Assembly (NCBI RefSeq): GCF_005221325.1
Contig: NZ_CP039889.1
Coordinates: forward strand, 372,001-436,000
DNA length: 64,000 bases
Direction of reading: 5' to 3'
Source of the DNA: Agrobacterium tumefaciens
GTDB taxonomy: Bacteria > Pseudomonadota > Alphaproteobacteria > Rhizobiales > Rhizobiaceae
Under the pieces are notes generated by a model. That model saw only the letters and a list, made by a program, of their open reading frames with translations. It ran no database searches and had not been told where the DNA came from. Positions 1-64,000 of this stretch are shown one piece after another. Position 1 is the first letter of the stretch, and every line of letters begins with the position of its first letter. The position numbers were made by a program, and so were the translations under genes.

Positions 1-579
1 TGTGTAAGTCTCTTTGCCAAAGTCGTTATAGCGATATTCCAACCGACCAAAGACATTATCGGTGAAGGCATAGTCCACACCTGCGCCAACAGTCCAGCCG
101 TGAAGTACCCTGCTGCTTTTGCCGAATGCGTCGCTCTTCACTTCGCTATCCGTCGCCGTGTAACCACCTGCAGTGTAAATCAGGGCACGGTCGAAGGCAT
201 AGCCCGCACGCAAGCGAACCGAACCGTTTAGACCCGCGGATACTTTATCACCATCAACGGTTTTGTTGCCCCAAGCGTAACCGACATCGGCCTCACCGCC
301 AAGAATGACGGACGGGGCTACCTCGAAGTTATAACCGGTAAAGCCTGCAAAACGCCCACCGTTGAAGTTTCCTTTAACGGTTTCGCCATCGACTGACGCC
401 GTTACGCGCTCCCAGCCATAGCCACCCGAAACACCAGCATAAAAGCCGCCCCAGGAGAAGGCAGGTGCAACATCTTCGACGACCGGCGCAGCCGGAACAT
501 CGCTCACGGCGTCAGCGGCAACGGCTATGCTGGAAAGAACGCCGAGCGCGGCGAGGGCGAGAAATGATTGTTTCAACAT
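1..579 (-). CDS. Omp25/Omp31-like outer membrane porin, 3' end cut by window
   Basis: 193 codons are visible and the C-terminus lies beyond the left edge. The protein begins MLKQSFLALAALGVLSSIAVA, a clear signal peptide. The mature part is Gly/Tyr-rich with repeats such as FSWGGFYAGVSGGYGW, GYNFEVAPSVILGGEADVGY and LRAGYAFDRALIYTAGGYT. These are the alternating strands of the small eight-stranded Omp25/Omp31 (Ropb-like) porin family of Rhizobiales, which sits in the outer membrane. The start is fixed by an AGGAGCT ribosome site 5 bases upstream. A strongly AT-rich block lies about 80-250 bases upstream. The family call is firm, but specific transport activity cannot be read from the sequence. 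Confidence 0.85.
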   Translation of the reverse strand, partial: MLKQSFLALAALGVLSSIAVAADAVSDVPAAPVVEDVAPAFSWGGFYAGVSGGYGWERVTASVDGETVKGNFNGGRFAGFTGYNFEVAPSVILGGEADVGYAWGNKTVDGDKVSAGLNGSVRLRAGYAFDRALIYTAGGYTATDSEVKSDAFGKSSRVLHGWTVGAGVDYAFTDNVFGRLEYRYNDFGKETYT

Positions 580-659
580 AAATAGCTCCTTGAAAACCTC
601 TTACCGCCGAAATGCGGACCGTGAACATACCCGCCACCGAAAGTACAATCGAAAATGGC

Positions 660-835
660 GAGTCCGAGACACGCGCTAATTGAAACAATCATAAGTTAAA
701 ATCAAGTAACAAAAACGGACCAATTAAAGTATTTTTAAATAAAAATTCCATATACATCTCATATTTTCATTTATTTAAAATAAATAAATTAGTATATATA
801 AATATAACTACAAAGATAAGCAGCATTACTTGATC
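660..835. promoter_or_regulatory. AT-rich upstream region of the porin gene
   Basis: This lies in the 532-base gap between the porin start (579) and the small secreted protein (1112). The block is dominated by A/T with frequent T-A steps, in sharp contrast to the GC-rich genes around it. It includes near-palindromic runs around 768-790 and a TTAA-N7-TTAA spacing at 724-738. AT-rich upstream islands of this kind are typical targets of MucR/Ros-type or nucleoid proteins in rhizobia. Which protein binds here is inference only. No further gene was found in the gap. Confidence 0.35.
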
Positions 836-900
836 GGTAAGCACACGAAACTGCTATGGGTTCGGAATGAAAATCTCCCACTCCCCGATGATACTGAACA

Positions 901-927
901 AAAAAAGGGAGCCCAAAGGCCCCCTTT
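901..927 (-). terminator. Rho-independent terminator for the small secreted protein gene
   Basis: Read on the minus strand, AAAGGGGGCC and GGCTCCCTTT form a 10-bp stem (one G-U pair) around a TTTG loop, followed by a run of T. It lies 185 bases past the stop of the gene at 1112-1399 and is correctly oriented to end that transcript. Confidence 0.7.
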
Positions 928-1111
928 CAGTCATGCGATGCGCCGTTTGTTATTGCCGGCAGCGCCATGCGCCATACATGCGCAACTCGGGTCTTTGCCG
1001 GTCCATGTGCTGCGCGCACCGTCTGTGTCGAAAATCCCTGTCGATTTCCGAGCCATTGCTTCAGAGCGGGATGGCGAAAGCCTGGGGTTTCGCGATCCCT
1101 TTCTTCGTCCC

Positions 1112-1399
1112 TCAGTGCCGGCGCTTCTTGCCGCCGTCATTCTTGTTGTCGATGACATCGACGGACGTCTTGTTGCCGTTCAGCAGGCCGTTCAGGATGC
1201 CGGTCTTGTTGCCGTTCAGAATCCCGTTATTGGACAGGATACCGTTGACCCCGAGATCGATGCTCGGCGAGACGACGACAAGGGCGCCGCCCTTGTTGCT
1301 GTTACCCGACAGGATGCCACCCAGAAGACCGCCCGCATTGGCCTGACCAACGGAAGCGACAGTAAGAATAGCGGCGACACAAGCAAATTTAGCAATCAT
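1112..1399 (-). CDS. Small secreted Gly/Asn-rich repeat protein, unknown function
   Basis: A 95-residue protein with a signal peptide (MIAKFACVAAILTVASVGQANA). The mature part of about 73 residues is rich in G, N, L, I and K and ends in a basic GGKKRRH tail. It carries an internal 12-residue repeat in which the block LNGNKT recurs (GILNGNKTGILN then GLLNGNKT), mirrored by a 17-bp DNA direct repeat. There is no cysteine and no membrane helix beyond the signal. An ATG start with an AGAGAG-type purine stretch upstream (about 1403-1412) and the terminator at 901-927 support a real transcription unit. I do not recognise the family. A surface or matrix peptide is one possibility, but no function can be assigned. 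Confidence 0.65.
   Translation of the reverse strand: MIAKFACVAAILTVASVGQANAGGLLGGILSGNSNKGGALVVVSPSIDLGVNGILSNNGILNGNKTGILNGLLNGNKTSVDVIDNKNDGGKKRRH
1167..1219. repeat. 17-bp direct repeat, 36-bp period, inside the small secreted protein gene
   Basis: GTCTTGTTGCCGTTCAG occurs at 1167-1183 and again at 1203-1219. The 36-bp period equals 12 codons and encodes the repeated LNGNKT block, so it reflects an in-frame internal duplication. Confidence 0.85.
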
Positions 1400-1439
1400 T
1401 TCTCTCTCCTCTTATGTTTGATCACGCCATCTGGCGTAA

Positions 1440-1650
1440 CTGAACTGTATATTTAGAGGATTCTAATTCAAGCAAAGGCTAATATTACAATAAATAATTA
1501 ACTTTAATACTGGTGATTTTAATAGAATTTTACATATCAAGCTTTCTCTTCCCCTGCCTCCATTTCAGCATCGATGCCCTGCAGCGGCGTTACAACAGTA
1601 AAACGGCGCAAGACACTTTATTAACCATCCAAATATAAGATATTGCTTAA
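1440..1650. promoter_or_regulatory. AT-rich intergenic region before the outer membrane barrel gene
   Basis: The gap 1400-1663 separates the divergent small secreted protein and the barrel gene. Most of it is A/T-rich (for example 1455-1545), like the block upstream of the porin at 660-835. It must hold both promoters, but I could not pick a convincing -35/-10 pair. Confidence 0.3.
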
Positions 1651-1663
1651 TTAGAGACCGGAG

Positions 1664-2848
1664 ATGCGAATGCGGCTGGGGGGATATATCGCGCTTGTTC
1701 TCGGGCTTACCTGCGCCCCCGGTGCGCGGGCGGGTGAAAGCGCCGATGAGCATAATGTCACCTACAAGTCCGGCATCGCCTATGACAGCAATTATTTCGC
1801 CGACACCAATCGGTTGAGCGCAATTTCGCTGCGCGCCGGCCTGGGGCTCAATGGCAAGGTCGTGCTTGAGGGTGCGGAGCTGCGTTATTCGCTCGAGCAT
1901 GAAGAGGTCCGCCTCCCCCGCTATAGCTTCGCCAATGAACACAACACCATCGCGGCACTGGGGCTGACGAAACGCTTTTCCGACAAGCTGGAATGGGCCG
2001 TCGAGCTGCGCGGCACCCGCAGCGATGCGGGCGATATATTCCTGCATCTGCCGGAAGAAGACATCGGTTACCGGCGGCTGGATCACAAGCTGGAAGCCTC
2101 TTCCCAGCTCGGCATCCTCGCTCTCGGCGGCAAGAACACGCTGACGGCAAGTTATGCCAGCCTGATGAAAGGCAAGGCGCGGTTCCGCCCGGCATATTTC
2201 ATGCCCACCCGCTTGGAAGCGAACGAGGCGCTTTTATCGCTGAAGGCCGAACATGTGCGCCCGCTCGCCGGCGGCGAAGCCGGACTGACCATTGCCTATG
2301 ACCGCATTCTCGTGCCGGAAGGCCAGCAGGAAAGATATGAGCGCTTCCCGGCCAATACGCTGCGTGGCTCGCTGGCCTATGGCTATAAGTTCTCCGAACG
2401 TTTCGCGGTTCTGGCCGAGGCGGGTCTCACCAGCATCTCCGGCGACGAGATAAGCGACAAGGTGAAACGCACCCGGCCTTATCTGCGCGCCGAAGCGGAG
2501 ATGAAAGCCTCGGAACGCCTCGCCTTCGGCGTCGGTTACTCGCAGGATTATGCGCTTTTTGATCCGGACGATTCCATCGCCGAATTTCACCGCCGCTGGC
2601 AGCTCGTCATGAAAAGCAGGCTCACCGAAAAAGTGGGGCTCGATCTTGCCCTGCGGCGCGTTCAGAAAGACTGGATCTACTACAATTACGACAGCAGCGA
2701 GCGCAGGCTGGTGGCAACGCTGACCTTTGATACCGGCAAGAACAGCAAGCTCGAACTGGAATTCAATCGCCTGCTGCATGGCGAGCGCGATACCGACCTT
2801 GCTTATGACGGCTCCAGCATCACATCGCGTTTCAGCGGCACCTTCTGA
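1664..2848 (+). CDS. Outer membrane beta-barrel protein, unknown function
   Basis: 394 residues. An N-terminal signal peptide (MRMRLGGYIALVLGLTCAPGARA) is followed by amphipathic strands with abundant Y, R, E and L. The chain ends in ...SSITSRFSGTF, a terminal phenylalanine as in proteins handled by the BAM machinery. Alternating motifs such as RAGLGLNGKVVL, YRLEYSLEHEE-type strands and VGYSQDYALFD suggest a barrel of roughly 16 or more strands. I do not recognise a named family. An exopolysaccharide- or adhesion-linked outer membrane protein is possible. The gene stands alone, 95 bases before the DUF1007/NicO pair. The start at 1664 could also be the ATG two codons later. Confidence 0.6.
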   Translation: MRMRLGGYIALVLGLTCAPGARAGESADEHNVTYKSGIAYDSNYFADTNRLSAISLRAGLGLNGKVVLEGAELRYSLEHEEVRLPRYSFANEHNTIAALGLTKRFSDKLEWAVELRGTRSDAGDIFLHLPEEDIGYRRLDHKLEASSQLGILALGGKNTLTASYASLMKGKARFRPAYFMPTRLEANEALLSLKAEHVRPLAGGEAGLTIAYDRILVPEGQQERYERFPANTLRGSLAYGYKFSERFAVLAEAGLTSISGDEISDKVKRTRPYLRAEAEMKASERLAFGVGYSQDYALFDPDDSIAEFHRRWQLVMKSRLTEKVGLDLALRRVQKDWIYYNYDSSERRLVATLTFDTGKNSKLELEFNRLLHGERDTDLAYDGSSITSRFSGTF

Positions 2849-2909
2849 CATCTCTCGGGAGCCGCGCGGGATCAGGTCGAAATTCGGTCCCAATTTCTGC
2901 TAGAGTCGT

Positions 2910-2928
2910 GCCTTCGAGATTCGAAGGC
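2910..2928. promoter_or_regulatory. Palindrome upstream of the DUF1007-NicO operon
   Basis: GCCTTCGA-GAT-TCGAAGGC is a perfect 8-bp inverted repeat with a 3-base centre, 15 bases before the ATG at 2944. Its size and place fit an operator for a dimeric regulator. It could also fold as an RNA hairpin in the leader. Metal control is an inference from the downstream genes. Confidence 0.45.
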
Positions 2929-2943
2929 GGGACAGACCGGATA

Positions 2944-3585
2944 ATGAACAGACGACTATTGCTCCTTGCGGCTGGCCTGACTTCCATTCCCCTGGCCGCC
3001 TCGGCCCATCCGCACATCTTTGCGGAAGCCCGCATGGAAGTTGTCGAGGGGCCGAACGGCACCATCCAGGAAGTGCGTAATATCTGGCGTTTCGACGAGA
3101 TGTTCTCGGCAAGCGTGGTGATGGACTACGACAAGAACAGCGACCTTAAGCTGGACAAGGACGAACTGGCCGAAATCGGCAATACGGTCAAGGAATCGCT
3201 TGCTGAATACTCCTATTACACCTTCATCACCGCCAACGGGAAACCGGTCGAATTTGGGAAACCTGACGCCATTCATGTGGACTATAAGGATCAGCAGATC
3301 CTGATGTTCTTCTCGGTAAAGCCGACCAAGCCTCTGGCCATCAAGGGCAAGCTCAGTTTCGGCGCCTGGGATCCGACCATGTATACGGCGATCGATTTTG
3401 CCAAGGACGGCGATATCGCGACGCAGGGCAAGGATCTGAATGCCTGCAAGCACCATATCGTGCGCCCCGATCCCGACGAGGTGATCTCGCAGAACCAGAG
3501 TTCGCTCACCGACGCCTTCTTCAACGATCCGACCGGCACCGACATGACCAAGCTCTTCGCCACCCGGCTGGAGATATCATGCTGA
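2944..3585 (+). CDS. DUF1007 family periplasmic protein, partner of NicO transporter
   Basis: 213 residues from the ATG at 2944; an in-frame GTG at 2908 lies within the upstream palindrome and is unlikely. A signal peptide (MNRRLLLLAAGLTSIPLAASA) is followed directly by AHPHIF, the His-Pro-His start typical of DUF1007 proteins. Residues 63-74 read DKNSDLKLDKDE, which fits an EF-hand loop with ligands at positions 1, 3, 5, 9 and 12. DUF1007 genes are commonly paired with NicO-type nickel/cobalt exporters. Here the stop overlaps the NicO start, indicating translational coupling. A role as a periplasmic metal-binding or metal-sensing accessory is likely but not proven. Confidence 0.8.
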   Translation: MNRRLLLLAAGLTSIPLAASAHPHIFAEARMEVVEGPNGTIQEVRNIWRFDEMFSASVVMDYDKNSDLKLDKDELAEIGNTVKESLAEYSYYTFITANGKPVEFGKPDAIHVDYKDQQILMFFSVKPTKPLAIKGKLSFGAWDPTMYTAIDFAKDGDIATQGKDLNACKHHIVRPDPDEVISQNQSSLTDAFFNDPTGTDMTKLFATRLEISC

Positions 3586-4628
3586 GCCGCAGGGCAAGCC
3601 TTGCCGCCGTCGCCATCGGCCTCATCGCGGTGGCCGACGCGGCCCATGCGCAGTCCCCGCTCGGCATCGGTTCGGCCGAACCGTCTTTTTCCGTCGGTGG
3701 ACCTTTTGCACCGCTGATGCAGTGGATCAACGTGCACCAGCAGATGTTCTACCGGGCGCTGACCGGCGCGCTGAAGGCCATGCGTGAGGATGGCTGGGCG
3801 CTCGGTTCGCTGATCGGCCTCTCCTTTGCTTATGGCGTGTTCCATGCCGCTGGCCCCGGCCACGGCAAGGCGGTCATCTCGTCTTATATGATCGCCAATG
3901 AAACGCAGCTGAGACGCGGCATACTGATTTCCTTCGTTTCGGCGCTCATTCAGGGTTTGATGGCCATCGGCCTTGTGGGCGCGGCATGGCTGGTGCTGCG
4001 CGGCACCTCCATCACCATGACCAAGGCGACGCAGGCGATGGAGATCGCAAGCTTCGCCATGGTGGCGTTGTTCGGCGCCTGGCTGCTGGTGCGAAAGCTC
4101 TGGTCGCTGCGTATCCGGCGCGAACCGGTTCCCGTCTTCGCCACGGCGGGCGAGACCGCCATGGCCCGAACCACCGGCATGGGCACGGGGCTGCGTTTCC
4201 AGGGCAAACCGGTTTTCGCAGATCACGACCATAACGGCACCGGCGATCTCTGCACCGCCTGCGGAAAGTCGCACGCGCCTGACCCCATGCTGTTAAAGGG
4301 CAAAAATTTCAGCCTGCACGAGGCATGGTCGGCCATCATCGCCGTCGGGCTCAGGCCCTGCTCGGGTGCGATCATCGTCATGAGCTTTGCGCTTTTGAAC
4401 GGGCTTTATCTCGGCGGCGTGCTTTCCGTGCTCGCCATGTCGCTCGGCACCGCCATCACGGTATCGGCTCTCGCCATCATGGCCGTTTCCGCCAAGGGGC
4501 TTGCCGTGCGCTTCGCCGGTCCCGGCAGCCGCAAGGCCGCCGGTATCAGCCACGCGATCGAAATCGCCGGCGCGCTTTTCGTGCTGATCATGGGGCTGTT
4601 ACTGCTCGGCGCGTCGCTTCAGTTCTGA
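3579..4628 (+). CDS. NicO-family nickel/cobalt transporter
   Basis: 349 residues with a signal-like N-terminus and about six membrane helices. The family signature HAAGPGHGK (residues 89-97, with H89 and H95) lies in the first helix region. GLRPCSGAI (257-265) forms the second hallmark. Between them a soluble loop carries the metal-ligand cluster at residues 216-232 (two His, two Cys, then a His: HDHNGTGDLCTACGKSH). This layout matches RcnA/NicO proteins that move Ni2+ or Co2+ across the inner membrane, usually outwards. The start overlaps the last codons of the DUF1007 gene, so the two form one operon. Direction of transport is inferred from RcnA. Confidence 0.85.
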   Translation: MLSRRASLAAVAIGLIAVADAAHAQSPLGIGSAEPSFSVGGPFAPLMQWINVHQQMFYRALTGALKAMREDGWALGSLIGLSFAYGVFHAAGPGHGKAVISSYMIANETQLRRGILISFVSALIQGLMAIGLVGAAWLVLRGTSITMTKATQAMEIASFAMVALFGAWLLVRKLWSLRIRREPVPVFATAGETAMARTTGMGTGLRFQGKPVFADHDHNGTGDLCTACGKSHAPDPMLLKGKNFSLHEAWSAIIAVGLRPCSGAIIVMSFALLNGLYLGGVLSVLAMSLGTAITVSALAIMAVSAKGLAVRFAGPGSRKAAGISHAIEIAGALFVLIMGLLLLGASLQF

Positions 4629-4642
4629 AGCATTTTAGTGCT

Positions 4643-4888
4643 CTACCCGTCGCGGCGGCGCTGGTAACGGGCGCGCAGCCAGAACAGCAGGAAAAAACAC
4701 AGCACGGCCACCGTGCCGAAGCCGGCTGCAAGCCAGGGCGAATAATCACCCAGCCACAACATGATCTTCGGCATGACGAAGAAGACGATCCCGAAGCCGA
4801 TGATGATGAGGGCGGCGGCGATGGCCGGCGACCAATCCTTCTTGCCCTTGGTCGGCTTTGCAGATGTCGGCTTCTCAGGCGCTGGCAT
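4643..4888 (-). CDS. Small two-helix inner membrane protein
   Basis: 81 residues. A Lys/Pro-rich N-terminus (MPAPEKPTSAKPTKGKK) precedes two hydrophobic segments, about residues 21-43 (IAAALIIIGFGIVFFVMP) and 50-72 (WLAAGFGTVAVLCFFLLFWL), and a basic C-terminal tail RARYQRRRDG. The start overlaps the end of the upstream GNAT gene by 14 bases, so the two are probably cotranscribed. It is convergent with NicO, only 14 bases away. No recognised family and no functional call. Confidence 0.7.
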   Translation of the reverse strand: MPAPEKPTSAKPTKGKKDWSPAIAAALIIIGFGIVFFVMPKIMLWLGDYSPWLAAGFGTVAVLCFFLLFWLRARYQRRRDG

Positions 4889-5567
4889 CGGTCAGCTCCG
4901 CGCGGATATCCTCAAGCTTGCGCTTTTGGTTGCCATCGGCCGCAAAATTGTCAGGCGAAAGCCAGGCTTCGAAGGCCTTGCCGATCAGCGGCCATTCGCC
5001 GTCGATCATCGAGAACCACGCCGTATCCCGGTTTTTACCCTTCGAGACCATATGCTGGCGGAAAACGCCCTCGAAAGTGAAACCATAGCGTTTCGCGGTG
5101 ATCTTGGAAGGCTCGTTTTCATTGTGGCATTTCCACTCGTAACGGCGATACCCCAGATCCTCGAACACATGTTTCGCCATCAGGTAATGCGCCTCCGTCG
5201 CGAGCGGCGAGCGCTTCATCTTCGCGCCGTGGGCAACGGAACCGACTTCGACCGCGCCATTGGCGGGATCGGGCCGCATGTAGCTCGCCATACCGACGAC
5301 CTCGCCGGTGGCATTTTCGATGAAGATCAGCGTGACCCAGTTGAGCTTTTCGCCCGCACCGATCAGCCAGTCACCAAAGGCTTCGGCATCGGGAAAGGCG
5401 CTTTGCGGGAAATATTTGAGCAGCGCATTCACGCCCTCGCCGCCGAGCGCGGCCCAGAGTTTTGCGAGATGTTTTTCGCTATCGAACGGCTCGGCGGTTA
5501 CATAACGGCCCTTCAGCACTACCGGCTTGGGCGCCGGACATCCTCTAAAATCATTCAGATCGCGCAT
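4875..5567 (-). CDS. GNAT family N-acetyltransferase (RimJ/RimL type)
   Basis: 230 residues from the ATG at 5567, chosen because GGGGAAG stands just upstream; the ATG four codons earlier (5579) has no such site. The sequence shows the RimJ/RimL pattern: an N-terminal strand PVVLKGRYVTAEPF, a central block GEVVGMASYMRPDPANGAVEVGS, then LMAKHVFEDLGYRRYEWKCHNENEPSKITAKRYGFTFEGVFRQ, where the E...N..S...A...GF/EG residues form the acetyl-CoA-binding and acceptor region. The family acetylates ribosomal proteins or small amines. The substrate here is unknown. Cotranscribed with the small membrane protein downstream. Confidence 0.85.
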   Translation of the reverse strand: MRDLNDFRGCPAPKPVVLKGRYVTAEPFDSEKHLAKLWAALGGEGVNALLKYFPQSAFPDAEAFGDWLIGAGEKLNWVTLIFIENATGEVVGMASYMRPDPANGAVEVGSVAHGAKMKRSPLATEAHYLMAKHVFEDLGYRRYEWKCHNENEPSKITAKRYGFTFEGVFRQHMVSKGKNRDTAWFSMIDGEWPLIGKAFEAWLSPDNFAADGNQKRKLEDIRAELTDASA

Positions 5568-5661
5568 TCTCTTCCCCATTTGCTGGGAGAAGGATTAGGG
5601 CAAGCGGGGCGGGATGACAACAGTGGATATGGGGCATGAAGATGGCGTCAGAGCCTGTGGC

Positions 5662-5819
5662 TCACCCCCCTCTGCCCTGCCGGGCATCTCCCCCTCAAGG
5701 GGGGAGATCAGCCAGCAGGTAACGCTCGCTCACTCGCAACGTTGAGGATGGCCGAGAGCACGCCTCGGGTCGATCTCCCCCCTTGAGGGGGAGATGCCCG
5801 GCAGGGCAGAGGGGGGTGA
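5662..5819. repeat. Intergenic palindromic element: perfect 48-bp inverted repeat
   Basis: Arm one (5662-5709) and arm two (5772-5819) are exact reverse complements over 48 bases, with a 62-base centre. Each arm contains its own small palindrome (CCCCTCAAGGGG-type core). The element fills the gap between the GNAT start and the DUF533 stop. It resembles the dispersed intergenic mosaic repeats of Rhizobiaceae. A perfect match this long implies a recent copy or sequence correction between the arms. It encodes no protein. Confidence 0.85.
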
Positions 5820-5834
5820 ACCCCAAACTCCGAC

Positions 5835-6530
5835 TTACACCTTCGCCGCCACCACAGTCGCCTCAATATGATCCACCAGCGCATCCGGCAGCCCCAGACG
5901 CCCGGCGAGAAGATCAAGATATCCCCGCTCCGCCCGCGTATCCGCCTCAATGGCAAGCCGCGAAGCCGTGTAAAGCTCCACCTTCTGCTCTTCCGTCCGG
6001 GCAGCGGCCACCAGCGCGTCGATGTCGAGCGGATCGGCGAGTTCCTTTTCAAGGAACCGCTCGGCTTCGCTATCGAGGCCAGAGACCTGCACCTTGTCCA
6101 TGATATTGGCGCGCTCCTTTTCATCGATGTGACCGTCGGCCTTGGCGGCAGCGATCATCGCCTGGATGAGCTTCAGCGCAAAATCATTGGAAAGGGCGGG
6201 CGATTGGGGATGGAAGGCGGAATCGGTGGGCGGGGCGAGAAGCTCCGGCTCGGGTTTCGGTGCAGCGTCCGGAGCCTGGCCGGACTTGTAATTCTTGTAG
6301 GCGAGATAACCGAGGCCTGCGATGGCAGCGACACCGCCGATGGTGGCGACATTGCCGGCGAGCTTGCGGCCAGTCTTGGTGCCGAAAATGGCGGCGGCGA
6401 GCGCTCCGGCCTTCATCGGATTGTTTTTGGCGATATCGGCGGCCTGCCCGGCTCTGTCACGGACGCTTCCCGAAAGGCCCGGCACCTGCGAGCCGAGGAA
6501 TTGTTCAAGAAGCTTCTTGGCGTCGAACAT
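5835..6530 (-). CDS. DUF533 / TerB-like protein (YebE family)
   Basis: 231 residues. The start is the ATG at 6530 behind AGGAG; a TTG one codon earlier is in frame. The N-terminus MFDAKKLLEQFLGS is followed by a Gly/Ala-rich hydrophobic stretch (about residues 40-80, ALAAAIFGTKTGRKLAGN...GGVAAIAGLGYLAYKNY) typical of DUF533. A Pro-rich linker leads to a C-terminal helical TerB-like domain (about 110-231) with DGHIDEKERANIMDKV, an acidic segment reminiscent of tellurite-resistance TerB. E. coli YebE is the best-known relative and its function is unclear. It is separated from eda by a terminator, so probably a separate transcription unit. Confidence 0.85.
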   Translation of the reverse strand: MFDAKKLLEQFLGSQVPGLSGSVRDRAGQAADIAKNNPMKAGALAAAIFGTKTGRKLAGNVATIGGVAAIAGLGYLAYKNYKSGQAPDAAPKPEPELLAPPTDSAFHPQSPALSNDFALKLIQAMIAAAKADGHIDEKERANIMDKVQVSGLDSEAERFLEKELADPLDIDALVAAARTEEQKVELYTASRLAIEADTRAERGYLDLLAGRLGLPDALVDHIEATVVAAKV

Positions 6531-6591
6531 CAAAATCTCCTGTAAGGGTCAAATCTACAGGGGAGATAGGAAGCCGTGGGCCGAATATAAA

Positions 6592-6629
6592 TGTCAAACC
6601 CGCTCACGCCTTCGTGAACGGGTTTGACA
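6592..6629 (-). terminator. Terminator of eda
   Basis: An 11-bp outer stem (TGTCAAACCCG with CGGGTTTGACA) and an inner TCACG/CGTGA stem close on a CCTT loop. On the minus strand the hairpin starts 10 bases after the eda stop and runs into TTTATATT. Confidence 0.75.
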
Positions 6630-6638
6630 GGATACAAA

Positions 6639-7277
6639 TCAGCCGCGCAGGGCAGCCGCCTCGGCGGCAAGCTTGGTGATGCCTGCCCAGTCGCCGGTCG
6701 CCACCAGTTCGCGCGGGGCAACCCAGGAGCCGCCGACGCAGACGACGTTCGGCAGCGACAGGTAGTCATTGGCATTCTTCAGCGACACGCTGCCGGTCGG
6801 GCAGAATACCGTGCCGGCAAGCGGCGAAGACAGCGCCTTGAGGTAAGGCGCGCCGCCGGCCTGTTCGGCCGGAAAGAACTTCAGCACCTTGTAGCCCTCG
6901 TCGCGCAGCGCCATGACTTCGCTGGCGGTGGCCGCACCCGGAAGCAGCGGCACCTTGGAACCGCGCGCGGCTTCCAGCACGCTTTTGTTGATGCCGGGGC
7001 TAACGATGAAGGTGGAGCCGGCTTCGGCCGCCGCTTCAAAATCCTTGGCGTTCAGGATGGTGCCGGCACCGACATGGGCGCCTTCCACTTCCGCGGCAAC
7101 CGCGCGGATGGCATCGAGCGCCGCCGGTGTGCGCATGGTGATCTCGATTGCCTTCAGGCCGCCTGCGACCAAAGCGCGCGCGAGCGGCACGGCGGAAGCG
7201 GCATCATCCACGATCAGCACCGGCACGACCGGCTGCAGTTTGAGGATGGAGAGAAGTTTTTCGGAATCCTGGGCCAA
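6639..7277 (-). CDS. eda: 2-dehydro-3-deoxyphosphogluconate (KDPG) aldolase
   Basis: 212 residues from a TTG at 7277, selected because GGAGG lies 6 bases upstream; an open frame runs on to 7355 but has no ribosome site. The protein shows the class I aldolase fold markers: PVVPVLIVDD, GGLKAIEITMRTPAALDAI (catalytic Glu), GAGTILN, FIVSPGINKSV, PLLPGAATASEVM and LKFFPAEQAGG, with the Schiff-base lysine in LKFFPAE. It cleaves KDPG to pyruvate and glyceraldehyde 3-phosphate, the last step of the Entner-Doudoroff route. It would also serve 2-keto-3-deoxygluconate made by UxuA (58917-60137) after phosphorylation. It stands alone with its own terminator. Confidence 0.93.
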   Translation of the reverse strand: MAQDSEKLLSILKLQPVVPVLIVDDAASAVPLARALVAGGLKAIEITMRTPAALDAIRAVAAEVEGAHVGAGTILNAKDFEAAAEAGSTFIVSPGINKSVLEAARGSKVPLLPGAATASEVMALRDEGYKVLKFFPAEQAGGAPYLKALSSPLAGTVFCPTGSVSLKNANDYLSLPNVVCVGGSWVAPRELVATGDWAGITKLAAEAAALRG

Positions 7278-7448
7278 GACGAGCCTCCTTGCGCGATTGA
7301 AACGATTGAAATCCCGTTTACCGATTAGCCTGCCCCGGCTTTGATGTCGAGGCATGGCGGGGCCATTTTTTGTCCAGATACTTCAATCAATTCGCTTCTT
7401 CATGTCGTCCTCTTGCGATAATCTGGCCCCCCAGTTTGCGGAGACAGC

Positions 7449-7937
7449 ATGGCCAAGGAAATCGAACGGAAGTTTCTTGTTGCAGGCGGTGAATGGCGCG
7501 ATGAGGTGACGCATAGCATGGCTTTTCAGCAGGCATATGTCGCTTCGCTGGAAAATCGCTCGGTCCGGGTCAGGATCGTCGACGGGCGTGATGCGACACT
7601 GACCATCAAGATCGGCGCAAGCGCGCTTGTCCGCGATGAATATGAATATTCAATTCCCCTCAAAGACGCGGAAGAGCTGATGGCGAGCGCACCGGGCGTG
7701 GTGATCGAGAAGACGCGCCACACCGTGGACCATGGCGGTTTCACCTGGGAGGTGGATGTTTTCGAAGGAAAATATCGCGGCCTGGTCGTGGCGGAAGTCG
7801 AGATGAATGATGAGAACGCCACTCCCGATCTGCCATCCTGGTTGGGCAGGGAAGTAACAGGAGACAAGCGCTTCTCCAACCAGTCGCTCGCCATGGACTG
7901 TCCGAACGGAGACCTGTCGGATGCCTTTCAGAATTGA
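7449..7937 (+). CDS. CYTH domain protein (triphosphate tunnel metalloenzyme)
   Basis: 162 residues opening with MAKEIERKFLV, whose ExExK is the family signature. Further tunnel residues follow: SVRVRIVDGRDATLTIK, RDEYEYSIPL, VIEKTRHTV, WEVDVFEGKYRGLVVAEVE and a final TGDKRFSNQSLA. CYTH enzymes hydrolyse inorganic triphosphate or other triphosphates with Mg2+ or Mn2+ in a beta-barrel tunnel. The gene overlaps the CHAD gene by 17 bases. The fused CYTH-CHAD arrangement is common elsewhere, so the two products probably work together. Substrate unknown. The short form (no C-terminal extension) matches bacterial TTMs. Confidence 0.9.
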   Translation: MAKEIERKFLVAGGEWRDEVTHSMAFQQAYVASLENRSVRVRIVDGRDATLTIKIGASALVRDEYEYSIPLKDAEELMASAPGVVIEKTRHTVDHGGFTWEVDVFEGKYRGLVVAEVEMNDENATPDLPSWLGREVTGDKRFSNQSLAMDCPNGDLSDAFQN

Positions 7938-8829
7938 TCCGAAAAAGCCCTTCGGCGATGAGATCCGCCGGGCCGGACTAGAGCTGATCGGCGATGCAGT
8001 CACCATCCTGCGCGACCAGCCATCGGGATCGCGTGAGGCCGTGCACGATGCCCGCAAGCGCTTCAAGCGGCTGCGGGCGCTCTACCGCCTGATCCGCAAG
8101 GCTGCTCCCGATTTCGCCCGCGAGGAAAATGCCCGCTTCCGAGATATCGCCCGCTCGCTCGCCTTTGCGCGCGATGCGACGGCGCTCGTGGAAACCGCAG
8201 AATATCTCGAGGCTTTTGCGCTTTCCGACACGCAGGGCGAGGCATTGCGGTCAGTCACCATCATGCTGCGCGAACGCCGCGACGATGCCCTTGACCACGA
8301 AGCAGGTCTCGATGAGGCGATTGCAGCGGCTATCACTGGCTGCGAGGCGGGACGCGAAAGGCTGGAAGCCGTTTCCCTGCCGGACGACGTGAAAAGGACC
8401 GCAAGACTGGTGAAAACCAGCTGGGCGAAACAGAGGGGCAAAGCGCGCAAGGCGCTCTCCTGTTGTCGCGAGCAGGCGGATGTCGAACATTTTCATGAAT
8501 TGCGCAAGGCGGGCCAGACCTACTGGATGCATCTTGGCCTGATGCGCCGCATCTGGCCCTCCGCCATGCGCGCCAAGCGCGCCGACACCAAGCGGCTGGT
8601 CGATATTCTCGGCCACGAGCATGATCTCTCCGTCCTCGCCGCCATCGCCGACCGGGAGCCGGACCGTTTCGGCAATGGCGAGCGGCTGGCCCTGCTACTC
8701 GCAGCGATCATAGAGCGGCAGCAGGCGCTGCGTGCCGAAGGCCTTGAACTGGCGGACGAGGTGTTTTCCGAATCTGCCCACACGGAAAGCCGCATTGTCG
8801 GCCAGTTGTGGCGGCAGGCGGCGAAATAG
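7921..8829 (+). CDS. CHAD domain protein
   Basis: 302 residues, mostly helical and rich in Arg, Lys and conserved His. VHDARKRFKRLRALYRLIRK (about 41-60) and HFHELRKAGQTYWMHLGLM with DILGHEHDLSVLA mark the two halves of the CHAD (conserved histidine alpha-helical) domain. CHAD proteins bind inorganic polyphosphate and are often linked with CYTH triphosphatases. Overlap with the upstream CYTH gene indicates translational coupling. A role in polyphosphate binding is the family expectation, not shown by the sequence itself. Confidence 0.9.
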   Translation: MPFRIDPKKPFGDEIRRAGLELIGDAVTILRDQPSGSREAVHDARKRFKRLRALYRLIRKAAPDFAREENARFRDIARSLAFARDATALVETAEYLEAFALSDTQGEALRSVTIMLRERRDDALDHEAGLDEAIAAAITGCEAGRERLEAVSLPDDVKRTARLVKTSWAKQRGKARKALSCCREQADVEHFHELRKAGQTYWMHLGLMRRIWPSAMRAKRADTKRLVDILGHEHDLSVLAAIADREPDRFGNGERLALLLAAIIERQQALRAEGLELADEVFSESAHTESRIVGQLWRQAAK

Positions 8830-8887
8830 GTGGGAGTGCTGTGTGCTGTGCAGTCGCGACGAGCATACCGCCCGGGGTGCCCGCAAG

Positions 8888-8916
8888 ATTGCAAGGCGGC
8901 TGTGGGGCCTTGCAAT
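8888..8916. other. Perfect 10-bp hairpin in the gap before the peptide ABC operon
   Basis: ATTGCAAGGC and GCCTTGCAAT pair perfectly around a 9-base loop, 59 bases after the CHAD stop. No T run follows on either strand. It may still end or protect the CYTH/CHAD transcript. The rest of the 320-base gap (8830-9149) shows no other feature that I can support. Confidence 0.45.
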
Positions 8917-9149
8917 GAAGCCTCCCTCACAAGCCCGAGGATAACGTCGAGTATTGAGGATCGCCTCCAGCAGTCTCGCAAGCTGATTGCGTGTAAAGCA
9001 TACTGTTTCCCCAAACAGCGCCGCAACGTAAAAACATTGCTGTAAAGCCAGTGATTTAACGTGGACACTGCCGAGGTTGCGGCTTTAGGATCGGCCTGAC
9101 CGCCATTGTCGCAACAACGCCGTCTCGCCCTCATTTCGGAGTGAAATTC

Positions 9150-10757
9150 ATGTCGCCTGTCCAGCTGTCCCGCCGCTCGCTTCTCAAGACCTCGCTTGCT
9201 CTTGCCGCAACCACGGGATTGGCAGGAATTGCCGCAGCGCAGGAAAAATCCGGGGGAAGGCTGATCGTCGCGGCCGATTCCGAGCCGAAAAACCTCAACC
9301 CGGCCATCGTCGCCTCCAATGGCGTGTTTTATATCGCCAGCAAGATCGTCGAGCCGCTGGCGGAAGCCTCCTTTAATGGCAAGGACGGGCTGGAACCGCG
9401 GCTTGCCACCGAATGGCAGGGATCGGATGATGGCCTCAGCGCCACCTTCAAGCTGCGCGAGGGCGTGACCTGGCATGACGGCAAGCCCTTCACCTCGGCG
9501 GACGTGGCGTTTTCGGCGCTCTCCGTGTGGAAACCGCTGCAGAACCTTGGGCGGCTGGTCTTCGCCAATCTCGAAAAGGTGGAAACGCCCGATGACCACA
9601 CGGCCGTCTTCCATTTCTCCAAACCCACGCCGTTCCAGCTCATCCGCAATGCGCTGCCGGTGGTCACCAGCGTCGTGCCGAAACATCTCTATGAGGGCAC
9701 TGATATTGCCGCCAATCAGGCCAATACCAAACCGGTCGGCACTGGTCCCTTCGTGTTTGCCGAATATAAGCCCGGCGAATATTACCGCCTGACCCGCAAT
9801 CCCAATTACTGGGCTAAGAACCAGCCGCAGCTCGACGAGATCATCTATCGCGTCTTGCCGGACCGCGCGGGCGCGGCCTCGGCGCTGGAAGCGGAAGAAA
9901 TCCAGCTGGCCGCCTTCTCCGCCGTGCCGCTGGCTGATCTTGCCCGCATTGCCAAGCAGCCCGGCATCAAGGTGATCGCCGACGGCTACGAGGCGCTGAC
10001 CTATCAGCTGGTGGTGGAAATCAACCACCGCCGCAAGGAACTGGCCGACCTCAAGGTCAGAAAGGCCATCGCCCATGCCATCGACAAGAAATTCGTCATC
10101 GACAAGGTGTTCCTGGGTTATGCCACGGCATCGACAGGGCCGGTGCCGAAAAACGCCCCGGAATTTTATACCGACGATGTCGAGACCTATGATTTCGACG
10201 TCGCCAAGGCCAACGCCCTGCTGGACGAGGCCGGTTATGCGCGCGGACCGAACGGGACGCGTTTCTCGCTGAAGCTGCTGCCCGCACCCTATTTCAATGA
10301 AACCAAGCAGTTCGGCTCCTATCTGCGTCAGGCGCTCCAGGAGATCGGTATCGATGCCGAGCTGGTCAATAATGACGCCGCCGCACACCAGAAGGCCGTC
10401 TATACCGACCACGCCTTCGATCTCGCCATTGCACCGCCGGTGTTCCGCGGCGATCCGGCGATCTCGACCACCATTCTCGTGCGCTCCGGCATTCCGGCAG
10501 GCGTTGGTTTTTCCAATCAGGGCGGATACGAGAACAAGACGCTGGACGAATTGATCGACAGGGCAGCGCAAACCGTGGATACGGCTGCGCGGACAGCACT
10601 TTACAAGGATTTCCAGAAACAGGTCGTCGCCGATCTGCCGCTGATCAATGTCGCCGAATGGGGTTTCATCACGGTGGCGCGCGACACGGTCAAACATGTC
10701 GCCAGCAATCCGCGCTGGGCGGTTTCCAACTGGGCGGATACGGCGGTCGATAGCTGA
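9150..10757 (+). CDS. Peptide-type ABC transporter substrate-binding protein
   Basis: 535 residues from the ATG at 9150 (GGAG 8 bases upstream; a GTG at 9141 is the alternative). The N-terminus has a twin-arginine-like signal, SRRSLLKTSLALAATTGLAGIAAAQ. The mature protein is an SBP family 5 (DppA/OppA type): LIVAADSEPKNLNPAIVASNG, GLEPRLATEW, FKLREGVTWHDGKPFTSADVAFS and the conserved KPVGTGPFVFAEYKPGEYYRLTRNPNYW. It would bind an oligopeptide or similar solute in the periplasm. First gene of a six-gene operon with both permeases, both ATPases and an aminotransferase. The ligand is not predictable. Confidence 0.92.
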   Translation: MSPVQLSRRSLLKTSLALAATTGLAGIAAAQEKSGGRLIVAADSEPKNLNPAIVASNGVFYIASKIVEPLAEASFNGKDGLEPRLATEWQGSDDGLSATFKLREGVTWHDGKPFTSADVAFSALSVWKPLQNLGRLVFANLEKVETPDDHTAVFHFSKPTPFQLIRNALPVVTSVVPKHLYEGTDIAANQANTKPVGTGPFVFAEYKPGEYYRLTRNPNYWAKNQPQLDEIIYRVLPDRAGAASALEAEEIQLAAFSAVPLADLARIAKQPGIKVIADGYEALTYQLVVEINHRRKELADLKVRKAIAHAIDKKFVIDKVFLGYATASTGPVPKNAPEFYTDDVETYDFDVAKANALLDEAGYARGPNGTRFSLKLLPAPYFNETKQFGSYLRQALQEIGIDAELVNNDAAAHQKAVYTDHAFDLAIAPPVFRGDPAISTTILVRSGIPAGVGFSNQGGYENKTLDELIDRAAQTVDTAARTALYKDFQKQVVADLPLINVAEWGFITVARDTVKHVASNPRWAVSNWADTAVDS

Positions 10758-10766
10758 GGCAGCGCC

Positions 10767-11756
10767 GTGAGACGCACGGCGACATTGCTGCGGCGAAGGG
10801 CGATCAGCGCCATTCCGGTGCTGCTGATCGTTCTCATCTTCACCTTCGTCCTGCTTGAAAATGCCTCCGGTGATGCGGTGGATGCCTATCTCGTTTCCAT
10901 TGGCGGCGGCGATGCCGGGCTGCGGGATGCGCTGCGCGAGCAATATGGCCTCAATGGTTCGATGCTGGCGCGTTTCTGGCTTTATGCCAGTTCGGTGCTG
11001 CGGCTCGATTTCGGCTGGTCGCTCGCCTTTGACCGGCCGGTGCTGGGGCTGATCCTCGAGCGGCTGCCGAATACACTGCTCCTGATGGGCAGCGCGACCG
11101 CACTCGCCTTCATCGCCGGCACCGCGCTCGGCATCATCGCCGGCGCGCGCCTCGGCGGGCTGACGGATCGTGTCCTTTCAACGCTTTCGCTTGCACTTTA
11201 CGCCACGCCCGGTTTCTGGCTCGGCCTCGTGCTTGCCATCGTCTTTGCCGTGCAGCTTCGCTGGCTGCCGACCTCAGGCATCGAAACAATCGCCTCGGGC
11301 AAGCAGGGTTTTGCAAGGGCGCTGGATATCGCCCGCCATCTCGTCCTGCCGGTCGCCAGCCTCGGCCTCATCTATCTGGCCCTGTTCCTGCGCGTCATGC
11401 GCACCGCCATGGCGGCCGTCTGGCCGCTGGATTTCGTGCTGTTTGCAGAGGCCAAGGGGCTTTCCAGAGGGCGGGTCGTGCTGCGTCACGTTGCCCGCAA
11501 CGCGGCGCTTCCGCTCGTTACCGTGCTTGGCCTGCAGGCCGCGACCATGCTGGGGGGCAGCGTGGTGATCGAAAGTGTCTTTGCCATTCCCGGTTTCGGC
11601 CGGCTGGCGCAGGAGGCCGTCAGTGGCCGAGATACGCCGCTGTTGATGGGCATTATCCTAACCAGCGCCGTCTTCGTCATCCTCGTCAATCTCGCCGTCG
11701 ATATTCTCTATTCCGTTCTCGATCCGCGCATCGGCAGCGGGGAGAGTGCGGCATGA
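10767..11756 (+). CDS. Peptide-type ABC transporter permease (DppB-like)
   Basis: 329 residues from a GTG start nine bases after the binding-protein stop. It has the DppB layout: an N-terminal helix (AISAIPVLLIVLIFTFVLLENASGD), a periplasmic stretch with LREQYGLNGSMLARFWLYASSVLRLDFGWSL, then five helices. The EAA loop that contacts the ATPase is LFAEAKGLSRGRVVLRHVARNAALPL, followed by GGSVVIESVFAIPGFGRL. It forms the inner membrane channel with the next gene product. The stop overlaps that gene's start. Confidence 0.92.
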   Translation: MRRTATLLRRRAISAIPVLLIVLIFTFVLLENASGDAVDAYLVSIGGGDAGLRDALREQYGLNGSMLARFWLYASSVLRLDFGWSLAFDRPVLGLILERLPNTLLLMGSATALAFIAGTALGIIAGARLGGLTDRVLSTLSLALYATPGFWLGLVLAIVFAVQLRWLPTSGIETIASGKQGFARALDIARHLVLPVASLGLIYLALFLRVMRTAMAAVWPLDFVLFAEAKGLSRGRVVLRHVARNAALPLVTVLGLQAATMLGGSVVIESVFAIPGFGRLAQEAVSGRDTPLLMGIILTSAVFVILVNLAVDILYSVLDPRIGSGESAA

Positions 11757-12583
11757 GTTTCGCTCTCCGGCTCCTGCGCAGTTTCGAAGGCGTGACTGGC
11801 TTCATCATTCTCGCACTGCTTGTGGTGACCGCGCTCGCCGCTCCGCTTGTGTTTCCCGGCGATCCGCTGGCCATTATCAGCGAGCCGCTGATTGCACCTT
11901 TCACGGATGCGACCCTGCCGCTCGGCACTGACCGGCTGGGCCGCAATGTGCTGGCCGAACTTGCCCACGGCGCGCAGGCATCCCTTCTCGTCGGCATCGG
12001 TGCGGCCGCCGCAGCACTTGTGATTGGCACCGTCATCGGCACGATCGCCGGTTTTGCCGGCGGTCTCGTCGATGAAGCGCTGATGCGCGTCACCGATGCC
12101 TTCCAGATCGTGCCGAATTTCTTGCTGGCGCTCGCCTTCGTCAGCACCATCGGCCCTTCCATGCCCATCGTCATTCTGGCCATAGCGCTCGGTGCTTGGG
12201 CTGATCCGGCGCGGCTGATGCGGGCGCAGGTGTTGAGCATCCGCGAGCGCGATTATGTGCAATCCGCCCGCGCCATCGGCATGCATCCGCTGGAAATCGC
12301 CTTCCGGCAAATATTGCCCAATGCCCTGCCGCCGGTTCTGGCGCTCGCCGCCATCATCGTCGCCGCCGCTATCCTCACCGAGGCGGCGCTGTCCTTCCTC
12401 GGGCTTGGCGATCCCAATATCGTCACCTGGGGGTCGATGATCGCGGAAGGACGCAACGTGCTCCGCTCAGCCGCGTTCCTGTCCGTCATCCCCGGCATCG
12501 GCCTGCTGGTCACGGTGCTCGGCGTCTATCTTCTCGGAGAAGGCATCAACAAGGCGATGGCGACGAGGAGGCAGGCACCATGA
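11753..12583 (+). CDS. Peptide-type ABC transporter permease (DppC-like)
   Basis: 276 residues, overlapping the DppB-like stop by four bases. The DppC features are LGTDRLGRNVLAELAHGAQASLLVG near residue 60, the EAA loop YVQSARAIGMHPLEIAFRQILPNALPPV, and AAILTEAALSFLGLGDPNIVTWGSMIAEGR. Second half of the membrane channel of the importer. The short N-terminus before the first helix is normal for the family. Confidence 0.92.
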   Translation: MSFALRLLRSFEGVTGFIILALLVVTALAAPLVFPGDPLAIISEPLIAPFTDATLPLGTDRLGRNVLAELAHGAQASLLVGIGAAAAALVIGTVIGTIAGFAGGLVDEALMRVTDAFQIVPNFLLALAFVSTIGPSMPIVILAIALGAWADPARLMRAQVLSIRERDYVQSARAIGMHPLEIAFRQILPNALPPVLALAAIIVAAAILTEAALSFLGLGDPNIVTWGSMIAEGRNVLRSAAFLSVIPGIGLLVTVLGVYLLGEGINKAMATRRQAP

Positions 12584-13383
12584 GCGGCAACGCCCTTTGC
12601 CGGATCGACGATCTCAGCGTCCGTTATAGAGCGGCCGACGCACCGGCGCTGCGCAAGGTTTCACTGACGATACGGCAGGGACAAAGGCTGGCGATCATCG
12701 GCGAAAGCGGCTCGGGCAAATCCACACTCGGCAAGGCAATCGCCGGGCTTCTGCCCGCAAGCGCGCAGGTTTCGGGCGATATTTCCTGGAGCCGCGACAG
12801 CGGTCTTTTCACCGGCAGACCGCTGCCGGGCCGCGATATCGGCACGATCTTTCAGGATACCGGCGCGACGCTGAACCCGGTTCTGACCATCGGCGAACAG
12901 GTGGCGGAAGGCGCCGTGCGGCATCTCGGTCTCTCCTGGCGGCAGGGGCGCGATCTTGCCCGCGATCTTCTGGAACGGGTGCGGCTGCCGCATCCCTCCC
13001 ATCTGCTCTCCGCCTATCCGCACCAGCTTTCCGGCGGGCAGAGGCAACGTGTGGCGATTGCCGCCGCCATTGCAGCGCGCCCTTCGATCCTGATTGCCGA
13101 CGAGGCGACGAGCGCGCTCGACACGGTAACCCAGGCGGCCATCGCCACCCTTCTCGACGATCTCGTGCGCGAGGAAGAAAGAACGCTTGTGTTCATCACC
13201 CATGATATCGGCCTTGCCTCAAGCCTTGCCGACGACATCGCTGTTTTAAGCGCCGGCGAGCTGGTGGAACACGGCCCGGCGCGGCGGGTGCTTTCCGCGC
13301 CCGCGCATGCCTATACCCGGGCGCTGCTTGCCGATTATCTCGATCTTTCGACCCCGCTGCTCGTCAGCGAGGCCGTGCCATGA
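12580..13383 (+). CDS. Peptide-type ABC transporter ATPase (DppD-like)
   Basis: 267 residues. Walker A GESGSGKST (residues 41-49), Q loop in IGTIFQDTGATLNPVLTIGEQ, signature LSGGQRQRVAIAAAI, Walker B ILIADEATSALD and the switch His in VFITHDIGLA. It hydrolyses ATP to drive the importer, pairing with the next gene's ATPase. Slightly shorter than most DppD proteins (about 320), because it lacks most of the C-terminal oligopeptide-transporter extension. Four-base overlaps on both sides. Confidence 0.92.
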   Translation: MSGNALCRIDDLSVRYRAADAPALRKVSLTIRQGQRLAIIGESGSGKSTLGKAIAGLLPASAQVSGDISWSRDSGLFTGRPLPGRDIGTIFQDTGATLNPVLTIGEQVAEGAVRHLGLSWRQGRDLARDLLERVRLPHPSHLLSAYPHQLSGGQRQRVAIAAAIAARPSILIADEATSALDTVTQAAIATLLDDLVREEERTLVFITHDIGLASSLADDIAVLSAGELVEHGPARRVLSAPAHAYTRALLADYLDLSTPLLVSEAVP

Positions 13384-14165
13384 ATGAAACCCTTCTGAGC
13401 GTGGACGGCCTTTCCAAGACCTACCGCACCGGCGCAAGAACGGTGGCGGCGCTTTCCGATATCTCGTTTTCGCTCAAGCGCGGCGAGACGCTGGGCCTTG
13501 CCGGCCCCTCCGGCTGCGGGAAATCGACACTGGCGCGCATCCTCATGCGGCTGATCCCCGCCGACGAAGGCACGGTCCGTTTCGAAAACCGCAACTGGCT
13601 CTCGCTTGGCGGCAGTGCATTGCGCACCGCCCGGCAGCAGATGCAGATGGTGTTTCAGGATACGCATGGCGCCTTCAACCCACGCGCCACCGTCGAGGAT
13701 GCCATAAGCGAGCCGCTGCGCATTCACCGCATCGTTCAGAGACGCGAGCGCCCGGCGGAAATACGCCGCCTTCTCGAGCGTGTCGGCCTGCCCGGTGCCT
13801 ATGCCGGTCGCTCCGTCTTCGAACTTTCGGGCGGGCAGAGGCAGCGTGTGGCGATTGCCCGCGCCATTGCGCTCAAGCCGTCGCTTCTCATTATGGACGA
13901 AGCGGTTTCGGCGCTCGATGTTTCGGTTCGCCGGCAGATTCTCGAACTACTGGTGGAAATCCAGCAGGAAACGGCGATTTCCTGTATTTTCGTTTCCCAC
14001 GATCTCGCGGTCATCCGCGCCGTCTGCCACCGTGTCGCCATCATGGAGGCGGGGCGGATCGTCGAAATCGGCGGGACCGAAGCTATCATTTCCGCCCCGC
14101 AATCCTCGATCGCCAGAAGCCTGATCGACGCCGCACCGCGGCTCACCACCACCATGCAAGGATAA
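13380..14165 (+). CDS. Peptide-type ABC transporter ATPase (DppF-like)
   Basis: 261 residues. Walker A GPSGCGKST, Q loop MVFQDTHGAFNPRATVEDAI, signature LSGGQRQRVAIARAI, Walker B LLIMDEAVSALD and FVSHDLAVIRAVCHRVAIM. Second ATPase of the importer. The start overlaps the preceding stop by four bases. It ends three bases before the aminotransferase, so that enzyme belongs to the same transcript. Confidence 0.92.
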   Translation: MNETLLSVDGLSKTYRTGARTVAALSDISFSLKRGETLGLAGPSGCGKSTLARILMRLIPADEGTVRFENRNWLSLGGSALRTARQQMQMVFQDTHGAFNPRATVEDAISEPLRIHRIVQRRERPAEIRRLLERVGLPGAYAGRSVFELSGGQRQRVAIARAIALKPSLLIMDEAVSALDVSVRRQILELLVEIQQETAISCIFVSHDLAVIRAVCHRVAIMEAGRIVEIGGTEAIISAPQSSIARSLIDAAPRLTTTMQG

Positions 14166-14168
14166 GAC

Positions 14169-15287
14169 ATGCCCGCCCCGGATTACGCATTGCTTCTCGA
14201 CCCGCCCGCCTTCCCCGCCGAGCGTTACGCCGTGCTGGCCGATCGGCTGGCCGCCCTGATGGGCACGAAAAACGATGTGCTGCTGATACAGGCCGAGGCT
14301 GTACTCGCGCTCGAGGCGGCGGCCACCAGCCTCGCGCGGCCGGGGCTGAAGGCGCTTAACATCGTCACCAGCCCCTATGGCGCATGGTTCGGCGGCTGGC
14401 TGGAGAGGGGCGGCGCGACGGTACGCAACCTGACGGCCAGCCCGGCAAAGCCGGTGACGCTCGCCGAGGTGGAACGGGCGCTGGATGAAGGGCCGGGGTT
14501 CGATCTTCTCGCTATCGTGCATGCGGAATCGGCAAGCGGCATTCTCAACCCCCTGCCCGCCATTGCCGCGCTCGCGAAAGACAGAGGCGTCGTCACGCTG
14601 GTTGATGCCGTGGCCTCGATTGGCGGCCACGCCTTTGACGTTGACCGGCTTGGCATCGATATCGCCGTCATCGGCCCGCAGAAAGCGCTGGCCGGCCCGG
14701 CCGGCATATCGGCCATTTCGATCAGCCCAAAAGCGTGGGAACTTCTTTCGCACGACAAGGCGCCCACCAATTCCGTGCTTTCGGTTCTCGACCAGAAGAA
14801 GCTCTGGGTGGATGCGGGCCGCGGCGCGTTGCCCGGAACGCCGGCACCTCTGGAATTTTATGCGCTGGAGGCGGCGCTCGACAGGATCGAGGCGGAGGGG
14901 CTGGATGCCGCCAACGCGCGCCACGAGCGGGCAGCAGCGGCCACCCGTCATGGCATCAGGGAGCTCGGGATCGCCAACTGGGTGGAAGACGCGCACGCGT
15001 CAGCCCTCGTTTCCACGGCGATCCTGCCGGATACCGTCGAAGCCGGAGCGTTTCACGCCGCTGTATCCAGACAGCATGGCGCGGATATTTCCGCCGGCGT
15101 CGGCCCCGGCACGGAGCGGCTGATAAGGCTCAACCACACCGGCCGGCGCGCGCATCCGGAGGCGGTGAAAGCCAATATCGCCGCCGTCGCAAACGCCCTG
15201 AAGACCCTCGGCCATGCCGCAAATACCGATTCCGCGCTGGAAGCGGCCGCAAAGAGCTATTCCGAAGCCGCTTCGAAAGACGTTTGA
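14169..15287 (+). CDS. Class V PLP aminotransferase (serine/alanine-glyoxylate type)
   Basis: 372 residues. PLP-binding markers of fold type I class V: SPYGAWFGGWLERGG, VHAESASGILNP (about 117-128), VDAVASIGG with Asp146 contacting the pyridine nitrogen, and the Schiff-base lysine K172 in GPQKALAGPAG. The C-terminal domain has RLIRLNHTGRRAHPE with the carboxylate-binding Arg. Relatives transfer amino groups between alanine or serine and glyoxylate or pyruvate. As last gene of a peptide-type importer operon it may act on an imported amino compound or on an amino acid released from it. The exact substrate is unknown. Confidence 0.82.
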   Translation: MPAPDYALLLDPPAFPAERYAVLADRLAALMGTKNDVLLIQAEAVLALEAAATSLARPGLKALNIVTSPYGAWFGGWLERGGATVRNLTASPAKPVTLAEVERALDEGPGFDLLAIVHAESASGILNPLPAIAALAKDRGVVTLVDAVASIGGHAFDVDRLGIDIAVIGPQKALAGPAGISAISISPKAWELLSHDKAPTNSVLSVLDQKKLWVDAGRGALPGTPAPLEFYALEAALDRIEAEGLDAANARHERAAAATRHGIRELGIANWVEDAHASALVSTAILPDTVEAGAFHAAVSRQHGADISAGVGPGTERLIRLNHTGRRAHPEAVKANIAAVANALKTLGHAANTDSALEAAAKSYSEAASKDV

Positions 15288-15412
15288 CGGCACGGGTAAA
15301 CATTCATTGCGTGAAATCCGGCACCGTTGGAATGCCAATCACGGCATTGTTGTTAAAAATAGTAGACAAATTCCCCGGCCAATCTTGACGAAATCATGGC
15401 AACGCGCGAAAC

Positions 15413-15428
15413 TTAACACACCGTTAAC
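15413..15428 (+). promoter_or_regulatory. CtrA-type binding site (TTAA-N7-TTAAC)
   Basis: TTAACACACCGTTAAC matches the full CtrA consensus of alphaproteobacteria. It lies 23 bases before the ATG of the small gene at 15452, and a TTGACG hexamer sits at 15385-15390. The site is seen directly; CtrA binding is inference. Confidence 0.55.
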
Positions 15429-15451
15429 TCGCGTGAAGAAGGGAACTGGCC

Positions 15452-15640
15452 ATGGTAGCAGGGTTCAACATGCTCTCCTTTGACCTCTTTGGCATCGGCC
15501 GAAGAATGCCCGTCATCAATGAGCGGGTGGAGACCGAGTTTCAGGACAAGACACCGCGCAGACCGGACGACGAACAGCATGATGACGACCGTGACCAGGA
15601 ATATGAACTGTTCTTCTGGTCGCTTTATCCGGTGATCTAA
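15452..15640 (+). CDS. Small acidic protein of unknown function behind a CtrA-like box
   Basis: 62 residues, MVAGFNMLSFDLFGIGRR..., with a strongly charged centre (PRRPDDEQHDDDRDQEYE) and a hydrophobic end (LFFWSLYPVI). No signal peptide, no membrane helix, no cysteine. An AAGGGA purine stretch lies about 9 bases before the ATG at 15452; the in-frame ATG at 15470 is a weaker alternative. A perfect CtrA-type box just upstream argues that this short frame is expressed. I do not recognise the family. It stands between the aminotransferase operon and an AraC regulator. Confidence 0.5.
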   Translation: MVAGFNMLSFDLFGIGRRMPVINERVETEFQDKTPRRPDDEQHDDDRDQEYELFFWSLYPVI

Positions 15641-15706
15641 ATCACCCGCAGCGGCTCGCCGGCATGAACCTTGCCAAGGACGGCAGGTTCATTCAATGAT
15701 TGCCAC

Positions 15707-16192
15707 ATGCCTTCTGGAAATGAAAAGAACTCTGCAAACAGAGACTTGTTGCTCCTGCGCCGCCTGCTGCGCGCCAGGGATCATATGGACGCGGCACCGC
15801 ATGAGGCATGGCCCGTTTCACGCCTTGCAAAAGTCAGCGGCGCCTCGCAGGCGCATTTCGCAAGATCGTTTCGCGATGCCTTCGGCATACCCCCTCACCG
15901 CTATCTGCTGACCCGCCGGGTGGAGCGCGCCGTGGCGCTTTTGCGCGACACCGATCTTCCAGTCATCGACATCGCCTTGCAGACCGGCTGGAACAGCATC
16001 GGCACATTTGGCCGCGTTTTCCGCGATGTAACCGGGGAGAACCCTAGAGAAGTGCGGCGACAAATGCGGCTTTCCCCTGCCGATCTCGAACAGGTTCCCC
16101 ATTGCTTCGTCAGCGCCGCCCACCGCCCCCATCTCACAATCGCAGTTTCGGAGAAGCGCCGACAGGCGAAAGGCGGTAGGCACGGTGAGTGA
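15707..16192 (+). CDS. AraC family transcriptional regulator, short form
   Basis: 161 residues from the ATG at 15707; an upstream TTG at 15671 and an ATG at 15782 are alternatives and no ribosome site clearly decides. Only the DNA-binding part is present: two helix-turn-helix motifs, VSRLAKVSGASQAHFARSFRDAFGIPPHRYL and VIDIALQTGWNSIGTFGRVFRDVTGENPREVRRQ. No ligand-binding domain precedes them, as in SoxS/MarA-like regulators. The VOC protein gene begins 14 bases downstream and is likely its partner or target. Confidence 0.85.
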   Translation: MPSGNEKNSANRDLLLLRRLLRARDHMDAAPHEAWPVSRLAKVSGASQAHFARSFRDAFGIPPHRYLLTRRVERAVALLRDTDLPVIDIALQTGWNSIGTFGRVFRDVTGENPREVRRQMRLSPADLEQVPHCFVSAAHRPHLTIAVSEKRRQAKGGRHGE

Positions 16193-16206
16193 AAGGGAGA
16201 TAGCTC

Positions 16207-16611
16207 ATGAAAAATGGTGTTCAAGTCGTCGGGCTTTACGTTCATGACCAGGACGAGGCGCTGCAATTTTATGTCGAAAAACTTGGATTTCGTGTGCATA
16301 CGGACGCACGCAACGGCGATTATCGCTGGCTGACCGTGCAGCATCCGGACCAGCCGGATTTCCAGCTCGGCCTGTTTCGGCCGCAGGCCCCGACCGTTGA
16401 CGAGGCGACGGCGCAGGATCTGAACGAAGCCGTGGCCAAGGGCGCCATGCCGCCTTTGGTTCTGGTGGTCGAGGATTGTCAGAAGGCCTTTGACGCCATG
16501 CACAAACGCGGTGTCGAATTCACCCAGGAACCAATCGCCCGCTATGGATCAGTGGATGCGAGTTTCCGCGACCCTTCCGGCAATGGCTGGAAGCTCGTTC
16601 AGGCCCGTTGA
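16207..16611 (+). CDS. VOC/glyoxalase superfamily protein
   Basis: 134 residues starting behind GGGAGA. Two beta-alpha-beta-beta-beta modules: VVGLYVHDQDEALQFYVEKLGFRVHTDAR (residues 6-34) and LVLVVEDCQKAFDAMHKRGVEFTQEPIARYGSVDASFRDPSGNGWKLVQ. Metal-binding members use His/Glu at equivalent positions; this one has few candidates, so a binding or resistance role is as likely as catalysis. It follows the short AraC regulator by 14 bases in the same direction. Confidence 0.85.
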   Translation: MKNGVQVVGLYVHDQDEALQFYVEKLGFRVHTDARNGDYRWLTVQHPDQPDFQLGLFRPQAPTVDEATAQDLNEAVAKGAMPPLVLVVEDCQKAFDAMHKRGVEFTQEPIARYGSVDASFRDPSGNGWKLVQAR

Positions 16612-16661
16612 GGCAACCGTGTGTCACATTCCATCATGGATGCTTTTTCTCGGGGGCGACT

Positions 16662-16877
16662 TTGATCTTGCGAAACTGGATAAGGCAGAGCCATCGGTGG
16701 CTGGGCATTCTGCTGACCGTCACCATTCTGGCGAACTTCGCTTCGATGGCTTTCGGCCCGACACCGCCGGTGATCGTTTATGCCCCGCTTCTTCCGCTGA
16801 CCTTGCTTGTCTTCAGCGGGCTCTACATGTTCTTCCTGCCTTATCTGGGAAAGCCGCTCTCCCCCTCGAAGGAGTAG
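16662..16877 (+). CDS. Small inner membrane protein, two helices
   Basis: About 71 residues from a TTG at 16662, chosen because GGGGGCGAC lies just upstream; the frame is open from 16608. The sequence RNWIRQSHRWLGILLTVTILANFASMAFG holds one membrane helix that resembles the first helix of PepSY-type membrane proteins. YAPLLPLTLLVFSGLYMFFLPYL forms the second, before a KPLSPSKE tail. No functional call. Probably cotranscribed with the VOC gene, which ends 50 bases upstream. Confidence 0.6.
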   Translation: MILRNWIRQSHRWLGILLTVTILANFASMAFGPTPPVIVYAPLLPLTLLVFSGLYMFFLPYLGKPLSPSKE

Positions 16878-16968
16878 GCAGGCGGGCGACGAGGCGCTGT
16901 ATGCCTCACACATCAGGAACATTGCGGCGGTTTTGAAGAGCGATGCTTGTCGAATGTCCGAAAATATT

Positions 16969-17002
16969 TCAGCCCCGGGACGACGCCCCGGGGCTGATTT
17001 TT
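16969..17002. terminator. Bidirectional terminator between membrane protein and dehydratase genes
   Basis: TCAGCCCCGGG and CCCGGGGCTGA form an 11-bp stem with a 7-base loop. T5 follows on the plus strand and an A/T-rich stretch flanks the other side, so it can end both converging transcripts. A second GC hairpin (GGCCG/CGGCC, about 17012-17024) lies nearer the dehydratase stop. Confidence 0.75.
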
Positions 17003-17031
17003 GAAAGCGGCCGGCCGAAACGGCCCTGCCT

Positions 17032-18843
17032 TTAGTGATTATCGCGCGGCAGGCCCTTTGTCTGGGCGATGCGCTGATACTTCACGGCCGGTTCCAGAAC
17101 CGCGCCGGTTTCCATCTGGCTGACGATGCCGCGCTGGATTTCCTGCCATGGCGTCTGGTGGTCGGGGAACTTGTAACCACCCTCCGCATGCAGCGTCTCG
17201 TAACGCTTCGCCAGTTCTTCACCGGATATCAGGATATCGGCCTTGCCGCGGCCCACATCGATGCGGACGCGGTCACCCGTCTGCAGGATCGACAGACCGC
17301 CACCGGCCGCCGCTTCCGGAGAAGCATTGAGGATGGACGGGCTGCCCGACGTGCCGGACTGGCGGCCGTCACCGATGCAGGGCAGCGAACTGACGCCTTG
17401 CTTCAGAAGATAATCCGGCGCGCGCATGTTCACCACTTCCGCCGCACCCGGATAACCGATCGGACCGGCGCCGCGCATGAACAGAATAGTGTTGGCGTCA
17501 ATATTCAGTGACGGATCGTCGATGCGGTGATGGTAGTCCTCCGGACCATCGAACACCACGGCGCGGCCTTCGAAGGCTTCCGGATCGTTCGGGTTGGAGA
17601 GGTAACGGCCGCGGAACTCTTCCGAGATCACGCTTGTCTTCATGATGGCCGAGGAGAACAGGTTGCCGCGCAGCACGCGGAAACCGGCACGCTCCTTGAG
17701 CGGCTGCTCATAGGGGCGGATGACCTTCTCGTCCTCGATGATCGCGCCACGGCAATTGTCGCCGATGGTTTTGCCGTTGACCGTCATGGCGTCCTCCATG
17801 ATCAATCCCTGGGTCATCAGCTGGTTGACGACAGCGGGAACGCCGCCGGCATGGTAATAATCCTCGCCGAGATATTCACCTGCTGGCTGCAGGTTGACGA
17901 GCAGCGGCACGTCTTCGCCATAGGTCTGCCAGTCATCCACGGTCAGCTCGACGCCGACATGGCGGGCAAGCCCGTTCAGATGGATCGGCGCATTGGTGGA
18001 GCCGCCGATGGCGGAATTGACGCGGATGGCGTTGATGAAAGCATCCTTGGTCATGATATCGGAAGGCTTCAGGTCTTCCTTGACCATTTCGACGATGCGC
18101 AGCCCGGTGAGATAGGAGACTTCCTGGCGGTCACGGTAAGGGGCCGGGATGGCGGCGGAGCCGGGAAGCTGCATGCCGAGCGCTTCGGCCAGCGAGTTCA
18201 TGGTCGTTGCCGTGCCCATGGTGTTGCAATAGCCGGTGGACGGGGCAGACGAGGCAACGAGCTTGACGAAGCCCTGATAATCGATCTCGCCCTTCGCCAG
18301 CAGTTCGCGGGCCTTCCAGACGATGGTGCCGGAGCCGGTGCGCTCACCACGGAACCAGCCGTTCAGCATGGGGCCGACGGAAAGGGCGATGGCCGGAATA
18401 TTGACGGTGGCCGCCGCCATAAGACAGGCAGGCGTGGTCTTGTCGCAACCGATGGTCAGAACGACGCCGTCGAGCGGATAGCCATAAAGCACTTCCACGA
18501 GGCCGAGGTAAGCCAGGTTACGGTCGAGACCGGCGGTCGGACGCTTGCCGGTTTCCTGGATCGGATGCACCGGGAATTCAATCGCGATGCCGCCCGCTTC
18601 GCGGATGCCTTCGCGCAGACGGTTAGCGAGTTCCAGATGGTGACGGTTGCAGGGCGAAAGGTCCGAACCGGTCTGCGCGATACCGATGATCGGGCGGTCA
18701 GACTGAAGCTCGGCCTGGCTGAGACCGAAATTCATGTAACGCTCGAGATAAAGCGCGGTCATGTCCGCATTGGCAGGGTTGTCGAACCAGGCACGCGAGC
18801 GGAGCTTGCCCTGAGTTGCAGGAAGATTATCAGATGTCGTCAT
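17032..18843 (-). CDS. IlvD/Edd family sugar-acid dehydratase
   Basis: 603 residues. Fe-S ligands are in place at Cys65 ([10 protein letters not shown]), Cys133 ([12 protein letters not shown]) and Cys206 ([15 protein letters not shown]); K135 would be the carbamylated Mg ligand. [18 protein letters not shown] and the [20 protein letters not shown] block match the pentonate dehydratase branch (L-arabinonate/D-xylonate dehydratases) rather than true IlvD. The reaction is loss of water from an aldonic acid to a 2-keto-3-deoxy acid. It is divergent from a galactofuranose-type ABC importer, so the substrate may be an acid derived from the imported sugar. The exact substrate cannot be fixed from the sequence. 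Confidence 0.82.
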
Positions 18844-19123
18844 GATGCGGGTCTCCAGCCGGAAGTGGCCAACGGTAAAATATTACGAAATGCGACAAGC
18901 TTATGTTGCGCGCAAGAAAAATGGAATCAGCGTCTCGGAGATCACGCATAACCGACAGTGCGAGCCCAGACGAGTGGCATCGGGCTGCTCTTCGGCTTTA
19001 ACCGAATATTTTTCGGTATTTACGGCCATCGCGGGATTGCGCAACGGAATCTCCCTCCCTCTTTCGCCGGTTCAATCATGGGTCCTGCGACCCAAAATCC
19101 CGACAAAAATCATCTTCTTATTT

Positions 19124-19318
19124 GTATTACTATTAGACATTATCGCATTCTGTCAAGCGATATAGCACTTGACAAAGTGGCGATGCCCACTGCTCGAATC
19201 AGAAAACGTGAATATCTTATATTATTGATTTTTATCGATTTATTTCGGAATCCCATGATTTTGGAGCCACTTTAAAATTAAAATATGCGAAAATGCCTCT
19301 TTTCAAGAGTATTACTAT
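19124..19318. promoter_or_regulatory. Divergent promoter region with repeated GTATTACTAT motif
   Basis: The 524-base gap 18844-19367 separates the dehydratase from ytfQ and is AT-rich in its right half. The 10-mer GTATTACTAT occurs at 19124-19133 and again at 19309-19318. The first copy, TTGTATTACTA, fits the TNGTNNNACNA pattern of FadR-type regulators, and one such regulator is encoded at the end of the ytf operon. A TTGACA hexamer is present at 19169-19174. Assignment as operators is inference. No small gene could be supported in the gap. Confidence 0.4.
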
Positions 19319-19367
19319 ATGCTCATAGTGTGGCCGTCACGCTGACATCATCTCTGGGAGGAATAAG

Positions 19368-20327
19368 ATGAGAAAAGCTCTCGCGACAGTCACTGTCGCC
19401 GTTTCGCTGTGCCTTGCATCCAGTGTTTCCGCAAAATCGCTCACCGTCGGCTTCTCGCAGATCGGTTCGGAATCCGGCTGGCGTGCGGCTGAAACCACTG
19501 TCACCAAGCAGCAGGCCGAAAAACGCGGCGTCACGCTGAAATTCGCCGACGCTCAGCAGAAGCAGGAAAACCAGATCAAGGCCGTTCGCGGCTTCATCGC
19601 GCAGGGCGTCGATGCGATCCTGATCGCACCTGTCGTCGCAACCGGCTGGGACGCCGTGCTGAAGGAAGCAAAGGAAGAAAAAATCCCCGTCATCCTGCTC
19701 GATCGCCAGATCGAAGCGCCTGACGATCTTTATCTGACCGCGGTCACCTCGGACCAAGTTCACGAAGGCAAGGTTGCCGGCGACTGGCTGGTCAAGGATG
19801 TCGGTTCGAAGGACTGCAAGGTCGTCGAACTTCAGGGCACCACCGGCTCTTCCCCTGCCATCAACCGCAAGAAGGGCTTCGAAGAAGCCATTGCTTCGCA
19901 CAAAAACATCAAGATCGCACGCTCGCAGACGGGTGACTTCACCCGTACCAAGGGCAAGGAAGTGATGGAAAGCTTCATCAAGGCTGAAGGCGGCGGCAAG
20001 GATATCTGTGCCGTCTACGCCCATAATGACGACATGGCCGTCGGCGCAATCCAGGCCATCAAGGAAGCAGGTCTGAAGCCCGGAACCGACATCAAGGTCG
20101 TCTCCATCGATGCCGTTCCTGATATCTTCAAGGCCATGGCGGCCGGTGAAGCCAACGCCACGGTGGAACTGACGCCCGACATGGCGGGCCCCGCTTTCGA
20201 CGCGCTTGAAGCCTATCTGAAAGACAAGAAGGCGCCGGCAAAGTGGATTCAGACCGAATCCAAGCTCTACACGGCGTCGGATGACCCGATGAAGGTCTAC
20301 GAGGCGAAGAAGGGCCTGGGCTACTAA
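19368..20327 (+). CDS. ytfQ: Galactofuranose-type ABC transporter binding protein
   Basis: 319 residues with signal peptide MRKALATVTVAVSLCLASSVSA, starting behind GGGAGGA. The mature protein follows E. coli YtfQ closely: LTVGFSQIGSESGWRAAETT, KQENQIKAVRGFIAQGVDAI, IAPVVATGWD, QTGDFTRTKGKEVMESFIKAE, VYAHNDDMAVGAIQAIKEAGLKPG and VELTPDMAGPAFDALE. YtfQ binds galactofuranose in the periplasm and delivers it to YtfRT-YjfF. First gene of a five-gene operon ending in a regulator; a stem-loop follows the stop. Confidence 0.93.
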   Translation: MRKALATVTVAVSLCLASSVSAKSLTVGFSQIGSESGWRAAETTVTKQQAEKRGVTLKFADAQQKQENQIKAVRGFIAQGVDAILIAPVVATGWDAVLKEAKEEKIPVILLDRQIEAPDDLYLTAVTSDQVHEGKVAGDWLVKDVGSKDCKVVELQGTTGSSPAINRKKGFEEAIASHKNIKIARSQTGDFTRTKGKEVMESFIKAEGGGKDICAVYAHNDDMAVGAIQAIKEAGLKPGTDIKVVSIDAVPDIFKAMAAGEANATVELTPDMAGPAFDALEAYLKDKKAPAKWIQTESKLYTASDDPMKVYEAKKGLGY

Positions 20328-20345
20328 GCCATTTCTTCGAAAGGG

Positions 20346-20365
20346 GCGGCACCTCCCCGTGCCGC
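20346..20365 (+). other. Intercistronic hairpin between ytfQ and ytfR
   Basis: GCGGCAC and GTGCCGC pair around a 6-base loop, 18 bases after the ytfQ stop, with no T run. Such stem-loops often protect binding-protein mRNA so that it exceeds the rest of the operon. Confidence 0.5.
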
Positions 20366-20398
20366 TCCGTCGTCGCATTCTTATCCGGGACCTCATCA

Positions 20399-21922
20399 AT
20401 GTCCGAAACGGCACCACTTCTGGAAGCACGCGCCATCGGTAAATCCTTTCTGGGGATCACGGCGCTGGACGGCGTTGATTTTTCGCTCGGACGCGGTGAA
20501 ATCCATGCGCTTCTCGGCGAAAACGGTGCGGGCAAATCAACCCTCATCAAAATCCTGACCGGCGTGTACCACCGCGACAGCGGCTCGATCTTTCTCGACG
20601 GAAGCGAGATCTCGCCCGCCAATGTCGGCGAGGCACAGGCACTCGGCATCGGCACCGTTTATCAGGAAGTGAACCTTCTCGAAAATCTCACGGTTGCGGA
20701 AAATCTGTTTCTTGGCCGCCAGCCGCACCGCTTCGGCATGATCGACCGGGCGTCGATGCAGAAGCAATCCCGGGCGCTACTTTCCCAATACGGGCTTTCC
20801 ATCGACGTCAACGCCCTGCTTTCCAGCTATTCCGTCGCCATCCGCCAGATCATTGCCATTGCCCGCGCCGTCGATCTTTCCGGCAAAGTGCTGGTGCTGG
20901 ACGAGCCGACCGCCAGCCTCGATGCCCATGAGGTCGAGATGTTGTTCGGAGTGCTGAGAAACCTGCGCGCGCGCGGCATCGGCATCATCATCATCACGCA
21001 TTTCCTCAATCAGGTCTATGATATCGCCGACCGCGTGACGGTTCTGCGCAACGGCCGCCTCGTCGGCACGCGCGATATCGGCAGCCTGCCCAGATCCGAA
21101 CTCATCGCGATGATGCTGGGCCGAGAACTTCAGCACATCACCCACGAGCATCAGGCGGCGGACGATACGGTTGTCGATGGCGAACCGCCGATCCGTTTTG
21201 AAGGTTATGGCAAGCGCGGCAGCATCGCGCCGTTCGATCTCGGCATTCGCCCCGGTGAGATCGTTGGCGTTGCCGGTCTTCTCGGCTCCGGCCGTACCGA
21301 AACGGCTTTCCTGCTGTTCGGCGTCGACAAGCCCGACACCGGCAAGGCCACGATCGACGGAAAGACGGTGGCGATTTCCTCACCTGAAGCCGCCATCACC
21401 GCCGGCTTCGGCTTCTGCCCGGAAGAACGCAAGACTGATGGTATCATCGGCGATTTTTCGGTGACCGACAATATTGCGCTGGCGCTTCAGGCCCGTCAGG
21501 GTTGGGCGCGGCCGCTTTCACGCCGGCAGAAGGCGGAGCTTGCCGAAAGCTTCATCAAATCGCTCGATATCCGCCCGGCCGATCCCAACCGGCCGATAAA
21601 ATTCCTGTCCGGCGGCAACCAGCAGAAGGCCATTCTGGCACGCTGGCTCGCCACCCATCCCCGGCTTCTGATCCTCGATGAACCGACCCGCGGCATCGAT
21701 ATCGGCGCACATGCAGAAATTCTCAAAATGATCGAAAAACTCTGTACCGAGGGCATGTCGCTCGTGGTCATCTCCTCCGAACTGGAAGAGCTTACCGCCG
21801 TTGCCCATCGCGTCGTCGTGCTGTCCGACCGCCGCCACGTCAGCGAATTAAAGGGGGGCGAAGTCACCGCCGACAACATCATGCGGGCGATCGCCGATGC
21901 GGCGAAAACGGAGGCGGCATGA
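20399..21922 (+). CDS. ytfR: Galactofuranose-type ABC transporter ATPase, two ATPase domains
   Basis: 507 residues with tandem nucleotide-binding domains as usual for CUT2 sugar importers. Domain 1 has Walker A GENGAGKST (residues 40-48), VYQEVNLLENLTVAENLFLG and Walker B VLVLDEPTASLD. Domain 2 (from about 260) has a degenerate Walker A, GLLGSGRTE, but an intact signature LSGGNQQKAILARWL and LLILDEPTRGIDIG. This asymmetry is normal for RbsA/YtfR proteins. The stop overlaps ytfT by four bases. Confidence 0.93.
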   Translation: MSETAPLLEARAIGKSFLGITALDGVDFSLGRGEIHALLGENGAGKSTLIKILTGVYHRDSGSIFLDGSEISPANVGEAQALGIGTVYQEVNLLENLTVAENLFLGRQPHRFGMIDRASMQKQSRALLSQYGLSIDVNALLSSYSVAIRQIIAIARAVDLSGKVLVLDEPTASLDAHEVEMLFGVLRNLRARGIGIIIITHFLNQVYDIADRVTVLRNGRLVGTRDIGSLPRSELIAMMLGRELQHITHEHQAADDTVVDGEPPIRFEGYGKRGSIAPFDLGIRPGEIVGVAGLLGSGRTETAFLLFGVDKPDTGKATIDGKTVAISSPEAAITAGFGFCPEERKTDGIIGDFSVTDNIALALQARQGWARPLSRRQKAELAESFIKSLDIRPADPNRPIKFLSGGNQQKAILARWLATHPRLLILDEPTRGIDIGAHAEILKMIEKLCTEGMSLVVISSELEELTAVAHRVVVLSDRRHVSELKGGEVTADNIMRAIADAAKTEAA

Positions 21923-22965
21923 TGGTGGCCCTGACACGACGCCCGAAGAGACTTGCACCCCAGCTCGCCGCCCTCTTCATCATTCTGGCAGCGATTACAA
22001 TCATTTCGCCTGGTTTTCTGAATGTCTCGCTTCAGAATGGCAGGCTCTACGGCAGTTTGATCGATATTCTCGTGCGCGCCGCTCCCGTCGCACTTTTGAC
22101 CATCGGCATGACATTGGTGATCGCGACCAAGGGTATCGATCTGTCGATCGGCGCGGTGATCGCCATTTGCGGTGCCGTTGCCGCCACGCTCATCAGCAAC
22201 GGCCATTCCATTCCCACTGTCCTTGCCGTCTCGCTTGCTGTCGGCATTGCCTGCGGCCTGTGGAACGGGGTGCTGGTCGCCCTTCTCGACATCCAGCCGA
22301 TCATCGCCACGCTGATCCTGATGGTGGCCGGACGCGGTATCGCCCAGCTCATCACCGAAGGTGTCATTCTCACCTTCAACGATGACAGCTTCTCCGCCAT
22401 CGGCTCCGGTTCCTTTGCGGGCGTTCCCCTGCCCGTCATCATCTGGGTAGCAGCGGCTCTGGTGATCGGCATTCTGGTGCGCAAAAGTGCGCTCGGTTTC
22501 CTGATCGAAGCGACCGGCATCAATCGCCGTGCCGCGGCACTTGCCGGGGTTCGGGCACGCTTCCTGCTGTTTTTTGTCTATGCCGTTTCCGGCCTCTGTG
22601 CGGCGATTGCCGGCATGATCGTCACTGCGGATATTCGTGGCGCGGATGCCAATAATGCCGGGCTGTGGCTGGAACTCGACGCCATCCTGGCGGTGGTGAT
22701 CGGCGGCACATCGCTGAATGGCGGCCGCTTCTCCATCACCGCATCGCTGATCGGCGCGCTGATCATCCAGACCATCAATACCGGCATTCTGGTTTCCGGT
22801 TTCCCACCGGAATTCAACCTCATCATCAAGGCGGGCATCATCATGGTGGTGCTGACATTGCAATCGCCGGCGATCATGGCGGTTCTGGGCTTCGTCAGAA
22901 CGCCCAAGCCGCACGCAAAACCGGCCGCTGCCAACGGAATGACCAAGGAAGGTACAGCGCGATGA
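21919..22965 (+). CDS. ytfT: Galactofuranose-type ABC transporter permease
   Basis: 348 residues with eight to ten helices. BPD_transp_2 signatures: RAAPVALLTIGMTLVIATKGIDLSIGAVIAICGA, LLDIQPIIATLILMVAGRGIAQLITEG and LDAILAVVIGGTSLNGGRFSITASLIGAL. Forms the inner membrane channel together with YjfF. Four-base overlaps at both ends show tight translational coupling. Confidence 0.92.
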   Translation: MMVALTRRPKRLAPQLAALFIILAAITIISPGFLNVSLQNGRLYGSLIDILVRAAPVALLTIGMTLVIATKGIDLSIGAVIAICGAVAATLISNGHSIPTVLAVSLAVGIACGLWNGVLVALLDIQPIIATLILMVAGRGIAQLITEGVILTFNDDSFSAIGSGSFAGVPLPVIIWVAAALVIGILVRKSALGFLIEATGINRRAAALAGVRARFLLFFVYAVSGLCAAIAGMIVTADIRGADANNAGLWLELDAILAVVIGGTSLNGGRFSITASLIGALIIQTINTGILVSGFPPEFNLIIKAGIIMVVLTLQSPAIMAVLGFVRTPKPHAKPAAANGMTKEGTAR

Positions 22966-23942
22966 TCCATAGCCGCAATCTTCCCTTTCTCACCACACTG
23001 ACGATTTTCCTCATCGCCTATCTTCTGTGCGTGCTGCAATATCCGGCGATCCTGTCGACACGGGTGATCGGCAATCTTCTGACCGACAATGCGTTTCTCG
23101 GCATCGCTGCCGTTGGCATGACCTTCGTGATCCTGTCGGGCGGCATCGATCTGTCCATCGGCTCGGTGATCGCCTTCACCAGCGTTTTCGTCGCCGTGAT
23201 GGTCGGCACCTATAATATTCATCCTCTTCTGGCCTTCGCCATCGTGCTCGTGGTGTCCACGCTGTTCGGTTGCCTGATGGGGGCGATGATACGTTTCCTG
23301 TCCATACCGCCTTTCGTGGTCACGCTGGCGGGCATGTTTCTGGCGCGCGGTGCAGCCTATCTGATCTCCACGCAATCGGTGCCGATTTCGCACCCCTTCA
23401 TCGACGAGATCCAGGGCTTCTATTTCCGCTTTCCGGGCGGTGGCAGGTTGACGGCGCTCGCCATACTGATGCTCATCGTTTTTGCCGCCGGCATGTTGAT
23501 TGCCAGCCGCACACGCTTCGGCGCCAACATCTATGCGCTTGGCGGCAACCCGCAATCGGCCGAACTGATGGGCGTGCCGATCGGGGCGACGACGATCGGC
23601 ATCTATGCGCTTTCCGGTTTCCTCTCCGGCCTAGCCGGCATCGTCTACACGCTCTATACCTCGTCAGGGTATTCGCTGGCGACTGTTGGCGTGGAGCTGG
23701 ATGCCATCGCCGCAGTCGTCATCGGCGGCACGCTGCTGACAGGCGGCACGGGACTGGTGGCAGGAACCTTCATCGGCCTGCTGATCCAGGGGCTGATCCA
23801 GACCTACATCGTTTTTGACGGAACCTTGTCCTCCTGGTGGACGAAAATCGTCATTGGCGTGCTGCTTTTCGTCTTCATCGTGTTGCAGCGCGCAATCATC
23901 TGGTATTCAAACAGGAGACTGGCCGGACCACATCCGGCATAA
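22962..23942 (+). CDS. yjfF: Galactofuranose-type ABC transporter permease
   Basis: 326 residues from the ATG at 22962, which overlaps the ytfT stop as ATGA; the frame is open much further upstream inside ytfT, but that extension is not credible. Signatures: NAFLGIAAVGMTFVILSGGIDLSIGSVIAFTSV, FLSIPPFVVTLAGMFLARGAAYLIS and LDAIAAVVIGGTLLTGGTGLVAGT. Second permease of the importer. Confidence 0.92.
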   Translation: MIHSRNLPFLTTLTIFLIAYLLCVLQYPAILSTRVIGNLLTDNAFLGIAAVGMTFVILSGGIDLSIGSVIAFTSVFVAVMVGTYNIHPLLAFAIVLVVSTLFGCLMGAMIRFLSIPPFVVTLAGMFLARGAAYLISTQSVPISHPFIDEIQGFYFRFPGGGRLTALAILMLIVFAAGMLIASRTRFGANIYALGGNPQSAELMGVPIGATTIGIYALSGFLSGLAGIVYTLYTSSGYSLATVGVELDAIAAVVIGGTLLTGGTGLVAGTFIGLLIQGLIQTYIVFDGTLSSWWTKIVIGVLLFVFIVLQRAIIWYSNRRLAGPHPA

Positions 23943-23960
23943 CCGAAAACGGAGGCTTTG

Positions 23961-24695
23961 TTGGGGCTGCTCGAAACGACGATAAGCGGACGAAAACGCC
24001 GGAACAGCCACGCCCATGTGGTCTCCGAACTCGGCAGCGCCATCGTCTCGGGCAGGATTGCGGAAGGTTCACTGCTGCCCAATGATGCCGAACTCTCCAT
24101 GCGTTTCGGCGTTTCGCGCACAGTTTTGCGCGAAACCATGAAGACACTGGCGGCCAAGCGGCTGGTGGAACCAAAGGCCAAGGTCGGCACCCGCGTTCTT
24201 GATCGTTCAAGCTGGAACTTCTTCGATCCCGACGTGCTGGGCTGGCGCTGCGAAGCCGGCATCGACCAGGAATTCGTCAAGCATCTGGCGGAAATCCGCC
24301 TCGCGCTGGAGCCGGCAGCGGCAGCTGCGGCGGCCCTGCAGGCCTCCAATGACGATATCGTGTCGCTCTATGTCATCGCCGCCAAATTCGACAATCCGAA
24401 ACATACGCCGGAAACCATCGCCAAGGTCGATCTCGAATTTCACCTGGCCGTGGCGCATATGTCCGGCAATCCCTTCATGCGCTCGGCAAGCGGGCTGATT
24501 GAAGCGGCCCTTGCGATTTCCTTCCAGCTTTCCTCGCCCGCCGCCTCGCCCGGCACCATCGCCGAGATCGCCTCCAACCATCTGCGCATCGTGCATGCGA
24601 TTGCCGCGCGCGATGCGGATGCGGCGGTGAAAGCGATGCGGCATGTGATCGAGGTGGGCAAGGACCGGACGCAGAACGCAATCAAGACGGTTTGA
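23961..24695 (+). CDS. GntR/FadR-type transcriptional regulator of the ytf operon
   Basis: About 244 residues from a TTG. Two consecutive TTG codons (23958, 23961) follow GGAGG; the second has the better 5-base spacing, and no ATG is available. N-terminal winged helix: HVVSELGSAIVSGRIAEGSLLPNDAELSMRFGVSRTVLRETMKTLAAKRLVEPKAKVGTRV. The C-terminal FCD all-helical ligand domain (about 95-235) has EIRLALEPAAAAAAALQ, DLEFHLAVAHMSGNPFM and HLRIVHAIAARDADAAVKAMRHVIE, with the His/Asp residues that bind a metal and ligand in this family. As last gene of the operon it probably controls it in response to the sugar or a sugar acid. Confidence 0.88.
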   Translation: MGLLETTISGRKRRNSHAHVVSELGSAIVSGRIAEGSLLPNDAELSMRFGVSRTVLRETMKTLAAKRLVEPKAKVGTRVLDRSSWNFFDPDVLGWRCEAGIDQEFVKHLAEIRLALEPAAAAAAALQASNDDIVSLYVIAAKFDNPKHTPETIAKVDLEFHLAVAHMSGNPFMRSASGLIEAALAISFQLSSPAASPGTIAEIASNHLRIVHAIAARDADAAVKAMRHVIEVGKDRTQNAIKTV

Positions 24696-24739
24696 AGGCG
24701 CGACGCCTAGGCAGAGCGGCAACGTCTTTGCAACTCTTT

Positions 24740-24768
24740 GGACCCGCACGAATGCGGGTCCGCTTTTT
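24740..24768 (+). terminator. Rho-independent terminator of the ytf operon
   Basis: GGACCCGCA and TGCGGGTCC form a perfect 9-bp stem with a CGAA tetraloop, followed by GCTTTTT. It lies 44 bases after the regulator stop and just before the convergent MFS gene. Confidence 0.88.
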
Positions 24769-24779
24769 CAAGCCGTATC

Positions 24780-25997
24780 TTAGCCCTGCGAGGCCTCGAC
24801 CTGTGGCACCACGCCCCGGCGTGATGCCATCAGCGATGCGCCGAGAAGGGCGGAGATCGCAACGAAGACGAAGACCATGGTCGCGCCATGAAGATCGATC
24901 AGCAGACCACCCAGAACCGCACCGCTGGAAATGGCGATCTGGAACGTGGTGAGCAGCAGCGCACCGGCACTTTCCGCCTCATCGGAAGCAGCCCTGGTGA
25001 TGAAGCTCTGCACGCTGACCGGCAGCGCACCGAAGGCAAAACCCCAGGCGGCGATGGCAAAGCCCGCAATCAGGGGCGATGCACCCGCAATGACCAGAAC
25101 GGAAGCCGATGCGGCGATCAGGGTCGCGGCGAAGGTTACCGCCCATGCCGTGTTCTTTTCGGAGAGGAAACCACCGAAGAGATTGCCAAAGAAGCCGCCG
25201 ATACCATAAGCCAGAAGCACGAGAGAAATAACCTCTACGCCAAGCCCCGTCACATCTTCCAGGAACGGGCGGACATAGGTGAAGCCGGCAAAGTGGCCCG
25301 CAACGATGAAGAGCGTCGTCAGAAGACCGATGCGGACCTGCGGACGCTGCAACAGCCGGAACATGGTGGAAAGCCCGGGAGCACCGGCCGGCGGCAGCGA
25401 GGGCACGGTCAGCAATTGCACGACGAGGGCGATGACGCCGAGCGCACCCGCAACGACGAAGGCCGCACGCCAGCCGAGCGTCGCGCCGATCCACGCGCCG
25501 ACCGGTGCGGCACAGACGGTGGCGACGGAAACCCCTGTCAGGATGATGGCCATGGCGCGCGGCATTTTATCAGGCGGCACGAGCCGGAGCGCCAGCGCCG
25601 CCGACATGGCCCAGAAGCCGCCAAGGCCGATGCCGAGCAAAACGCGCGAGGTGAACAGCATGACGAGACCATTAGCAAGGGCGGCGAGCGTGCTGGAAAT
25701 GATCAGCAGCGTGGTGAGCCCAAGCAACGTCCAGCGGCGGTCGATACTGCGTGTGCCGATGACGATGCCGGGGCCGGCAACCGCCGCAACCAGCGCCGTG
25801 ACGGTGATGGACTGACCGGCAATGCCGGAGCTGACGGCAAGATCGGCCGAAAGCGGCGTCAGAAGGCTGACCGGCAGGAATTCCGCCGTCACCAACCCGA
25901 AGACGCCAAGGGCAAGCGAAACCACGGCGGCCCACTTCGCATCCGGCTCTGCCGGACGCGGCACATATTCGAGTTCGTTTATGGTCCGGTTATTCAT
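24780..25997 (-). CDS. MFS drug/sugar efflux transporter (AraJ-like, DHA1 type)
   Basis: 405 residues from the ATG at 25997 behind AGGAG; the frame extends to 26156 without a ribosome site. Twelve membrane helices. LGVFGLVTAEFLPVSLLTPLSADLAVSSGIAGQSI is the typical first helix and loop of the YdhP/AraJ group. The motif A loop is GTRSIDRRWTLLG. LLGIGLGGFWAMSAALALRLVPP is motif C-like. Probably exports a small molecule by proton antiport. Divergent from an AraC regulator with a cupin-type ligand domain, which likely controls it. Confidence 0.87.
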   Translation of the reverse strand: MNNRTINELEYVPRPAEPDAKWAAVVSLALGVFGLVTAEFLPVSLLTPLSADLAVSSGIAGQSITVTALVAAVAGPGIVIGTRSIDRRWTLLGLTTLLIISSTLAALANGLVMLFTSRVLLGIGLGGFWAMSAALALRLVPPDKMPRAMAIILTGVSVATVCAAPVGAWIGATLGWRAAFVVAGALGVIALVVQLLTVPSLPPAGAPGLSTMFRLLQRPQVRIGLLTTLFIVAGHFAGFTYVRPFLEDVTGLGVEVISLVLLAYGIGGFFGNLFGGFLSEKNTAWAVTFAATLIAASASVLVIAGASPLIAGFAIAAWGFAFGALPVSVQSFITRAASDEAESAGALLLTTFQIAISSGAVLGGLLIDLHGATMVFVFVAISALLGASLMASRRGVVPQVEASQG

Positions 25998-26192
25998 GAA
26001 AATCTCCTGATGCGCATTCCCCGAATACGCCCTGAAACAGAAAGGCGAAGACGGAGGCGCGCGGTGAAAGCCGGTGGGAGGCCGGATCAACAACTGCAAA
26101 TCAATGCTTCGCAAGCTATGCGTGACAGCCCGGCGTTTCCATGCTAAAAAATCCATATTCCTTAACCAATTGTCCGAATTTGCGAGAAAGCC

Positions 26193-27131
26193 ATGAATGA
26201 TGCCCTGACAGAAATGCTGCGTGGCTTGAGGTTAGACGGCGTGGAATATGGCCGCTGCCGCATGGCGACACCCTGGGCGACGGCTTTTCCCGAACAGGAC
26301 GCGGCGCGGTTTCATTTCATCGGGGTCGGTCAGGCGAAACTGCAGAAACCTTCCGGGGAATGGCTGACGCTGACATGCGGCGATGCCGTTCTTCTGCCCC
26401 GTGGCCACGCCCATGTGCTGGGCAGTGGTGAGAATGTGATGCCGTCTCCCTTTGACCATTTCGGCAAAAAGGAAGTCTGTCAGGGTGTTTTCGACTTGCA
26501 ATGCGCGAGCGCCGGCGGTGATACCGTGGCCTTTACCGCTTCGATGCGTTTCAACATGGACAATCTGCATCCGCTGCTGCAACTGATGCCGGATGTTATG
26601 CTGACCAGCGATCTGGCCAAAAGTGACCCGGCCATTCCGCATTTGCTGGAGGCCATGACGCGCGAGGTGGAACTGAACCGCGTCGGCGCGGGTGGCATTC
26701 TGGCAAGGCTTGCCGATGTATTGACCGCAACCCTGATCCGCACATGGGTGGAGCATGGCTGCGGCGATTCCAGCGGCTGGCTGGCCGCCGTGCGCAACCC
26801 CGAACTTGGGCGGGTGCTGGCCGCCATCCATCTCAACCCCGAAAAGGACTGGAGCGTGGAGGAACTCGCCTCGCTGATGGGCGCATCCCGCTCCAGCTTC
26901 GCCGAACGTTTCACCCGTATTGTTGGCGAAAGCCCGGCACGTTACGTGGTGCGGGTACGCATGCACCAGGCAAGGCTGTGGCTGCGGGAAGGCATGCGCG
27001 TGACACTCGCCGCGGAAAGACTGGGTTACGATTCCGAGGCCTCTTTCAGCCGTGCGTTCAAACGGGTGATAGGCGCGCCGCCGAGCCAGTTTCGCAAGAA
27101 GGATAAGGCCCTGCTGGAAGATGCCGCATAA
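26193..27131 (+). CDS. AraC family regulator with cupin-type ligand domain
   Basis: 312 residues. The N-terminal cupin_6-like domain (about 1-180) has RFHFIGVGQAKLQ and CGDAVLLPRGHAHVLGSG. The C-terminal AraC domain has VEELASLMGASRSSFAERFTRIVGESPARYVVRVRMHQARLWL and VTLAAERLGYDSEASFSRAFKRVIGAPPSQFRKK, the two helix-turn-helix motifs. Divergent from the MFS exporter across a 195-base gap, the usual arrangement for a local activator. The stop is only 7 bases from the convergent dnaE2 stop. Confidence 0.9.
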   Translation: MNDALTEMLRGLRLDGVEYGRCRMATPWATAFPEQDAARFHFIGVGQAKLQKPSGEWLTLTCGDAVLLPRGHAHVLGSGENVMPSPFDHFGKKEVCQGVFDLQCASAGGDTVAFTASMRFNMDNLHPLLQLMPDVMLTSDLAKSDPAIPHLLEAMTREVELNRVGAGGILARLADVLTATLIRTWVEHGCGDSSGWLAAVRNPELGRVLAAIHLNPEKDWSVEELASLMGASRSSFAERFTRIVGESPARYVVRVRMHQARLWLREGMRVTLAAERLGYDSEASFSRAFKRVIGAPPSQFRKKDKALLEDAA

Positions 27132-27138
27132 AGGCTTC

Positions 27139-30100
27139 TCAGTGGAAATTGCGTGAAATGACCTTTATCCGCTCGACGGCGTCGTCATCCTCCAGGACAG
27201 GCTGGGGACGTTTGCTGATCGCGCGATGATCTTCCGGCGGCATGCCATGGTGGAACTCGTCACCACGCCCGTGCGGCAGGGGAAAGGCGTGGTTACGCTC
27301 GCCCACGCTGTCCAGCGCCTCCGAAAGATCGGTCAGCCGGTGAGCGACCAGATGCACCACCTCGCCTTCCCGCTGGATTTTGCCGTAAATGCCGACCATG
27401 CCGGCGGACAGCACCACGCGCCGGTATTTTTCGAAGGTTTTGACCCACAGCACTGCATTGGCAATGCCCGTCTCATCCTCCAGCGTCATGAAGATCACGC
27501 CCTTTGCCGAACCGGGGCGCTGGCGCACCAGCACCAGACCCGCCGTTTCCAGCCATGTGCCATCGCGGACACGTACCGCCTCCGCGCAGGTGACGATGCG
27601 CCGGCGGGAAAGATCGCGCCGTAGGAAGGTCATGGGGTGTTCGCGCAGGGTCAGCCCCACATGGCCGTAATCCTGCACCACCTCACCACCGTCAGTCATG
27701 GGCCGAAGCGCAACGGAGGGCTCCTGAAGCTCCTCGATAACGGCGTTTTCCCTGATGGCAGCGGCGGCGAAAAGCGGCAGCGGCTCATCCCGCAGGGCCT
27801 TGATCGCCCAGAGCGCTTCGCGTCTGGCAAGACGAAGCGACGGCAGGAAGGCATCGGCTTCCGCGAGACAGACGAGAGCAGCAGCCGGAGCACCCGCCCT
27901 TCGCCAAAGATCATCGACGGAAGCAAAAGCCCTATCCTGCCGGGCTGCAACGATTTTCGCGGCGTGATCGTTGGAGAGCCCCTTCACCATGCGCAGGCCA
28001 AGCCGCACGGCAAACCGTTCCTCACCCTTATCGTTCTTTTTGCCCGTGGGCTCCAGCGTGCAATCGAAGCGACTGTTATTAACGCAGACCGGGCGCACTT
28101 CCACGCCATGGTCACGCGCATCGCGCACGATCTGCGCCGGAGCGTAAAACCCCATCGGCTGCGAGTTGAGAATGGCAGTACAAAAAATATCGGGATGATG
28201 GCATTTCAGCCATGAGGAGGCATAGGCAATGAGCGCGAAGGAGGCCGCGTGGCTTTCGGGGAAACCATAACTGCCGAACCCTTCGAGCTGCTTGAAGATG
28301 CGCTCGGCGAATTCCTTTTCATAACCGCGCGCGACCATGCCGTCGATCAGGTCCTGCCTGAATTTGGAGATGGTGCCGACATTCTTGAAGGTGGCCATGG
28401 CTCGGCGGAGCTGATCCGCCTTGCCGGGGGAGAAACCGGCGCATTCGATGGCGACGCGCATGGCCTGTTCCTGAAACAGCGGCACGCCAAGGGTTTTGCC
28501 AAGCACACCTCTCAGCTCCTCTTTCGGATAATGCTCTTCCTCTTTTCCATCGCGGCGACGAAGATAGGGGTGCACCATATCCCCCTGAATGGGACCGGGG
28601 CGAACAATGGCGACCTGAATAACGAGATCGTAGAATTTTGCCGGTTTCAGGCGGGGCAGCATCGACATCTGCGCCCGGCTTTCGATCTGGAAGGTGCCAA
28701 GCGTATCGGCCTTCTTGATCATTTCAAATGTTGCAGGATCATCATCAGGCATGGAAGTGAGGTCGTATTTCACTCCATAACGCTCCTCCAGCATATTGAA
28801 GCCGCGCTTCATGCAGGAGAGCATGCCGAGCGCCAGACAATCCATCTTCATGAACTTCATGATATCGATATCGTCCTTGTCCCATTCAATGATCTGTCGT
28901 TTGTCCATGGCAGCGGGTTCGATCGGCACTAACTCGTCCAGCCGGTCATGGGTCAGAACAAAGCCGCCAGGATGTTGGCTATGGTGGCGCGGTGTGCCGA
29001 CGAGCTGATTGGCAAGTTCAAAGGCAAGCTGAAGACGGCGATCCTCCATATTGAGATTCAGTTCCTTCACCTGCTTTTCGCCCACCCCTTCGCTCCAGCG
29101 CCAGACCTGCGAGGAGAGGAGTTTCGTCAGGTCTTCCGGCAGGCCTAGAACCTTGCCGACATCGCGTAGCGCCCCGCGCCCTCGATAACGGGTGACGACC
29201 GAACACAACGCGGCCTTGTCGCGACCGTAAGTGTCATAAACCCACTGGATGACTTCCTCGCGCCGCTGATGTTCGAAATCAACGTCGATGTCAGGCGGTT
29301 CGCGCCGTTCTTCCGAGACGAAACGTTCGAACAGGAGGTCAACCTTGAGGGGATCAATGGCGGTGATGCCAAGCACGTAACACACCACGGAATTGGCCGC
29401 CGAGCCGCGTCCCTGACAGAGAATATCCTTCCCCCGCGCAAATTGGACGATGGCATTCACCGTCAGGAAATAAGGGGCGTATTCCAGCTTGCCGATCAGG
29501 CCAAGCTCATGATGCAACGCCTTTTCCACCTTCTCAGGCAAACCCTTCGGATAACGCCCCGGCACCGCTTCCCATACCATCTTCTCCAGCGCCTGCTGCG
29601 CCGTCAGTCCCGGCAGGCTCCGCTCCTCGGGATATTGATAGACCAGTTCCTTCAGCGAAAAGGTGCAGCGCTTCGCGATTTCGAGACTGCGGGAGAGCGC
29701 CTCGGGGTAACGGGCAAACAGCCGGTGCATTTCTTCCGGCGGTTTCATATAGCGGTCGGCATGCCGCTCGCGGCGGAAACCCGCCTCGTCGATGGTGCAA
29801 TTGTGCCTTATGCAGGTGACAACATCCTGCAGCATGCGCCGTTCGGGCACATGAAACAGCACGTCATTGGTCACCACGGTCGGCACGCCCGAGGCTTGAG
29901 CCATGTCGGACAGTTCGAAAAGCCGCATCTGGTCGTTCGGCCTGCGTCTGAGGCTAAGGGCCATATAGGCCCTGTCGGCAAAAGCAGCTTTGAGACGTCG
30001 CAGCCGCAGTGCGCAAAGATCATCCGCGAGGTCAGCGAGCAACACGACGATCAGGCCTTCGCCATAGGCAACGAGATCGTCCCAAGCCAGCCGGCATTTG

Positions 30101-30414
30101 CCCTTGCCTCCCCTTTTCTTGCCGACGGACAGCAGCCGGCAAAGCCGGCCGTAAGCCGGGCGATCCATGGGATAGGCGAGCACGGAAAGATCGTCATCCA
30201 GATCGAGCCGGCAGCCAATGACGAGGCGGATGCCATGATTATTGGCGGCTTCGTAAGCGCGGGGAATGCCCGCAAGACTGTTGCGGTCCACGATACCAAG
30301 CGCCTCGATGCCGAGGCTTTTGGCCTGTTCGAAAAGCTCTTCGCAGGAGCTTGCCCCGCGCAGGAAGGAAAAATGCGTGGTCACCTGAAGTTCGGCATAA
30401 CGGGGCGTATTCAT
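27139..30414 (-). CDS. dnaE2: Error-prone DNA polymerase DnaE2
   Basis: 1091 residues. An N-terminal PHP domain starts [22 protein letters not shown]. The polymerase core has [19 protein letters not shown] and the catalytic acidic motif PDIDVDF at residues 374-380, followed by a tRNA-like KSDLTDIQVESR-type finger region ([25 protein letters not shown]) and a C-terminal OB domain ([24 protein letters not shown]). DnaE2 does translesion synthesis with ImuA and ImuB after DNA damage. The start overlaps the imuB stop by four bases; the cassette has an SOS box upstream of imuA. Length is normal. Confidence 0.95.
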
Positions 30415-31928
30415 GCAAAGACCCCATGGATGAACCAGCCCTGCGAACCCGTTTCGGCATGTTCGCCATCACCGGAGCGGAAAATCCAGAAGCGTTCTCC
30501 GCCTTCATTTTCCACCGTGAAATAATCGCGCACGGCGGCCTTTTCCCGGTCGCGTTTCCACCATTCGCCGAACACGCGCTCCGGCCCGTCGGCGCGCCGC
30601 ACATTATGGCGCACGCCCTTCCAGAGGAAATAACGCGGCGGGTAGTCCGGCAGCAGCGCCAGCGTCTCGATGGGTTCCGGCCTTGCAAAAAGCCTGACCG
30701 GGCGCGGCCAGTGGCCGGGCCAACCGAGCGTATCCTCAGGCGCAAGCGCCGCAACAGGGGCAATGGAGCGTTCCGGCACGTCGCTTGCCACCGCCGCATA
30801 ACGATAGACCCTGTGGCCGCGATTAAGGATGACATCAACCGTATCGGCTATTTCCGCACGCTCCTCCTCCAGAAGCGAGGAGCGGGCCTGCGCGGCGACA
30901 AGCGGCTCGGCATGGGTGGCGGTCAGCACCATCATCTCGATACCGAAGCCGGGATCGATGGTGTCGATACGGTCGGTCAGGAGCCGGACAAGCTGTTTGA
31001 CATCACGTACCGGTCTGGACGTGCCAGCCCGTATGGCCTGCAGACCGCTATCCACCCGGTGCAGCACCAGATCGACCCGGCGAGCGCCGAGACCGCGCTT
31101 TTCCAACGCGGCGCAAAGCGCCGTTACCAGCTTTTGACTATAACGGGCAATCGTCTCCGCCGCCGCGATCGGTTCGGGAAAGACGCGCCGCACCTCCACC
31201 AGTTCGGCCACCCGCACCGGTTCGATGGGTTCGCCGATCTCCCCGAAAGCCTGGGAAAGACGGCGGACGAGTTCGGGGCCGAAACGCAGGGTGAGCGGCG
31301 CGCGCGGGGCTTCGGCAAGCTCACCGATGGTGCGGAAACCGAGCACCTTCAGCCCGGAAACGATCCGTTCCTCCAGCCTCAACGCGGAAAGCGGCAGACC
31401 GCTGATCGCCGCTCTCTGGCCGCCCGGCGGTATGATGCTGATCTCCTCACGGCCAAAACGCGCCAGCGCATGGGCCGCACCCCAGCTATCGGCAATGGCG
31501 GCGCGGGCGGTAAAGCCTGCGGCATGCAGGCGGTTGACCATGCCGCTCAGCATCAGCGTCTCATTGCCATGCAGATGGTCCGCACCCACCGTATCAAGCA
31601 CCAGCCCGTCAGGCGGATCAGCGGCGACGATCGGGGCATAGATGCGCAGGAAATGAAAGGCCAGTTGCTGCAGGGCGCGGGCATCGGCCGCCGCGTCCAG
31701 ATTTTCGACGAGCAGGCCCGGCACCAGCGCCTGCGCCTTGCTGACCGGCGTGCCGGGCCGGATGCCCGCTGCCTTGGCCGCCCTGTCGAGCGCCAGCACC
31801 AGCCGGCGGCTGCCCTGACGGCCGATCATGACCAGCGGCTTTTCAACCGGCGGCGCGTCCTTGCCCGAAAGACGCCGGAAGCGATCCGTCGGCCATGTCG
31901 GCAGGTAGAGCGAGACGACCCTTTGCAT
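30411..31928 (-). CDS. imuB: ImuB, Y-family polymerase-like mutasome subunit
   Basis: 505 residues from the ATG at 31928, giving the standard ImuB opening [19 protein letters not shown]; the frame runs further upstream inside imuA but is not conserved. At the place where active Y-family enzymes have DMDAFF it reads LYLPTWPTD, so the first catalytic aspartate is missing, as is usual for ImuB. The palm and little-finger regions are recognisable ([28 protein letters not shown]). ImuB bridges DnaE2, ImuA and the beta clamp. It overlaps imuA by 86 bases and dnaE2 by four. Confidence 0.92.
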
Positions 31929-32607
31929 CACAGGCTTCCACTTCAAATTCAGCGCTTTCGCCGCCGCGACATCGCAAGAGTTCCAGAAGCCAGCGCGGCC
32001 TGCCCACCCCCGGCACCGGCAGGGGCGAAGAGGGCCGCACAGAGACACGCCAGCGGGTGACGGCCGCCGTCGGCTCGCCGAACAGCGCCGCATCGGCCGG
32101 ACGCCGGAAACGGCGGATGGCAATGCCGGTCACGCCAGAGGTTTCCGCTGCCAGTTGCAGCCGTCGCGAGGCGGTCATCGGCAACTTTGCCAATTCACCC
32201 ATCACCGCGCCGAAACCATTGCAGCGCAGTCCCTCCTCAAAACAGTCGAGCACGCCTTTTTCATCGCGGCATTCGACTATGATGAGCCGGTTCTGCGACA
32301 GGCCGGCCTGTGTCAGACCCGGCATGAACAGGTCCCGACGGGTGACACACCATAAAACCTTACCGGAAAGCCGTGCCGCCACACCGGCTGCAAACAGCGC
32401 TGCCGCCGCGCCATCGGCAGCGCCATTGCCGCCGCCGCTCAGCTCATGCAGGCAACCAAGCTTCAGCCCGCCTCCCGGCAGGTGATGGTCGATGGCATCC
32501 ACGCCGAAAGGCAAGGTCTCGTGCAGCCGCTCAGGGCCGTTACCGATCCTTTCCAGCCTTTCACGCAGCTCTTCGACAACGAGCAACTGGTCCGCGCGTT
32601 TTTGCAT
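31843..32607 (-). CDS. imuA: ImuA, RecA-like mutasome protein
   Basis: 254 residues. The RecA-fold region has LPFGVDAIDHHLPGGGLKLGCLHELSGGGNG in place of a proper Walker A (no GKT/S), then ALFAAGVAARLSGKVLWCVTRRDLFMPGLTQAGL and LIIVECRDEKGVLDCFEEGLRC. ImuA helps ImuB and DnaE2 in SOS mutagenesis. First gene of the cassette, preceded by a LexA-type box 38 bases upstream of its ATG. The long overlap with imuB means the last 29 codons are read in two frames. Confidence 0.92.
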   Translation of the reverse strand: MQKRADQLLVVEELRERLERIGNGPERLHETLPFGVDAIDHHLPGGGLKLGCLHELSGGGNGAADGAAAALFAAGVAARLSGKVLWCVTRRDLFMPGLTQAGLSQNRLIIVECRDEKGVLDCFEEGLRCNGFGAVMGELAKLPMTASRRLQLAAETSGVTGIAIRRFRRPADAALFGEPTAAVTRWRVSVRPSSPLPVPGVGRPRWLLELLRCRGGESAEFEVEACDAKGRLALPADMADGSLPASFGQGRAAG

Positions 32608-32645
32608 GGCATGACAGGTTTCAATTCCAGTTATTCATCTTTATT

Positions 32646-32660
32646 GTTCTTGTTTTGTTC
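32646..32660. promoter_or_regulatory. SOS box (LexA operator) of imuA-imuB-dnaE2
   Basis: GTTCTTGTTTTGTTC is an exact GTTC-N7-GTTC direct repeat, the LexA site of alphaproteobacteria, lying 38-53 bases before the imuA ATG. This is the usual place for control of the mutasome operon. Confidence 0.88.
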
Positions 32661-32823
32661 CTATTTCAGCAAAGAGTCAAGCAACAGGCTGCCGGTCTTC
32701 AACAGTTTGCACGGAAAGAGGAGATTCTGGCCTTGCAGCCCTTCGCCTCGCCGTTAAAACGGAATGGTCCGTTCGCCCTCTGAAAACCACGGCGGAGGGC
32801 ATCATGGTTTGGAGGAACCGCCG

Positions 32824-33180
32824 ATGATCGCCAGCATTCTGATTGCCGTGGTTGCGGCCATCCATATTTACATCGTCATTCTGGAAATGCTGCTGTGGGA
32901 GAAGCCGGCCGGCCGCAAGGCCTTCGGTCTTTCGGCGGATTTTGCCCGGCAGACGAAAGTGCTGGCCGCCAATCAGGGGCTTTATAACGGGTTTCTGGCA
33001 GCCGGGCTGATCTATGGGCTCATGCAGGGCGATACCGGGCTGAGCTTCAACGTCTTCTTCCTCACCTGCGTTCTGGTAGCCGGTATTTTCGGCGCCATCA
33101 CCGCCAATACCATGAAGATCCTGTTCATTCAGGCGCTGCCCGCCCTTTTGGCGCTTGGCGCGCTCTGGATTGGAGTATGA
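32824..33180 (+). CDS. DUF1304 family membrane protein
   Basis: 118 residues from the ATG at 32824 behind GGAGG; the frame is open from 32764. Four hydrophobic helices: IASILIAVVAAIHIYIVILEMLLW, NGFLAAGLIYGLMQG, FNVFFLTCVLVAGIFGAITAN and LFIQALPALLALGALWIGV. The WEKPAGRKAFGL and ANQGLYNGFLA blocks are DUF1304 hallmarks. Function unknown. It ends 4 bases before the glycerate kinase start, so the two form an operon. Confidence 0.87.
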   Translation: MIASILIAVVAAIHIYIVILEMLLWEKPAGRKAFGLSADFARQTKVLAANQGLYNGFLAAGLIYGLMQGDTGLSFNVFFLTCVLVAGIFGAITANTMKILFIQALPALLALGALWIGV

Positions 33181-33184
33181 ACCG

Positions 33185-34471
33185 ATGACCGCATGGAACG
33201 ACAGCCGCGCCAAAGACGCCCTCAACCGGATTTTCATGGCGGCAGTCGCAAGCGCCGATCCGGCAAGGGTGTTGCAACAGCATCTCCCCTCTCCGCCCAA
33301 GGGCCGCTGTGTGGTGGTGGGTGCGGGCAAAGCCTCCGCCGCCATGGCCGCAGCGCTGGAAGCGGCATGGCCGCATGTCGATCTTTCCGGTGTGGTGGTG
33401 ACGCGTTATGGCCATGCCGTCCCAACCTCCCGTATCGAGATCATCGAGGCTTCCCATCCCGTACCTGATGACAAAAGTGCGGAAGCGGCGAAACGCATTC
33501 TCGCCACCGTCGAAGGACTGACTGCCGACGATATGGTGATCGCGCTGATTTCCGGCGGCGGTTCCGCGCTGATGGTGGCCCCGGCCGAAGGCATGACGCT
33601 TGCCGACAAGATGGCTGTCAATCGTTCCCTTCTGGCCAGCGGTGCGACCATCTCCGAAATGAATGCGGTACGCAAACATATCTCCCGCATCAAGGGCGGG
33701 CGGCTGGCGCTGGCCGCCAAACCGGCGAAAGTTGTTTCGCTGCTGATTTCCGACGTTCCCGGTGACGACCCCTCCGAGATCGCCTCCGGCCCGACGGTTG
33801 CCGATCCGAGCGATATCGCGACCGTGCGGGAAATCGTCGCCCGATATGCACTCGATCTTCCTGAAAATGTGCGCAAGGTGCTGGAAAAGGGTGAGGAAAC
33901 CCCGAAGTCCGGCGATATCGAAGAGGATATCCGGCTGATCGCGGCTCCTTCGCTCGCCCTGCAGGCGGCGGCGGATGAGGCTGTGAAGCTCGGACTTACG
34001 CCACTTATCCTCGGAGATTCGCTGGAGGGTGAGTCAAAAGATGTCGGTGCTGTCATGGCCGGCATCGCCCTCTCCGCCAGCCGCAAGGGTCTGCCGGTCA
34101 AAGGCCCGGCCGTGCTGCTCTCTGGGGGAGAAACCACGGTCACGTTGAACAAGGGCATTGGCGGCAAGGGACCGACAGGCAAGGGCGGCCGCAACACGGA
34201 GTTCCTGCTGAGCCTCGCGCTGACGCTGAAAGGCGCAGCCGACATATGGGCTATTGCCGGCGACAGCGACGGCATAGACGGTGTCGAAGATGCGGCGGGT
34301 GCCGTGGTGACACCGGATACGCTGGAGCGTATGCGCGCCGCCGGTGTCGATCCGCGCCAGTCGCTGGTGAACCACGACAGCTATACCGCTTTCAAGGAGG
34401 CAGGCAATCTTGTCGTGACCGGTCCGACCCTGACGAATGTGAATGATATCAGGGCGATTTTGATCGGGTGA
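33185..34471 (+). CDS. Glycerate 2-kinase (MOFRL family, formerly hydroxypyruvate reductase)
   Basis: 428 residues from the ATG at 33185 (GGAG upstream; the frame is open from 33155 inside the DUF1304 gene). Features of GckA/TtuD-type kinases: GRCVVVGAGKASAAMAAALE, EASHPVPDDKSAEAAKRIL, LISGGGSALMVAPAEGMTLADK, NAVRKHISRIKGGRLALAA, LISDVPGDDPSEIASGPTVADPS and the MOFRL tail GKGGRNTEFLLSLAL with AIAGDSDGIDG. It phosphorylates D-glycerate to 2-phosphoglycerate with ATP, feeding tartrate, glyoxylate or sugar-acid breakdown into glycolysis. Older annotation as hydroxypyruvate reductase has been corrected for this family. Confidence 0.9.
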   Translation: MTAWNDSRAKDALNRIFMAAVASADPARVLQQHLPSPPKGRCVVVGAGKASAAMAAALEAAWPHVDLSGVVVTRYGHAVPTSRIEIIEASHPVPDDKSAEAAKRILATVEGLTADDMVIALISGGGSALMVAPAEGMTLADKMAVNRSLLASGATISEMNAVRKHISRIKGGRLALAAKPAKVVSLLISDVPGDDPSEIASGPTVADPSDIATVREIVARYALDLPENVRKVLEKGEETPKSGDIEEDIRLIAAPSLALQAAADEAVKLGLTPLILGDSLEGESKDVGAVMAGIALSASRKGLPVKGPAVLLSGGETTVTLNKGIGGKGPTGKGGRNTEFLLSLALTLKGAADIWAIAGDSDGIDGVEDAAGAVVTPDTLERMRAAGVDPRQSLVNHDSYTAFKEAGNLVVTGPTLTNVNDIRAILIG

Positions 34472-34587
34472 ATGCGGAAGCGTCCGAGCCGGCTCTCCCG
34501 TCCGGTCGCGGCATCATCAGGCAGAGGCCGTTTTGACTATGCCGCCGGACAGGTATAAATTGACGCATATCCTTGGGAGCCTCAGCC

Positions 34588-34836
34588 ATGCGTCTTGGAG
34601 TGCTCGTACCCGGCCTGATAGTGGCCCTTAGCCCCGCTTTGGCGGATGCCCATAATTGCAAATGCCGTAATCGCGGCACCATGTTCGAACTCGGCCAGAC
34701 ATCCTGCCTGAAGGTCGATGGCGTTTCTTATCTTGCACGCTGCGAGATGAAGCTCAACGTTTCCTCTTGGACCAAGATCGAGGATGGTTGCCCGGTGACA
34801 GAGCGGACGCAGCAGCAGTCGACACGCGTTAATTGA
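34588..34836 (+). CDS. Small secreted cysteine-containing protein, unknown function
   Basis: 82 residues from the ATG at 34588, with GGGAG about 8 bases upstream. The signal peptide is MRLGVLVPGLIVALSPALADA. The mature part of about 61 residues has five cysteines (24, 26, 40, 52, 68), starting HNCKCRNRGTMFELGQTSC. An odd number leaves one free or for pairing with a partner. No recognised family. It stands alone, followed by an intergenic repeat element. Confidence 0.65.
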   Translation: MRLGVLVPGLIVALSPALADAHNCKCRNRGTMFELGQTSCLKVDGVSYLARCEMKLNVSSWTKIEDGCPVTERTQQQSTRVN

Positions 34837-34917
34837 TGTGGCCGTCAGGTGGTGTCCGACTGGGCTACGGAACTCGGAGGTGATCGCCGCAGAGGAAGCG
34901 AGCGAGTTCCGCTTGCC

Positions 34918-35033
34918 TCTTCTCCCCGTCGGGGAGAAGCCGCGGTAGCGGGATGAGGGGCGAGCTCTCCGAAATCCGGCAACCTTGCCCCTCATCCGAC
35001 CCTTCGAGCCACCTTCTCCCCGGCGGGGAGAAG
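34918..35033. repeat. RIME-like intergenic palindromic repeat
   Basis: Two outer hairpins, CTTCTCCCCG/CGGGGAGAAG at 34919-34939 and 35013-35033, flank an 11-bp inverted repeat, GGATGAGGGGC (34951-34961) with GCCCCTCATCC (34987-34997). This nested arrangement is that of the Rhizobium-specific intergenic mosaic elements. It is noncoding and lies between the small secreted protein and the convergent sugar operon. Confidence 0.75.
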
Positions 35034-35054
35034 AAACCAAGCAGCAACGTCGCC

Positions 35055-36242
35055 TTACAGCTTCACCCAGCCGCCATTCTTCTTACCTGACTCGATGCAG
35101 GCCGTGACGAAGGCAACACCTTTGACGCCGTCATCCACCGTCGGATAGGTGACCGCCTTGTCCAGTGCCGAACCGGTGCGGCGCGCCTCGATGGCATGTG
35201 CAGCCTCGGTATAGATGGTGGCGAAGGCTTCGAGATATCCTTCCGGATGGCCCGACGGGATGCGGGTGACGCGGGCGGCTGCGGCCCCTGCCCCGGCACC
35301 ACCGCGGGTGATCAGCTGCTTCGGCTCGCCGAGCTTCGTGAACCACAGATAATTTGGATCGGCCTGCGTCCATTCGAGACCGGCCTTGTCGCCATAAATG
35401 CGGATCTTCAATCCGTTTTCATGGCCGACCGCCACCTGGCTGCACCAGAGCATGCCCCTGGCGGCCTGCTTGCCGCCCTTTGGCTTGAAGCGCATCATCA
35501 CATGGGCATTGTCATCCAGACGGCGTCCTTCGACAAACGTGTGCACATCCGCCGCCAGCTCATCCGCTTCCAGACCGGAAATGAAGCAACCGAGATTATA
35601 GGCATGGGTGCCGATATCGCCGGTGGAACCTCCTACGCCGGATTGGGCCGGATCGGTGCGCCAGACCGCCTGTTTCGCGCCGGTCTGTTCCACTGCTTCC
35701 GTCAGCCAGTCCTGCGGATATTCCATCTGCACCAGACGGATCGTGCCGAGTTCACCGGCCTCCACCAACTCGCGCGCATGCCGCACCATCGGATAACCGG
35801 TGTAGTTATGCGTCAGGATAAAAAGCGTATCGGCCTTGTCGGCCACGTCCTTCAGCTTCTTCGCATCGTCCAGATTGGAGGTCAGCGGCTTGTCGCAGAT
35901 GACATGGATGCCGCGCTCCAGAAAGGCCTTCGCCGCCGGATAATGCACATGGTTAGGGGTGACGATGGCCACTGCCTCGATACCATCTTCGCGCAGCGCT
36001 TCCTTTTCGGCCATTTCTTCAAACGAGCCATAGCAACGCTCAGGGTCGAGCCCCAGTTCACGGCCGGAAGCGAGAGATTTTTCCGGTGTCGAGGACAGGG
36101 CCCCTGCCACGAGATCGAAGCGATTGTCGAGCCGCGCCGCCATGCGGTGAACGCCGCCGATAAAGGCACCCGAACCACCGCCGACCATGCCAAGGCGAAT
36201 CCGCTTGTTCGCCCTGTCGGTTGTCTTTCCTTCAATAGCCAT
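35055..36242 (-). CDS. Gfo/Idh/MocA family dehydrogenase
   Basis: 395 residues. The N-terminal Rossmann fold has IRLGMVGGGSGAFIGGVHRMAARL (residues 16-39), a glycine motif for NAD(P). The central EKPxT-type catalytic motif reads CDKPLTSNLDDAKKL, and the C-terminal domain has GDIGTHAYNLGCFISG, whose GDxGxHxxN carries the catalytic His/Asp. These enzymes oxidise sugars or inositols, often at C3. Last gene of the minus-strand sugar operon, 21 bases after the isomerase. Together with the isomerase and ThuA homologue it points to keto-sugar chemistry. Substrate unknown. Confidence 0.87.
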   Translation of the reverse strand: MAIEGKTTDRANKRIRLGMVGGGSGAFIGGVHRMAARLDNRFDLVAGALSSTPEKSLASGRELGLDPERCYGSFEEMAEKEALREDGIEAVAIVTPNHVHYPAAKAFLERGIHVICDKPLTSNLDDAKKLKDVADKADTLFILTHNYTGYPMVRHARELVEAGELGTIRLVQMEYPQDWLTEAVEQTGAKQAVWRTDPAQSGVGGSTGDIGTHAYNLGCFISGLEADELAADVHTFVEGRRLDDNAHVMMRFKPKGGKQAARGMLWCSQVAVGHENGLKIRIYGDKAGLEWTQADPNYLWFTKLGEPKQLITRGGAGAGAAAARVTRIPSGHPEGYLEAFATIYTEAAHAIEARRTGSALDKAVTYPTVDDGVKGVAFVTACIESGKKNGGWVKL

Positions 36243-36263
36243 AATATCTCCCCTGAAATGCTT

Positions 36264-37316
36264 TCAAAGCCCAAGCATACGGCGGTTGGCCGCATCGTCG
36301 GTGCCACCAGATGCGAAATCGTCAAAGGCTTTTTCCGTAACGCGGATGATATGCGCCTTGACGAATTCAGCACCTTCGCGCGCGCCATCTTCAGGGTGTT
36401 TCAGCGCGCATTCCCACTCGACCACGGCCCAGCCGTCGAAATCATTGGCCGCCATTTTCGAGAAGACCGCACCGAAATCCACCTGCCCGTCGCCCAGCGA
36501 GCGGAACCGGCCGGCACGGTTCACCCAGCCCTGATAACCGCCATAAACACCCTGCCGTCCGGTCGGATTGAACTCCGCATCCTTGACGTGGAACATCTTG
36601 ATGCGATCCTTGTAGATGTCGATATTGTCGAGATAATCAAGGCATTGCAGCACGTAGTGCGAGGGGTCGTAGAGCATGTTGGCGCGGGGATGGTTCTTCA
36701 CCCGCTCCAGGAACATCTCGAAGGTTATGCCATCATGCAGATCTTCGCCGGGATGGATTTCGTAGCAGACATCCACGCCCTGCTCATCGGCGTAATCAAG
36801 GATCGGCGTCCAGCGTTTTGCCAGCTCGTCAAAGGCGGTTTCCACAAGACCGGCCGGGCGCTGCGGCCACGGATAGATGAAGGGCCAGGCAAGAGCGCCC
36901 GAAAAGGTCGCATGTGCGTTGATGCCGAGATTTCTCGAGGCTTTCAGCGCAAGCTTCACCTGCTCCACCGCCCATTGCTGGCGAGCCTTCGGATTGCCGC
37001 GCACTTCAGGTGCTGCAAAACCATCGAAGGCCTCGTCATAGGCGGGGTGAACGGCAACCAGCTGGCCCTGCAAATGGGTGGAAAGCTCGGTCACCTCAAC
37101 GCCGTTCTGGCGCGCCACACCCGCAAATTCATCGCAATAATCCTTGGATTCCGCGGCCTTTTTCAGATCGATCAACTGCCCGGCCCAGGTGGGAACCTGC
37201 ACGCCGGCATAACCCTTTTCTGCGGCCCATTTGGTAATGCCGTCCCATGTATTGAAAGGCGCAGCATCACCGGCAAACTGACCGAGAAAAAGACCCGGTC
37301 CCTTGATCGTTTTCAT
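36264..37316 (-). CDS. Sugar phosphate isomerase/epimerase family (TIM barrel)
   Basis: 350 residues of the xylose-isomerase-like TIM-barrel (AP endonuclease 2) family. Visible blocks: TKWAAEKGYAGVQVPTWAG, GVEVTELSTHLQGQLVAVHP, CYEIHPGEDLHDGITFEMFLE (metal ligand Glu/His), LYDPSHYVLQCLDYLDNIDIYKDRIKMFHVKDAEFNP and GWAVVEWECALKHPEDGAREGAEF. Relatives include IolE and keto-sugar isomerases or hydrolases. It starts behind AGGAGGAG, directly after a 14-bp palindrome, so it may have its own regulated promoter within the operon. Probable partner of the two Gfo/Idh enzymes. Confidence 0.85.
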   Translation of the reverse strand: MKTIKGPGLFLGQFAGDAAPFNTWDGITKWAAEKGYAGVQVPTWAGQLIDLKKAAESKDYCDEFAGVARQNGVEVTELSTHLQGQLVAVHPAYDEAFDGFAAPEVRGNPKARQQWAVEQVKLALKASRNLGINAHATFSGALAWPFIYPWPQRPAGLVETAFDELAKRWTPILDYADEQGVDVCYEIHPGEDLHDGITFEMFLERVKNHPRANMLYDPSHYVLQCLDYLDNIDIYKDRIKMFHVKDAEFNPTGRQGVYGGYQGWVNRAGRFRSLGDGQVDFGAVFSKMAANDFDGWAVVEWECALKHPEDGAREGAEFVKAHIIRVTEKAFDDFASGGTDDAANRRMLGL

Positions 37317-37328
37317 AAAAATCTCCTC

Positions 37329-37342
37329 CTGTATCGATACAG
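37329..37342. promoter_or_regulatory. 14-bp palindrome at the isomerase ribosome site
   Basis: CTGTATCGATACAG is perfectly palindromic and its end abuts the AGGAGGAG ribosome site of the isomerase. This suggests an operator for a LacI- or GntR-like regulator encoded elsewhere, giving independent control of the isomerase and dehydrogenase. Confidence 0.4.
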
Positions 37343-37462
37343 TTCAGCGGTAAAACCGCTTTGGCTCCCATTTTGCCAAGCTAACCGCTCATAATTTTCA
37401 GACAAGCCCCAAATGCCGGGGAGCGAGAGAATTTCGCTATTTCACTAAAAAACGAAACAAGC

Positions 37463-38536
37463 CTAAAGCGCCAGGCCGCTGGCCCTGTCGAAGACATGCA
37501 CACGTTCATGATGCACGGTGGCGGCAAAGGGCGTATTGACCTTCACCGGTTGCTCGCCATCCACCACCGCCGTCACCTGATCACCCGCCAGTTCAAAGAC
37601 CACATGGGTCTGCGCGCCGGTCGGTTCCACCAGCACCGTCCTGCCGGAGAGCGAGATATCGCCGCCGATGATCGAGCCGATATGTTCCGGTCTCAAGCCA
37701 ATCGTCACCGGCTGGCCGCGTTTGACCTTTCTGGAGGCGGCAATGCGGATCGCGGTTCCATCCTTCAGCCGGGCGGCGGGCTGGTCGCCCTCGCCATCGA
37801 CCACGCCTTCGATGAGGTTCATGGCGGGCGAACCGATGAAGGCGGCGACGAAGAGATTGGCGGGTGTCTTGTAAAGCTCGAGCGGCGTGCCCTGCTGTTC
37901 GATGCGACCGTGATTGAGCACCACCACCCGGTCTGCCAGCGTCATGGCTTCGATCTGGTCATGGGTGACATAGATGGAGGTCGTACCGACCTTCTGATGC
38001 AGTGCCTTGATTTCACTGCGCATCTGCACGCGCAGCTTGGCATCGAGGTTGGAGAGCGGCTCATCGAACAGGAAGACTGCAGGGTTGCGCACCACCGCGC
38101 GCCCCATGGCGACGCGCTGACGCTGGCCGCCGGAAAGCTGCGAGGGCTTGCGGTCCAGAAGCTTGCCGAGATCGAGCATGCGGGCGGCTTCCGCCACACG
38201 CTCTTCGATGACGTTTTTCGGTTGGCCGGCAAGCTTCAGGTTGAAACCCATGTTTTCGGCCACCGTCATATGCGGATAAAGCGCGTAAGACTGGAACACC
38301 ATGGCGATGTTGCGCTCACGCGGGGTCATGCCATTGACCACCTTGTCGCCGATGAGGATATCCCCATCGGTGATTTCCTCCAGCCCGGCGATCATGCGCA
38401 GCAACGTGGACTTGCCACAGCCGGAAGGCCCAACCAGCGCGATGAATTCGCCGTCCGTTATATCAAGCGAGATGCCGTGAATGACATCGAGCGAGGCATA
38501 GGACTTGCGGATATCCCTAAGTTCGACGGAAGCCAT
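37463..38536 (-). CDS. Sugar ABC transporter ATPase (UgpC/MalK type)
   Basis: 357 residues. Walker A GPSGCGKST (36-44), Q loop MVFQSYALYPHMTVAENMGF, signature LSGGQRQRVAMGRAVVRNP, Walker B VFLFDEPLSNLD and switch IYVTHDQIEAMTLADRVVVL. A C-terminal OB/TOBE domain of about 120 residues (IGLRPEHIGSI...) is typical of CUT1 importers. It energises the two permeases encoded just upstream. The 146-base gap to the isomerase is the largest in this operon. Confidence 0.93.
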   Translation of the reverse strand: MASVELRDIRKSYASLDVIHGISLDITDGEFIALVGPSGCGKSTLLRMIAGLEEITDGDILIGDKVVNGMTPRERNIAMVFQSYALYPHMTVAENMGFNLKLAGQPKNVIEERVAEAARMLDLGKLLDRKPSQLSGGQRQRVAMGRAVVRNPAVFLFDEPLSNLDAKLRVQMRSEIKALHQKVGTTSIYVTHDQIEAMTLADRVVVLNHGRIEQQGTPLELYKTPANLFVAAFIGSPAMNLIEGVVDGEGDQPAARLKDGTAIRIAASRKVKRGQPVTIGLRPEHIGSIIGGDISLSGRTVLVEPTGAQTHVVFELAGDQVTAVVDGEQPVKVNTPFAATVHHERVHVFDRASGLAL

Positions 38537-38553
38537 GTTTTGCTCCTTTCACG

Positions 38554-39402
38554 TCACGATTTGACGGCACCGGCCGTCAGGCCCGCGATGATGTGTTTTT
38601 GTGCGAGGAAGAAGACGATGACGGTCGGCAGGATCGTCAGCGTGATGAAGGCGAGCACGAGTTGCCATTCGGTGCCGAATTCGCCGCGATAGACCATGAT
38701 GCCAAGCGGCCAGGGATATTTCGATTCCGAATTCAACATGATCAGCGGCAGGATGTAGCTGTTCCAGCTGCCGACGAACGAGACGATGCCAACAGTCGCC
38801 ACGATCGGCCGCGAGAGCGGCATGGAAATGTGCCAGAAGAAGCGCAGATAACCGCAGCCATCCACGAAGGCGGCCTGAAACAGCTCCTCGGGCAGATTAC
38901 GGAAATAATTGCGGAACAGAAGAATGCTCATGCCAAGCCCGAAGGCCACCTGCGGCAGGACCACGCCCCAATAGGTATCGAGCAGGCCAAGATCGCGAAT
39001 GCGGATGAAGAGCGGCAGGATCGCGGTGGCCGCCGGGAACATCAGCCCCAGCAGGAAATAATTGAGCAGGAAGGACGAGCCGAAGAATTTTACGTGCGCG
39101 AAGGTGAAGGCCGCCATGGCCGAAACCGTTAGCGTCAGGAACACCGTCAAGAGCGCGATAACAAGTGAATTGAAGATCTGCAGCCAGTAGCGCTTGCCGA
39201 GCAGAATGTCCCCGTAATTGGCCCATTGCCATTCGGCCGGAATGCCGAAGGGGTTCACGCGCAGGTCTCCCAGCGTCTTGAAGCCGCCAAGTGCGGTGGT
39301 GAGCAACGGGATGAGCACGATGGCCGCGATCAGGCTCAGCGATATATAAAGATAAAGCTTGGTTTGCAGCGGCATGCGCATGGAAGTGGATGTGTCAGTC
39401 AT
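38554..39402 (-). CDS. Sugar ABC transporter permease (MalG type)
   Basis: 282 residues, six membrane helices: LYLYISLSLIAAIVLIPLLTTALGGFK first, then FNSLVIALLTVFLTLTVSAMAAFTFA. The EAA loop is ELFQAAFVDGCGYLRFFWHISMPLSRPIVATVGI. It overlaps the preceding permease stop by eight bases. With that protein it forms the channel of the CUT1 importer. Confidence 0.92.
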   Translation of the reverse strand: MTDTSTSMRMPLQTKLYLYISLSLIAAIVLIPLLTTALGGFKTLGDLRVNPFGIPAEWQWANYGDILLGKRYWLQIFNSLVIALLTVFLTLTVSAMAAFTFAHVKFFGSSFLLNYFLLGLMFPAATAILPLFIRIRDLGLLDTYWGVVLPQVAFGLGMSILLFRNYFRNLPEELFQAAFVDGCGYLRFFWHISMPLSRPIVATVGIVSFVGSWNSYILPLIMLNSESKYPWPLGIMVYRGEFGTEWQLVLAFITLTILPTVIVFFLAQKHIIAGLTAGAVKS

Positions 39403-40333
39403 GGCGCATGAAAATCCTTTTGTAACCGAAGGCGAGCGTCACGCAGATGACGAAGAGAACGACGCCGACCGCGCTGCCAAGCCCCACCTGCATGCGCATG
39501 ACGCCGTAGGTGTAGAGGAAGGTGACCATGGTCTGCGTGGAGTTGGACGGGCCACCGCCGGTAAGCGGCATGATCATGTCGAAAAGCTGCAGCGAGCCGA
39601 TGACCGCGAAGAAGACGGACAGGCGCACCGTGGAGCCGAGCATCGGCAACGTGACGTAACGGAATTTCTGCCAGCCGGACGCGCCGTCGATTTCAGCCGC
39701 TTCCAGCACGTTCTTGTCGACGGATTGAAGGCCGGCGATAAAGAGCATCATGTGGAAACCGAAATATTTCCAGACGATGACGCCGAGCACGGCATAGATC
39801 GCCACATCCTTGTCGGCCAGCACATAAGGATTGGCGAAGCCGAAGAAATTGGAGATGGCGGCGAAAAGTCCATAATCGCCATCATAAACGAAACGCCAGA
39901 TCAGACCTGCCGCGACGTCAGCCAGAACATAGGGCAGGAAGAACACCAGCCGGAAGGCGACGACGCCGGGAATGCGGTGCGCCAGCATCATGGCGAGCCA
40001 GATCGCCAGCGGAATCTGGATCAGGATCGAGATGAGGATGATCAGTCCGTTATTGATCAGGGCCTGCGAGAAGGCGGCATTGCCGAACAGGACCTGAAAA
40101 TTCTTCAAACCCACGAAATCGGTCGGCGTGCCGTAACCGTTCCAGCGGTAAAGGCTGTACCACGCCGCCTCGCCCATGGGCAGGATGACGAACAGGGTAA
40201 AGAGCAGAAGTGCTGGCGGCAGAAACACCAGCAGGGTCAGCGCCCGGTCATGCGCGACCGAACTTTGCTTGCGCTTGGCCTTTGTCGCGCCGCGCGCCGG
40301 TATGGACGCAGAAGTCATGGAAATATCCGTCAT
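39395..40333 (-). CDS. Sugar ABC transporter permease (MalF type)
   Basis: 312 residues. After a cytoplasmic basic N-terminus (ARGATKAKRKQSSVAHDRA) comes a first helix, LTLLVFLPPALLLFTLFVILPMGEAAWYSLY. The EAA loop reads EAAEIDGASGWQKFRYVTLPMLGSTVRL, and PLTGGGPSNSTQTMVTFLYTYG is the conserved MalF-like periplasmic segment. Forms a heterodimer channel with the MalG-type permease. Confidence 0.92.
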   Translation of the reverse strand: MTDISMTSASIPARGATKAKRKQSSVAHDRALTLLVFLPPALLLFTLFVILPMGEAAWYSLYRWNGYGTPTDFVGLKNFQVLFGNAAFSQALINNGLIILISILIQIPLAIWLAMMLAHRIPGVVAFRLVFFLPYVLADVAAGLIWRFVYDGDYGLFAAISNFFGFANPYVLADKDVAIYAVLGVIVWKYFGFHMMLFIAGLQSVDKNVLEAAEIDGASGWQKFRYVTLPMLGSTVRLSVFFAVIGSLQLFDMIMPLTGGGPSNSTQTMVTFLYTYGVMRMQVGLGSAVGVVLFVICVTLAFGYKRIFMRHD

Positions 40334-40364
40334 CTCTATCCGCTTTCATGGAGGCAGATAAGCA

Positions 40365-40385
40365 GCGCCGCATATTTGGCGGCGC
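40365..40385 (-). other. Intercistronic hairpin after the sugar-binding protein gene
   Basis: GCGCCGC and GCGGCGC pair around a 7-base loop, between the binding-protein stop (40405) and the permease start (40333). There is no T run. Likely protects the 3' end of the binding-protein message. Confidence 0.5.
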
Positions 40386-40404
40386 CGCCATGGAAATCGT
40401 CAGG

Positions 40405-41706
40405 TCAGCGCAGTTCGAATGCGTCCTGAATCTGCTGGGCGCCTTCCTCCGCGGTCATCTGGCCGGACACGATCTCAACCGAGACATCGTTGACGACACG
40501 GCCGACGGCGGCACCCAATGTCTGGTCGAAGAAGTTCTGGTGCCAGGTGGAAGCGGCAAGCTGCTTGGCCGAATCTGCCAGCAGCGGGTTCTTCACCGCA
40601 CCGGCAGCACCCGTGGCAACCGGCAGGATCATGCCGGCGGTCGCCATTTTCTCCTCGCTTTCCTTGCTGGTCAGGAAGGTTGCGAAATCGATCGCTTCCT
40701 TGGAAGCGTTTTTGGTGAGCGCCCAGCCGTTCAACCCGCCCAGGGTGTCGGTGGCCTTGCCAGCACCACCTTCAACGACCGGGAAGGCAAAGCGGCCGAT
40801 ATTTTCAGGGGCAAGCCCCTTGCCGTCGCCGGCATTCTTGCGCTGGTTGGCTTCGGTATTGTCGAAGCCGAGAATAATGGCGGCCTTGCCGTCGCCGAAG
40901 ACACCGAGCGCCTGTGGCCAGGTGGAACCGAGATAACCGGGCTGGAAGGGCTCGAGCTTGCCGAACTCGGCCAGCTGCTCACCCGCCTTGATGATGGCCG
41001 GGTCCATGAAGCCTTCGCCTTCGCCCTTGCGGGCGGCATCGAAGACGGCCTGGCCGCCGTTGCGCATGACGAGGTAGCTCCAGTAGAAATGGATCGGCCA
41101 TTTTTCACCGCCGCCACCGGCAATCGGCACGATGCCGGCTTCCTTTATCTTTTTGACCGTTGTGCCGAGATCATCCCAACTCTTGATGTCTTCCGCCTTC
41201 ACGCCGGCCTTGGAAAACAGCTCCTTGTTATAAAAGAAGCTGACGAGGCTGACCTTGTAAGGCACGGCCCAGACCTTGCCATCGAAAGACAGACCATCGA
41301 TTGCGGAGGCATTATAGGCCTGACGCAACTTGCCGCCATCGGCATCGAAAACTTCGGTCAGGTCCTTCAGCGCGCCGGTCTTGGACTGCTCCTCAAGGAC
41401 GCCCCCGCCCCAGCTGTAAAAGAAGTCAGGCACGTCGTTGGATTGCAGCAGCGTCGGCAATTTTGCCTTGAAGGCCTCGTTTTCGAGGAACTGCAGCTGA
41501 ACATCGACATCGGGGTGCTTGGCCTCATATTCCTTGGCAATTTCCTCCCAGACAGCCACGGATTTGGGGTCCAGTTCCACATGCATCCATTTAACGACCG
41601 TCGCGGCCGAGGCGCTGGCGGCGCCGAGCATGAGAGCAATGCTTGTCGTTGCGGCAAAGCCTGTCAGCCTGCCGCTCAGGCTTGCGCCTGCGTGCCAAAT
41701 CGTCAT
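40405..41706 (-). CDS. Sugar ABC transporter substrate-binding protein (CUT1)
   Basis: 433 residues. The signal peptide region is SGRLTGFAATTSIALMLGAASASAATVVKWMHVELDPK. SBP family 1 features: WEEIAKEYEAKHPDVDVQLQFLENEAFKAKLPTLLQSNDVPDFFYSWGGG, DGLSFDGKVWAVPYKVSLVSFFYNKELFSKAG and GGLNGWALTKNASKEAIDFATFL. It captures a sugar or glycoside in the periplasm. First gene of the six-gene minus-strand operon, with its promoter facing the ROK operon. Confidence 0.92.
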   Translation of the reverse strand: MTIWHAGASLSGRLTGFAATTSIALMLGAASASAATVVKWMHVELDPKSVAVWEEIAKEYEAKHPDVDVQLQFLENEAFKAKLPTLLQSNDVPDFFYSWGGGVLEEQSKTGALKDLTEVFDADGGKLRQAYNASAIDGLSFDGKVWAVPYKVSLVSFFYNKELFSKAGVKAEDIKSWDDLGTTVKKIKEAGIVPIAGGGGEKWPIHFYWSYLVMRNGGQAVFDAARKGEGEGFMDPAIIKAGEQLAEFGKLEPFQPGYLGSTWPQALGVFGDGKAAIILGFDNTEANQRKNAGDGKGLAPENIGRFAFPVVEGGAGKATDTLGGLNGWALTKNASKEAIDFATFLTSKESEEKMATAGMILPVATGAAGAVKNPLLADSAKQLAASTWHQNFFDQTLGAAVGRVVNDVSVEIVSGQMTAEEGAQQIQDAFELR

Positions 41707-41746
41707 GATGGTGATCCTCCCTCGGGGATTTCCTCATTTATTCCCC

Positions 41747-41855
41747 AATGCGGATTAATTCATATCAGGGTTCGCTCATTGTCAAGGCGCGGCGCCGATT
41801 TTTTGCGCTTTGTGCTTGACACACCCCACCCCCACTCCGTTATTTAATCCGCATT
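41747..41855. promoter_or_regulatory. Divergent promoters with mirror-image 12-bp operators
   Basis: AATGCGGATTAA at 41747-41758 and its exact reverse complement TTAATCCGCATT at 41844-41855 lie 97 bases apart, centre to centre. Each strand reads TTGACA (plus 41816-41821; minus 41785-41780), then an AT-rich -10 region that runs into TTAATCCGCATT. The two promoters are therefore built as mirror images, each with an operator over or just past its -10. The ROK protein encoded at 41898 is the natural binder, which is an inference. Confidence 0.7.
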
Positions 41856-41897
41856 CCGATATAAATCGGGACGTAACGGCATTGATCGCAGGACCCT

Positions 41898-43097
41898 ATG
41901 AAGACCGCAGACCCAGAATTGATGCGCGCGATCAACAGGCTGAGCGTGCTGGACAGCATCCGCCGCCATGGACCAATCTCGCGGGTGGAAATCAGCGAAA
42001 GAACGCAACTCTCCACCACGACCGTGTCGGCGATCACCGCCTCGCTGCTGGATGACGGGCTTATCCTCACCCGCCATATCGGCGATATCCGCACCGAAGG
42101 CGCACGCGGCAGACCACGCGTGATGCTGGAGCTGAACCCGGATGCCGCCCGTGTGGTGGGCGCCAAGATCGCCGCAAACCGCATGGTTTTCGTCGTCACC
42201 GATTTCTGCGGCAACGTGCTGTCTACCCTTTCCTTGCCGATCCGCGTCGACCGCCAGCCGATTGGCGTCATCGCCGATCTGGTGGAGGACGGGGTGCGCC
42301 GCTGCGTCGTCGATGCGGGCTTTTCGCTCGAGGATGTGGACATGGTCTGTCTTGGCCTACCCGGCGTCATCGAACATCGCACCGGCAAAATCCGCAGCAG
42401 CCCTATTCTCCGGGAAGTGAATGTCAACTTCGCCGAGGAAATGACGGCGCGGCTGAATTCGCCGACCATCATCGAAAGCGACGCCCACGCCATTACGCTC
42501 GCCCACCACTGGTTCGGCCATGCGCGCGATCTGGAAGACATGGTGCTGATTTCGCTCGAACAGACGCTCGGGCTTGGCGTGCTGCATCAAAACCAGCTCT
42601 TTCGCGGCGCGGGCGGCCTCAGCCACAATCTCGGCGATCTCGTCATCGGCCTCGCCAATGAAGGCACGGTGCGGCTGGCGAGCCAGGCGGGCGAAAATGC
42701 CATTCTTGGCTCGCGCCCGGTGGACGGGCGTTTTGCCGAGGCCATCCGGCTCGGTCGCGGCATGCAGCATGCCCATGCGCTGATTGCGGCTGAAGACAAT
42801 GAGCTGATCACGGCAGCCTTGCGCGCCGGTGCCGCACTCGGCCTGACGCTTGCCAATATCGTCACGCTGTTTGCGCCGCCGCGGGTCATCATCACCGGCT
42901 CCAGTCTGGAGCTTGGCGAACCCTTCATCACCAGCATCCGCGACAGCTACAACGCCGCCGTGCCGCCATCGCTGGCCGGCGTAGCCGAGCTGGTTTTCGA
43001 CGTTGCGAGCGACGAATTATGGGCGCAGGGGGCTGCGGCCGTCGCGCTTTACGAACTTTACGAATCGCCATGGAACACCACGGGGCCGGCGCTTTAG
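41898..43097 (+). CDS. ROK family transcriptional regulator
   Basis: 399 residues. The N-terminal winged helix is INRLSVLDSIRRHGPISRVEISERTQLSTTTVSAITASLLDDGLI (residues 11-55). The ROK sugar-kinase-like domain follows with VVGAKIAANRMVFVVTDFCGN and a regulatory region ISLEQTLGLGVLHQNQLFRGAGGLSHNLGDLVI. The CxCGxxGCxE zinc motif of NagC-like ROK proteins is not visible in this region, so it may work without zinc. Expected to repress both the ABC operon and its own operon until a sugar ligand binds. Confidence 0.9.
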   Translation: MKTADPELMRAINRLSVLDSIRRHGPISRVEISERTQLSTTTVSAITASLLDDGLILTRHIGDIRTEGARGRPRVMLELNPDAARVVGAKIAANRMVFVVTDFCGNVLSTLSLPIRVDRQPIGVIADLVEDGVRRCVVDAGFSLEDVDMVCLGLPGVIEHRTGKIRSSPILREVNVNFAEEMTARLNSPTIIESDAHAITLAHHWFGHARDLEDMVLISLEQTLGLGVLHQNQLFRGAGGLSHNLGDLVIGLANEGTVRLASQAGENAILGSRPVDGRFAEAIRLGRGMQHAHALIAAEDNELITAALRAGAALGLTLANIVTLFAPPRVIITGSSLELGEPFITSIRDSYNAAVPPSLAGVAELVFDVASDELWAQGAAAVALYELYESPWNTTGPAL

Positions 43098-43149
43098 CCC
43101 ACAAGGTTGAGCACGGGATTCGGCATTTCTGATTTACGGGAGGAATCAC

Positions 43150-44250
43150 ATGAAAAAGGTCGGTATCGGCATCATCGGCTGCGGCAACATCTCCAGCGCC
43201 TATCTCAAGGCCATGGCCTCGTTTCCGATTCTCGATATTCGCGGTCTTGCGGATATGAACGAGGAGGTGGCGAAGGCCCGCGCGGCAGAATTCGGCCTTC
43301 AGGCAACGAGCGTCGACGCGCTTCTTTCTGACCCTTCGGTGGAAATCATCGTCAACCTGACGATCCCCAAGGCGCATGTGGAAGTGGGTCTGCGGGCGCT
43401 GGACGCCGGCAAACATGCCTATTCCGAAAAACCGCTCGGCATCAATTTCGCGGAAGGCAAACACCTTGCGGATGCGGCAAAGGCCAAGGGTCTGCGCATC
43501 GGCTCGGCGCCGGATACATTCCTCGGCGGCGGACACCAGACCGCACGCCGCCTGATCGACGAAGGCGTGCTGGGCCAGCCCGTTGGCGGAACGGCCACTT
43601 TCATGTGCCCCGGCCATGAGCGCTGGCACCCCAACCCCGCCTTTTATTACGAGGTTGGTGGCGGGCCGATGCTGGATATGGGACCTTATTACATCACCGA
43701 CCTCGTCAACCTGTTTGGCCCGGTGGCCAAGGTCGCAGGCTTTGCCATTGCACCGCGCAACGAGCGCCTCATCACCAGTGAACCGAAGAACGGCGAGAAA
43801 ATCCCGGTCCATGTCGCGACACATGTGTCAGGCATTCTGGCTTTTGAGAATGGTGCCGTGGTGCAGGTAGGCATGAGCTTCGATGTCGCCGGCCATAAAC
43901 ATGTGCCGCTGGAAATTTACGGCACGGAAGGCACGCTGATCGTGCCCGACCCCAACCACTTCGGCGGCGAGGTGCAATTGCTGAAAAAGGGCGGCCAGTT
44001 CGAACCGCAGGCACTCTCTTCGCCCTATGCTGACGGCAATTACCGTTCCATCGGCGTCGCCGACATGGCCTATGCCATCCGCGAGAACCGTCCGCACCGC
44101 GCCAACGGCGACCTTGCCCTGCATGTGCTGGAAGTCATGGAAGCCTTCCAGACGGCATCGGACAGCGGCACCACCGTTTCCATCACCACCAAGGTGGAGC
44201 GCCCTGCTCCGCTTGAAACATCGCTGGTCGACGGCCAGCTCGGCAAATAA
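43150..44250 (+). CDS. Gfo/Idh/MocA family dehydrogenase
   Basis: 366 residues starting behind GGGAGGA. Rossmann motif VGIGIIGCGNISSAYLKAM at residues 4-22, the YSEKPLGINFAEGKHLADAAKAKG catalytic Lys-Pro block near 95, and GGGPMLDMGPYYITDLVNLFGPV with the substrate-site residues. Likely an NAD(P)-linked sugar oxidoreductase. It is followed by a ThuA-like gene; the pair has the same composition as S. meliloti thuA-thuB, reported to make 3-keto-trehalose. Substrate here unknown. Confidence 0.88.
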   Translation: MKKVGIGIIGCGNISSAYLKAMASFPILDIRGLADMNEEVAKARAAEFGLQATSVDALLSDPSVEIIVNLTIPKAHVEVGLRALDAGKHAYSEKPLGINFAEGKHLADAAKAKGLRIGSAPDTFLGGGHQTARRLIDEGVLGQPVGGTATFMCPGHERWHPNPAFYYEVGGGPMLDMGPYYITDLVNLFGPVAKVAGFAIAPRNERLITSEPKNGEKIPVHVATHVSGILAFENGAVVQVGMSFDVAGHKHVPLEIYGTEGTLIVPDPNHFGGEVQLLKKGGQFEPQALSSPYADGNYRSIGVADMAYAIRENRPHRANGDLALHVLEVMEAFQTASDSGTTVSITTKVERPAPLETSLVDGQLGK

Positions 44251-44267
44251 TCCTGAGGAGGAAATAA

Positions 44268-44909
44268 ATGCGCGAAGCACTCATCGTCTGGGGCGGCTGG
44301 AGCGGCCACGAGCCACAGGAATGCGCCACCATCGTCAAGGACATGCTGGAGGAAGACGGTTTCAAGGTCTATGTCGAGCACAGCACGGAAGCCTTTGCCG
44401 ATCCCTCAGTACATGATCTCAGCCTCGTGGTGCCGATCGTCACCATGTCGAAGATCGAGAAGGAAGAGATCAAGAACCTGACAGCCGCCGTCGAAAACGG
44501 CGTCGGCATTGCCGGCTTCCATGGCGGCGCTGGCGACAGTTTCCGCGAATGTGTGGAATATCAGTTCATGATCGGCGGCCAGTGGGTCGCCCATCCCGGT
44601 AATATCATCGATTACACGGTCAACATCACCCGGCCGGACGACCCGCTGATGGAGGGTATTTCCGATTTCCCCTATACGTCGGAACAATATTACATGCATG
44701 TCGACCCCTCGAACGAGGTTCTGGCGACAACGAAATTCACCGGCGATCACGCGTGGTGGATCGACGGCGTGGTGATGCCGGTGGTCTGGAAGCGCAAATA
44801 CGGCAAGGGCCGCGTCTTTTATTCGGCACTCGGCCATCAGGCCAAGGAATTTTCCGTGCCGCAGATGAAGACCATGTTCCGCCGCGGCGCGAACTGGGCG
44901 GCGCGGTAA
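44268..44909 (+). CDS. ThuA-like protein (trehalose utilisation family)
   Basis: 213 residues behind GAGGAGG, 17 bases after the dehydrogenase. Class I glutamine-amidotransferase-like fold: REALIVWGGWSGHEPQECATIVKDML at the start, GVGIAGFHGGAGDSFRECVEYQFMIGGQWVAHPG in the centre (the catalytic Cys of true amidotransferases is replaced), and GDHAWWIDGVVMPVVWKRKYGKGRVFYSALGH near the end. ThuA proteins accompany Gfo/Idh dehydrogenases in disaccharide catabolism. Their biochemical role is still unsettled. Confidence 0.88.
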   Translation: MREALIVWGGWSGHEPQECATIVKDMLEEDGFKVYVEHSTEAFADPSVHDLSLVVPIVTMSKIEKEEIKNLTAAVENGVGIAGFHGGAGDSFRECVEYQFMIGGQWVAHPGNIIDYTVNITRPDDPLMEGISDFPYTSEQYYMHVDPSNEVLATTKFTGDHAWWIDGVVMPVVWKRKYGKGRVFYSALGHQAKEFSVPQMKTMFRRGANWAAR

Positions 44910-44920
44910 CGGTTGCAGCG

Positions 44921-44944
44921 GGAGCGGTCTTGAAAGACCGCTCC
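44921..44944. terminator. Hairpin between convergent ThuA-like and amidase genes
   Basis: GGAGCGGTCT and AGACCGCTCC form a perfect 10-bp stem with a TGAA loop, lying between the two stops. No T run follows on either strand, so termination strength is uncertain. Confidence 0.5.
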
Positions 44945-44950
44945 TCCATC

Positions 44951-46312
44951 TCACCAGTCGCGTATAATCTCTTCCGCCGCCGTCGCCATACCCAGCAGGT
45001 GATCATCCGTCCCATGCAGGCCGGAAAGCAGCAGGCCGACCGGCATTCCCGCGTCGCCTGTTCCACAGGGGATCGACACGCCACAATGGTCCAGGAAATT
45101 ACCGATCTGGGTGTTGCGCAAGGTCTTGGCGTTCATCGCAAAAAAGGCGTCGTCATTTTCCACGAGCGGCGCCACCTTCGCCGCGACATGCGGCAATGTC
45201 GGTGACACCAGAAGCTCGTCCCTGCCGATCATGGCGGAAAACGCCGCCGTCATCCGTTCGCGCGCCTCGATGATGGCGATATAGTCAGGCATGGAGATAT
45301 TCGCTCCGAGCCTTGTTCGCACGACAACGCGCGGGTCCATGCGCGCCGCTTCAGCACCTTCCAGACGGGTTTTGTGCAGGGCAAAGGCTTCCGCCGTCAC
45401 CAGCGCGCCCTTTTCCCTGATGAGATCGAACAATTCCGAAAAGACCGGGAATGCCTGCCGCCGCACCGAAGCGCCGGCGCGCGCTAGCCGCTCCACCGCC
45501 TGTTCGAATGCGGCCGCGACACCCGCCTCGATGCCATCAAAAACCACCGTTTCCGGCACCACCAGCGACACGCCAGACAAAGGCATGCGCACCAGATCGG
45601 CAGCCGTCCTGCCGCGCATCGCGGCATCCACCCAGATGGCATCCTGCACGGTGTGGGTAAGCGGTCCGAGCGAATCGAGGCTTTTCGCCAGAGGATAAAC
45701 CCCGCGCATCGAATAGCGGCCACGGCTCGCCTTATACCCCACCACGCCATTGAAGGCGGCCGGAATGCGCACCGATCCGCCCGTATCCGTACCGATCGCC
45801 ACCGGCACCAGACCGGCTGCTACGACAACGCCCGCCCCCGATGACGAACCGCCCGGCAGGCGATGGCCGTCCGTGGAAACAGGATTGCGCGGTGTGCCGT
45901 AATGCGGGTTGATGCCAAGACCGGAAAAAGCGAACTCACTCATATTGGTGCGGCCGATGGAAACCATTCCTGCCTGCTTCAGGGCCGCCACCACATCCGC
46001 ATCGCGGGATGCGGGCGCATCATCAGCCAACACCTTCGATCCGGCGGTGGTGGCAATGCCCTCGAGATCGAACAGATCCTTCCAGGCCACCGGAATACCA
46101 TCAAGTACGCCGCAGGAACGGCCCTCACGAATGCGTTTCGAGGCACCTTCCGCCTCCGCCATGGCCCGCTCTGACGTCAGGCTGACAAAGATCGCCTGGT
46201 CATCCTCTTTGCTGATCGCATCGAGCGTCTCCTCCGCCAAAGCGCGCGGATCGAGATGGCCGCTTTGGATAAGAATGGAAAGCTGCGCGATGTTTTTGCC
46301 CCGATGAGCCAT
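44951..46312 (-). CDS. Amidase signature family hydrolase
   Basis: 453 residues from the ATG at 46312 behind AGGGAAG; the frame is open to 46378. The Ser-cisSer-Lys triad is visible: Lys in GIPVAWKDLFDLEG (about residue 75), and the signature LPGGSSSGAGVVVAAGLVPVAIGTDTGGSVRIPAAFNGVVGYK with the cis-Ser and nucleophile Ser (about 150-175). These enzymes hydrolyse amides, or act as GatA in tRNA amidation; absence of gatB and gatC nearby argues for a catabolic amidase. Single gene, convergent with the ThuA-like gene. Substrate unknown. Confidence 0.88.
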   Translation of the reverse strand: MAHRGKNIAQLSILIQSGHLDPRALAEETLDAISKEDDQAIFVSLTSERAMAEAEGASKRIREGRSCGVLDGIPVAWKDLFDLEGIATTAGSKVLADDAPASRDADVVAALKQAGMVSIGRTNMSEFAFSGLGINPHYGTPRNPVSTDGHRLPGGSSSGAGVVVAAGLVPVAIGTDTGGSVRIPAAFNGVVGYKASRGRYSMRGVYPLAKSLDSLGPLTHTVQDAIWVDAAMRGRTAADLVRMPLSGVSLVVPETVVFDGIEAGVAAAFEQAVERLARAGASVRRQAFPVFSELFDLIREKGALVTAEAFALHKTRLEGAEAARMDPRVVVRTRLGANISMPDYIAIIEARERMTAAFSAMIGRDELLVSPTLPHVAAKVAPLVENDDAFFAMNAKTLRNTQIGNFLDHCGVSIPCGTGDAGMPVGLLLSGLHGTDDHLLGMATAAEEIIRDW

Positions 46313-46625
46313 GATATCTTCCCTGAAACCCGCATGTCGCGCCCAACATGCCGTTTCTCGGCCACTTGGCAAGGCCAATCACCACAGCCACGGTCATCCG
46401 GGCGGCGCAAAATCCTGAGCCCGCGCTCCGTTTCCGGCAGGCTAGTTTTTTCAACCACAGGTATAGGCCTGTCACGCCGTATATCAGCAACGACTATAAA
46501 AAGACGGACTAATTCTTAATCGCATCTAAACTTTGTTGAATTATTTAGCAGACACCGCTGAAATACATGCCCTATAAAAATTCCATAAAACAATCATAAC
46601 GCGACATCGCGGGGGACTATCGCGA
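46313..46625. other. Intergenic region between amidase and GGDEF-EAL gene
   Basis: 313 bases, AT-rich between about 46490 and 46600. It must hold the divergent promoters of the amidase and the GGDEF-EAL gene. A GGGGGAC ribosome site precedes 46626. I see no gene, no clear operator and no riboswitch fold. Confidence 0.4.
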
Positions 46626-48944
46626 ATGGAAGAGACTGCCTATCAGGGGACAGATAGACAGGTTGAACCGGGCCAGAAGCTTCGCTCACCGACGCAACCG
46701 GAAACAGGCCGGTTTTCGCGGCGGCGGTCACTTGCCAGCAAGATAACCCTCATCTTTCTGGGCGGCGTAATCTTTTCCTACAGCATTGGCGCACTCGTCG
46801 GCTGGTACATGTTCGTCGCCGCTGCGGGCGAGCAATGGCTCAACCAGGCCCGCGTCAACTCGCAGATTGCCAGCGCCACGCTTCGCAGCATCTACACCTA
46901 TGTCAGCGTCACCGCCGATGCGGACGGGCAGGTCAATGGCATATTGACCGACAAACCGATTGGCGATGATGATTCCATTCTCGTCACCGGCTTCAACCCC
47001 AGTGACGTTCTCGCGCTTATTGGCGCACAGACCAAGAATGCCGTCTGGCTTTTCCGTTATGACGAGGCAGATTCCGGCTTTCGCCAGATCGCTACCGCCT
47101 TTGACAACGCCACCGATGACGGCGAAAAGCCGCTTGCCACCGATCCCATCTTTTCCAGAGATGCGGTTGCCGCGCGTTTTTCCACCGGTTTTGCCACCAT
47201 CGGCGAGTCCAGCCACTATATCGGCCTGCTGCCGATCATCAGCACGGAAACGAAGAAACCCATCGGCGCGGTCGCCGTCAGTATCGGCGGTTCGGACGCG
47301 CTTTACGGCGCACAGCGCAAGCTGATCTATAATTCGCTCGCCGCGCTGATCGTGGTCCTGACCGTTACCGGCGTGCTTGTGACCGTCATTGCCCGGCATT
47401 TCCTCAAACCGGTCCCGGCGCTGGTGCAGGCAACACTTCGAATTGCCCGTGAAGAAACCGATGTCGTCACACCGTTTCAGGAACGACGGGACGAAATCGG
47501 CGACATGGCGACCGCCATTGAAACACTGCGTGAAGCGGTTCTGGAACGCGGACGCCTGCGGCAGATACGCGATATGGCGCAGCAGCTCGAACATATGGCG
47601 CATCACGATGCACTGACCGGACTGCCCAACCGCGTGCTGCTGATGAAGACGCTGGAAAACCGTCTCGAACATCTTGCCGCGTCAGGCCAGCCATTCAATG
47701 TCATGCTGCTCGATCTCGACCGCTTCAAGGCCGTCAATGACACGCTGGGACACGCCGCCGGCGATGCCTTGCTGGTGGCGGTGGCCTCGCGCATTTCTTC
47801 CGTGCTCGGTGAAAACGACATGGTGAGCCGTCTCGGCGGCGACGAATTCGCGATTATCCAAACCACAAAAGGCGATTGCGAGAGCGACGCGGCGATGCTG
47901 GCAGCGCGGGTGGTGCATGCGGTCTCGCGCAGATTCAACCTCGAAGGCAGCGATATCAGCATCGATACCAGCATCGGCATCGCCTGCGCGCCGGGTCACG
48001 GCACATCCGCCACGCAGCTCCTGCAACATGCCGATCTCGGCCTTTACCGTGCAAAATCCATGGGCTGCGGTTATTTCGTCTTCTACGAGCCGGGCATGGA
48101 CATGGCGGCAAAGCACAAGCATGCGTTGGAAATCGACATGAAATCCGCGCTTGAAAACCACGAATTCGAGCTGCATTACCAGCCCGTGGTCAATCTGCAG
48201 AGCGGCCGCATCGTCGCTTATGAGGCGCTGGCCCGCTGGCGGCACAGCAAACTCGGCCTCATCACCCCGGACCGCTTCATCACCCTTGCGGAAGAAAACA
48301 ACTTCATCAAGCCGTTGGGCGAATGGGTGCTGGCGCAGGCCTGCGCAGATGCGATGCGCTGGCCGAAAGATATCAGGCTCGCCGTCAATCTGTCCGCCGT
48401 TCAGCTCTCCAATGATGATATTGTCCCTGTTGTCGACCGCGCACTCGAAAAATCCGGCTTCCCGGCCGAGCGGCTCGAACTGGAAGTCACGGAAACCGCG
48501 ATGCTGGAGCGAGACAGCAGTACGAAAGCGTTGAAACTGCTGAAGGAAAGAGGTGTCCGTTTAGCACTTGATGATTTCGGCACCGGTTATGCCGGGCTCA
48601 GCACGCTGACCCACGTCGCCTTCGACAAGATCAAGATCGACCGCGAATTCGTCTCCGGCCTGCCCGCCAATCCCATGTGTTCGGCCATCGTCAACACCAT
48701 CATCGACATGGCCGAGCAGATCGGCCTGAAGGTGACCGCCGAGGGCGTTGAAAACATGGATCAGCTCGAGGCCCTCAAGCTTTCGGGGTGCGATGAAGCG
48801 CAGGGCTACTATTTTGCCGAACCCGCGCCGCTTGCCCGGATACTCAGGAATCGCGCCGTTATCACCCCGGTCGCGAAGGACGAGATCGACGATGTCGGTC
48901 AGTCAGTACGCAACGCCTATCACCCACCACAAAAAGCGATTTGA
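46626..48944 (+). CDS. Membrane sensor with GGDEF and EAL domains (c-di-GMP turnover)
   Basis: 772 residues. A membrane helix at about 40-63, a periplasmic sensor region at about 68-230, a second helix at about 235-257, then a HAMP-like segment (258-315). The GGDEF domain (about 325-490) has an intact GGDEF at 404-408, but the inhibitory RxxD site reads GEND at 395-398. The EAL domain (about 500-745) keeps E533 (YEALARW), N588, E620, D649/D650, K670, E706 and Q726, so phosphodiesterase activity is expected. It may both make and degrade c-di-GMP. Two periplasmic binding-protein genes follow in the same direction, 30 bases downstream, and could supply its ligand signal. Confidence 0.92.
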   Translation: MEETAYQGTDRQVEPGQKLRSPTQPETGRFSRRRSLASKITLIFLGGVIFSYSIGALVGWYMFVAAAGEQWLNQARVNSQIASATLRSIYTYVSVTADADGQVNGILTDKPIGDDDSILVTGFNPSDVLALIGAQTKNAVWLFRYDEADSGFRQIATAFDNATDDGEKPLATDPIFSRDAVAARFSTGFATIGESSHYIGLLPIISTETKKPIGAVAVSIGGSDALYGAQRKLIYNSLAALIVVLTVTGVLVTVIARHFLKPVPALVQATLRIAREETDVVTPFQERRDEIGDMATAIETLREAVLERGRLRQIRDMAQQLEHMAHHDALTGLPNRVLLMKTLENRLEHLAASGQPFNVMLLDLDRFKAVNDTLGHAAGDALLVAVASRISSVLGENDMVSRLGGDEFAIIQTTKGDCESDAAMLAARVVHAVSRRFNLEGSDISIDTSIGIACAPGHGTSATQLLQHADLGLYRAKSMGCGYFVFYEPGMDMAAKHKHALEIDMKSALENHEFELHYQPVVNLQSGRIVAYEALARWRHSKLGLITPDRFITLAEENNFIKPLGEWVLAQACADAMRWPKDIRLAVNLSAVQLSNDDIVPVVDRALEKSGFPAERLELEVTETAMLERDSSTKALKLLKERGVRLALDDFGTGYAGLSTLTHVAFDKIKIDREFVSGLPANPMCSAIVNTIIDMAEQIGLKVTAEGVENMDQLEALKLSGCDEAQGYYFAEPAPLARILRNRAVITPVAKDEIDDVGQSVRNAYHPPQKAI

Positions 48945-48974
48945 GAAACCGGCCGCCGGCCAAAAGGACATAAT

Positions 48975-49868
48975 ATGCGCCTTTCAGTATTTTGCCTTTT
49001 CCTCACATGCTTTGCCCCTGTTACTGCCTTGCAGGCAGCCGAAGCAGGCGACACGCTTCAGCAGATTGCCAGAACCGCAAAAATCCGCATCGGCTATCGC
49101 GAGGCGGAGCCGCCCTTTTCCTATCAATTGCCCAATGGCGAGGTTACCGGCTTTTCGACCGATCTCTGTCGGGCGATCAGCGAGGATATTCGCAGCAAGC
49201 TCAAGCTCGACAAGATCGAACTCGAATACGTCAAGGCAACGCCCGCGACCCGCTTCATCCTTGTCCGCAGCGGCCAGATCGACATTGAATGCGCCGCCAC
49301 CACCAATAATAGCGAACGCCGCAAGATCGTCGATTTCTCCTATCCCAACTTCATGACCGCAACGCAGTTTCTCTCCCGCAAGCAGGACAATCTGAAAAGC
49401 CTTGCCGATCTCGCGGGGCGATCCGTCACATCCGCCTCCGGCACCGTCAATATCGAACAGCTAAACGCCATAAACCGCGCGAAGAACCTCAATATCTCGG
49501 TAATGCCGACCAAGACCAATGAAGAAGCCTTCGAGCTTGTTGTTGCCGGCAAGGCCTCCGCCTTCGTGATGGACGGCATATTGCTGGCGGCGCTGGCGGC
49601 GACCTCGGAAAATCCGGACCTATATGCACTTTCCGAAGAAACCCTGAGCGCTCCCGAACCCTACGGTCTGGTTTTCCGGCGGAACGACCCGGCGTTCAAG
49701 GCGGCGGTCAATGATAGTCTTCGGCATATCTTCACCAGTTCAACCATTCACGGCCTTTATGAAAAATGGTTCACCAAACCCATTCCGCCGAATGGCATGA
49801 ACCTGAACCTGCCGATGGCCGCCTCCCTGAAACAGGCCTACGACCATCCGAGTGAATACCAGGACTGA
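48975..49868 (+). CDS. GltI-like periplasmic amino acid-binding protein, orphan 1
   Basis: 297 residues with signal peptide MRLSVFCLFLTCFAPVTALQAAEA. SBP family 3 features: IRIGYREAEPPFSYQLPNGEVTGFSTDLCRAI, TRFILVRSGQIDIECAATTNNSERRKIVDFSYPNF and LADLAGRSVTSASGTVN. The C-terminal YEKWFTKPIPPNGMNLNLPM resembles glutamate/aspartate-binding GltI. No permease or ATPase gene is near. It starts 30 bases after the GGDEF-EAL stop, and a paralogue follows. Likely a ligand sensor for the cyclase/phosphodiesterase rather than a transporter part, by analogy with NspS-MbaA. Confidence 0.88.
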   Translation: MRLSVFCLFLTCFAPVTALQAAEAGDTLQQIARTAKIRIGYREAEPPFSYQLPNGEVTGFSTDLCRAISEDIRSKLKLDKIELEYVKATPATRFILVRSGQIDIECAATTNNSERRKIVDFSYPNFMTATQFLSRKQDNLKSLADLAGRSVTSASGTVNIEQLNAINRAKNLNISVMPTKTNEEAFELVVAGKASAFVMDGILLAALAATSENPDLYALSEETLSAPEPYGLVFRRNDPAFKAAVNDSLRHIFTSSTIHGLYEKWFTKPIPPNGMNLNLPMAASLKQAYDHPSEYQD

Positions 49869-49939
49869 AAGCGCAAGACGCCAAACCGCATTGATTTGAT
49901 GACGATGTTTTAACGGATTATTTTAGCTGGAGATGCGCG

Positions 49940-50842
49940 ATGCAGAGATCGACATTGTGGCTTTTGTTGTTTTTCCTCAGTCTTCTGCCCGCAGAGGCGG
50001 CCAGCGACGATGCCCAACCGCCAACACTTGAAACCATTGCCAGAACAGGCACGATCCGGCTCGGCTATGCCGACCGCAACGTTCCCTTTTCCTATCTGGG
50101 CACCGCCCCGGAACCGATCGGCTACAGTATCGAACTGTGCCTGAGAGTGGCGGATTCGATCAAGAAAAAGCTGGGCTTACCGGAGCTGAAGGTCGAGTTC
50201 GTTAAACGCACGCCCAGCAACCGCATCATGCTTCTCAATGACGGCACCATGGACATGGAATGCGTGGCGAGCACGAATACGGAGGAAAGACGCAAGGCCG
50301 TCTGGTTTTCCTACAGCCACTTCATCACCGGCACGCGTTATGTCGCGCTGAAATCGAGCGGCCTGAACACCGTCGCCGATCTCGCCGGACGGACGGTGGT
50401 GGTGACGACGGGCACCATCAATATCAGCCAGCTCAACGTGCTCAATCGCAAACTGGGAATGAACATCGCCGTCCTGCAGAATGACAGCACCGAGGGCAGT
50501 TTCGACATGGTGACGGAAAACCGCGCCTCTGCCTTCGTCATGGACGATATTCTCCTGCGTTCCTTTGTCGCCGAGACCGGCAGGCCGGAAGATTATGTCA
50601 TTTCGAACGAATATCTCGCCCCGCCACAGCCCTATGGCCTGATGCTGCGGCACGGCGATACCGGTTTCCGGGACGCCGTCAACGAAGCGCTGGGGCAGAT
50701 TTATGCAAGCGGCGAAATCGAGAGAATCTACGACAAATGGTTCAACGCGCCGATCCCGCCGAACGGGATGAACCTCCAGCGTCCTCTGCCTGGCGATCTG
50801 GCCGAGGCGTTTCGAAGACCAGTCGATACGACAGCGGAATAA
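49940..50842 (+). CDS. GltI-like periplasmic amino acid-binding protein, orphan 2
   Basis: 300 residues with signal peptide MQRSTLWLLLFFLSLLPAEAAS. Paralogue of the preceding gene: IRLGYADRNVPFSYLGTAPEPIGYSIELCLRVADSI, RIMLLNDGTMDMECVASTNTEERRKAVWFSYSHF, LADLAGRTVVVTTGTINISQLNVLNR and YDKWFNAPIPPNGMNLQRPL. It shares the binding-site blocks with orphan 1 but differs across the rest, so the two may recognise different ligands. Last gene of the module; a strong terminator begins at its stop codon. Confidence 0.88.
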   Translation: MQRSTLWLLLFFLSLLPAEAASDDAQPPTLETIARTGTIRLGYADRNVPFSYLGTAPEPIGYSIELCLRVADSIKKKLGLPELKVEFVKRTPSNRIMLLNDGTMDMECVASTNTEERRKAVWFSYSHFITGTRYVALKSSGLNTVADLAGRTVVVTTGTINISQLNVLNRKLGMNIAVLQNDSTEGSFDMVTENRASAFVMDDILLRSFVAETGRPEDYVISNEYLAPPQPYGLMLRHGDTGFRDAVNEALGQIYASGEIERIYDKWFNAPIPPNGMNLQRPLPGDLAEAFRRPVDTTAE

Positions 50843-50873
50843 AAAACGCCGCTCCAAGGTGGGCGGCGTTTTT
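50842..50873. terminator. Bidirectional terminator between orphan SBP gene and minE
   Basis: AAAAACGCCGC and GCGGCGTTTTT pair over 11 bases around a 10-base loop. The A and T ends of the stem give T runs on both strands, so it can end both the SBP and the minCDE transcripts. Confidence 0.85.
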
Positions 50874-50883
50874 ATGAAATTTC

Positions 50884-51144
50884 TTACGCAGCGCGCAGAT
50901 CGGCACTCAGCGGGATTTCGACGTCGATCTCCAATATGGAAAAATGTTCGTCGCGATCCATCTTCACATGCACACGGTCGCCATCGATTTGCACATGCTT
51001 GGCGATGACGGCGAGAATTTCTTCCCGGAGAACGGCGACGAGATCGGTTCCCGACGACGCCCTTTCGTGGGCGAGCAGCACCTGCAGGCGCTCCCGCGCA
51101 AGCGGTGCCGACTTCTGTTTGCGGAAGATACTGAAGATGCTCAT
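50884..51144 (-). CDS. minE: Cell division topological specificity factor MinE
   Basis: 86 residues. The N-terminal membrane/MinD-binding part is [29 protein letters not shown] ([14 protein letters not shown] is the MinD-contact helix). The C-terminal topological domain has [45 protein letters not shown]. It drives pole-to-pole oscillation of MinD by stimulating its ATPase. Third gene of minCDE, overlapping the minD stop by four bases. Confidence 0.96.
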
Positions 51145-51956
51145 GCAGCCCTCCTTGCGAAGATCTTGGAGAAGATGCCACGCTTCTCGCCGGGGATGAC
51201 GACCGGGATATCCTCGCCGGAGAGGCGGCGGGCGGCGTCAAAATAGGCCATGGCGGGCGCGCAACGGGCATCCGCAAGCGTGACAGGCGCACCGACGTTC
51301 GAAGCGCGCAGCACATCCGTGCTTTCGGGAATGATGCCGAGCAGCGGTATAGAGAGGATTTCGAGAACGTCATCCACCTTCAGCATGTCGCCGCGTTCGG
51401 CGCGGGCGGAATCGTAACGCGTCAGGAGCAAGTGCTTTTCCATGCGCTCGCCGCGCTCGGCCTTCAGTGTCTTGGAATCGAGCAGGCCGATGATGCGGTC
51501 GCTGTCACGCACCGAGGAAACTTCCGGATTGGTGACGACGACGGCGACATCCGCATGGCGCATGGCCAGCGTCGCGCCGCGCTCGATGCCGGCCGGGCTG
51601 TCGCAGATCACCCAATCGAAATGTTTCTTCAACTCGTTGATGACCCATTCGACACCTTCCGGCGTCAGATTGTCCTTGTCGCGCGTCTGCGAGGCAGGCA
51701 GCAGAAACAGCGTCTCGAGGCGCTTGTCACGGATCAGCGCCTGCGTCAGCTTGGCGTCGCCCTGAATGACGTTGACGAGGTCATAAACCACGCGGCGTTC
51801 AGCACCCATGACCAGATCGAGATTGCGCAGGCCGACATCGAAATCGACAACCACGACCTTCTCTTTGTTCTGCGCCAATGCGGCGCCAAGCGCTGCGGTC
51901 GAGGTGGTCTTGCCGACCCCGCCCTTGCCGGAAGTTACAACGACTACCTTCCCCAT
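51141..51956 (-). CDS. minD: Septum site-determining ATPase MinD
   Basis: 271 residues. The deviant Walker [11 protein letters not shown] (8-17, with signature Lys10), then [43 protein letters not shown] and a C-terminal amphipathic membrane-targeting helix ([14 protein letters not shown]). MinD recruits MinC to the membrane and oscillates with MinE. It lies 35 bases after minC and overlaps minE. Confidence 0.96.
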
Positions 51957-51991
51957 ATGGCTCTCTCCTGTTCCTGTTCGTTTCTCTGTTA

Positions 51992-52720
51992 TCAGCCGAG
52001 TTTTGCGGCCTTGATCGTATCGTTTTCCAGCCAGAGCTGAACGGGCTGGCCACGCAGCTTGTCGTCAATGTCCTCGGCGACCTTGTAGACGCCATCGATG
52101 GCCAGAAGCTCGGCCTCCAGCTTGCGGCAAAAGATGCGTGCCGAGACATTGCCGAGCGAACCGGCCATGGCCCGCCCGCGCAGCGCGCCGTAAATATGCA
52201 CCGAACCGCCAGCGATGATTTCCGCACCCGAGGCAACCGAGCCGATGACGGTGACATCCCCCTCGGGAAACATGATCGACTGACCGGAGCGAACCGGTTC
52301 ATTGATGACCAGTGACTGCACGACGGCCCGGACCTCGCCCGAAGCGTGCGGTTTACCTTCCGGCAATTCGGTAGCGACGGCGACCGGCTCCACTTCGACA
52401 TCGGAAGCTGGCTTGCCACCCTTCAACGAAGGCGGCATGCCCGGTTCGATCATCGACGGGCGAACACCCTCGATACCCATGATGCCGACATTGCGTTCTC
52501 TCAGCGCCGCCAGCAATTCCTTCAGGCCCGCCTTGTCGAGCGACAGCTCCGACACGTCGAGAACCACAGGCCGCGACAGGAAGAAACCGGCCGAACGAGC
52601 GGCCAGATCATCAAGCCTTTCCAGCCATTGATCGACCGGAGATTCGGGGGACAGGACGACCGCGAGGAAGGAGCGGCCTTTGATACGGATCGAACGCTGG
52701 TCTGTTAGCACTTTGGTCAT
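51992..52720 (-). CDS. minC: Septum inhibitor MinC
   Basis: 242 residues from the ATG at 52720; the in-frame TTG at 52732 is the alternative, and neither has a strong ribosome site. The N-terminal FtsZ-inhibiting domain (about 10-110) includes SIRIKGRSFLAVVLSPESP and VVLDVSELSLDKAGLKELLAALRERNVGIMGIEGV. A linker leads to the C-terminal beta-helix for MinD binding, with VRSGQSIMFPEGDVTVIGSVASGAEIIAGGSVHIYGALRGRAMAGS. First gene of minCDE. A CtrA-type box lies 43-58 bases upstream of the ATG. Confidence 0.95.
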   Translation of the reverse strand: MTKVLTDQRSIRIKGRSFLAVVLSPESPVDQWLERLDDLAARSAGFFLSRPVVLDVSELSLDKAGLKELLAALRERNVGIMGIEGVRPSMIEPGMPPSLKGGKPASDVEVEPVAVATELPEGKPHASGEVRAVVQSLVINEPVRSGQSIMFPEGDVTVIGSVASGAEIIAGGSVHIYGALRGRAMAGSLGNVSARIFCRKLEAELLAIDGVYKVAEDIDDKLRGQPVQLWLENDTIKAAKLG

Positions 52721-52732
52721 CTTGGTAAACAA

Positions 52733-53130
52733 ATCGTTGACAATTAGGTACCTCGAATATGGTTAACAAATGGTTAACGCGCGCCCTGACGCGGTGAATT
52801 CGTTAATAAAATTCCTCACGCAAAAGCCTTCATGCAAAACATTCAAAAACACCTGTTAAAGCTTGAATTCATGTAACTGCCTCGCGAATGAAGGCGTATG
52901 ATAGCAGTGCATCCTTGCTGCAAGCTGACGCCTTCTTGCGGTTAAGCTCTCCCCACCTCCCCCACTTTCCCGGCTCGACTCGCGGGCATCACGCAGCGTC
53001 CGATTCTGGAACAACGTGCCTGCAACGCTCAGAAGATAACCATCTGCCTTTGGCAGCCGAAAAGCGATTCCGTTATGTCTCCCGATACTGTAGATACGGG
53101 CTGTACCGATAGTTCCAACGGAAGAATGAG
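52733..53130. other. Intergenic region between minC and HAD phosphatase
   Basis: 398 bases with divergent genes at its two ends. Apart from the CtrA-type site near minC there is an AT-rich part (52795-52870) that may hold promoters, and a GC-rich part (52880-53100) in which I found no convincing gene or RNA. Confidence 0.4.
52763..52778. promoter_or_regulatory. CtrA-type binding site upstream of minCDE
   Basis: TTAACAAATGGTTAAC on the plus strand is an exact TTAA-N7-TTAAC. On the minus strand, the direction of minC, it reads as two TTAACCAT half-sites one helical turn apart. It is the only such site in the minC upstream region. Binding is inferred from the consensus. Confidence 0.65.
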
Positions 53131-53817
53131 ATGCACAGCAAAGTCCCGCCGCAGAACCAGATATTTTCGCAAGAGTTTGGGGCCTTCCTGTTCGACATGG
53201 ATGGAACGCTGGTCAATTCGATCGCTGTCGTCGAGCGCGTCTGGCGGGAGTGGGCCGTTGCAAACGGCATTGAGCCGATTGCTTTCCTGCAGCGCATTCA
53301 CGGCATGCGGGCATCTGAGGTTATCCGTCGTGAGGCGGTCCCCGGTCTCGATGTGGATGAACAGGCGGACATGATATTGCGCGCCGAGATGGATGATGTT
53401 GAGGGCATCATTCAGATACCGGGCGCCGCAGACTTTCTTGCGTCTTTGCCGGCGGGAAAGTGGGCCATCGTCACCTCAGCCGTTCGCGAACTGGCTGAGC
53501 GTCGGCTCACCGCAGCCGGCATCACACCGCCACCCGTCATGATTTGTGCCGACGATGTGGTCAACGGCAAGCCCGATCCCGAAGGTTACCGGAAGGCCGC
53601 CGAAAGGCTTGGCGTTGCGCCGGAAAGCTGCGTGGTCTTCGAGGATGCTCCAGCCGGCATTCAAGCCGGTGAACGCATGGGGGCTGCGGTGGTGGTCATC
53701 AACGTGACCCATTCCCACCCGATCGAAACGCCGCATCTTTCCATCGGCGGTTACGGCGAGCTGGATGTGGTGATTGGTGAGAATGGCAGCCTGAAGCTGG
53801 CAAGCAGCGGAGGCTGA
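53131..53817 (+). CDS. HAD superfamily sugar phosphatase/phosphoglycolate phosphatase-like
   Basis: 228 residues. Motif I FLFDMDGTLVNS (nucleophile Asp), motif II AIVTSAVRELAERRL (Thr/Ser), motif III GKPDPEGYRKAAERLG (Lys) and motif IV CVVFEDAPAGIQAG (two acidic residues) are all intact, with a helical C1 cap at about 32-95. The pattern is closest to 2-deoxyglucose-6-phosphate or hexitol phosphatases. It removes phosphate from a sugar phosphate in the cytoplasm; the specific substrate is unknown. The upstream start at 53131 gives a short extra N-terminus before the first strand. Confidence 0.87.
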   Translation: MHSKVPPQNQIFSQEFGAFLFDMDGTLVNSIAVVERVWREWAVANGIEPIAFLQRIHGMRASEVIRREAVPGLDVDEQADMILRAEMDDVEGIIQIPGAADFLASLPAGKWAIVTSAVRELAERRLTAAGITPPPVMICADDVVNGKPDPEGYRKAAERLGVAPESCVVFEDAPAGIQAGERMGAAVVVINVTHSHPIETPHLSIGGYGELDVVIGENGSLKLASSGG

Positions 53818-53920
53818 AGAGCTGCCGGCGACCACCGACCCGCTGAACCGTCCTCAAGAATAACCATAAGCTTTTCCAAAACGGCTAATTGACAGCCCCG
53901 CAGAAATGCGTCCTAATAAA

Positions 53921-53940
53921 ATTGGTAAGACCATCTTACC
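53921..53940. promoter_or_regulatory. Probable operator of the FadR-type hexuronate regulator
   Basis: TGGTAAGACCA (53923-53933) matches the TGGT-N3-ACCA core of FadR/UxuR-type sites. It overlaps a second perfect inverted repeat, GGTAAG-N5-CTTACC (53924-53940). The site lies 43 bases before the ATG of the GntR regulator, so autoregulation is likely. Confidence 0.65.
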
Positions 53941-53983
53941 GCTTGCGCGAACGGGGGGAGACCTTCGCGCTGGGAGGGATATC

Positions 53984-54700
53984 ATGTTTGTGGCTCTGGA
54001 GCCGCGCCGCCTTTACCGGCTGGTCGCGGAACAAATTCGCTTGCTCATCGAAAGCGGGGAGCTGACCGAAGGTCAGCGCCTGCCGGCGGAACGGGACCTT
54101 GCGGAACGCTTTGGCGTTTCCCGCCCGACCGTTCGCGAAGCCCTCATCGTTCTGGAAGTGGAGGGCCACATCCATATCCGCATGGGTTCCGGCGTTTACG
54201 TCAGCTCTGCGACCAGACAGGCCAGGGAAAAGGCGCCGGTGCCGGACGCGCATGGTCCATTCGAAATCCTGCAGGCGCGCTGCATCATAGAGAGCGCGAT
54301 TGCCGAGGAAGCCGCGCGGCTTGCCACGCCGGAATGCATCGCCAAGCTCGACGACATCATCGAACGCATGGCCGGCGCGCTCGACAGCTCGCCAAAGGCG
54401 CTCAATTTCGACCGGGCCTTCCACACCGCCATTGCCGACATCATCGGCAATTCGGCGCTCAATCGCTTTACCGGCCTGATCTATGACGAGCGCAGCCTGT
54501 CGCCCTTTTTTGAAAAGCTCGCCAGCTATTTTGAAGGCCCGCACACCTGGAACCTCGCCGTGCAGGAACACCGCGCGATCCGCGACGCCATTGCCGCCAA
54601 CGATCCGGAAGGGGCTCGCGAGGCGATGCGGCAGCATCTGACGCTGTCGCAAAAGAGATTTTCCGAGAGTTTCGGGGAGGAAACGATCGGAGAAGAGTGA
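53984..54700 (+). CDS. GntR/FadR-type regulator (UxuR/ExuR-like)
   Basis: 238 residues from the ATG at 53984 behind GGGAGGGA; the frame is open from 53906. The winged helix is RLYRLVAEQIRLLIESGELTEGQRLPAERDLAERFGVSRPTVREALIVLEVEGHIHIRMGSGVYV. The FCD domain has IIESAIAEEAARLATPECIAKLDDIIERM, FDRAFHTAIADIIGNSAL and EHRAIRDAIAANDPEGAREAMRQHL. It probably controls the following TRAP-idnD-uxuA genes and itself, with a uronic or aldonic acid as ligand. TRAP dctP begins 63 bases downstream. Confidence 0.9.
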   Translation: MFVALEPRRLYRLVAEQIRLLIESGELTEGQRLPAERDLAERFGVSRPTVREALIVLEVEGHIHIRMGSGVYVSSATRQAREKAPVPDAHGPFEILQARCIIESAIAEEAARLATPECIAKLDDIIERMAGALDSSPKALNFDRAFHTAIADIIGNSALNRFTGLIYDERSLSPFFEKLASYFEGPHTWNLAVQEHRAIRDAIAANDPEGAREAMRQHLTLSQKRFSESFGEETIGEE

Positions 54701-54763
54701 CCGTTGCCGCGACCGGCGACGGAAAAAACAACACATCTGGCTTTAATTCGGGAGGAGTTAAGA

Positions 54764-55738
54764 ATGAAAATCAGATTGTCGACTTTGATGGGCGCAACAG
54801 CCGCCATCCTGCTTTCCGCACTGGCTGCGCAGGCACAGACCACGCTGAAATGGGCCCATGTTTACGAAACCTCCGAGCCGTTCCACACGGATTCGGTCTG
54901 GGCTGCGGAAGAACTCGCCAAGCGCACCGATGGTCGCTACAAGATCGATGTCTTCCCGGCCTCTCAGCTTGGCAAGGAAGCTGATATCAACCAGGGCCTG
55001 AAGATCGGCACGGTGGATATCATCATCTCCGGCTCGAGCTTCGCCGCGCGTGACTTCAAGCCGATCGGCGTCACCTATTTCCCCTACATCTTCCGCGATC
55101 CGAGCCATCTGATCGCCTATACCAAGAGCGATATCTTCAAACGTCTCGCCAAGGGTTACGAAGACAAGACCGGCAACCACATCGCCGCTGTCAGTTATTA
55201 CGGCACGCGCCACACCACATCCAACAAGCCGATTGCCGCCTGCGCCGACATGGCGGGGCTGAAAATGCGCGTTCCCGACGTTCCCGCCTATCTCGCAATG
55301 CCCCGCGCCTGCGGCGCCAACACGACACCGATTGCATTTGCGGAAGTCTATCTGGCGCTGCAGAACGGCACCGTCGATGCGCAGGAAAACCCCCTGACCA
55401 CCATCGAGGCAAAGAAGTTTTTCGAAGTGCAGAAGAACATCGTGCTGACGGGCCACATCGTCGACCATCTCAACACGGTGATCTCGAAGAACCTGTGGTC
55501 CAAGCTTTCCGATGAAGACAAGAAAATCTTCACCGAGGTCATGCAGCAGGCCGCCGAGCGGACCACCAAGACCATCGAGGGACGCGAGAAAAGCCTCGTG
55601 GAAGACTTCAAGAAGCGTGGCCTGACCGTGGCTGAGGTCGACAAGGCCGACTTCGAGAAGAACGTCATCGAAAAAGTTAAGTTCGAGGACTTCGGTTACG
55701 ACAAGGCCGACTGGGAAGCCATTCGCGCCGTCAAGTGA
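54764..55738 (+). CDS. TRAP transporter solute-binding protein (DctP family)
   Basis: 324 residues from the ATG at 54764 behind GGGAGGAG. Signal peptide MKIRLSTLMGATAAILLSALAAQA. DctP features: TTLKWAHVYETSEPFHTDSVWAAEELAKRT, FPASQLGKEADINQGLKIGTVDIIISG, LKMRVPDVPAYLAMPRACGANTTPIAFAEVYLALQNGTVDAQENPLTTI, with the conserved Arg and Asn that bind a ligand carboxylate. Genes around it (UxuA, idonate dehydrogenase) suggest a uronate or aldonate ligand. Confidence 0.93.
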   Translation: MKIRLSTLMGATAAILLSALAAQAQTTLKWAHVYETSEPFHTDSVWAAEELAKRTDGRYKIDVFPASQLGKEADINQGLKIGTVDIIISGSSFAARDFKPIGVTYFPYIFRDPSHLIAYTKSDIFKRLAKGYEDKTGNHIAAVSYYGTRHTTSNKPIAACADMAGLKMRVPDVPAYLAMPRACGANTTPIAFAEVYLALQNGTVDAQENPLTTIEAKKFFEVQKNIVLTGHIVDHLNTVISKNLWSKLSDEDKKIFTEVMQQAAERTTKTIEGREKSLVEDFKKRGLTVAEVDKADFEKNVIEKVKFEDFGYDKADWEAIRAVK

Positions 55739-55747
55739 GCCAAGATC

Positions 55748-55772
55748 CGGTGCGGCTCCCTTTGCCGCACCG
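55748..55772 (+). other. Intercistronic hairpin between TRAP dctP and dctQ
   Basis: CGGTGCGGC and GCCGCACCG form a perfect 9-bp stem with a 7-base loop, 10 bases after the dctP stop; no T run. Likely raises the level of binding-protein message over the permease message. Confidence 0.55.
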
Positions 55773-55799
55773 CCCTTTCTCTCCAGACGGGATATCTCA

Positions 55800-56372
55800 A
55801 TGTCGCAGGAAATCCATACTCAGGTTACGCCTGAGGAACTCGCCCACACGTTCGACGAGGCGCCGCCTGAGGTCGATCTCAAGGTCTATTCATTCGAGGA
55901 CTGGGTCACGCTCGGCCTCTTCTGGCTGATGACCGGCTGTGTGTTCCTTCAGTTCTTCACCCGCTACGTGCTCAACAACAGCTACGCCTGGACGGAGGAA
56001 ATTGCCGTCAACTGCCTGATCGGCGTGGTGTTTTTAGGCTCCGTCATGTGCGTGCGCATGTCGCGCCACATCCAGGTGGATGTGCTTTATCATTATGTGC
56101 CGCCACAGGTGGCCCGCGCCATGTCGATCCTTGTCGATGTGCTGCGCATCCTGTTCTTCGCCTACACATCCTGGCTGATGTGGCGTTATCTGGAAATTGT
56201 CGCGGATGAAGAAATGGTGACCGTCGCGCTGCCGCGCAACATCGTTTTCTACACGGTCCTGGCGGCATTTGTCTTGATGTTCTTCCGGTCCGTGCAGGTG
56301 TTCATCGCCAACATGCAGCGCGGCTATTCCGTTCTGGAACGGCCCGAAGAATTCCAGAGCGCGGGGGATTGA
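55800..56372 (+). CDS. TRAP transporter small permease (DctQ)
   Basis: 190 residues, four membrane helices, after an acidic cytoplasmic N-terminus (QEIHTQVTPEELAHTFDEAPPEVDL). Key segments: WVTLGLFWLMTGCVFLQFFTRYVLNNSYAWTEEIAVNCLIGVVFLGSVMCVRMSRHIQVDVLYHYVP (the RY...W.EE and H.VD motifs typical of DctQ) and ILVDVLRILFFAYTSWLMW. It joins the large subunit encoded 4 bases downstream. Confidence 0.92.
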   Translation: MSQEIHTQVTPEELAHTFDEAPPEVDLKVYSFEDWVTLGLFWLMTGCVFLQFFTRYVLNNSYAWTEEIAVNCLIGVVFLGSVMCVRMSRHIQVDVLYHYVPPQVARAMSILVDVLRILFFAYTSWLMWRYLEIVADEEMVTVALPRNIVFYTVLAAFVLMFFRSVQVFIANMQRGYSVLERPEEFQSAGD

Positions 56373-56376
56373 TCAG

Positions 56377-57783
56377 ATGCTGCTTCTTATCGGCTCATTT
56401 CTTCTGCTGATGGTAATCGGCCTGCCGGTCGCCATTTCCATGGCCTCGGCCTCCTTGCTCTACATCGTGTTTTACAACGTCGCGCCTGATATCATCGCGG
56501 CGCAACGCCTGATCGCGGGTGTGGAAAGCTTTCCGCTTCTAGCGGTTCCTTTCTTCATCCTTGCCGGCAACCTGATGAACACGGCGGGTGTGACCGGACG
56601 CATCTATTCCTTCGCTGTCGCGCTGGTCGGCTGGATGAAGGGTGGTCTCGCACAGGTCAACATCATCGGCTCGGTGATCTTTTCCGGCATGTCGGGCACG
56701 GCGCTTGCCGATGCCGCCGGCATCGGCACCATCGAAATCAAGGCCATGAAGGATCACGGTTATCCGGTCGAAGCGGCCGTCGGCGTCACCGCCGCTTCCG
56801 CAACGCTCGGGCCTATCTTTCCGCCGTCTCTGCCCTTCGTCATCTACGGCATGATGGCCAATGTCTCGATCGGCGCATTGTTCATGGCCGGCATCGTGCC
56901 CGGCGTCGTCATGACGCTGCTGATGATGATCACGGTTGCGGTCTTTGCCTATATCAAGGGCTGGGGCTCCGATACGCCCTTCAGTCTCAGGACCATCTTC
57001 GGTGCATCGATCGAAGTCTTCGTGGTTATGATGGTGCCGCTCGGCATCTATATCCTCACGGCATTCGGCCTGTCGCTCAACCTGTCGATCCTGATCGTGC
57101 TGGTCATCCTGCTTGCCTGCGACTGGTATTTCGACTTCTCCGCCGTCATGGCGCTGATGACGCCTGTCATCCTGATCGGCGGCATGACCATGGGTTGGTT
57201 CACGCCGACGGAGGCAGCCGTCGCCGCCGTTCTGTGGTCGCTGTTCCTCGGGCTTGTCCGTTATCGGACGATGACCTTCAAGACACTGGCGAAATCGACC
57301 TTCGACACCATCGAAACAACCGCTTCGGTGCTCTTCATCGTTGCGGCGGCCTCCGTCTTCGCATGGCTGCTGACCGTCAGTCAGGCGGCACAGCTTCTGT
57401 CGGCAGCGATCCTGACGATCACCGACAGCAAGTGGATCTTCCTCGTGCTGGTCAACCTCTTGATGCTGTTCGTCGGTTGCTTCCTCGATACGATTGCGGC
57501 GATCACCATCCTCGTGCCGATCCTGTTGCCGCTGGTGCTGCAGTTCAACATCGACCCGGTGCATTTCGGCCTGATCATCACGCTTAACCTGATGATAGGG
57601 TTGCTTCACCCGCCGCTCGGCATGGTGTTGTTCGTGCTCTCGCGCGTGGCGAAACTCTCCGTCGAACGCACCACTGTCGCCATTCTGCCCTGGCTGGTGC
57701 CGCTGTTCGTGGCTCTGCTGCTGATCACCTTCATTCCGGCCATCACGCTTTGGCTGCCGACCGAAATGGGCCTGATCCGCTAA
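56377..57783 (+). CDS. TRAP transporter large permease (DctM)
   Basis: 468 residues with about 12 helices. DctM signatures: LLAVPFFILAGNLMNTAGVTGRIYSFAVALVGWMKGGLAQVNIIGSVIFSGMSGTALADAAGIGTIEIKAM, VTAASATLGPIFPPSLPFVIYGMMANVSIGALFMAG and LHPPLGMVLFVLSRVAKLS. It is slightly longer than the usual 425-440, from an extra loop around 190-260. It provides Na+-coupled uptake with DctP and DctQ. Confidence 0.93.
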   Translation: MLLLIGSFLLLMVIGLPVAISMASASLLYIVFYNVAPDIIAAQRLIAGVESFPLLAVPFFILAGNLMNTAGVTGRIYSFAVALVGWMKGGLAQVNIIGSVIFSGMSGTALADAAGIGTIEIKAMKDHGYPVEAAVGVTAASATLGPIFPPSLPFVIYGMMANVSIGALFMAGIVPGVVMTLLMMITVAVFAYIKGWGSDTPFSLRTIFGASIEVFVVMMVPLGIYILTAFGLSLNLSILIVLVILLACDWYFDFSAVMALMTPVILIGGMTMGWFTPTEAAVAAVLWSLFLGLVRYRTMTFKTLAKSTFDTIETTASVLFIVAAASVFAWLLTVSQAAQLLSAAILTITDSKWIFLVLVNLLMLFVGCFLDTIAAITILVPILLPLVLQFNIDPVHFGLIITLNLMIGLLHPPLGMVLFVLSRVAKLSVERTTVAILPWLVPLFVALLLITFIPAITLWLPTEMGLIR

Positions 57784-57798
57784 GACAAACATCCCCTG

Positions 57799-57820
57799 CC
57801 CGCGCGGTTCGCCGCGCGGG
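57799..57820 (+). other. GC-rich hairpin after dctM
   Basis: CCCGCGCGG and CCGCGCGGG pair perfectly with a TTCG loop, 16 bases after the dctM stop. Only two T follow, so it may act as an mRNA barrier or a weak terminator ahead of the dehydrogenase gene. Confidence 0.5.
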
Positions 57821-57853
57821 TTCGATCATTCCATAAAATATGAGGGCATCGTC

Positions 57854-58900
57854 ATGCAGACACGCGTGGCACGTCTATACTCCCGTGAAGATATCCGCGT
57901 CGAAACGCAGGAGGTGGCGGGCCCCGGCCCCGGTGAAGTGCTGCTGGCCATGGCGGCAGGCGGCATTTGCGGTTCCGATCTGCATTATTATCAGGATGGT
58001 GGTTTCGGCCCCGTGCGGGTGCGCGAGCCGATCATCTGCGGCCACGAGGCTTCCGGTCATGTGCGAGCACTGGGAGAAGGTGTCAGCGGGCTTGCCATCG
58101 GTCAGCTCGTCGCCGTCAACCCCTCGCAGCCCTGCGGCCATTGCCATTTCTGCCTGAAGGGCCAGCCGATCCACTGCCTCGACATGCGCTTCATGGGCAG
58201 CGCCATGCGCCTGCCGCACGAACAGGGCATGTTCCGCGACCGGCTGGTGGTTCCGGCAAAACAATGCGCGACATTTTCAGACGCCACCTCGCCCGCCGAG
58301 GCCGCCTGTACCGAGCCGCTTGCGGTTTGCCTGCATGCCGTCGCACAGGCTGGCGATCTGGCAGGCGCGAAGGTACTGGTGACCGGCGCCGGCCCCATCG
58401 GTCTCTTGACGATAGCCGCCGCCCGCCATGCCGGCGCCGGCATCATCGTCGCCACCGATCTCACCGATGCAGCGCTTGAACGCGCACCCGCCATGGGTGC
58501 CGACCGCACCATCAATGTCGCGAAGGACACTGAGGCGCTTTTGCCCTATCAGGACAACAAGGGCTATTTCGACGTCATTTTCGATTGCTCCGCAGCCGGT
58601 CCTGCGCTTCGCAGCGCCTTCGCCTGCGTGCGCCCCCGCGGCACCATCGTGCAGGTGGGTGTAACGGGCGACATCACCATTCCGCTCAATGCGCTGGTTG
58701 GGAAGGAAATTGTCTGGCGCGGCTCGCAACGTTTCCACGACGAATTCGCCATTGCCGCCGAGCTCATCTCCACCCGCAAGATCGACGTGCGGCCGATCAT
58801 TTCCCACAGCTTCCCGCTTGGCGAGGCAAAAGCCGCATTCGAACAGGCCGGAGACCGTTCCGCCGCCTGCAAGGTGCAACTGACATTTTCCGCAGACTGA
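57854..58900 (+). CDS. idnD: Zinc-dependent L-idonate 5-dehydrogenase-like enzyme
   Basis: 348 residues of the medium-chain dehydrogenase family. Catalytic zinc ligands Cys39 (GGICGSDLHYY) and His64-Glu65 (CGHEASGHV); structural zinc Cys94, 97, 100 and 108 (CGHCHFCLKGQPIHC). The NAD(P) motif is VLVTGAGPIGLLTIAAARHAGAG. The closest pattern I recognise is L-idonate 5-dehydrogenase, which interconverts idonate and 5-keto-gluconate. In this operon, next to uxuA and without uxuB, it could instead reduce fructuronate to mannonate or oxidise a related aldonate. Start ATG at 57854. Confidence 0.78.
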   Translation: MQTRVARLYSREDIRVETQEVAGPGPGEVLLAMAAGGICGSDLHYYQDGGFGPVRVREPIICGHEASGHVRALGEGVSGLAIGQLVAVNPSQPCGHCHFCLKGQPIHCLDMRFMGSAMRLPHEQGMFRDRLVVPAKQCATFSDATSPAEAACTEPLAVCLHAVAQAGDLAGAKVLVTGAGPIGLLTIAAARHAGAGIIVATDLTDAALERAPAMGADRTINVAKDTEALLPYQDNKGYFDVIFDCSAAGPALRSAFACVRPRGTIVQVGVTGDITIPLNALVGKEIVWRGSQRFHDEFAIAAELISTRKIDVRPIISHSFPLGEAKAAFEQAGDRSAACKVQLTFSAD

Positions 58901-58916
58901 TATTTGAGGATTAAAG

Positions 58917-60137
58917 ATGAGACATACATGGCGCTGGTTCGGTCCAGTCGACAAGGTCACGGTTCAGGATGCGGCTCAGGCGGGCGCAGAAGGTATCGTC
59001 AGCGCGCTGCATCACATCGCCACCGGTGATGTCTGGCCGGTGGACGAGATCGCCAGACGGCATGAGGCGATCAAGGCCGGCGGGCTTTATTGGGATGTCG
59101 TGGAAAGCGTGCCGGTTTCGGAGGATATCAAGACCCAAACCGGCGACTGGAAAACCCATATCGCCAACTGGCAGGAAACGTTGCGCCGCCTATCCGCCTC
59201 CGGCATCCGCACCGTTTGTTATAATTTCATGCCGGTGCTGGACTGGACCCGCACCGACCTGCGCTGGGAAACCAGACATGGCGCGAGGGCGATGCGTTTC
59301 GATCTCACCGATTTCGCCGCTTTCGACATCCATATTCTGAAGCGCCCCGACGCGAAGGCCGATTATCCGGACTGGTTGTTGGAGGAAGCGGCAAAACGCT
59401 TCTCCGAGATGCCGGACACCAAAATCGCCGCGCTCGGGCGCAATATAGGTGCTGGCCTGCCCGGTTCGGCGGATGGTTACACGCTCGCCCAGCTTCTCGA
59501 AAAACTGCGCTCCTATCACGGCATCAACCGGGAAAGACTGCAACAGAACCTGATCGACTTTCTGTCCGCGGTGACGCCGGTTGCCGAAGACGTCGGCATC
59601 AACATCTGCGCCCATGGCGACGATCCGCCATGGCCGTTGCTCGGCCTGCCGCGTATTCTTTCAACGGAAGCGGACTACACCCATATGCTGTCCCAAGTCG
59701 ACAGCCGCGCCAATGGCGTGACGCTATGCACCGGTTCCCTCGGCGCACGGGCGGATAACGATCTACCCTTCATTGCCAACCGTTTTGCCGATCGTATTCA
59801 TTTCGTGCATCTGCGCAATGTGACGCGCGATACCGACACCATACCCTGCTCCTTCTTCGAGGACGAGCATCTCGAAGGCGGGACGGATATGGTCGCCGTC
59901 ATCGCCGCACTCGTTACCGAAGAGGCCCGACGCCGGGCGGAGGGCCGCGACGACCATACCATTCCGATGCGGCCCGACCACGGCCAGGAAATACTCGACG
60001 ACCTGACGCGCGGCGCGCAGCCCGGTTACCCTGCCATCGGCCGGCTGAAGGGGCTGGCGGAACTGCGTGGCATCGAACGCACGCTTTCGCACAGCCGTTT
60101 CGGCCTTGCGAACGGCAAGGCTGAGCCGGGAAATTGA
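58917..60137 (+). CDS. uxuA: D-mannonate dehydratase
   Basis: 406 residues. UxuA hallmarks: MRHTWRWFGPVDKVTVQDAAQAGAEGIVSALHHI, WDVVESVPVSEDIK, CYNFMPVLDWTRTDL, INICAHGDDPPWPLLGLPRIL (Mn2+/Fe2+ ligands), GVTLCTGSLGARADND, HFVHLRNVTRD and IPMRPDHGQEILDD. It removes water from D-mannonate to give 2-keto-3-deoxygluconate, the entry from glucuronate to the KDPG route. It lies 16 bases after the dehydrogenase gene. Length is normal for the family. Confidence 0.95.
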   Translation: MRHTWRWFGPVDKVTVQDAAQAGAEGIVSALHHIATGDVWPVDEIARRHEAIKAGGLYWDVVESVPVSEDIKTQTGDWKTHIANWQETLRRLSASGIRTVCYNFMPVLDWTRTDLRWETRHGARAMRFDLTDFAAFDIHILKRPDAKADYPDWLLEEAAKRFSEMPDTKIAALGRNIGAGLPGSADGYTLAQLLEKLRSYHGINRERLQQNLIDFLSAVTPVAEDVGINICAHGDDPPWPLLGLPRILSTEADYTHMLSQVDSRANGVTLCTGSLGARADNDLPFIANRFADRIHFVHLRNVTRDTDTIPCSFFEDEHLEGGTDMVAVIAALVTEEARRRAEGRDDHTIPMRPDHGQEILDDLTRGAQPGYPAIGRLKGLAELRGIERTLSHSRFGLANGKAEPGN

Positions 60138-60152
60138 CCGTGGGCCGTTTCG

Positions 60153-60506
60153 TCAGCCTGCGGCCAACCGTGCCCGAAAAATGAGATAGGAGAAGGTCGC
60201 CAGTCCGCCGGCAATCGCTCCAGCGGCTTTCACGGCGGCGTCCATCAGATGCGGGTGACGTGTGGGCGACAGGAATTGCAGTGCCTCGATACCGAAAGCC
60301 GCGAAAATACCCGCGAGGATGACTGCCAGCCAGTAACGCGGATAGGCCAGCACGAAGGCCGCCGAACAGAAGGCGAAGGCGGCGGCCCGGTCGAGACCAA
60401 CACTTGTCAGCGTGTGCGGACGAAAGCCGATCGGGCAGATTGTAACGATCACGATCAGCAGGAGAACCGACCAGGCGACATATTTCGGGAGTCTGTTTGT
60501 CATCAT
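60153..60506 (-). CDS. VanZ-like family membrane protein
   Basis: 117 residues; start at one of two consecutive ATG codons (60506, 60503), the frame being open to 60575. Four hydrophobic segments: YVAWSVLLLIVIVTICPIGFRP, AFAFCSAAFVLAYP, WLAVILAGIFAAFGIEALQFL and AGAIAGGLATFSYLIF. The block SPTRHPHLMDAAVKAAGAIAG matches VanZ-like proteins, a family with no settled function outside teicoplanin resistance. Single minus-strand gene, convergent with uxuA by 15 bases. Confidence 0.75.
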   Translation of the reverse strand: MMTNRLPKYVAWSVLLLIVIVTICPIGFRPHTLTSVGLDRAAAFAFCSAAFVLAYPRYWLAVILAGIFAAFGIEALQFLSPTRHPHLMDAAVKAAGAIAGGLATFSYLIFRARLAAG

Positions 60507-60750
60507 GGCGTAACAATAGAGTGCCGCCCTGGGAAACGGAAGCGGGACTTTTTCACGCCTCGCCCAATTAATCACACTTTTTGCTCAGATAGTTCAAAAA
60601 CCGGCTTTCGTTCAGGCCCCACACGGGCTAAGGCAGAAGGCAACCGGACGCGGATCGCGGCTGATGGCGTTCACGCTGTCGCCTTTCGGTGCGATGTCAC
60701 GGTGTCGGGTGGATTTTCCACACAGGATCAGATTTTCAGGGATGAGCACA

Positions 60751-62262
60751 ATGAGTTTCAAGCCGCACGGCAAACATCTGGTTGCAGGAGAATGGGTCGC
60801 AACGGAAGCGAAATTCCGCAGCGAACCTGCACATGGCGAAGCTTTCGATTTTTCGGTCGGCACCGTCGATCTGGTGAATGCAGCCGCAGAAGCAGCCGAA
60901 GAGGCCTTCTGGAGCTACGGTTACACCACCCGCGAAGAGCGCGCCGCTTTCCTCGACACCATCGCCGATGAGATCGAAGCACGCGCCGACGCCATCACCG
61001 AAATCGGCTCGTCCGAGACCGGCCTGCCCGCAGGACGCCTGCAGGGCGAACGTGGCCGCACCGTTGGCCAGCTCCGTCTTTTCGCCTCGCATATCCGCAA
61101 GGGTGACTATCTTGATCGCCGGCACGACGAAGCGCTGCCGGATCGCCAGCCGCTGCCGCGCCCGGATATCCGCCTGATGCAGCGCCCGATCGGCCCGGTC
61201 GCCGTCTTCGGCGCGTCGAACTTCCCGCTCGCCTTCTCCACGGCCGGTGGTGACACCGCTGCTGCACTGGCTGCCGGTTGCCCCGTCGTCGTCAAGGGCC
61301 ATTCCGCCCATCCCGGCACCGGCGAAATCGTTGCCGAAGCCGTTCTGGCCGCCGTCAAGAAGCACAATCTGCATCCCGGCGTTTTCTCGCTGATCCAGGG
61401 CGGTCGCCGCGATGTCGGTTCCGCGCTCGTGCAGCATCCGCGCATCAAGGCGGTCGGCTTCACCGGTTCGCTTGCCGGCGGCCGCGCGCTGTTCGATCTT
61501 TGCGCCCAGCGCCCCGAACCGATCCCCTTCTTCGGCGAACTGGGTTCGGTCAACCCGATGTTCCTGCTGCCGGAAGCGGTTAACGCCCGTGGTGAAGCCA
61601 TCGCCAAGGGCTGGGCGGGTTCGCTCACCATGGGCGCCGGCCAGTTCTGCACCAATCCCGGCATCGCCGTCATTCTCTCCGAGCAGGCGAACGCCGTGGC
61701 TGAAACCGCCCGCGCGGCTCTTTCCGAAGTCGGCCCGCAGGTCATGCTGACGGATGGCATCGCCGCCGCCTATCGCGACGGCCGTGACCGTATCGCTGCC
61801 GGCAATGGCGTGCGCGATGTGCTGACCACCACCTGCAATCTGCGCAATGCGACGCCCTATCTCTACCGGGTCTCCGGCAAGGACTGGGTTGCCAACCACG
61901 CACTCGCAGAAGAAGTATTTGGACCGCTCGGCCTGATCGTAACGGTCGACAGCACCGAAGAAATGCTTGAGGTCGCCAAGAGCTTCGAAGGCCAGCTGAC
62001 GGCAACCATGCATCTCGACGCCGGCGATGCCGAACTCGGCCGCAAGCTGCTGCCGATCCTGGAGCGCAAGGCCGGCCGCGTTCTCGCCAACGGATTCCCG
62101 ACCGGCGTGGAAGTGTCCGAAGCCATGGTTCACGGCGGTCCTTACCCGGCCTCCACGAACTTCGGCGCCACCTCTGTTGGCACCATGTCGATCCGCCGCT
62201 TCATGCGCCCGGTTTCCTACCAGAACATCCCTTCCGACGTTCTGCCGCAGGATATCCGCTAA
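60751..62262 (+). CDS. Alpha-ketoglutarate semialdehyde dehydrogenase
   Basis: 503 residues from the ATG at 60751 (AGGGATG upstream; the frame is open from 60664). Aldehyde dehydrogenase fold with RPIGPVAVFGASNFPLAFSTAGGDTAAALAAGCPVVVKGHSAHPGTG, catalytic E263 (FFGELGSVNPMF) and nucleophile C300 (GAGQFCTNPGI). The sequence pattern is that of 2,5-dioxopentanoate dehydrogenases, which oxidise alpha-ketoglutarate semialdehyde to alpha-ketoglutarate, the last step of non-phosphorylating pentose and galactarate/glucarate pathways. It could complete a route begun by the IlvD/Edd dehydratase or an unseen dehydratase. It ends at a strong terminator shared with the next operon. Confidence 0.88.
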   Translation: MSFKPHGKHLVAGEWVATEAKFRSEPAHGEAFDFSVGTVDLVNAAAEAAEEAFWSYGYTTREERAAFLDTIADEIEARADAITEIGSSETGLPAGRLQGERGRTVGQLRLFASHIRKGDYLDRRHDEALPDRQPLPRPDIRLMQRPIGPVAVFGASNFPLAFSTAGGDTAAALAAGCPVVVKGHSAHPGTGEIVAEAVLAAVKKHNLHPGVFSLIQGGRRDVGSALVQHPRIKAVGFTGSLAGGRALFDLCAQRPEPIPFFGELGSVNPMFLLPEAVNARGEAIAKGWAGSLTMGAGQFCTNPGIAVILSEQANAVAETARAALSEVGPQVMLTDGIAAAYRDGRDRIAAGNGVRDVLTTTCNLRNATPYLYRVSGKDWVANHALAEEVFGPLGLIVTVDSTEEMLEVAKSFEGQLTATMHLDAGDAELGRKLLPILERKAGRVLANGFPTGVEVSEAMVHGGPYPASTNFGATSVGTMSIRRFMRPVSYQNIPSDVLPQDIR

Positions 62263-62296
62263 TAAAAAAAGGGGGAGACGCTCACGCGCCTCCCCC
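62263..62296 (-). terminator. Terminator of the second TRAP operon
   Basis: GGGGGAG pairs with CTCCCCC, with an inner CGC/GCG stem and a TCAC loop. On the minus strand it is followed by seven T. It ends the minus-strand TRAP transcript 24 bases after the binding-protein stop; on the plus strand it lacks a T run. Confidence 0.85.
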
Positions 62297-62319
62297 GTTC
62301 ATCGTTCGGCCCGATAAGC

Positions 62320-63318
62320 TTAGGCCGACTGGATCGTCTCGATCTTCCCGATACCGCCGACGATACCGGCGAAATCCTGCCAGACGCCCTGCGCGCCCTT
62401 GCGCCATTCATCCAGAGCCTCCGGCTGCAGAACCTTCCCGCCCTTCGAAAGAGCAAGTGCGACCGACTTTACCTCGTCCTCGACGATCAGCTGATTGAAA
62501 TATTGCGCACCTTCGCTGGAGGCTTCCGAGAGAACTTTCTTCTCTTCGTCGTCCAGCTGGTTCCAGAAGGTCGCACCATAATAGACGACGCCTGACGCCC
62601 AGATATGGCCCGTTTCCGTCAGATAGGGAACGACCTCATAAAGCTTGAAGCCGGCATAGGCGGATTTGGTGAGATCCATGGCATCGGCCACGCCTGTCGC
62701 CAGCGCATTATAGGTTTCCGTGATCGGAATACCGACCGGCGTCGTACCGAAGGCGCTCCACAGCTTGGTGTGTAATGGGCTCTGGATGACGCGGATCTTC
62801 TTGCCTTCCAGCTGCTCCGGGCGGGTTACCGGTTCCTTGGTCAGCAGATGGCGCGCGCCGTAATTGATGAAATCGGCAGCGATGAATTGCTGGGCGGCGA
62901 GCTTCGTCTTCAGATCAGTGCCTGTCTCGCCCGTCACCACCTTGCGCACATGATCGGCATCGCGGAACAGGAAGGGCAGATCGAGAATCTGCAGTTCCGG
63001 CACCCAGCCGGAGAGCGAGGAAACGGTGGAAAGGCTCGCCTGAACCGAGCCCAGGCGGATATTTTCCGCCACTTCCTTTTCACCGCCCAGCGCACCGCTC
63101 TTGACGATGTTGAAACGGAAACGGCCGGGCAACTTCGCCTCCACCAGTTCGCTGATCTTCACCCAGATTTTCGTCTCCGGCTTGTCGTCGGCAAACAGCG
63201 AGGCAACGGTGATGCTGCGGGTTCTGGCATTTGCCGTACGGACGAAGGCGGGTGCGGCCAGCGTCGCCGCACCGATGGCGGAGAGTTTCAGGAGATTGCG
63301 GCGATCGATAATAGTCAT
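62320..63318 (-). CDS. TRAP transporter solute-binding protein (DctP family), Tat-type signal
   Basis: 332 residues from the ATG at 63318; the frame is open to 63390. The leader TIIDRRNLLKLSAIGAATLAAPAFVRTANA has the RRNLLK pattern of twin-arginine signals. The mature protein: FRFNIVKSGALGGEKEVAENIRLGSVQASLST, LQILDLPFLFRDADHVRKV, GKKIRVIQSPLHTKLWSAFGTTPVGIPITETYNALATGVADAMDLTKSAY. Last gene of a minus-strand operon, 16 bases after the large permease. The ligand is likely a carboxylate; identity unknown. Confidence 0.92.
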   Translation of the reverse strand: MTIIDRRNLLKLSAIGAATLAAPAFVRTANARTRSITVASLFADDKPETKIWVKISELVEAKLPGRFRFNIVKSGALGGEKEVAENIRLGSVQASLSTVSSLSGWVPELQILDLPFLFRDADHVRKVVTGETGTDLKTKLAAQQFIAADFINYGARHLLTKEPVTRPEQLEGKKIRVIQSPLHTKLWSAFGTTPVGIPITETYNALATGVADAMDLTKSAYAGFKLYEVVPYLTETGHIWASGVVYYGATFWNQLDDEEKKVLSEASSEGAQYFNQLIVEDEVKSVALALSKGGKVLQPEALDEWRKGAQGVWQDFAGIVGGIGKIETIQSA

Positions 63319-63334
63319 GAATAAAGCCCCGGAT

Positions 63335-64000
63335 TTAGAAGAAAATGGCCCAGGCGCACAGAATGGCCAGGGAAACGAGAAGAGAGACAAGATAAGGAAC
63401 CACGGCGCGGAAAAGTGCGGTGGCCGGAATGCGGGTGACGCCGCTGACCACGAAGATCAGCATGCCGAGCGGTGGCGTCAGGCCATGGATCATTAGATTG
63501 ACCACCAGGATGACGCCGAAATGGATCGGATCGATGCCGGCCGCCACGGCAGCAGGCAGCAGGATCGGCCCGAACAGCAGGATGGCCGCCCCGATATCCA
63601 GCACCAGTCCCACCACGAGCAGGATGAGGTTGGAAAGCAGAAGCACCGCGATCTTGCTGCCGCCGAGCAACGTCACGAAATCCGTGACGAGGCCTGAGAC
63701 ATTATCAACCGCCAAGAGGAAGGCGAAAGGCCCGGCCGTACCGATCAGAAGACCGATGGCCGCTGCCTCTCCAGCGGATTGTCGGAAGGTTGCAAAAATG
63801 CGCCCTGCCCCCAGCCGGTAACCAAAGCCGAGAAGTAGCGTGTAAAGCGCCGCAAGCGCTGCGGCTTCCGTGGTCGTGACAATGCCGATGCGGATGCCGA
63901 CCACGACGATCACGCCAAGACCGAAGGCCGGTATGGCTGCGATGGCCGAGCGCCAGCGCTCGGCGCCCGTCGCGCGCGGCAAGGTATCGACGCTTCGCAC
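63335..64000 (-). CDS. TRAP transporter large permease (DctM), 5' part cut by window
   Basis: 221 residues visible, the C-terminal half of the usual 430 or so; the rest lies beyond the right edge. Helix-rich with GIRIGIVTTTEAAALAALYTLLLGFGYRLG, LVVGLVLDIGAAILLFGPILLPAAVAAGIDPIHFGVILVVNLMIHGLTPPLGMLIFVVSGVTRIP, the conserved D-x-G-A and TPPLGM segments of DctM. It precedes the binding-protein gene by 16 bases in the same operon. A small DctQ subunit is expected upstream, outside the window. Confidence 0.9.
   Translation of the reverse strand: MRSVDTLPRATGAERWRSAIAAIPAFGLGVIVVVGIRIGIVTTTEAAALAALYTLLLGFGYRLGAGRIFATFRQSAGEAAAIGLLIGTAGPFAFLLAVDNVSGLVTDFVTLLGGSKIAVLLLSNLILLVVGLVLDIGAAILLFGPILLPAAVAAGIDPIHFGVILVVNLMIHGLTPPLGMLIFVVSGVTRIPATALFRAVVPYLVSLLVSLAILCAWAIFF

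Follow-up and report, generated by a model that had tools for sequence, protein, structure and literature searches.

How might a bacterium compare the amino acids outside the cell before deciding to attach or to swim? This question is raised by a compact three-gene unit in the window (the whole stretch of 64,000 nucleotides analysed), in which the gene of a c-di-GMP enzyme is followed by two genes coding for related amino acid-binding proteins (SBP1 and SBP2; Table 1). The unit is likely to be an amino acid receptor, made up of two differing binders, one Cache-like sensor, a HAMP linker, and a c-di-GMP enzyme. The observations behind this reading are the gene order and its conservation, the absence of a detectable permease, the common origin and subsequent split of the binders, and the catalytic motifs of the enzyme.

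Layout of the three-gene unit

All three genes lie on the forward strand, with a gap of 30 bp between the enzyme and SBP1 genes and of 71 bp between the SBP1 and SBP2 genes. SBP1 and SBP2 are 43% identical to each other, the next best match within the genome being 27% identical. The unit is closed by a hairpin with a folding energy of -20.2 kcal/mol (z -4.69; none of 200 shuffled sequences equally stable), which was absent from the output of a simple terminator scan. Open reading frames, Pfam matches, and folding hence bear out what a sequence-only reading of this DNA had described, namely a GGDEF-EAL gene, two paralogous binders on the same strand with short gaps, and a strong terminator. The locus tags of the unit may be Atu3243-3246, which appeared in none of the open-licence papers.

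Table 1. Features of the three-gene unit (positions in the window)
Feature	Position	Strand	Basis or remark
GGDEF-EAL enzyme ORF, membrane HAMP-GGDEF-EAL protein	46626..48944	+	772 aa; predicted dual c-di-GMP synthase/phosphodiesterase
Periplasmic sensor region, single-Cache-like by model	46806..47321	+	about residues 61-232
Most conserved sensor stretch, candidate pocket or docking site	46962..47048	+	residues 113-141
HAMP linker	47385..47540	+	Pfam, residues 254-305
GGDEF domain, motif intact	47598..48065	+	Pfam, residues 325-480
EAL domain, catalytic motifs present	48141..48824	+	Pfam, residues 506-733
SBP1, SBP_bac_3 binding protein, predicted secreted	48975..49868	+	297 aa; Pfam SBP_bac_3 E 1.6e-29
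SBP2, SBP1 paralogue, predicted secreted	49940..50842	+	300 aa; Pfam SBP_bac_3 E 1.8e-28
Intrinsic terminator hairpin, end of three-gene unit	50842..50873	+	folding vs shuffles

Conservation and spread of the unit

The sensor-HAMP part was found in all 37 genomes of the same genus, that of the window included, with identities of 42-100%. In the 12 kb taken around the sensor from 20 of the other 36 genomes, the order enzyme, SBP1, SBP2 was found without exception (20/20 loci, L055 having an additional SBP1-type gene), and the amidase flank of the window was present in only four. The unit is also present in A. tumefaciens B6 (L066). Among 297 genomes of the family, the sensor occurred in ten, and five loci from four genomes of other genera also had the binder pair. 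The enzyme was followed by at least two binders in 25/25 loci of this first set, same-genus and other-genus loci taken together. A second set of 53 loci, which was retrieved with one sensor peptide pattern, represents a lower bound, and shares genomes with the first, had two same-strand downstream binder genes in 48 cases and one binder in the other five. The adjacency that the sequence-only reading had proposed to look for in rhizobia is therefore conserved, and it extends further, as the 53 loci came from Agrobacterium, Rhizobium, Pseudorhizobium, Allorhizobium, and Ectorhizobium (Rhizobiaceae), Methylobacterium, Halomonas/Vreelandella, Halovibrio, Nitrincola, Citrobacter, and one metagenome contig labelled Bordetella. 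SBP1 was upstream of SBP2 in all 37 loci with both binders on the tree described below. Moreover, the ten family genomes with the sensor were the same ten in which a binder matches with an E value of 1e-80 or lower, none of the best binders in the remaining genomes being better than 1.3e-50 (the best seven candidates at most scored per genome); these ten genomes are related and do not stand for ten independent events. The pairing of the enzyme with two binders is not due to chance. Two binders are not always needed, since four Methylobacterium loci and the Vreelandella locus L109, the latter with an SBP2-type gene only, keep one.

The sensor was also found on seven plasmid records, two of which were typed as conjugative. 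These are A. vitis pAt and the record of Rhizobium sp. SL42, the unit of the latter being two genes away from traG. In the annotation of each, an EAL protein comes first and a pair of "amino acid ABC transporter substrate-binding proteins" next. A third plasmid record, of Halomonas sp. PA16-9, carries the locus without annotation. On the conjugative Rhizobium plasmid (unit at L131:4953-9057), the nearby traG is of the Ti type.

Transporter context and origin of the binders

In a search with permeases and one ATPase that belong to amino acid systems of the same genome, a polar amino acid permease was found at none of 78 module loci (phmmer, E 1e-4, ORFs of at least 100 aa), a number that includes the same genome twice in some cases and loci that end early (e.g. 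L112, 5.4 kb). Likewise, none was found in the window, the nearest ATPase-like match being at 37463-38536, in line with the earlier statement that no permease or ATPase lies nearby. ATPase-like genes of other kinds occurred near 17 of the 78 loci. As a control, a permease was present within 1.5 kb at four of eight other SBP loci of the same genome. Among the 297 genomes, 12 binders that are not part of the unit came closest to it (E of 1e-30 or lower, identities of 31-40%; further referred to as GltI-type controls), and all of them had permeases and an ATPase alongside. The sequence-only reading had named binders next to a permease in most relatives as a sign against itself; the count was 0/78 loci versus 12/12 controls, which does not refute it.

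Concerning the binders themselves, the closest solved relative of SBP1 is GltI/DEBP (2IA4, 2VHA; E 4.6e-53), with which Arg75, Arg97, and Asp182 are in common. GltI/DEBP is a transporter subunit, whereas the unit binders are altered at some or all of the GltI positions 24, 27, 72, 90, and 164. SBP1 and SBP2 reach 193 and 206 bits against the NCBIfam GltI model (PRK10797), versus a cut-off of 375. They are thus GltI-like, as had been noted from the sequence, and membership of GltI itself was rejected on this score and on the permease-free context. Most simply, the unit binders would descend from a GltI-type transporter protein that later became tied to the enzyme.

Two classes of binders

A binder tree was built from 37 SBP1, 36 SBP2, and ten diverged sequences, the 12 controls, and DEBP, leaving out the near-identical loci L066-L069 and L072-L076 as well as SBP pieces of less than 200 residues (two from L084 and two from L089). 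All unit binders were split from the controls with a UFboot of 100. Within the unit binders, the second-gene binders together with those of Bordetella and Citrobacter formed one side of a split (UFboot 97), and the first-gene binders together with the single Methylobacterium binders formed another (UFboot 79, moderate).

The two classes also differ in the residues lining the putative pocket, counted in GltI numbering for 44 SBP1 and 44 SBP2 sequences, with 13 sequences from ten loci whose binders are missing, broken, or very diverged (L106, L107, L109, L110, L111, L113, L114, L118, L084, and L089) counted apart. We take Arg24, Arg75, Arg97, and Asp182 to have the pocket roles generally assigned to them in GltI. 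Arg75, Arg97, and Asp182 are retained in 88/88 sequences. Arg24 is present in all 44 SBP1 and in no SBP2 sequence (Gly in 31, Ala in 12, Asp in one). Position 27, a serine in GltI, is Glu in 40/44 SBP1 and Thr or Asn in 39/44 SBP2 sequences; at position 164, all 44 SBP1 sequences have Asn or His, and 38 of the 44 SBP2 sequences have Leu or Thr; and Ser72 is replaced by Pro in 33/44 and 42/44, respectively. The window follows this pattern, SBP1 keeping Arg24, Arg75, Arg97, and Asp182 with Ser27 to Glu, Ser72 to Pro, and His164 to Asn, and SBP2 keeping Arg75, Arg97, and Asp182 with Arg24 to Ala, His164 to Thr, and Ser72 to Pro. All 12 controls have Arg24, Ser27, Arg75, Arg97, and Asp182, and two of them have Pro72, so that the Ser72Pro replacement is not special to the unit. 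Nor is the pocket rule universal, because the very diverged binders of Citrobacter (L113 and L114) break the Arg24 pattern, the first lacking Arg24, Arg75, and Asp182 and the second having Arg24.

Given the conservation of Arg97 and Asp182, both binders probably hold alpha-amino acids, and, judging from the class-specific residues, probably not the same one. In excerpts of a study of a GltI-based sensor, Ser72 and Ser27 contact the glutamate carboxylate, and Ser72Pro changes the preference from glutamate to aspartate (PMC10942590). In view of this change, SBP1 may take a polar amino acid, whether acidic or not, a plain acidic one being disfavoured by the conserved Glu27. As Arg24 is lost, the ligand of SBP2 may be an amino acid without an acidic side chain. 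The class-specific residues thus provide direct predictions for ligand assays. Only four columns are common to both classes yet rare in GltI, and therefore no docking face can be named.

Sensor and catalytic parts of the enzyme

The sequence-only reading had placed a periplasmic region at residues 65-232; such a region is present, with bounds moved to about 61-232 by the structure model (medium confidence). In this model, the sensor resembles a single Cache domain. The best structural match of the medium-confidence model is 8py1, a chemoreceptor sensor domain solved with formate, which belongs to a methyl-accepting chemotaxis protein and shares 20% identity with the sensor; in the profile comparison, it scores hardly better than unrelated CBS proteins (E 0.0064). 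Pfam Cache matches occurred in 9/37 sensors of relatives, dCACHE_1 was not among the families listed, and a region of approximately 170 residues would be small for a double Cache. The most conserved stretch has the pattern GD..S...TG..P.DVL.L...QT....W, with 13 positions invariant in 37/37 sequences, which makes it a candidate pocket or docking site.

Regarding the catalytic part, GGDEF is found at residue 404 and EAL at residue 533, and the EAL domain has the N, E, DDFG, K, E, and Q motifs, so that the presence of both motif sets predicts a dual GGDEF-EAL enzyme. The position of the expected I-site arginine is occupied by glycine. The roles of these catalytic and I-site motifs are presumably those generally known. 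Among the 53 loci, 29 encode GGDEF and EAL, 22 encode GGDEF in an ORF that lacks EAL, and two have a broken frame. Both binder genes are kept in 17 of the 22 GGDEF-only loci, the second binder frame being broken in two (L084 and L089), and SBP2 is therefore not simply the partner of EAL. A rule by which GGDEF-only enzymes would have one binder and GGDEF-EAL enzymes two was considered and rejected, as it is contradicted by the per-ORF profile scan. Methylobacterium (L106, L107, L110, and L111) has a GGDEF-only enzyme and a lone SBP1-clade binder; this group, without EAL and without a second binder, would fit a pairing of SBP2 with EAL. On an enzyme tree of 42 sequences (near-identical L066-L069 and L072-L076, as well as L084, L115, L118, and gap-rich rows dropped), the presence of EAL switched at least two times, with UFboot values from unrooted splits of 88 for the GGDEF-only group minus Methylobacterium and of 81 for Methylobacterium with the group of the window (A. 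tumefaciens clade). The latter grouping suggests that the Methylobacterium units arose by transfer followed by loss. GGDEF is the part common to the relatives, and its output may be the controlled element in all of them. Natural one-binder and EAL-less versions of the unit offer a ready comparison.

Comparison with known systems

Control of c-di-GMP enzymes by binding proteins is already known from NspS-MbaA and ArtI-STM1987. In Vibrio cholerae, the gene of a dedicated periplasmic binder, NspS, likewise neighbours that of a membrane GGDEF-EAL enzyme, MbaA, part of which is periplasmic, and Sinorhizobium meliloti SMc00991/SMc00992 has the same type of arrangement (excerpts of PMC9993111). There, NspS is a single PotD-type polyamine binder encoded upstream of, and overlapping, mbaA, whereas the unit has two SBP_bac_3 binders downstream of the enzyme; both MbaA proteins have SGDEF, whereas the GGDEF of the window enzyme is intact. 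The spermidine/putrescine family (PotD/PotF-type) was not among the matches listed for SBP1 and SBP2, both of which are SBP_bac_3 proteins, and membership of the NspS-MbaA family was rejected on this ground. The comparison with NspS, drawn from the start, hence stands as an analogy and not as a family assignment; by this analogy, the unit would work like NspS-MbaA but form a separate family.

In Salmonella, a putative amino acid binder, ArtI, is needed for the arginine response of STM1987, a c-di-GMP enzyme with a Cache domain in the periplasm, and in Pseudomonas aeruginosa, RmcA has an SBP_bac_3 domain in c-di-GMP-linked arginine sensing (excerpts of PMC8846402). As described there, ArtI-STM1987 involves one binder and a dCACHE_1 sensor, in contrast with the unit, which encodes two binders beside the enzyme and whose sensor is single-Cache-like, and the SBP_bac_3 domain of RmcA sits inside the enzyme, whereas the unit binders are separate proteins, predicted to be secreted. 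The unit agrees with the ArtI-STM1987 type in its SBP_bac_3 binders, its Cache assignment being that of the medium-confidence model and of the Pfam matches in 9/37 relatives. The unit differs from the known systems in the two dedicated sister binders, the sensor type, the spread, and, compared with NspS, the binder family. No account of the three-gene unit was found in the open-licence literature, subscription papers being largely outside the search; in the parts of that literature consulted, only a few c-di-GMP enzymes depend on a separate binding protein for their input.

Proposed mechanism and alternatives

In the amino acid receptor considered likely above, an amino acid would bind SBP1 or SBP2, and the loaded binder would dock on the Cache sensor, the same for both. 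The pose of the HAMP linker would then change, and with it the c-di-GMP output of the enzyme. A bolder version, which we put forward tentatively, is that the units form a family of undescribed, horizontally mobile two-input c-di-GMP receptors, in which permease-free sister binders, separated early into two pocket classes, compete for one docking site on a single-Cache sensor. If true, the enzyme would read how two amino acids are balanced, and not how much of a single one is present. Being genetically linked, compact, and carried by plasmids as well as chromosomes, the unit would allow a clean test of the comparison of outside amino acids.

Alternatively, the binders could be ordinary scavengers for a permease encoded elsewhere, co-transcribed with the enzyme so that c-di-GMP and uptake shift together. 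Their resemblance to GltI fits this, as do the many SBP_bac_3 genes of the genome, half of the eight others examined (4/8) having a permease within 1.5 kb. Still, such scavenging is improbable in view of the failure to detect a polar amino acid permease at any of 78 loci, the intactness of the unit in varied flanks and on plasmids, and the occurrence of sensor and close binders in the same ten of 297 genomes. About as low are the chances that the sensor binds a small ligand itself, the binders buffering or delivering it without docking as signalling partners. Cache domains can bind small ligands directly, the nearest structure is that of a single sensor domain solved with formate, and a pocket could be formed by the most conserved stretch; yet simple delivery would hardly account for two dedicated binders being retained beside the sensor in distant hosts.

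An arrangement in which one binder governs GGDEF and the other EAL, with opposite effects, is suggested by the two binders and two catalytic domains of the window and by the joint absence of EAL and the second binder in Methylobacterium. It is unlikely that each catalytic domain has a binder of its own, and opposite effects on this basis have very little chance of being true, because 22/53 loci have GGDEF without EAL, 17 of these with both binder genes, and the presence of EAL changed at least two times on the enzyme tree. The opposite effects that the sequence-only reading had considered thus find no support, most EAL-less relatives keeping both binder genes. What that reading had observed was confirmed, and its interpretation as a signalling module is supported in part, namely by the adjacency and the absence of a permease.

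Aberrant loci and distant sensor matches

Three binders are encoded behind the enzyme at L055:1650-6874, two of the SBP1 type and one of the SBP2 type. Interrupted frames at L084, L089, L115, and L118 (Nitrincola and Vreelandella/Halomonas) may reflect either sequencing error or decay; the enzyme frame is short or broken in L084, L115, and L118, and the second binder frame is broken in L084 and L089. A class-wide scan of 385 genomes (best six candidates at most scored in each) matched mostly HAMP-side regions. Two distant matches cover nearly the full length of the sensor, namely G613:C79:4757-5593 (E 2.6e-58) and G515:C34:214356-215192 (E 2.3e-54).
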